Below the pieces are notes generated by a model that was given only the letters and a program-made list of their open reading frames with translations, was not told where the DNA came from and made no database searches. From a virus, in the IMG/VR virus record IMGVR_UViG_3300030098_001908, positions 6,693 to 27,903 of that record: a DNA stretch of 21,211 nucleotides; one strand, given 5' to 3'. The translations under genes were made by a program, and so were the position numbers. Each line of letters starts with the position of its first letter. Within the stretch, counting starts at the first letter, position 1. Shown one piece after another: positions 1 to 21,211 of this stretch.

Positions 1-499
1 ACCAATATTGATTTACAATTTTTGCCATATGAAAATAAGAAGAAGCAATCTGACGTTTTTTAAGAATAGCTACGTGTTTATAATTTATTTCAGCCATAAT
101 TTCATAAAGAGCCATATGATATTGAGCATCTCTTATTTTAGCAAAACCATACTTCTTTTCTTCTTTATCAAAGATAGGTAAGAAGTTTAACCACATGTAG
201 TAGTCTCTAGTTATATACCAAGTATCTTTTTTGCCATGATATATTACACCTTCTCTACATTTATTTTTTTGATCATTCCAATACTGAATAAAATCTTTTG
301 ATCTAAAAGGTTTATCACAATAGACTCCATCAGTATTAAATTTAACTGCTTGATCATTAAATAATAATGCAGTTTCATCAAATGCGTATTCACCAGGTTC
401 TTTAAAAATAGAATCAATAAAAGATCTAAAGTCCTCTATTGATTCAAATTCAGTTTCACACCATTCACCATCCTTATATGTTGGTATTACTTTATACAT
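1..499 (-). CDS. Probable large terminase subunit (TerL), N-terminal part; runs off the window
   Basis: The 166 visible residues start at ATG 499-497 and stay open to base 1. The segment around residues 88-103 (YITRDYYMWLNFLPIFD) and the later KHVAILKKRQIASSYFHMAK are typical of phage terminase ATPases. These usually have an acidic N-terminal region, an aromatic 'Y..YLNF.PI' stretch and then a Walker A-like KxRQIxxS loop. TerL pumps DNA into the prohead using ATP and cuts the concatemer with a C-terminal nuclease domain, which lies outside this window. The start overlaps the groES-like stop by 8 bases, so this is the last visible gene of the minus-strand operon that begins near 4040. The Walker A-like loop has Ala-Ser-Ser where many families have Gly-x-Ser. 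Only the N-terminus is visible, so another P-loop packaging or virion ATPase remains possible. Confidence 0.6.
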   Translation of the reverse strand, partial: MYKVIPTYKDGEWCETEFESIEDFRSFIDSIFKEPGEYAFDETALLFNDQAVKFNTDGVYCDKPFRSKDFIQYWNDQKNKCREGVIYHGKKDTWYITRDYYMWLNFLPIFDKEEKKYGFAKIRDAQYHMALYEIMAEINYKHVAILKKRQIASSYFHMAKIVNQYW

Positions 500-767
500 C
501 TATTACTTTAGCAACAATATCTTGCTGATTAAACAATAAGCATTCATGACCTTCTGATTCAATACTCATTGGAGTACCAAATTCACTGATCCTAACATTG
601 TCTCCTTCTTTCATTGTTTTAACATCTTCACCTACTGACATAACTGTTCCTGTCATAGGTTCTTCTTGTACAGATTCTGGAATAAATATTCCTGAGTCAC
701 CATACGTTTGTTTTTTTTCATGTAACTTGATTAATACCTTGTTACCTAGTGGAATGATTTTTTGCAT
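492..767 (-). CDS. groES: GroES-like co-chaperonin (Cpn10)
   Basis: This 91-residue protein matches the usual GroES length of about 90-97. It opens with MQKIIPLGNKVLIKL (family: RPLxDRVLVK), followed by the mobile loop with SGIFIP, then the P..G.V..VGE core, a GDNVRISE strand and the C-terminal DIVAKV strand. GroES caps a GroEL ring; phage versions help fold capsid or other virion proteins with the host GroEL. An in-frame ATG 75 bases upstream would add 25 residues and overlap the preceding gene by 56 bases. I chose ATG 767-765 because the protein then starts at the family's normal N-terminus, 19 bases after the upstream stop and behind an A-rich stretch (CTAAAAAA). It lies directly before the terminase-like gene, in line with a morphogenesis role. 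Confidence 0.88.
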   Translation of the reverse strand: MQKIIPLGNKVLIKLHEKKQTYGDSGIFIPESVQEEPMTGTVMSVGEDVKTMKEGDNVRISEFGTPMSIESEGHECLLFNQQDIVAKVIDV

Positions 768-786
768 TTTTTTAGTTTTTAAATTA

Positions 787-1305
787 TTACATTTGATCAT
801 AAGCCAGTCCTTGTCCTCCACGAACTTGACTTTTTTGTTCATCTTTCATATCATTATAAGCACCTTTAAATGATTGTCTAATCTGATCAAACTTTGCTGC
901 GGTGTTTACTAATGATGTTAAATTACCATCTCTACCATGTTCAATAGATGTGGTTTCCATATATCTTGCAAGTCTATCTAACATAGACTTAATACCTTTA
1001 TAAGCTCTAAATGTAGGAGTTTGATATAAATCCTCACATCTAGTAACGGCATTTCTGATTGTTTCATCTTCTGGAGATTCTTCTAATCCAATTTCTTCTA
1101 TTATAACTTCTTCTTTTTCATGTTCAGGCATATTAAAAAAAGGATTCATATCTGGATCAGGACAAGTCATATAAAATACATACAAATAAACTCCCATATA
1201 TGTTTCTGGGTATTTATCCATTATATTTTTTAAACTTTTAATTGAGTAACAATGTTCTGATGGTATTATTTTACCATTTTGTACATCAAATAGTTTTACT
1301 AGCAT
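787..1305 (-). CDS. Conserved-looking phage protein of unknown function, 172 aa
   Basis: I do not recognise this protein. It begins MLVKLFDVQNGKI. A hydrophobic aromatic stretch (MGVYLYVFYMTCPDPDMNPFF) lies near residues 37-57, then an acidic segment (EKEEVIIEEIGLEESPEDE), then a helix-rich C-terminal half with LDRLARYME and many charged residues. No signal peptide or clear membrane span is seen. It overlaps the upstream nuclease gene by 7 bases and is followed after 19 bases by groES, so it is translated in the same operon. Its place between a nuclease and GroES/TerL suggests packaging or head assembly, but that is inferred from context only. Confidence 0.75.
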   Translation of the reverse strand: MLVKLFDVQNGKIIPSEHCYSIKSLKNIMDKYPETYMGVYLYVFYMTCPDPDMNPFFNMPEHEKEEVIIEEIGLEESPEDETIRNAVTRCEDLYQTPTFRAYKGIKSMLDRLARYMETTSIEHGRDGNLTSLVNTAAKFDQIRQSFKGAYNDMKDEQKSQVRGGQGLAYDQM

Positions 1306-2132
1306 AATGGATTATCTTTTATCCACATTATTAGACTTCTAACTTCATCTTTAAGATATGGAAGGTTATACATTTTTATTTCTTTTATGATTGGATCTCC
1401 ATTAGAATCATATTTGTTTATAGGGTATCCATATTCATCATCTTTTTCTTTTTCAAAAGTTACATGTTGTATAGTAAGCTTTCCTGGTTTTAATTTTGGA
1501 TTATGTTTAAGTATAATATACATGTATATACTTAATTGTAAATTATAATGATTTAAATTACAATCATCTAGATTATTAACAGGCTTAAACATTTTAGATG
1601 TTATACCTTCCCAGTTTGTAAAACCTTTTTCTTTAATCTCTTTATTAGTTTTATAATCTGTAATGTTTACTTTTCCGTTAACTACTTCTACAAGATCTGC
1701 TTGACCACAAATACAAGCTGATTTTAAAAATGCAAAATGTTCTGGGTAAACACCAGGTTCTAATTTTTGCACAGGAGCCATTTTAATGCCGCTAGAATCA
1801 ACTAATGGTTTTATTATAGGTATTTCTACCCCTTCACGTTCTATTGTCTTAAAATCAAGCATATCAGATTCTCTCTGATTGTGATACCAGTTGCCTAATT
1901 TAATTGCTCTATCTGTTTCTTTATCCCAAATTGCAATAACTTCTTTAGGTTTAAGCCCGTACCATTTTGAACGTTTATTTTTACAAGATTTTTTTGCAAC
2001 GGCATCTTTATCAAATTTAGGTTTAAACTTTGAAATAAAGGATGTAACACTTGTCCAGTTTATATTATCCTTTTCTAAGTTTTCATCTAAACTTTGATAT
2101 ACATGACCATCTTCTTTAAATATTACCGGCAT
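1299..2132 (-). CDS. PD-(D/E)XK nuclease of the RecB/Cas4-like type
   Basis: The 277-residue protein carries the metal-binding motifs of the RecB-type PD-(D/E)XK superfamily in the right order: an early histidine region (WYHNQRES, His84), Glu131 in YPEHFAF, GQADLVE with Asp146, ITDYKTNK with Asp159-x-Lys161, and the Q-x3-Y motif (LQLSIYMYI, Gln199 and Tyr203). Family members are Mg2+-dependent nucleases used in recombination, repair or genome processing. The sequence shows no helicase domain, so this is a stand-alone nuclease. It overlaps the cysteine-rich gene upstream by 17 bases and the next gene by 7. Being in the packaging-side operon it could process replicated DNA before packaging. I see a cysteine pair (CIC, residues 140-142) but not the full four-cysteine Fe-S pattern of Cas4. 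Confidence 0.82.
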   Translation of the reverse strand: MPVIFKEDGHVYQSLDENLEKDNINWTSVTSFISKFKPKFDKDAVAKKSCKNKRSKWYGLKPKEVIAIWDKETDRAIKLGNWYHNQRESDMLDFKTIEREGVEIPIIKPLVDSSGIKMAPVQKLEPGVYPEHFAFLKSACICGQADLVEVVNGKVNITDYKTNKEIKEKGFTNWEGITSKMFKPVNNLDDCNLNHYNLQLSIYMYIILKHNPKLKPGKLTIQHVTFEKEKDDEYGYPINKYDSNGDPIIKEIKMYNLPYLKDEVRSLIMWIKDNPLC

Positions 2133-2460
2133 CTTTTTTATTTTTACGTTTAGACTGGTTTTCAGTCAATTGATTTTCTTCAGCTTCAGACATTAATGAA
2201 CCCCAATGTCCTAAAGGACAAGAACTTGATAAAGATCTAACTTTAAATGCTAAACTGCAACCACAACTTGCGCAACAAGGTTGTGTTCCAGGCATTGCAC
2301 AATTGAGTCCTTTTACATCAAACATTGCACATTGTGTGCATTTGCCATATCTGTCATTTGCAATTTCTTCAACATACTCATCTTTCCATATGCTATTTTT
2401 AACACCTTCATATACTTTGTCTAGATGTTTTACTGCATTTAAAAGTTTATTTATTTTCAT
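2116..2460 (-). CDS. Small cysteine-rich, probably zinc-binding protein, 114 aa
   Basis: The middle of this protein has a dense cysteine cluster: CTQC at residues 37-40, then a single Cys, then CCASCGC, then a Cys in SSSCPLGHWG. The spacing suggests one or two zinc sites, though I cannot assign a named finger family. The N-terminus is lysine-rich and helical (INKLLNAVKHLDKVYEGV), and the C-terminus is very polar and basic (QSKRKNKKDAGN). The gene overlaps both neighbours (14 and 17 bases), which ties its translation to the HU-like and nuclease genes. A DNA- or RNA-binding accessory role is possible but not shown. Confidence 0.75.
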   Translation of the reverse strand: MKINKLLNAVKHLDKVYEGVKNSIWKDEYVEEIANDRYGKCTQCAMFDVKGLNCAMPGTQPCCASCGCSLAFKVRSLSSSCPLGHWGSLMSEAEENQLTENQSKRKNKKDAGNI

Positions 2461-2821
2461 CTTTCCATTTTTTCTTGTTAGTTAATTCTTGTTCAATACG
2501 TACAAGAGCTTTTTCCATTTTAATTAACTTCTCTTTTACAGGTAAATGTTTACCATATCCTGTGTACGTTGTTTTTTCCATGTTTCCCAACATGTCTTTA
2601 TGCCTTTTAATAGATCTTTCAATTCTATTTTTTCTTATAATGAAAGTACCGAGATTTGGTAAAAGAATTCTTGTGTGATCTAGTTCTTCTAGATGTTTTC
2701 TTATCTCACTATAGAAAAATCTTACAAACTCTTCTACCAAATTCTCATGCACTTCACATTCTTTTGCTATTTCAGAATAGAATATTTTATATGTTTTTGG
2801 TTTTATATTATTCTTCAACAC
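2447..2821 (-). CDS. HU/IHF-like DNA-binding protein (tentative), 124 aa
   Basis: The N-terminal helical part (FYSEIAKECEVHENLVEEFV) followed by LLPNLGTFIIRKNR at residues 53-66 follows the HU/IHF plan: a two-helix dimer platform with an 'EIA.....' start, then a beta strand carrying 'GxGxF' (here NLGTF) leading to basic arm residues. The region after it is strongly basic (RIERSIKRHK), as expected for the DNA-clasping arm, and the C-terminus is a charged helix ending in lysines. HU-like proteins bend and package DNA, and phage copies can act in replication, packaging or transcription. The protein is longer than canonical HU (about 90 aa). The assignment rests on pattern only. It overlaps the preceding gene by 14 bases. 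Confidence 0.55.
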   Translation of the reverse strand: MLKNNIKPKTYKIFYSEIAKECEVHENLVEEFVRFFYSEIRKHLEELDHTRILLPNLGTFIIRKNRIERSIKRHKDMLGNMEKTTYTGYGKHLPVKEKLIKMEKALVRIEQELTNKKKWKDENK

Positions 2822-3161
2822 TAAGAATTTTATAGTCTAATAAAATACTCCCATCCACTTGTAGCTGTATATCAGGAGATAAAAGAATTTTTTTATCAAC
2901 CTTTTCAATCAATCCTTTAGATTTTGCTTTTTGAATTGCATTTCTACATGATTGAGGGCTTTTAAAAATTTGTTTTTCAGATATTGCTTTACAAAATTTA
3001 TTTAATTCTGTATCTTTAAGTTTAGCTAATTCACTTAAACAATCTAAATCTGCTTTACTTATTTGAATATCATTTAAAAAACAATATGTAACTATTTGAT
3101 ACTTTATTATAGCATCTTTAGTTACTTTAACTCTTTTATCAACCTTATTTACGATAGCCAT
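2808..3161 (-). CDS. Possible winged-helix DNA-binding protein, 117 aa
   Basis: Residues 68-85 (SPQSCRNAIQKAKSKGLI) look like the recognition helix and following turn of a winged-helix fold, in which 'S.QS.RN.I.KL..KGLI' precedes the wing. After it comes VDKKILLSPDIQLQVDGSILLDYKIL, two beta-rich strands fitting a wing. The N-terminal part is helical and holds LSELAKLKDTELNKF. This would be a transcription regulator or another DNA-binding virion or replication factor. Overlaps of 13 and 14 bases link it to both neighbours. No effector domain is visible. The call is a fold-level guess. Confidence 0.6.
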   Translation of the reverse strand: MAIVNKVDKRVKVTKDAIIKYQIVTYCFLNDIQISKADLDCLSELAKLKDTELNKFCKAISEKQIFKSPQSCRNAIQKAKSKGLIEKVDKKILLSPDIQLQVDGSILLDYKILSVEE

Positions 3162-3772
3162 GTTTTAACAATATCATTGCTGTTAACTAAAGTATATGTA
3201 AAATTATTACTCCAAGTGTCTCTAGCTTTTCTCATAATCTTCATGAACTTTGTCCAATCATCATTACTAGCAATAACTTGACAACCTGCAGACCATTTAT
3301 CTACTTGTGTTGACTTTTTACCAGCATATTTAGTAGCTCTATGAATATTAATACCAAATAATCCTGTATCTAAGTTTTCTGAATTAAAGTTATAGATGTC
3401 ATCTCTATTGTTATCTCTATAAACTGTTACAGGATTTTGTTGTCCTAATGCTTCATATCTACCTTGGTGTTTTCTAATTTTATGTGATTTAGGATATTGT
3501 CCTTCTTTCAATACTGCAGTACCTTTTGATTTAATAATTGGAGCATCCATATAATGTGATCCAGGATCTGTAGTACAATCAAATTCATGATATACCCATT
3601 CTCCATCAACTTTATATGATACAGTCATTGTATCATCAAATCTATTAGTTACTTTACCAGCAGTTTCAGAATTTCTAATTCCTACAATATTTACATTGTA
3701 GTCTCCGTTTTCAAACCACTTATAGCCTTTGCTTTCTAACGTTCTTTTAATTTGTTCTCTACTATACTTCAT
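3149..3772 (-). CDS. L,D-transpeptidase (YkuD)-like cysteine enzyme, likely peptidoglycan-acting
   Basis: The C-terminal part has the active-site signature of the YkuD fold: INIHRA with His144, then 16 residues, then WSAGCQVI with Ser161, Gly163 and the nucleophile candidate Cys164 (family: H-x14-17-[S/T]-x-G-C). Upstream strands include VTVYRDNNRDDIYNF and TGLFGINIHRA, as in YkuD domains. In bacteria these enzymes form or exchange cross-links through diaminopimelate residues. In a phage the same fold could cut or remodel peptidoglycan during entry or lysis. The first 80 residues look like a beta-rich accessory region (VSYKVDGEWVYHEFDC). I see no signal peptide, so export would need a holin or delivery in the virion. 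It overlaps the coiled-coil gene by 11 bases. Confidence 0.72.
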   Translation of the reverse strand: MKYSREQIKRTLESKGYKWFENGDYNVNIVGIRNSETAGKVTNRFDDTMTVSYKVDGEWVYHEFDCTTDPGSHYMDAPIIKSKGTAVLKEGQYPKSHKIRKHQGRYEALGQQNPVTVYRDNNRDDIYNFNSENLDTGLFGINIHRATKYAGKKSTQVDKWSAGCQVIASNDDWTKFMKIMRKARDTWSNNFTYTLVNSNDIVKTWLS

Positions 3773-4040
3773 CTTGTACTCTTTTTAAAGTCCTTCTGGC
3801 TGGAACTTCATCAGGAGTTGAGTTAGTATCTTCACTAGATGGAGGTGGTGCAGCAGCTTGTGCTAAAAACATTTGAGCTTGAACTCTTTCAGCTCTAGCC
3901 TTTTCAATGTCTCTTAACATACCTTCATACTCTAATTGAACTTTTAGATGCTCAATATTTTCTTTGTAAAACGCTGTAATTTCTTCACGTTTTGCTACCA
4001 TTTCTTCTTCTGATAGCTCTTGTTGCATTTTTTCTGCCAT
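3762..4040 (-). CDS. Coiled-coil protein with Ala/Pro-rich tail, 92 aa
   Basis: From ATG 4040-4038 the protein starts MAEKMQQELSEEEMVAKRE. It continues as one long charged helix to about residue 60 (IEHLKVQLEYEGMLRDIEKAR), with a heptad-like hydrophobic pattern suggesting a coiled coil. A flexible AQAAAPPPSSEDTNSTPDE tail follows. No catalytic motif is seen. A longer reading from 4091 would add 17 hydrophobic residues and would begin upstream of, and run through, the candidate -7 promoter element at 4069-4076. I therefore prefer the internal start, which follows an A/T-rich leader. It is the first gene of the minus-strand operon that ends in TerL. A small scaffold-like or virion helper role is possible but not supported by more than its position. 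Confidence 0.72.
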   Translation of the reverse strand: MAEKMQQELSEEEMVAKREEITAFYKENIEHLKVQLEYEGMLRDIEKARAERVQAQMFLAQAAAPPPSSEDTNSTPDEVPARRTLKRVQDEV

Positions 4041-4068
4041 TTTAAATTGATTTATGATTAATATATTA

Positions 4069-4076
4069 CAAATATA
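4069..4076 (-). promoter_or_regulatory. Candidate Bacteroidota -7 element (TATATTTG)
   Basis: On the minus strand the sequence reads TATATTTG, an exact match to the TAnnTTTG -7 element of Bacteroidota sigma factors, 28 bases upstream of ATG 4040. A TTG lies only 12 bases upstream of it rather than the usual 17-23, so the -33 part is weak. It would drive the operon running down to TerL. Confidence 0.5.
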
Positions 4077-4149
4077 CAAAAAAATAAACAAAAAAGGTTT
4101 ACTTTCTTATATTTTTTTTAAAATTAAATGAAATAAGTTTAATTGTTAT

Positions 4150-4815
4150 CTAGTGATACCCGTTTAATAGATCAAGTAGTTCTTCTATTGCATCATGCCT
4201 ATGTGAATCTTCTAATACAGTTTTATAAACGTGTTCAGAATTTACTAGTTTTGACATATCATGATATGCTGAATAGTTTTTATCTTTTAAATCTATTTGA
4301 TATGAGTCACCACAAAAGATCATTTTAGAATCTTTACCTAGTCTTCCAATAGCCATTGCTAATTGACTTCTAGTTAAGTTTTGGAACTCATCTACTATTA
4401 CAATAGAATTATCAAATGTACGGCCTCTAAAATGAGCTAGAGAGCATAATTCTATCTTCTCTTCTTTCTCCATTTTCTCAAGTATTAAAGGTTTGTTATA
4501 TACCTTACGCATATTTGATCTAATAGGTACTAGCCAAGGTTCCATTTTTTCACGTTCAGATCCAGGCAAAAAACCGTTGTCTTCTGTTGATACTGTGGGT
4601 CTAGTTATTATGATTTTATTGTATTGTCTTTTAAAAAACTGATCTAAAGCAACTTGAACAGCAAGAAGTGTTTTTCCACTACCTGCTCTTCCTACAATAA
4701 AGTTATAAGGTTTTTTTAATATTTCAGTTTTTGCTTTTTTTTGTTCTTCAGATAGACTTATTGAAAATCTTATTGCCCCACGTGGTGGAGTTTTACTTTT
4801 GTTTGCTGTTGGCAT
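4150..4815 (-). CDS. phoH: PhoH-like P-loop ATPase
   Basis: The 221-residue protein has Walker A GRAGSGKT at residues 42-49 and a Walker B-like strand NSIVIVDEFQNLT, followed by MAIGRLGKDSKMIFCGDSYQID. These are the hallmark segments of PhoH (family: GPAGTGKT, 'DEAQN.T..Q', 'GD..QiDL'). ITRPTVSTEDNGFLPGS matches the family's 'RP.V..ge.lGfLPG' stretch. PhoH proteins are RNA/DNA helicase-like ATPases common in marine and gut phages; their phage role is not settled. It follows the 101-residue gene after 17 bases and shares its promoter. The length and motif set are complete. Confidence 0.9.
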   Translation of the reverse strand: MPTANKSKTPPRGAIRFSISLSEEQKKAKTEILKKPYNFIVGRAGSGKTLLAVQVALDQFFKRQYNKIIITRPTVSTEDNGFLPGSEREKMEPWLVPIRSNMRKVYNKPLILEKMEKEEKIELCSLAHFRGRTFDNSIVIVDEFQNLTRSQLAMAIGRLGKDSKMIFCGDSYQIDLKDKNYSAYHDMSKLVNSEHVYKTVLEDSHRHDAIEELLDLLNGYH

Positions 4816-4832
4816 AACAAATTATTTAGTTA

Positions 4833-5138
4833 CTATTTGTTTTTTATAAATTTATCTCTAAGTGCTATGCATTTATCAAAATCATCTCTTTCTGCAAAGT
4901 AGTCAATTAAATTTAAAATATCTTCTTTATCAGGATCATCAGATGATGTTATATCATGCATAAATGTAAGAGCTCCTGTTGGTTCCTCCTCTTCTAGGAA
5001 CTTTTGATATGTAGTATTCCCTACAAGAAGGCGGTATGAGTTTAGAAACGCATGATGTATAAATGCTTCTTCATGTTTTATTTGTTCTGTTTCGCTCATG
5101 TTATTGAATTCTTCCCAATTTATGTTATCTATACTCAT
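4833..5138 (-). CDS. Unknown small acidic helical protein, 101 aa
   Basis: I do not recognise this protein. It is rich in Glu and Asp (FLEEEEPTG, SSDDPDKEDILN), with predicted helices throughout and a short lysine tail (DKFIKNK). There is no cysteine cluster, signal peptide or membrane span. It is the first gene behind a good promoter at 5157-5188 and is followed after 17 bases by phoH, so the two are probably co-transcribed. An accessory factor of the PhoH ATPase is one possibility from context alone. Confidence 0.75.
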   Translation of the reverse strand: MSIDNINWEEFNNMSETEQIKHEEAFIHHAFLNSYRLLVGNTTYQKFLEEEEPTGALTFMHDITSSDDPDKEDILNLIDYFAERDDFDKCIALRDKFIKNK

Positions 5139-5156
5139 GTGTTATGTTTTTGGTTG

Positions 5157-5188
5157 CAAAGTTATAAATAAAAATATAAAACTTGCAA
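5157..5188 (-). promoter_or_regulatory. Bacteroidota-type promoter, TTG-N21-TAACTTTG
   Basis: Read on the minus strand, TTG (5188-5186) is followed by 21 bases and then TAACTTTG (5164-5157). This fits the flavobacterial consensus TTG-N17-23-TAnnTTTG in both elements and spacing. The -7 element lies 18 bases before ATG 5138, so the leader would be very short. It would drive the acidic protein and phoH, and it is one of the strongest host clues in the window. Confidence 0.7.
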
Positions 5189-5200
5189 GTGATTAATTAA

Positions 5201-8200
5201 TTATTTTATTCTTGGTACTGTTGTTGTTCTTAAATTTGGATTAAATATTTTTGGATTTGTAAAGTTCATTGGGTTATCAAATGATATATTATTCTCTGGA
5301 TTTATAAAACTAGTTCCAATGTATCCTGGTACTGTTCCAATATGTTTATATTTATCAAATGATGTTCCAAAATCAATTGCTTCTTTTCCAATACGTGTAT
5401 TAGCACCACTAAACATATCACCCGTTAGACTATATGAACGTCCAGTATAAGGGCTAGTTCCTAAATTGATAGGACCTTTTTGATTTAAATAATTACGTAT
5501 CTGTCCAGGATTTGTTTTATCAAATGCTCTAAGCTGATTCATTTGAGGCTTAAACTGATTTAAAGTATTAAAATCCATATAATTACCCCTTAATGTATTA
5601 TAATTACCTCTAAGACCTTTATTAAATTTCATACCTTGAGTTAAGAAGTTTGCATTTCTTCCCATACCCTGCAATCCTTTAAAAGCCATACTTCCAGCTC
5701 TACCAACAGGTAAAACAGAAATAGCATCTAGACCAACCATACCGGCATTTGCCAAATTTGGATTTTCATAAAGTCTTTTACCAGGCATGTAATATTGAGC
5801 TTCTCCCATATTTCTATCTAACCAAGTACTTTCATTTGGATCACCTTCATTAAACATATTATACACACCTCTTGGTATAGAACCAGCACCTTGAACTAAT
5901 AGAGGTCTTGCTATATCTCCAGCCCAATCTAGTGTATTAAATAAAAAACCTGATAATGGTGGAGCACCAACAGGAGCATTAGCCCAGTTACCAAGATCAT
6001 TCCACGGTTTACTTATATTTTTTTCATACCAACTTAATGGTTGATTTGATCTTTCATTTATTGTAGGAACTGTTTGTCCCCACAAATTTGCTTCTGCTGC
6101 ATTAAGTCTATCTCCTTTAGCATTAAGTAATGCCATTCTTCTATCTTTAAGATATTCAGGTATAGCTGCATTACTATAGTTTAGTATGCTTTCTTCATTA
6201 TTATTTGGATTATTAAAAGTAAGAGTTGCACTACCAATACCAGATTCTTTAATTTGATTATTCATACCAGCATGTATGTTTTCAAACATAGCATTACGGT
6301 TGTCTCCAGTTTGTCCAGGTTTATACTCTAAAAATTCATTATATGCTTTCTCATCAAAAATAGGATTACCAAAAGCATCAGTACCAGTTGTAAAATAACT
6401 TTTACCGTAAGTAGTTTTAAAATTTTCTAATTGTTCTGCATTATGAGTTTTTAACCATTCTTGTGCTTTTTTGGGTCCTAAGTTAAATGCTTTTGAAGCT
6501 AAATATCCATCAACAGCAGCTTGATTTACATTAGGTCCTGCTTCAAAAGTATTTGGGTTTCCAATTTCAAAATTATAATTATATGGTGTATCTACATAAG
6601 TATTGTCAACGTCTTGTTTTATGTTATTATCTAATATATATTGATTATAATCAAAATCATCATTGTTATTTTGCAACATAAATGAAGTATTTTCATCAGA
6701 TAATGGATCATATACAATTTCTTTATCTTTTCCTTGGTGTGTACGGAATTGATTATATAATCCAGCCTGTCTAGTAGGACTTAATAAGTCTAAATAAGTG
6801 TCTGGATTATTTTTCTTTATATCTCTTAATATTCTTGATTTTTCTTTATCATCTTTATAATAATCTACCATAAAGTTATAATAATCTTCAGCTGATGCAT
6901 TAGTTAAATCAGGATTATTTATAAAAAAGTCCATGTTCAACTCTTGATCCATTTCATTTGATATATCCATGATTTGATCAGCTGTTCTCCACTGAAAAAT
7001 ATCATCATCACCTTCTTCAACACCATACCTATTATTATTCCATATAAAGTTAGGCATTCCATCAGTACCTGCTGGCATAGCTAAATTACTAAACCTTCCA
7101 GGATTTTTAGTAAGAGCTTCATTTTTATTCATATTAAATGCAAGTTCGGTTGCATCCCTAGACATAGAAAAGGCATCTCCATATGATAAATTTTCAAACT
7201 GAGGATATAATGCTTTATATGCATTTATTACTGATTCATTACCACTAGCTAATGCGTTTTGATATTGAGCCCATGCTTGCAATTCATTATAACGTGATTG
7301 TCCACCAGCAGGCTCATAGTAAGTATCAATTCTGTTTTGATGGATCATACGCCTCATTTGATCCATTAAAGGATCATATGGTTCTGTATTTAAAAGACTA
7401 AAATTACTAAAACCATTTTGAGCTTTTGGTAGATTACCTCCATTATTAAAATAAGCTAAATCTTTTGCTTTCATTTTTTTATTTTTATTTGTTTCACCCC
7501 CTGCTTTCCATCCTCCAAATGAATTTTGACCTACCATTGTATTGTCTGCTGGGATTACAAGTTGTTCTTGCTTAAATTGATTCATTCTTTCTACATTAGC
7601 TGCTTCTTCTGCTATTCTTTTTTGTTCACTAATTATCCAAGGTTGTAAATAAGTGTTTAAATAAGCATCATTTCTAGCTAATTCTGTTCCTCCTTTTTCA
7701 TCTTTTCTAATATAATGTTCTAATGCTTTATCAAAATTATTTGTCATAATTGCATCAGCAAAATTTGGATATTTACTTAATCTACCAAGATTATAAGTAA
7801 AATCAGCTAGCATAAACTTTTCTCTAGCATCTAATTTATCATATTCTCCCTCTCCATAGTTAGCATCAATAAATATTTTAGTTTTTCTTAGAGCATTATC
7901 AATATCTTTTTTTCTACCTTCTTCTGCCTCTTCTAAAGACATTCCATCTTTATATTTTTCATAAACATCTGCTCCTTTCATTCCAAAACCAACTGTAGCT
8001 TCAGTTTCTAATGTACCATCAGAGTTTTTAAAGTAGTATGGATAAAACTTATTATCTTCAAACATCATATAATATGTTTTACCATCAGGTTTTAGCACAG
8101 AAGAAGGAGTATTCTTTATATAATCCCAACTAGCTTCTTGTTCTTGAAGCCAGTTTTCAAACATATCATATTCTTGATCATATGTACTTGTTTCTTTTCC

Positions 8201-11200
8201 TATTTGTGCTTTTTCCATATCATATGATTGTCCTCCGTATTTATATACTTCAGCTCCTTTTTTATAATTAGCATGTTTAGTATCTAACGCATATGTTGAG
8301 GTTTGACCACCATATTCTTTAAATAATGGGAATGTTCTACGTTGTAAATCAAATATATTACCTGTATAATTTTCTAAATTAAAAGTATTACCAGTATTTC
8401 TTAATTGAAGATTATTTGGTAAAGTATTATAATAATTTAATGTACCTAGTTGACCTTTGTTATATGGTTTTGTAGGATCCCATCCTTGTATTGTACCTAT
8501 AGTTTGATTATTTGGTAATACAATTTGATTAAATCCTCTATCCTGTAAGAAAGAAAAAGCTTCATTATTTAATCTTGAATAAGGATCAAATCCTATTCTT
8601 GACATTTGAATCAAACGATTCATGTTTAAACCATCATTTTCCATAAGCCTTCTGGCAACTGGAAGATCCATTTCTGCATACTCTAAGGCTTGCATTAAGT
8701 TTTGTTCTTGTCTTTCTAATTCTAAAAATTCATCAGCATATTCATCTAATCCATATATTTCATTTTTTTTATTTCTAAGGTTTGCTAACTGAGTTTCTAA
8801 ATCATTTATTTTATTATAATATTTATCTATTCTATATTTGCTTCCACTTAAATAAGTAGATAAATCCGAAACACTTTTATTTTTTAGATCAGTAAACATA
8901 GGATCTACATTAATGTCAGTCTGAAGTTCTTTTAGATTATATCTATTAGGAAATCTTTGATCTACAAAACCTCTCATCCATCCATGAGCTCCTGGATCAA
9001 GTAAATGTAATCCATCATGATGACTGTCTAAAAATGGTTTATTTAATCCAGTCATTCCTATAGAGAAATTTGTTGGTAAAATTTGATTACCTGTAAATTG
9101 CATATAAGGACTACGAACATTACCTTGATTTATATAACTAAAATGTGATGGTAAAAGTTCTGGATACATATAATAATTAAAATCAGCTTGAGTACTATTT
9201 GGATTTAAATCAGTCCATCCAGTTCTACGACCTATGATACCGTCAATATCTCGTACATCATAGTTATCTGTTATATTTGTAAATTTAAACTGTGCTGCTT
9301 GATTATTTGCAAGACTTTCAAGACTGTTAAGATCTATAAAATTTCCTTGTACTATACTAGGATTAGTTTTTATAATACTTTTTAAATAATCTGCCTCACC
9401 GCTAGTATAATTTCTTTGTAATAACTTATCAAGCTTTTTAGTATTTAATAAATTTCCATCAGTAGTCATTTTTTTTCTGACTTTAGGAGAAAATTTAAAT
9501 CTACCTGTCTGAGCTTTAGGTAATTCACCACCTTCTTTTTTGTCTCCAAACATTAAACCAACATCAGGTCTTAGATTTCCTTTTTCATCATATTTTATTT
9601 CTTTAGGAACTATAATAGGAGCATATCTATTTTTTTCTATATCTCTATAGAAATCCATTACATTATTAAACTTTGTAGTTTGTGTTACGTCTGGAAAGAG
9701 TGTAGGATGTAAATTTAATTTTAATTGATTAAATTCTAGTGGTTTAAAAGTTGAAAAGTCTAAATCAGGGGTTATTTGAGGTAAACCAACAGGGTCAATT
9801 ATTCTATAATCAAGTATAGTACCACCAAAACCTGGTTTAACCATAATATTACCACCATGCAAATCTAAATGGAATAATCCTTCTTTATTTATGTCTAGTA
9901 AAAGATTATCTATAGATCTTTCTGTATCAAAAAGACTTCTAACATTTTCATTACCTGCTGTATCAAAATACTGATGTAATGTTACATAACCATCATTATT
10001 TAAATTAGGCATGTCATAAGAGATCAATCGTCCTTCAGGATCATACATAGCATTACTAGCTGTAATAAATTTGTCTGACATTTGACCAGCATTTTGTAGC
10101 CAATCATACTCACCTTGCATACTAGCAAAAGAATAATCACCAATAACTGGATGCGTTCTTTCAGTAGCAATTTTTCTATACATATCTGTGCTTATAGGAA
10201 CAGGAGTAGGTTTAGGTTTAGGAGCAGGTTTTGATTTACCTAATAAGAAATTCCATAACTGACCTCCCCATTGTTTCTTTACTGGACCAAAAGGAAATAA
10301 TCTACTAGTACCTGGATCTCTAAGGCTTAGTCCAAATGGTGTAGGAGGAAGATTATAAGAAAAACCAAAATTTGGTTTTGCTTGTGTTATAAAATTATCT
10401 GGATTCCAATGTCTTATTTCTAATGCCCTCGGATCTGCAGGGACATTTCTTGCATAATCAAAGTCTACGTTAAACGGTGTTCCGTCAGCATTTACAAATC
10501 TGCCTGGATAAAAGAAGTTATCCGAATCCATAGGATTACGCCAGTTAAAGTTTTTTCTAAACGCTACTCTTTTATCTGGTTTTATATCAGTAAAGCCTTC
10601 ATATTCTCTCCATATACCAGTTTCTCCTGGCATGCTTCCGTCTATTCTTCTCTTATAATCCATTTCATAAGGAAACTTCATAAACGTTCCTTGAAACGGA
10701 GTATTGAGGTTAAATGTCTCTGCTAAAAGAGGGGCAACTTTATCATTTACGTCTTTTACATTTTTTCCACGCTCTGGCGTACTTATCCCACTCCAATTTT
10801 TTCTTATTGTATTACCCCCCTGCATACCAGCAAATCCGTAATCTCCTGATAATATTGTTGACAATGCATCTGTTCTACCTAATAAGAAATTATGCTGATT
10901 GTCCATTTCAGCTCTTCCTCTATATCTATCTAAGTTAGTAATTGGATCAACTCCTGAACCCATCGTACCTGCATTTACTACATAATCAGCCACAGGAGTT
11001 CTTATATCCATGTATTCATATCCAGGTATAGTCTCTATATTAAACCTTGTAGTACCAGGAGGCGCTCCTTTAGTTTTATTCCAAGATTGTGCTAAAGTCA
11101 TATATCCAGGTTGAAGTTCTCTGCTAAACGATGATGGTCCCATTAGTGGAACTGCGTTAGCATAAAAACCATGTCTTCCGTATGATCTTAAATTCTTTTC

Positions 11201-11779
11201 AAATTCACCAGTATAGTTATCTCTAATGTTAGGTAATAAATCAAATTCACCATAAGATGCTTCTACATTACCTACATATGGATTTCTTGCGTTATAAATA
11301 GGAATCTTAGGATCAGCAAATATTTCATTCATTATAGGCGATGTCTTACCTTTTCCTAGAACCTCCATATAAAAATTAGGACTAGCCTGTTTAAAATCTA
11401 CAGCCAAGTTAGCTGCATCTATTGCAAAGTTCTTATCAAGATTAAACTGATCATAGTTTTGAATAAGATTATTAAATAAAGGATTTGAAGGTTGTAGATT
11501 GGCTATATTTAATTTTGCTAGTGCTGACTTTTCATAGTCTGTAAGATTAGCAAAATCACTTACACCCATACCTAATTCATTTATTCCAGTAAAACCTGCT
11601 GTGTTAGTACCCAATCCTCTAATGTCTACATTAGGATATAAATTCCTATACTGTTGAATTATGTTAGGTCTCCATTTAGATGGTGTATATTTTACGGGAG
11701 CATACTTACCAATTCCCGTTAGACCCCATTGTGCTTTAGGTAAAAGTTTTTTTCCTTTATTTTTTAATTTTCTGGACAT
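5201..11779 (-). CDS. Giant modular (polyvalent-type) phage protein with kinase-like, lysozyme-like and LPKAQ-repeat modules, 2192 aa
   Basis: One uninterrupted frame. A basic start (MSRKLKNKGKK) leads into LPKAQWG at residues 13-19. Related motifs recur at 501-506 (KKQWGG), 753-759 (LPKAQTG), 1188-1194 (MEKAQIG) and 1450-1456 (LPKAQNG), often after Gly-Gly and lysines, and split the protein into about five modules. Module 2, after a Pro/Lys linker (518-528), has a kinase-like loop HLDLHGGN (637-644) and IDPVG (661-665). Module 3 has LKELQTD (949-955), a long coiled coil and RGFNQIVLP before W1100, resembling a domain of large polyvalent proteins. Module 4 (about 1200-1400) is GH24-like, with TVGFG at 1262-1266 and ADFTYNLG downstream. 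Module 5 ends in Gly-rich hydrophobic stretches (about 1945-2035) that might touch membrane. I infer a virion protein injected with the DNA. A candidate promoter lies at 11805-11812. Confidence 0.85.
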   Translation of the reverse strand: MSRKLKNKGKKLLPKAQWGLTGIGKYAPVKYTPSKWRPNIIQQYRNLYPNVDIRGLGTNTAGFTGINELGMGVSDFANLTDYEKSALAKLNIANLQPSNPLFNNLIQNYDQFNLDKNFAIDAANLAVDFKQASPNFYMEVLGKGKTSPIMNEIFADPKIPIYNARNPYVGNVEASYGEFDLLPNIRDNYTGEFEKNLRSYGRHGFYANAVPLMGPSSFSRELQPGYMTLAQSWNKTKGAPPGTTRFNIETIPGYEYMDIRTPVADYVVNAGTMGSGVDPITNLDRYRGRAEMDNQHNFLLGRTDALSTILSGDYGFAGMQGGNTIRKNWSGISTPERGKNVKDVNDKVAPLLAETFNLNTPFQGTFMKFPYEMDYKRRIDGSMPGETGIWREYEGFTDIKPDKRVAFRKNFNWRNPMDSDNFFYPGRFVNADGTPFNVDFDYARNVPADPRALEIRHWNPDNFITQAKPNFGFSYNLPPTPFGLSLRDPGTSRLFPFGPVKKQWGGQLWNFLLGKSKPAPKPKPTPVPISTDMYRKIATERTHPVIGDYSFASMQGEYDWLQNAGQMSDKFITASNAMYDPEGRLISYDMPNLNNDGYVTLHQYFDTAGNENVRSLFDTERSIDNLLLDINKEGLFHLDLHGGNIMVKPGFGGTILDYRIIDPVGLPQITPDLDFSTFKPLEFNQLKLNLHPTLFPDVTQTTKFNNVMDFYRDIEKNRYAPIIVPKEIKYDEKGNLRPDVGLMFGDKKEGGELPKAQTGRFKFSPKVRKKMTTDGNLLNTKKLDKLLQRNYTSGEADYLKSIIKTNPSIVQGNFIDLNSLESLANNQAAQFKFTNITDNYDVRDIDGIIGRRTGWTDLNPNSTQADFNYYMYPELLPSHFSYINQGNVRSPYMQFTGNQILPTNFSIGMTGLNKPFLDSHHDGLHLLDPGAHGWMRGFVDQRFPNRYNLKELQTDINVDPMFTDLKNKSVSDLSTYLSGSKYRIDKYYNKINDLETQLANLRNKKNEIYGLDEYADEFLELERQEQNLMQALEYAEMDLPVARRLMENDGLNMNRLIQMSRIGFDPYSRLNNEAFSFLQDRGFNQIVLPNNQTIGTIQGWDPTKPYNKGQLGTLNYYNTLPNNLQLRNTGNTFNLENYTGNIFDLQRRTFPLFKEYGGQTSTYALDTKHANYKKGAEVYKYGGQSYDMEKAQIGKETSTYDQEYDMFENWLQEQEASWDYIKNTPSSVLKPDGKTYYMMFEDNKFYPYYFKNSDGTLETEATVGFGMKGADVYEKYKDGMSLEEAEEGRKKDIDNALRKTKIFIDANYGEGEYDKLDAREKFMLADFTYNLGRLSKYPNFADAIMTNNFDKALEHYIRKDEKGGTELARNDAYLNTYLQPWIISEQKRIAEEAANVERMNQFKQEQLVIPADNTMVGQNSFGGWKAGGETNKNKKMKAKDLAYFNNGGNLPKAQNGFSNFSLLNTEPYDPLMDQMRRMIHQNRIDTYYEPAGGQSRYNELQAWAQYQNALASGNESVINAYKALYPQFENLSYGDAFSMSRDATELAFNMNKNEALTKNPGRFSNLAMPAGTDGMPNFIWNNNRYGVEEGDDDIFQWRTADQIMDISNEMDQELNMDFFINNPDLTNASAEDYYNFMVDYYKDDKEKSRILRDIKKNNPDTYLDLLSPTRQAGLYNQFRTHQGKDKEIVYDPLSDENTSFMLQNNNDDFDYNQYILDNNIKQDVDNTYVDTPYNYNFEIGNPNTFEAGPNVNQAAVDGYLASKAFNLGPKKAQEWLKTHNAEQLENFKTTYGKSYFTTGTDAFGNPIFDEKAYNEFLEYKPGQTGDNRNAMFENIHAGMNNQIKESGIGSATLTFNNPNNNEESILNYSNAAIPEYLKDRRMALLNAKGDRLNAAEANLWGQTVPTINERSNQPLSWYEKNISKPWNDLGNWANAPVGAPPLSGFLFNTLDWAGDIARPLLVQGAGSIPRGVYNMFNEGDPNESTWLDRNMGEAQYYMPGKRLYENPNLANAGMVGLDAISVLPVGRAGSMAFKGLQGMGRNANFLTQGMKFNKGLRGNYNTLRGNYMDFNTLNQFKPQMNQLRAFDKTNPGQIRNYLNQKGPINLGTSPYTGRSYSLTGDMFSGANTRIGKEAIDFGTSFDKYKHIGTVPGYIGTSFINPENNISFDNPMNFTNPKIFNPNLRTTTVPRIK

Positions 11780-11804
11780 ATTAAATATGGTATACTATAA
11801 TATA

Positions 11805-11812
11805 CAAAAATA
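11805..11812 (-). promoter_or_regulatory. Candidate -7 element (TATTTTTG) for the giant gene
   Basis: The minus strand reads TATTTTTG, matching TAnnTTTG, 25 bases before ATG 11779. No TTG is seen at the expected distance upstream, so the promoter would be atypical or use another factor, as expected for a late phage gene. Because homopolymer A/T runs are common here, chance is a real alternative. Confidence 0.35.
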
Positions 11813-11891
11813 AAAAAAATAATCCTAGTAAACCCCCTTACACTTTATGGCACATCCAGTAATTACAAAAATTGTGTGCATGGCATTTTAG

Positions 11892-11922
11892 TTGGGTCCT
11901 ACACTGCGGCTCCCCAACTTTG
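11892..11922 (+). promoter_or_regulatory. Near-consensus promoter TTG-N20-CAACTTTG for the 11995 gene
   Basis: TTG at 11892-11894 is followed after 20 bases by CAACTTTG at 11915-11922, one mismatch from TAnnTTTG. The inferred transcript would start near 11929 and carry a structured leader of about 65 bases. The same bases can form a 7-bp inverted repeat (AGTTGGG, 11890-11896, with CCCAACT, 11913-11919), which could instead be an operator or an RNA hairpin. Confidence 0.4.
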
Positions 11923-11930
11923 TTCTGAAC

Positions 11931-11979
11931 CTGTTGTACCCCCGTAACAGAATGGGGGAGACAGGAGTTATTAACTGTC
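11931..11979 (+). promoter_or_regulatory. Structured 5' leader with competing stem-loops
   Basis: Three inverted repeats lie just upstream of ATG 11995. CCCCC (11939-11943) pairs with GGGGG (11954-11958) around a 10-base loop. CTGTT (11931-11935) can pair with AACAG (11946-11950), which lies inside that loop, so the two stems compete or form a pseudoknot. GACAG (11960-11964) pairs with CTGTC (11975-11979), followed by AAAAAAA and the start codon 15 bases later. The GC-rich runs stand out in an AT-rich genome. An mRNA-stabilising leader or a translational switch is plausible. Confidence 0.5.
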
Positions 11980-11994
11980 AAAAAAATTAAACAA

Positions 11995-12402
11995 ATGGCA
12001 AAAATTATCAAAATCCAAAAAGAGCTACACTTCAAATCAGTAGCTAAATCTAAGAAAGCAGTCATCTTCTGTGAAAATCCTTGCACAAAAGCTGACGTGG
12101 ACAGAGTTACTAAATTACGTGACAACCGTGGTAACAATACCGGTGACACTGTAATGCAGTTTGGGAAGATCAAAGCCAGAGGCTATTCTCTTCTACCAAA
12201 CTTCGGTCACAACTACTTTGTACCAATGGATGTTACAAAGGCCAAGCCTAAAGACTTGCCTAAAGTTGGTGACACCTTTACACTAGACGTCCTTGTTGAA
12301 GAACAAGAAGACGGGTCTTTAACGCCAGCTAAACCAGTAATCAACCGTAAGACAGGCAAGCCTGTTACTAACTGTTACTGGGCTGGACTACCTACTGCGT
12401 AG
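11995..12402 (+). CDS. Unknown small basic protein with optimised-looking codons, 135 aa
   Basis: I do not recognise the family. The protein is basic and beta-rich, with patches FENP-like FCENPCTKADVD, MQFGKIKARGYSLLPNFGHNYF and a C-terminal KPVTNCYWAGLPTA. It has no signal peptide or membrane span. The gene differs from its neighbours: it is visibly richer in G and C and favours C-ending codons (TAC, AAC, GAC, TTC, ATC). In Bacteroidota this is typical of very highly expressed genes, although recent transfer is the alternative. It has its own hairpin-rich leader, a candidate promoter and a stem-loop right after the stop, so it looks like a single-gene transcription unit. An abundant DNA-binding or virion protein would fit. 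ATG 11995 follows an A-rich stretch (AAATTAAACAA), the usual start context here. Confidence 0.82.
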   Translation: MAKIIKIQKELHFKSVAKSKKAVIFCENPCTKADVDRVTKLRDNRGNNTGDTVMQFGKIKARGYSLLPNFGHNYFVPMDVTKAKPKDLPKVGDTFTLDVLVEEQEDGSLTPAKPVINRKTGKPVTNCYWAGLPTA

Positions 12403-12407
12403 GTTCC

Positions 12408-12441
12408 AGAGAAAACACTGACTTGAGTTGGTGTTTCTTCT
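12408..12441 (+). terminator. Stem-loop after the 11995 gene, terminator or 3' stabiliser
   Basis: AGAG-A-AAACAC (12408-12418) pairs with GTGTTT-C-TTCT (12431-12441), leaving a 12-base loop. There is one internal mismatch and one G-U pair. It begins 6 bases after the stop codon. No T-run follows it, so a 3'-end-protecting or processing hairpin is as likely as an intrinsic terminator. Confidence 0.5.
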
Positions 12442-12648
12442 AGGACGAATCACTATCATGTATACTTACTTGTAAAATTTGTGCTATTTGTCCTGCAATT
12501 CCAACAAAACCTAACAAATCTCAAGAAAAGTTAGGAAAAAAACATTTTATGTGTGTAAAAGTGTGAGGATGAGGTCTCATTTCCCATTATTCTCCACTTT
12601 TTACCACATGATTGTTTTCATAACACATATTAATAATATAGCTATCAT

Positions 12649-12686
12649 GAGAGTAGTAGTAGCACAAACTGTCTACTATTACTCTT
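12649..12686 (+). other. 14-bp stem-loop
   Basis: GAGAGTAGTAGTAG (12649-12662) pairs with CTACTATTACTCTT (12673-12686) across a 10-base loop. All 14 positions pair if two G-U pairs are allowed. The G-U pairs form only when the plus strand is transcribed; on the minus strand they become A-C mismatches. No T-run follows. Confidence 0.7.
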
Positions 12687-12784
12687 ATGGTACTATAATA
12701 GACTATATGTCTCTTCTCTCTCTATAGGATGAGCATATATATAACCGCAATATTGAAAAAAATATACACAAACCAAAGGGTATG

Positions 12785-12802
12785 CACATAAGGAATTATG
12801 TG
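12785..12802 (+). other. 7-bp hairpin with a GGAA tetraloop
   Basis: CACATAA (12785-12791) and TTATGTG (12796-12802) form a perfect stem capped by GGAA, a GNRA-type loop. GNRA loops are a mark of folded RNA and often dock into receptors. On the minus strand the loop would be TTCC, which is not GNRA. Confidence 0.6.
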
Positions 12803-12913
12803 AAGTATAATCTACAGGATTGAAAAAATGTAAGTCCCTAGAATGTCACTAAGGCAAGCATGCAACACTAAATGCGAATGACTACTTGTTAGGTGTATAT
12901 ATATATAAATCTT

Positions 12914-12987
12914 AGAGAATAGAGGTGTACACACTGCCTAGACGTAGGAGGAAGGAAAGTGTCATAATATATCAACCTCTATTTTCT
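12914..12987 (+). ncRNA. Nested three-tier RNA stem structure
   Basis: An outer 13-bp stem (12914-12926 with 12975-12987, one G-U pair) encloses a middle stem ACACT/AGTGT (12931-12935 with 12958-12962). That encloses a tip CCTA/TAGG (12937-12940 with 12945-12948) around loop GACG. The internal loop on the 3' side carries AGGAGGAAGGA, a purine-rich Shine-Dalgarno-like run that is rare in this window, with no start codon just downstream. The nesting is too regular for simple chance and suggests a small RNA or cis-acting element. No known RNA family is recognised. Confidence 0.55.
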
Positions 12988-13184
12988 TTTAGCATAAGGC
13001 TAGTCACCTTTAGGCACATGCAGTAGTGCTGACTTATTTCTAACAACAGGACTCTAATCTGGCTGCACTTTGTGAGATAGGGCGATCTAATGACTAAAGG
13101 ATTGTTGTATCTCTGTATAATACACTATGCAAGCAAAGTAAAAGGAATTATTTATGTATTAACAAAAAAAGGAGAAAGACAGTA

Positions 13185-13255
13185 TACTAGTTACTCTGAG
13201 AGCTGTCAGTATAGTGAGAAGGTGTATCTTCTCTCTATATAGAATAGTACTAGTA
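13185..13255 (+). promoter_or_regulatory. Long bulged hairpin just upstream of the 13276 gene
   Basis: TACTAG-T-TACT (13185-13195) pairs with AGTACTAGTA (13246-13255), ten pairs with one bulged T. It encloses a second stem, 13209-13221 with 13228-13240 (TATAG, a T-T mismatch, GAGAAG), around a 6-base loop. An alternative 5-bp stem GACAG/CTGTC (13178-13182 with 13203-13207) would clash with the outer stem. It ends 20 bases before ATG 13276, a position suited to translational control. Confidence 0.55.
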
Positions 13256-13275
13256 ACCCAAATTACACACAAAAA

Positions 13276-13692
13276 ATGGAAAAATACAGAGGAACATTAA
13301 AACACATAGATCACCATGAGACACTAAATGTTATTGGTGAAGTACCAGAAGATGGCACATATAACTTTACACATCCAGATAATACTACTAAATTTGAAGA
13401 CTTAACTTGGATTAAAGATTATATTTACAGAGGTGTAGACAATACACTTATAAGCGCAATGGTTAGATCATACGTAGTTTTTGACAATGGTTTTCATGCA
13501 TCTATTATTAATGGTAATAATGCATTTGCTGGACCAGGTAAATATGAATGTGCTATCCTTAATAAAGATGGTGATATGGTAGATGATGAAGGAATAAGTA
13601 ATGAATGGACAGATCCATATTGTCATTTATCAGTTGAAGAACTAGAAAAATTACTCGTAAAAATATCAAAACTTAAAAAAGAAACTATATGA
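13276..13692 (+). CDS. Unknown phage protein, 138 aa
   Basis: First gene of the plus-strand cluster after the structured gap. The middle segment (NGFHASIINGN with GKYECAILNKDGDMV) resembles a family of small phage proteins built around 'NGYG.SV.......G.YE.AVL..DG'. Those usually end with a short helical tail like the ELEKLLVKISKLKK seen here. Their function is not known to me. The protein is acidic in the second half (VDDEGISNEWTD) and has no export signal. ATG follows CACACAAAAA, the A-rich context used across the window. Its stop overlaps the next small gene in ATGA, suggesting coupled translation. Confidence 0.8.
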   Translation: MEKYRGTLKHIDHHETLNVIGEVPEDGTYNFTHPDNTTKFEDLTWIKDYIYRGVDNTLISAMVRSYVVFDNGFHASIINGNNAFAGPGKYECAILNKDGDMVDDEGISNEWTDPYCHLSVEELEKLLVKISKLKKETI

Positions 13693-13778
13693 CACCAATA
13701 TCAAAAAGATCATACGCAATACTTATAGGTATAGTAATAGTTATAGGTATGTGCATAAACTTAACGTGCAATGGATAG
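13689..13778 (+). CDS. Tiny single-span membrane peptide, 29 aa
   Basis: ATG overlaps the previous stop as ATGA. The peptide has a short polar, basic start (MTPISKRSYA), one hydrophobic span (ILIGIVIVIGMCI) and a short tail. The span and coupling make it a believable real gene despite its length. It overlaps the next membrane peptide by 8 bases. Paired tiny membrane proteins in phages can be holin or spanin components or inhibitors of a host membrane protein, but no specific family is recognised. Confidence 0.5.
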   Translation: MTPISKRSYAILIGIVIVIGMCINLTCNG

Positions 13779-13881
13779 ATTAATGCATTTTATACACAGA
13801 TATAGAAAATATATTGGTTGGATTATACCAGTAATATACTTATTATTTATACTTGTCATAGTATGTATGGCAATTGTTTAA
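13771..13881 (+). CDS. Small single-span membrane protein, 36 aa
   Basis: The N-terminal third is basic (MDRLMHFIHRYRKYIG). It is followed by one strong hydrophobic span (WIIPVIYLLFILVIVCMAIV) reaching the C-terminus, so the basic end should face the cytoplasm with the span as tail anchor. It starts 8 bases inside the previous peptide gene. It resembles a minimal holin-like or phage membrane regulator, but this is inference from topology only. Confidence 0.55.
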   Translation: MDRLMHFIHRYRKYIGWIIPVIYLLFILVIVCMAIV

Positions 13882-13902
13882 CTAGAATAGATTATTAATA
13901 AA

Positions 13903-14067
13903 ATGAAAAAAAATGAAAGAAGATTATCAAGAAAGCAAAAGAGGAGTGTTAAACGTAAGTTGGATTTGGAAGAAAATATTCAACCATATAAAACCAAGAT
14001 TCACAAATCAGACAAGAATTACAGAAGAAAACCCAAACATGGATCATGGGATGAGGAAGACATGTAA
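13903..14067 (+). CDS. Very basic small protein, 54 aa
   Basis: Starting at ATG 13903 behind ATTAATAAA, the protein is extremely lysine- and arginine-rich (MKKNERRLSRKQKRSVKRK, later NYRRKPKHGSWDEEDM). A nucleic-acid-binding or RNA-associated role is plausible. The alternative reading frame from ATG 13913 runs through the same DNA and continues into the next gene. I favour this frame because its start comes first, its composition is coherent and its stop overlaps the next gene's likely start at 14039, as is usual here. It could still be a chance frame. Confidence 0.5.
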   Translation: MKKNERRLSRKQKRSVKRKLDLEENIQPYKTKIHKSDKNYRRKPKHGSWDEEDM

Positions 14068-14623
14068 TATTGTAAGAGGTAGAAATATATTTAAAGGTAA
14101 TACGTTAAATATATGGTCACATAGTAATGATATTACTATAGCAAACAGTTACTACATGAATAGTGTTGTACAGAGGTACAATAAAAATTCTGATACAACC
14201 AAAATACAATATCATATCTTCTCTAAAAGAGGTAATTGGATGACAGATCTTATTAAAAGATATTGTGCACATGTAAAACCTAATTCATTTTTACCTACTC
14301 ATAATGGTATATACATGACTATACCACGCAACTTATTTAAAGAAAACAATGATAAAGCTGTTACTCTTAAAAGTGTTGAGATGAGATTGACTGAATGGGG
14401 AGATGTCAATACTACTATTGAAATAGAATGTAATGACAAAGGTATATACTTTAAAAACAATTGGGAAAATATAGACACATTAAAAAGAATGTCTAAGATT
14501 GTCTCTTTTATATTGAATAATATTAAAGAAAACCCAAGTGCAGTGTTAAACAAAACATTGAAACCATGTGATGAAAGACATGCGTGGTTAATTGACTTAA
14601 CTTTAAATGATTTGAAATTATGA
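14039..14623 (+). CDS. Unknown protein, about 194 aa
   Basis: I do not recognise this protein. It begins MDHGMRKTCNIVRGRNIFKG and contains LNIWSHSNDITIANSYYM, then a mixed alpha/beta region, and ends LIDLTLNDLKL. The frame is open back to ATG 13913, which would add 42 residues overlapping the basic 54-residue gene. ATG 14039 follows AAAACCCAAAC and gives a 29-base overlap, so I chose it; ATG 14051 is also possible. It has no signal peptide and no clear catalytic motif. Its stop overlaps the next gene as ATGA. It belongs to the plus-strand set preceding the acidic-tailed protein. Confidence 0.72.
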   Translation: MDHGMRKTCNIVRGRNIFKGNTLNIWSHSNDITIANSYYMNSVVQRYNKNSDTTKIQYHIFSKRGNWMTDLIKRYCAHVKPNSFLPTHNGIYMTIPRNLFKENNDKAVTLKSVEMRLTEWGDVNTTIEIECNDKGIYFKNNWENIDTLKRMSKIVSFILNNIKENPSAVLNKTLKPCDERHAWLIDLTLNDLKL

Positions 14624-14946
14624 CATTAGATAACCAAGAGGATTTTAAGTTTATAGACGGGCCAGAAGTGCCACCAGCTATAAAACCTATGACTGAGTTA
14701 CATGATAAACTAGTCAAAGGATACAATGACAGAAGAGAACTAAAACTACCAAGACTTATACAATCTCTAGAGAAAAGATTATCTAGACAAGTAGAAGAAC
14801 TAGTAGAATTAGAAAACATCATTCAATCTAGCAATGGTAAGTTAGCATCAGTATTAGCTGTATTTCGTGAGATAATGAACGCTGATAATACATCTGATGA
14901 GACAAAAGAAATTATTATTGATAGGTTACAAGACGTTGCAGTATAA
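14620..14946 (+). CDS. Coiled-coil protein, 108 aa
   Basis: After a flexible acidic start (DNQEDFKFIDGPEVPPAIKP), residues about 36-75 form a long charged helix (LIQSLEKRLSRQVEELVELE) typical of a coiled coil. A second helix follows at ASVLAVFREIM, and the end is EIIIDRLQDVAV. A dimerising adaptor is likely, with no enzyme motif. Start and stop are both coupled to neighbours (ATGA and TAATG). Confidence 0.78.
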   Translation: MTLDNQEDFKFIDGPEVPPAIKPMTELHDKLVKGYNDRRELKLPRLIQSLEKRLSRQVEELVELENIIQSSNGKLASVLAVFREIMNADNTSDETKEIIIDRLQDVAV

Positions 14947-15437
14947 TGGAGTTGCATAACAAAGTAGTTAGCAAACTAATATGTGATCAGGTATTGAATA
15001 GTGACATGCCTGATCACATTAAAACTCATGTAGCTGAAATGATGATTAGACATGGTGAATCATATATTAATCTTATATTACATCTAACCATTAATAAACC
15101 TGATACTTTTTTGTTTAGACAAGATGATTATGTTTTATACAAAATTAAAAAAGATTGGAAAGCAAAAGAATTAGGTGATCTGGATGCACTAATAGATAAA
15201 GGTTATACATATATTGTTAACCATGAACCTTTATATTTAGGTAGAGTAAAAGATAGTACATCATATGGAGATTATTTCTCTTATGATACTACTTTTAATC
15301 TAGAAACATATGGTATAGATGATGATTTGAAGTTAAAAATAGGTGAAAGTATTGTAGATTATATAGATATTTTGCCCATATCAACTGTTAAATCAACAAA
15401 ATTGTTAGGAGTTATAGATAAGGTAAAACCTAGATAG
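14946..15437 (+). CDS. Unknown protein, 163 aa
   Basis: Starts one base inside the previous stop (TAATG). The N-terminal half is helical (HIKTHVAEMMIRHGESYINLI). The C-terminal half is beta-rich with many Asp and Tyr (YGDYFSYDTTFNLETYGIDDD) and the tail is basic (KVKPR). No motif is recognised. The layout hints at a helical interaction domain plus a beta domain. It ends the five-gene coupled run before a 95-base gap with a candidate promoter. Confidence 0.75.
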   Translation: MELHNKVVSKLICDQVLNSDMPDHIKTHVAEMMIRHGESYINLILHLTINKPDTFLFRQDDYVLYKIKKDWKAKELGDLDALIDKGYTYIVNHEPLYLGRVKDSTSYGDYFSYDTTFNLETYGIDDDLKLKIGESIVDYIDILPISTVKSTKLLGVIDKVKPR

Positions 15438-15503
15438 CTATAATACTACAATATATTTTAAAAATTGTGAGTCAAGGCTAGTTATTACGTAATATCATAT
15501 TGT

Positions 15504-15511
15504 TATTTTTG
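15504..15511 (+). promoter_or_regulatory. Candidate -7 element (TATTTTTG)
   Basis: TATTTTTG matches TAnnTTTG and lies 21 bases before ATG 15533 in the only sizeable gap (95 bases) of this gene run. No TTG is found at the normal spacing. It would start the transcript for the 15533 and 15829 genes. Confidence 0.4.
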
Positions 15512-15532
15512 TGAATAAAAAATAATAATAAA

Positions 15533-15790
15533 ATGTTATATCAACTAGCCAACGGCCACACAATAGAAATATCCACAGAAGCATATTTAGATATGACTGA
15601 TGAGGAATTGAGGGACCTTGAATGTCTTAGTCCTTCACAATTAATGGAAATAAATAATCCTTGGTATAAACCATTCTCCAGTAAAACAACAACTACAAAA
15701 AAAGATGTGGAAGATCCACATGCATTATTCAATGTTACTGATGAAGAAAAGTTACAAGACTATTATGACCATGAGAAAGAAGACATATAA
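15533..15790 (+). CDS. Small acidic protein, 85 aa
   Basis: The N-terminus MLYQLANGHTIEISTEAYLD and the acidic DMTDEELRDLE are followed by a low-complexity linker (SSKTTTTKKDVEDP) and an acidic tail (YYDHEKEDI). The 'YL.MTDEEL..L' pattern occurs in small proteins of marine phages, to my recollection, but no function is known to me. No metal site or membrane span is seen. It is followed after 38 bases by the acidic-tailed 15829 gene. Confidence 0.72.
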   Translation: MLYQLANGHTIEISTEAYLDMTDEELRDLECLSPSQLMEINNPWYKPFSSKTTTTKKDVEDPHALFNVTDEEKLQDYYDHEKEDI

Positions 15791-15828
15791 TAATTAACTA
15801 GAGTGTTTAAATAAAATTAAAAAAACCA

Positions 15829-16479
15829 ATGAATTTTAAAAACAAGCCAGTTACTATTGTCAAAGATGACATGGGTAACGTAATTAGAGTATCTAAAAGA
15901 AATGCAGAATATGCTCACGTTAGATTAACACAAGAAAAGACCGTAATTAATAATGGTTGGATCAATGTAAAAACAGTTTCAACATTAATCCACGGTAAGA
16001 CTGAAGAATTAATTGCTTCAGGTATTAAGAAGTATAAAAAATTACCAGGTAATATAGTTATACAAGAATCACTAGAAGGTGAGGAAAGAAATTTAAAGAT
16101 GGCTGGTAAGACTGATGTAGTATGTTGTTTAGATGGACAACCAATATACAGAACTACTAAATATGATGCAACAGGAATGTTAGAAGATACTTTCATTGCA
16201 CATAATAACGGTCAAGCAATTAAAGAAGCTAACGCAGCTAATGCATCAACGTTAGAAGACTTACAAAATGTTAAAGTTGCTGACACAGAAGAAACTGAAG
16301 AAGAGGTAGATGAAAATCAAATTGATTTAGAAGATGCCATTGCTGAAGTTGAAGCTGAAGCATTAGAAACTCCTGCTGATCCAGATGAAGATGAGCATGA
16401 TGAGTTAACTGTTGAAGATACTATTGAAGCAGAAGTTGATGAAGAGGTTGAGGTAGAAGAAAATGTATTCACGCTGTAG
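15829..16479 (+). CDS. Possible phage ssDNA-binding protein with a long acidic tail, 216 aa
   Basis: The first 130 residues are basic and beta-rich (NKPVTIVKDDMGNVIRVSKR, KTVINNGWINVKTVSTL), as in OB-fold-like DNA-binding proteins. From about residue 150 the chain becomes a long run of Glu and Asp ending in EENVFTL. A basic core plus an acidic tail ending in a hydrophobic tip is the plan of phage SSBs such as T7 gp2.5 and T4 gp32, where the tail recruits partners and tunes DNA binding. No named SSB domain is recognised, so this is an architecture argument. A strong terminator follows directly, as for an abundant product. An acidic-tailed virion or chaperone-like protein is the alternative. 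Confidence 0.75.
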   Translation: MNFKNKPVTIVKDDMGNVIRVSKRNAEYAHVRLTQEKTVINNGWINVKTVSTLIHGKTEELIASGIKKYKKLPGNIVIQESLEGEERNLKMAGKTDVVCCLDGQPIYRTTKYDATGMLEDTFIAHNNGQAIKEANAANASTLEDLQNVKVADTEETEEEVDENQIDLEDAIAEVEAEALETPADPDEDEHDELTVEDTIEAEVDEEVEVEENVFTL

Positions 16480-16488
16480 GGTTTAGCT

Positions 16489-16514
16489 AACCTATAACAT
16501 AGCTACTATAGGTT
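16489..16514 (+). other. Perfect 8-bp inverted repeat upstream of the terminator
   Basis: AACCTATA (16489-16496) and TATAGGTT (16507-16514) pair perfectly across a 10-base loop and abut the next hairpin without a gap. As RNA it would be the first of two stacked stems at the 3' end of the transcript. It may protect the mRNA end. Confidence 0.7.
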
Positions 16515-16550
16515 AAGGGTAATCAGTAATGGTTACCCTTTTCCTTTTTT
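16515..16550 (+). terminator. Rho-independent terminator
   Basis: AAGGGTAA (16515-16522) pairs perfectly with TTACCCTT (16533-16540) around a 10-base loop, and TTCCTTTTTT follows directly. The stem and T-run are those of an intrinsic terminator reading on the plus strand, 35 bases after the stop of the acidic-tailed gene. Confidence 0.85.
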
Positions 16551-16586
16551 ATATCTAGTATTAATTAATTAAATAAAATAATAAAA

Positions 16587-17081
16587 ATGGAAATGACAAA
16601 AGAACAGCTAGCAAAGCTGAACCAACAAAGATTAGTAAACAAATTAAGTTATCTAGGTATACTGAGTGAATATCAAACATTAACCAAAGATCTTACACAA
16701 CAAATAGTATACAGCCAATTGTCACAAAGACAACACTTCCTCTTTAAAAGAGTGCTACACGGTTTAAATGTCTACACAGCAGAAGAATTGGAAAAAATGC
16801 ACTGGGATAAAAAGAGAAGAATAAAGAGAGTATGGAGACGTTCACAGCAAGTTATAAATTCTTGGAAACAAGTTATATGTAACAAGAGAGCTAATGAAAT
16901 CTTCAAATTATTTGATCACAGTCCTTTAGCTAAACATATTTTTAATGAAGATGTTAATCATACTGATGACAAGTTCATTAACAAGATGTCATTAAAACAA
17001 TTAGATATAACATATGAAGATCTAATCATCAAGTTTATATCTGAAGGACTATTGCCTCAAAACTATTTAGCAGTTAGATGA
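16587..17081 (+). CDS. Unknown basic helical protein, 164 aa
   Basis: First gene after the terminator, with ATG behind AATAATAAAA. The protein is almost all helical and strongly basic (RIKRVWRRSQQVINSWKQ), with several Trp and Arg residues in the middle. This would suit nucleic-acid binding. No catalytic motif, cysteine cluster or membrane span is visible. Its stop overlaps the HNH gene as ATGA, so it is probably translated together with that recombination-type gene. I do not recognise the family. Confidence 0.76.
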   Translation: MEMTKEQLAKLNQQRLVNKLSYLGILSEYQTLTKDLTQQIVYSQLSQRQHFLFKRVLHGLNVYTAEELEKMHWDKKRRIKRVWRRSQQVINSWKQVICNKRANEIFKLFDHSPLAKHIFNEDVNHTDDKFINKMSLKQLDITYEDLIIKFISEGLLPQNYLAVR

Positions 17082-17494
17082 AGGCAAAAAAGAAATTGTG
17101 TGTAGGCTGTAAGTCTGAGCAGTACATCTGGAAGAATCATTCTGGTAACCGTTATTGTAAGCCATGTTGGCATAGAATAAAGGACAAAGTAAACTCTATC
17201 AAACCTAAACCGGTGTTGAAAAAGAATACAAAACCAATAAAGAAAGTTTCTTCTAAGATGTCTGTTCAACTTACTATTTACACCAAGTTAAGAAGAGTAT
17301 TCTTAGAGAAGAATCCATTGTGTCAAGCATCACTACACAACTGTAACCTACAATCTACTGATGTACATCATAAGAAAGGTAGAGGGAAATATTTAAATGA
17401 CCCAACTACTTGGTTATCAGTGTGTAGGAGCTGTCACATGTGGATAGAGGAGCATCCTGTTGAAGCAACAGAGATGGGATTTACTGATAAATAA
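17078..17494 (+). CDS. NinG/Rap-like HNH endonuclease with N-terminal zinc finger
   Basis: The 138 residues hold an N-terminal C-x2-C...C-x2-C finger (CVGC at 8-11, CKPC at 27-30), a basic linker, and an HNH-type C-terminus. In that C-terminus are Cys82, Cys89, the pair His97-His98, Asn107 and CRSCH at 116-120. This order (finger, basic linker, ββα-metal nuclease core with two structural cysteine pairs) matches NinG/Rap, a phage lambda-type Holliday junction and branched-DNA nuclease. A general HNH endonuclease is the alternative. It probably resolves recombination intermediates during replication. It lies in a coupled run with the helicase. Confidence 0.8.
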   Translation: MKAKKKLCVGCKSEQYIWKNHSGNRYCKPCWHRIKDKVNSIKPKPVLKKNTKPIKKVSSKMSVQLTIYTKLRRVFLEKNPLCQASLHNCNLQSTDVHHKKGRGKYLNDPTTWLSVCRSCHMWIEEHPVEATEMGFTDK

Positions 17495-17501
17495 AATTAT
17501 T

Positions 17502-17699
17502 ATGACTAATAAAACAATTGAGGTTTGTAAAAACCTGTTAAGAACTATAGATAACCTAGAAGGGAATAGTACTACTGGAGACAGTATACTTAGAGATAAC
17601 TCACCATGGTCAGCTGTAAGACCAACAAAGAGTGCATTAAGAAAGAAGTTAGAATATATAATGAAAAAAAATAATATAACATATGACCAAATTAGATAA
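17502..17699 (+). CDS. Unknown small basic protein, 65 aa
   Basis: I chose ATG 17502, which gives MTNKTIEVCKNLLRTI. A TTG start 42 bases upstream would overlap the HNH gene and is unlikely. The C-terminus is a basic helix (KSALRKKLEYIMKKNNITYD). No motif is recognised. It starts 7 bases after the HNH stop and overlaps the next gene by 17 bases. Confidence 0.65.
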   Translation: MTNKTIEVCKNLLRTIDNLEGNSTTGDSILRDNSPWSAVRPTKSALRKKLEYIMKKNNITYDQIR

Positions 17700-17901
17700 C
17701 GCAGCACAAGCATTTGTAAATCAAATAGAATATAAAGAAATACTTAACAAAGAAATAGGTGAAGCTAGAGAGTGGGAGAATGTAGATAAGTATTGTGGTG
17801 TAGATGCACACGCATTAATAAAAATGGATAAACAACTTCTTATTGAAGTATTAGTACATGCAATAGGAACTATAAGATATTTGAAGCATGGGAAGAAATG
17901 A
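17683..17901 (+). CDS. Small helical protein, 72 aa
   Basis: A short helical protein (AAQAFVNQIEYKEILNKEI, later LLIEVLVHAIGTIRYL) with an acidic first half and a basic tail (KHGKK). It has no export signal. The start lies inside the previous gene and the stop lies 14 bases inside the helicase gene, so this is a tight translational chain. It might assist the helicase, but that is context only. Confidence 0.68.
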   Translation: MTKLDNAAQAFVNQIEYKEILNKEIGEAREWENVDKYCGVDAHALIKMDKQLLIEVLVHAIGTIRYLKHGKK

Positions 17902-18994
17902 AGTACAAGACAAAGCATTAGAGATTATATCTCAACATGACAGATGTGGTCTGGGTATATCTATGGGGGTTGGTAAGACAAGGATTGCATTGCAACATAT
18001 GATGAATCACTATCATGCCTTCTCTTCATTCCTTGTAGTTGCACCTAAAAAAAGTATATTTGAATCATGGCGTTCTGAATGTATTGAACTTAACTGCACT
18101 CACTTGCTTGACCATATTAAGTTTACTACTTATCTTTCTCTTAATAAGCAGAATGCTAATGAGTATGATATAGTATACTTAGATGAGTGTCATAGTCTTC
18201 TTACCGGGCATAGAGATTTTCTTGATGCATACATGGGTAAGATACTGGGTTTAACCGGTACACCACCAGTGAGTGGAGAAAAGGAAGAAATGGTAAATAA
18301 ATTCTGTCCTATTGTATATAACTTTGATGTAGATCAGGCAGCAGACAGTAACATTCTTAATGATTATAGGATCATTGTACATATGTTACCTCTCTCTAAT
18401 TATAATAACCTTCCTAAGAAAAGAAAGGATGGTGGTACCTGGTATACGTCTGAAGTAAAAGACTATGAATATATGTCTGGTAGAATTGAAGACTCTCCGT
18501 TTGGTAAGCAAAAGCAATTAGCTGCCATAATGAGAATGAAATCAATGATGGAGTATCCAACCAAAGAGAAGTATACAAAGCAATTACTTAATATTATTAA
18601 GGATAAATGTATTATCTTTGCAAATACTCAGAAGCAAGCAGACAGAATCTGTAATTACAGTTATCATTCAAAGAATAAAAACAGTGATGACAATTTAAAA
18701 TTATTTAGTGATGGGACAATTGACAAGCTTTCTTGTGTTCTTCAGCTTAGTGAAGGGGTTTCTATTCCTGGTTTACGTAGTGGTGTTATTATGCATGCAT
18801 ATGGTAACGAAAGGAAATCAGCACAAAGAATAGGCAGACTGCTAAGACTTAATCCTGATGAGACAGCAATGTGTCACATCTTGTGTTATAAGAATACCAT
18901 TGATGAGCAATGGATCAAGAAAGCATTAGCTGAATTCTCTGATGATAAAATTAAATATTTTGAACCAACTAACAAACAATTAAACTATGGGTAG
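17888..18994 (+). CDS. Compact SF2-type helicase (DEAD/SNF2-like), 368 aa
   Basis: All core motifs are present in order: Walker A GISMGVGKT (23-31), motif Ia in VVAPKKS (50-56), Walker B DECH (99-102), motif III-like LTGTPP (122-127), motif IV CIIFANTQKQADRI, and motif VI QRIGRLLRL (313-321). The short spacing without extra insertions gives a minimal two-RecA-domain helicase, as found in phage replication and in SNF2-like translocases. It likely unwinds or remodels DNA during replication or recombination, fitting its NinG-like neighbour. Its stop overlaps the zinc-ribbon gene by 8 bases. Confidence 0.88.
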   Translation: MGRNEVQDKALEIISQHDRCGLGISMGVGKTRIALQHMMNHYHAFSSFLVVAPKKSIFESWRSECIELNCTHLLDHIKFTTYLSLNKQNANEYDIVYLDECHSLLTGHRDFLDAYMGKILGLTGTPPVSGEKEEMVNKFCPIVYNFDVDQAADSNILNDYRIIVHMLPLSNYNNLPKKRKDGGTWYTSEVKDYEYMSGRIEDSPFGKQKQLAAIMRMKSMMEYPTKEKYTKQLLNIIKDKCIIFANTQKQADRICNYSYHSKNKNSDDNLKLFSDGTIDKLSCVLQLSEGVSIPGLRSGVIMHAYGNERKSAQRIGRLLRLNPDETAMCHILCYKNTIDEQWIKKALAEFSDDKIKYFEPTNKQLNYG

Positions 18995-19223
18995 AATGAA
19001 AGAACTCTTCATGAAAATGCGTGAAGAAGAATATACAGGATGTCCAAAAGCATATGTACAAGCTTATGCAAGATCAATTCAAGATAAAGATACGTATGTA
19101 CAAATACCGTGTCCTAATTGTAATGATAAAAAACTATTATATAATTCTCCTTCTGATATAGACTGTCAAAGTTGTGGACAAAAGTTTGTATTAGTGGATG
19201 TAAACACATTAAGATATGCCTAA
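18987..19223 (+). CDS. Small zinc-ribbon protein, 78 aa
   Basis: The C-terminal half has two C-x2-C pairs, PCPNCND (41-48) and CQSCGQ (58-63), about 14 residues apart, the classic zinc-ribbon layout. The N-terminal half is a basic helix (MKELFMKMREEEY). A DNA- or RNA-binding or transcription-modifying role is plausible. It overlaps the helicase and the following gene by 8 bases each. Confidence 0.72.
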   Translation: MGRMKELFMKMREEEYTGCPKAYVQAYARSIQDKDTYVQIPCPNCNDKKLLYNSPSDIDCQSCGQKFVLVDVNTLRYA

Positions 19224-19488
19224 TTGGACAACAGAAATAGATGACCTAGAATTTGAGTGTACATATGACCCAGGTGAACCAGAGACTTATGATCATCCTG
19301 GCTCAAGCTTATCTGTAGAGATACACAAAGTATGGGCTACACTTGAAGACAAGAATGGTAATCCTATTACAGTAAATGTAATGGATATATTAGATGAAAA
19401 CATTGATTATGATTCAATGATTGAAATTATTAAAGAGGAAATCAAGAATGATGAACCGGATCCTGACATGTACAGAGATGATTATTAA
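19216..19488 (+). CDS. Acidic protein, 90 aa, unknown
   Basis: Strongly acidic throughout (DDLEFECTYDPGEPETYD, later DEPDPDMYRDDY), with a mixed beta/alpha pattern and VWATLEDKNGNPITV in the middle. Such small acidic phage proteins sometimes act as DNA mimics or anti-host factors, but no known family fits. Translationally coupled to the zinc-ribbon gene. Confidence 0.68.
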   Translation: MPNWTTEIDDLEFECTYDPGEPETYDHPGSSLSVEIHKVWATLEDKNGNPITVNVMDILDENIDYDSMIEIIKEEIKNDEPDPDMYRDDY

Positions 19489-19495
19489 AATAATA

Positions 19496-19549
19496 ATGAG
19501 TGATCCTGGTGATGAACAACCTGGAACTCACATAATTAAAACAACATGA
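19496..19549 (+). CDS. Micro-ORF, 17 codons, coupled to the next gene
   Basis: ATG 19496 begins MSDPGDEQPGTHIIKTT and ends TGA 19549, whose ATGA overlaps the start of the 19546 gene. It starts 8 bases after the previous stop. The coupling geometry is what one would expect of a translated leader peptide or a mini-gene rather than chance, but length is too short to be sure. Confidence 0.35.
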   Translation: MSDPGDEQPGTHIIKTT

Positions 19550-19917
19550 AAGGATTATTTAATAGTATACTTATAAAAAAAGATGGGGAGTGGAAACATT
19601 CCCTGTCTATAAAGCAAACAGAGTATAATGATATGATGAATGCATTACCTGAAGGTACTAAAGTTAATATAACTATAGAAGTTCAAGGTAAAGATGCTAC
19701 ATATGCACAGATGAAAAGAATTCATGCTATGATTAGACAACTGGCAAGTGACACAGGCTCAGACTTTATCCATTTAAAAGAAGAAATAAAGGATAAAGCC
19801 GGCCTATGTATTGAAGGGAAGTGTAAGTCATTTGCAGATTGTGATACAGAAGAATTAAATGGAGCAATTCAAGCTGCTATATTACTAGGAGATTTTTGTG
19901 GATCTAACTTACGTTAA
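19546..19917 (+). CDS. Possible NinB-like recombination protein, 123 aa
   Basis: The centre reads TYAQMKRIHAMIRQLASDTG (52-71), then HLKEEIKDKAGL and KSFADCDTEELNGAIQA. This recalls the NinB family of phage recombination mediators (helical 'Q.K.IHA.IR.LA..G', then a basic helix and an acidic 'S..E' helix). NinB helps load recombinases on ssDNA. It appears beside an HNH/NinG-like gene here, as ninB and ninG are grouped in lambda-like phages. The match is weak, so the name is tentative. It ends 4 bases inside a convergent gene. Confidence 0.72.
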   Translation: MKGLFNSILIKKDGEWKHSLSIKQTEYNDMMNALPEGTKVNITIEVQGKDATYAQMKRIHAMIRQLASDTGSDFIHLKEEIKDKAGLCIEGKCKSFADCDTEELNGAIQAAILLGDFCGSNLR

Positions 19918-20429
19918 TCCTTTTTCTTTTTCTTAGTAGTTTTCTTCTTCTTTTTATCTGCTTTTAGTTTAGCATTAATTTCTTTTTGATTTGCTATAAC
20001 ACGTTCAGCTATCTCATCATCTGTTAATGGATTGATCATATCTGGATTTTTAGACATCAAAGCACCCATAAATGCTTGTCTATCATATACTCTAGTCTTC
20101 TTTTGAAGACCTGCTTGTGCATTGAATTCATTTTGTAGATTCAATAAAACCCATATAACAACATCATAGTCTTTTACAAGAGAAGTATCTACATCTTTGT
20201 AGTCTGCTTTAATAAATTCTAATGCTCTTGTTGCTTCTAATGGATCAATTGATTCTAATATATACTCTAGAGATTTACCAATAGCTCTACTAAATGCACC
20301 TGAAATTTTAATGTCAACAGTATCTTCATCTGGTACTGCTGCAAAAACATCTTGAGGTAGTTGTTCAGAAAGATCAACCATCTCTTTTATTTTTTCCTGA
20401 AAGGATTTTAATTCTTTATCGTCACTCAT
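19914..20429 (-). CDS. Unknown protein with a lysine tail, 171 aa
   Basis: A mostly helical acidic protein (DVFAAVPDEDTVDIKISGAF, LEYILESIDPLEATRALEFI) ending in a lysine-rich tail (KADKKKKKTTKKKKKD). A basic disordered tail on an acidic body suggests an electrostatic contact with nucleic acid. No family recognised. It is alone on the minus strand, convergent with the 19546 gene (4-base overlap), and has a good promoter at 20449-20481. A separately controlled single gene between plus-strand operons could be an early regulator or virion protein. Confidence 0.75.
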   Translation of the reverse strand: MSDDKELKSFQEKIKEMVDLSEQLPQDVFAAVPDEDTVDIKISGAFSRAIGKSLEYILESIDPLEATRALEFIKADYKDVDTSLVKDYDVVIWVLLNLQNEFNAQAGLQKKTRVYDRQAFMGALMSKNPDMINPLTDDEIAERVIANQKEINAKLKADKKKKKTTKKKKKD

Positions 20430-20448
20430 AATATATTATTTTATGGTA

Positions 20449-20481
20449 CAAATATAGGAAAAAATTCCAAACTAAATGCAA
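20449..20481 (-). promoter_or_regulatory. Bacteroidota-type promoter, TTG-N22-TATATTTG
   Basis: On the minus strand TTG (20481-20479) is followed by 22 bases and TATATTTG (20456-20449), within the TTG-N17-23-TAnnTTTG consensus. It lies 19 bases before ATG 20429. The opposing plus-strand TATATTTG at 20491-20498 lies 9 bases beyond its TTG, so the two promoters probably overlap and compete. Confidence 0.65.
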
Positions 20482-20490
20482 TTAATTTTG

Positions 20491-20498
20491 TATATTTG
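20491..20498 (+). promoter_or_regulatory. Candidate -7 element (TATATTTG) for the DnaA-like gene
   Basis: TATATTTG lies 19 bases before ATG 20518 on the plus strand. No TTG sits at the standard distance. Together with the minus-strand promoter it makes a divergent pair within 50 bases. Confidence 0.5.
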
Positions 20499-20517
20499 CT
20501 AACCCAAAACAACCAAT

Positions 20518-21036
20518 ATGGACAATAGTATTTTGACACCAGAAATGGCTAAAGATGTAGCCAATTTTATAGAAACATTTGAGAACAAACACCAGTACCC
20601 TGTCAACATTCAAGTTGGTGGAGTTAAAAGCACAATATCTTATATAAATGATACTGAGAGACTGACTCTTAGAGACATTGAGTTATTGTTTATTCCTGCA
20701 ATGCATACACATTGTGATTGTTTAATACAATTTAAAACATTACAAGGCATTAAAAGAAAGACAAAAGAAATAGTAGCTTGGAAACAATTGTTCGCTTATG
20801 TTGCTCACAAATATGGTTACAGTAAAATAGGTATAGGTAGATTCTTAAAACAAAATCACGCAACAGTTATTCATAGTATAAAAACTATAGAAAACTTTAT
20901 TGAGATTGATGATTCAGAATTTAACTCAATGTTTAATCACTTTAAAAAATATATAAAAGAATATGTGGGAACTACTACAGGAGATGTTGATAGACAAATT
21001 AACACCAAATCAGCTATTGCTTCTTTATGCAGTTGA
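20518..21036 (+). CDS. DnaA domain IV-like DNA-binding protein without AAA+ domain, 172 aa
   Basis: Residues about 83-128 match the DnaA C-terminal helix-turn-helix: EIVAWKQLFAYVAHKYGYSK, then IGIGRFLKQNHATVIHSI and KTIENF. The family signature is 'R..A.YL.r....S...IG..FG.RDH.TV..A..KI', whose HxTV recognition helix touches the DnaA box. The first 80 residues show no Walker A or B, so this is not an initiator ATPase. It could bind a phage origin, recruit a helicase, or compete for host DnaA boxes. It is the first gene behind a divergent promoter. Confidence 0.8.
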   Translation: MDNSILTPEMAKDVANFIETFENKHQYPVNIQVGGVKSTISYINDTERLTLRDIELLFIPAMHTHCDCLIQFKTLQGIKRKTKEIVAWKQLFAYVAHKYGYSKIGIGRFLKQNHATVIHSIKTIENFIEIDDSEFNSMFNHFKKYIKEYVGTTTGDVDRQINTKSAIASLCS

Positions 21037-21211
21037 TAATAGTACTAGTATTGAAACAATTAATCCTCATCTAGAAATAAGAGGATTGGTTGAACAAAAA
21101 TATGTGAACTATGAAAAGGGTAAGTCTGTTGACATCACCAAAAAAGGTAGAGACATCATAATAAAATATGATGCATACTTTACTAAAGCTAAAAAGAAAA
21201 CTAATATCCAT
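20984..21211 (+). CDS. Partial gene at the window edge, probable winged-helix protein
   Basis: The frame is open from ATG 20984 to the last base, giving 76 residues: MLIDKLTPNQLLLLYAVDN, then IRGLVEQKYVNYEKG and VDITKKGRDIIIKYDAYF. The 'LTPNQLLLLY..........LV......' start followed by 'IT.KG..II' is how many small phage winged-helix proteins begin, with the recognition helix and then a wing. The start overlaps the DnaA-like gene by 53 bases, more than usual, so a later start is possible. The 3' end is not in the window. Confidence 0.6.
   Translation, partial: MLIDKLTPNQLLLLYAVDNSTSIETINPHLEIRGLVEQKYVNYEKGKSVDITKKGRDIIIKYDAYFTKAKKKTNIH

Follow-up and report, generated by a model that had tools for sequence, protein, structure and literature searches.

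The window analyzed here, a stretch of 21,211 nucleotides, covers part of a 27.9-kb viral IMG/VR record (IMGVR_UViG_3300030098_001908), which is a fragment. To the left of the window, the record contains genes for the portal, the large terminase and a putative scaffold protein, as well as the beginning of the major capsid gene. A single open reading frame on the minus strand, starting with ATG, encoded a protein of 2,192 residues, designated P0001, in which a short tag recurs along the chain. The features were assigned as follows.

5201-11779, minus strand: giant motif-tagged modular protein P0001 (open reading frame call; full-length homologue in L006)
11723-11743, minus strand: motif 1, LPKAQWG (residues 13-19), in the N-terminal tag MSRKLKNKGKKL-LPKAQWG; a similar tag, MARKLKK-LAKAQKG, is present in L192
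10595-11722, minus strand: module 1 (residues ~20-395), function not assigned, internal in homologous proteins (alignments)
10262-10279, minus strand: motif 2, decayed, KKQWGG (residues 501-506)
9545-10261, minus strand: module 2 (residues ~507-745), kinase-like, with conserved HxDxHxxN and IIDPxG (profile and alignment)
9503-9523, minus strand: motif 3, KKEGGE-LPKAQTG (residues 753-759; sequence and alignments)
8300-9502, minus strand: module 3 (residues ~760-1160), with conserved HHDGLHxLDPxAxGWxRGFVD...LKELQTDIN and no PDB or Pfam match
8198-8218, minus strand: motif 4, KYGGQSYD-MEKAQIG (residues 1188-1194; homologue alignments)
7565-8197, minus strand: module 4 (residues ~1195-1405), T4-lysozyme-like domain (AlphaFold model, PDB fold matches)
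7412-7432, minus strand: motif 5, NNGGN-LPKAQNG (residues 1450-1456), in a low-confidence linker of the model
5204-7411, minus strand: module 5 (residues 1457-2192), C-terminal, function not assigned (alignments and model)

All five motif copies were found at the residues given in the original prediction. When scored with a position-specific matrix built from the motifs of many viruses, the copies at residues 13, 753 and 1450 reached 20-38 bits, while the best score in shuffled proteins was 6.8 among 229,678 positions. MEKAQIG and KKQWGG fell under the reporting threshold of the matrix, yet they aligned with clear copies in homologues. MEKAQ was aligned with LPKAQTG, LQKAQNG and IKKAQKG, and VKKQWGG with LPKAQFG and LSKAQWG; KKQWGG was thus regarded as a decayed copy, as its counterparts were GGELPKAQFG in L006 and GGELSKAQWG in L062. 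In the AlphaFold model, motifs 4 and 5 were located in segments with pLDDT below 50 flanking the lysozyme domain of approximately 60-82. The model of residues 1-1195 was too weak to judge the exposure of motifs 1-3, and the fold search with it returned nothing.

Module 2 carried the HxDxHxxN and DPxG signatures of the protein-kinase/aminoglycoside-phosphotransferase superfamily, and its profile matched kinases weakly (E ~1e-3); a homologous module in L189 matched APH at 0.0012. For the model of module 4, nearly all of the best PDB matches were T4 lysozymes (E ~0.006, TM 0.5-0.56 on the target), and Pfam Phage_lysozyme was matched weakly in relatives. Sequence searches detected no solved structures for modules 3 and 4, and modules 1, 3 and 5 had no match. 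These results upheld the claim that the modules differ in character as far as the kinase-like and lysozyme modules are concerned, whereas the "polyvalent-type" assignment of residues 760-1160 was confirmed by no profile. In a Pfam search of P0001 itself, no family, the curated polyvalent domain families included, was matched with E values up to 1. The domains that this protein class carried in relatives were LysM, SLT, YkuD, amidase, NlpC/P60, SET, ART-PolyVal and M91, along with DUF3990 below the cut-off.

The genome encoding P0001 is, as judged from gene homology, a Crassvirales-like phage, with homologues of the crAss portal, major capsid protein (MCP), terminase, tail tubular protein and giant virion RNA polymerase (RNAP). 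The large terminase (TerL) was approximately 25% identical to those of gut Crassvirales and Flavobacterium Fipvunavirus phages alike, so that "Crassvirales-like" here implies no family-level placement. The genomes of relatives contained recognizable homologues of the phicrAss001 portal, MCP, gp40, gp43 and gp50, the gp50 match being found in the relative G022 as the source record is a fragment. One full-length homologue of P0001 (60% identity) was detected in L006, a 72-kb record, and a partial one in L062; no direct homologues of P0001 or of the L107 protein were found among named phages. The P0001 gene lies beside late genes, outside the cassette between the muzzle and RNAP genes. Together with its nearest relatives, it adjoins an ssb-like gene and a conserved 101-aa gene, and in several relatives the same site is occupied by motif proteins with differing module content.

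The relation of the motif to module borders was examined in 121 motif-bearing proteins. Of the local alignment ends, 12.5-13% lay no more than 10 aa from a motif, compared to 3.6% expected, and when the motif was masked, 16-19% of the alignment ends were near it, compared to 7-9% for randomly placed masks. Individual proteins agreed with this tendency. The kinase-like module in L101 and L107 (37-38% identity to P0001) had a copy of the motif on either side, and module 1, N-terminal in P0001, was internal in L039, L073 and L192. The L192 protein (2,679 aa) lacked the kinase and had two extra modules, each with a bordering tag. Its order was the N-terminal tag MARKLKKLAKAQKG, a module absent from P0001, GGSLPKLQPG, module 1, GGALAKAQKG, module 3 without the kinase, GGQTFTIKKAQKG, the lysozyme (module 4), GGELFKAQPG, a HELGH module, GGSLPKAQMY and module 5. 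The original prediction, that conserved motifs would stand at the borders of modules shuffled between phages, was borne out: the kinase, the lysozyme and other modules were inserted, lost or moved, with the tag at the borders. Related viruses reshuffle the modules yet keep the tag at almost every joint. At 27 homologous borders, a count biased by the inclusion of several sites from loci found via the motif, Gln was the sole residue kept throughout (27/27), with Lys two residues before it in 25 and Gly two residues after it in 24; the residue between Lys and Gln was A, Y, L or K.

The tag has the general form [K/R]..GGxLPKAQxG, that is, basic residues, usually GG, and then L-P-K-A-Q-x-G. A strict DNA pattern for GGxLPKAQxG matched at least 119 IMG/VR stretches, a lower bound, while the reversed pattern matched 7 in the whole collection. 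Among the listed loci, 117 open reading frames contained the motif in frame (99 without near-duplicates), many of them with 2-4 copies. In 40 whole carrier records, LPKAQxG occurred 82 times against none for the reversed control, and in all but one of them it was confined to one strand. At 77 of the 119 listed loci, a neighboring gene had a homologue among the non-motif genes of the nine Crassvirales-like genomes under study, and the remaining loci mostly lacked a testable neighbor; nearly all testable carriers were Crassvirales-like phages. The strict motif was absent from nine named Crassvirales and relatives. It is absent from phicrAss001, phi14:2 and phi4:1, whose cargo works without the tag. 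When 257 Gb of genomes of bacteria and archaea were searched with a slightly stricter pattern, six matches were obtained, near the estimated chance level, and a bacterial or prophage origin was rejected. As a separate observation, at least one of these six matches (L135) resembled a phage contig. LPKAQ was encoded by 41 different 15-mers and the codon use at the motif was that of the background, indicating that selection acted on the protein rather than on the DNA. A DNA-level site, such as a recombination site or a regulatory element, was ruled out by this codon use.

Separately encoded proteins often bear the tag at their own N-terminus. Indeed, proteins near the motif genes started with MRKMKKQLPKAQSG, MKKLRRAQKG, MAKYRITSIPQSLPKAQRG and MKKYKITSIPQLLPKAQTG, and internal segments of one phage corresponded to the first modules behind N-terminal tags in another. 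GG preceded most internal copies and was missing at most N-terminal copies, where K-A-Q-x-G was kept, so that K-A-Q-x-G was taken as the core of the tag.

These properties bear on three readings of the tag. The original prediction had named a sorting signal among the possible roles, and LPKAQTG superficially resembles the LPxTG signal for surface anchoring by sortase. Sortase substrates have LPxTG near the C-terminus with a hydrophobic segment and a basic tail, whereas the positions of the tag are internal or N-terminal: 61 to 1,536 residues followed the last copy in complete open reading frames, and in P0001 this was the 736-residue module 5. A sorting role in the sortase sense was dismissed as next to impossible. 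Secondly, cleavage could occur at GG rather than Gln in a self-processing or ubiquitin-like system, as the GG before most internal copies would allow, although most N-terminal tags have K-A-Q-x-G without GG, and no JAB/E1 pair was recognized by eye in the gene list of G001. We consider this very improbable. The JAB/E1 reading had been prompted by the ThiF and metalloprotease annotations carried by phicrAss001. Thirdly, a neutral flexible linker might be kept because short homologous joints allow module swaps, and the location of the tags at the borders of shuffled modules and in low-confidence linkers of the model is compatible with this. The DNA, however, is not conserved beyond the amino acids, and there is no need for a neutral linker to retain Gln at every border or to stand at the start of separately encoded proteins, making this explanation unlikely.

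The genomic position of the tagged class suggested a connection to the virion. In G036, G031, G032, G019, G022 and G023, the tail tubular gene was followed by a muzzle-position gene and then by motif genes, three at most; next came a motif-free "MATYI" gene and, after it, giant motif-free RNAP-type genes of up to 5,198 aa. The carriers in these six genomes therefore occupy the slot between muzzle and virion RNAP. The P0001 gene does not, and P0001 shares modules with the cassette proteins. The equivalent slots of phicrAss001 encode the cargo proteins gp45 and gp46 and the RNAP proteins gp47-gp50, which were found in the virion (PMC10172136), while phmmer detected no homologues of gp45/gp46 in the nine genomes. 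Many first-slot motif proteins had an N-terminal domain homologous to gp40 of phi4:1, whose annotation as a virion protein comes from MS/MS. The interpretation in the original prediction gained partial support: the motif marks the borders of modules shuffled between phages, the class stands in Crassvirales cargo positions, and many of its members share a domain with a virion protein detected by mass spectrometry. For P0001 itself, we infer a location in the virion. A general virion-packaging signal is unlikely, since the virion RNAP genes of the same genomes lack the tag.

The tag could serve for docking and ejection without any cut. As a linear peptide, it would bind a component of the portal, tail barrel or scaffold, and the long chains would then be threaded and ejected one bead after another. 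Every module has a single tag, and this holds as well for single-module proteins with N-terminal tags, for which cutting of a polyprotein would be pointless; the tag is restricted to genes in C1/C2-type cargo slots and absent from the virion RNAP genes, and basic residues surround it. C1/C2-type cargo of phicrAss001 contacts the portal and tail barrel (PMC10172136), and the virion RNAP of N4 is packaged uncut (PMC5512222). On the other hand, conservation focused on one Gln and one Lys with a tolerant position between them resembles a protease site more closely than a surface for binding, and the flanking GG linker is of the kind that exposes a cut site. Docking is accordingly possible but doubtful, and no receptor for the tag was found.

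The reading we prefer is a module-proximal tag on the ejected cargo of a Crassvirales-like lineage, most likely a Gln-directed processing site; taken as a whole, we consider it to have about an equal chance of being right or wrong. Processing was rated the most likely role because of the single invariant Gln, the GG-linker site and the precedents for the cutting of internal proteins. In phage T4, gp21 cuts internal proteins. Head proteins of SPN3US are also cut (PMC10052503), as are DarA and DdrB of P1 (discussed in PMC5512222). In the tagged class, each module (cell-wall hydrolase, kinase-like, ADP-ribosyltransferase-like, metallopeptidase-like or other) is preceded by one copy of the tag, which stands at the N-terminus for a module encoded at the start of a protein and in a flexible linker between fused modules. 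In the proposed scheme, these proteins would be loaded into the virion and later ejected, and a phage factor would read the tag by recognizing the Gln of its K-[A/Y/L]-Q core. This factor would most likely be a maturation protease that cuts at the tag, freeing modules or trimming leaders and giving separate domains able to pass the narrow tail; uncleaved docking would be the less likely option. A bolder form of the processing scheme, a polyprotein strategy like that of RNA viruses in dsDNA phages, in which a putative Gln-specific protease cuts giant cargo chains at LPKAQ/xG (slash, cut site) into swappable injected enzymes, is offered tentatively. No protease for the tag was found, and no prohead protease was recognized among the late genes of G001, in which several conserved head-region genes had no profile match. 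A search for Peptidase M91 as the partner gave no match and was uninformative, as the control genomes gave none either, and in a phylogenetic profile for a protease confined to carriers, the carriers and the motif-less phages were too divergent to decide.

As relatives reshuffle the modules and keep the tag at almost every joint, our results suggest that the virus uses the tag to mark sites of cutting or docking in proteins that are probably injected into the host. For abundant Crassvirales-like phages that are uncultured, most of the probable injected repertoire is without a profile match, and the border motif offers a ready way to find and parse it. How phages prepare and order a large protein cargo for a narrow tail also becomes testable via one peptide motif.

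Both injected multi-domain proteins and cleaved internal proteins are kinds already known in phages. A recurrent short tag between swappable modules throughout a phage lineage was not found in the literature searched, nor was a description of LPKAQ in this sense. Substrates of prohead proteases (SPN3US gp245 with A-X-E, PMC10052503; T4 internal proteins) likewise carry a short recognition motif close to their N-terminus, and some of these head proteins are ejected; the tag differs in having Gln instead of Glu, many copies per chain and no recognized prohead protease, and its cleavage is putative. In Cellulophaga phage phi4:1, the N-terminal domain of the virion protein gp40 and another stretch in the virion protein gp41 are shared with motif-bearing cassette proteins, although the phi4:1 genome, unlike the tag carriers, is without the strict motif. 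Polyvalent proteins (Iyer et al. 2017, PMC5512222) resemble the tagged class in combining unrelated effector domains per chain in mosaic architectures, with lysozyme and kinase domains, and in their predicted delivery with the DNA. Their architecture recurs in the kinase-like and lysozyme modules of P0001, in the shuffling, and in ART-PolyVal and SET of relatives. That study, in contrast, describes no recurrent border motif, LPKAQ being absent from its text, and ascribes processing to an in-chain metallopeptidase. The closest positional counterparts are C1 (gp45) and C2 (gp46) of phicrAss001 (Bayfield et al. 2023, PMC10172136), as relatives of P0001 occupy the muzzle-to-virion-RNAP slots on the late strand. 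C1 and C2 have no detected homology to the tag proteins and no LPKAQ, and the P0001 gene lies elsewhere; the cargo of phicrAss001 is one channel-forming protein, whereas the tagged class consists of multi-enzyme modular chains.

The LPKAQ motif was absent from both giant ORFs in the RNAP region of two Crassvirales-like records:
G031:23966-39559, single ORF of 5,198 aa
G007:28044-39689, single ORF of 3,882 aa

A motif protein of the same class as the giant window protein was detected at L135:3-3419; the contig in question, 114 kb long, had been assigned to a Pseudomonadales genome bin and is therefore probably misbinned phage DNA. The repetition of KK[MI]QAGG units beside the motif in the N-terminus MKTKCMSCGGPTTKKMQAGGTAKKIQAGGTLPKAQNG (L125:5623-6459) hinted at a broader K-x-Q-x-G family.

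The following gene pair is conserved among the motif carriers:
L144:15610-18062 (G001), MoxR-like ATPase and adjoining VWA protein
The VWA protein bears HEILH, a zinc-peptidase-like motif, and the PHROGs label for this pair was HNH endonuclease.

The window also encodes a putative L,D-transpeptidase/carboxypeptidase-like endolysin, whose G001 homologue matched a PHROG endolysin:
3149-3772, - strand, 207-aa late-strand protein carrying GINIHRA...WSAGCQVI

An N-terminal domain of approximately 80 aa (IPSGxITMKGVDFPVxGxDNLGN...PGxDYxFPG), which had no match in Pfam, was located in first-slot cargo genes, the first motif genes after the muzzle-position gene:
L073:2584-2930
L066:3674-3930
L185:2968-3260
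This possible virion-docking domain is shared with gp40 of Cellulophaga phage phi4:1, a virion protein identified by MS/MS.
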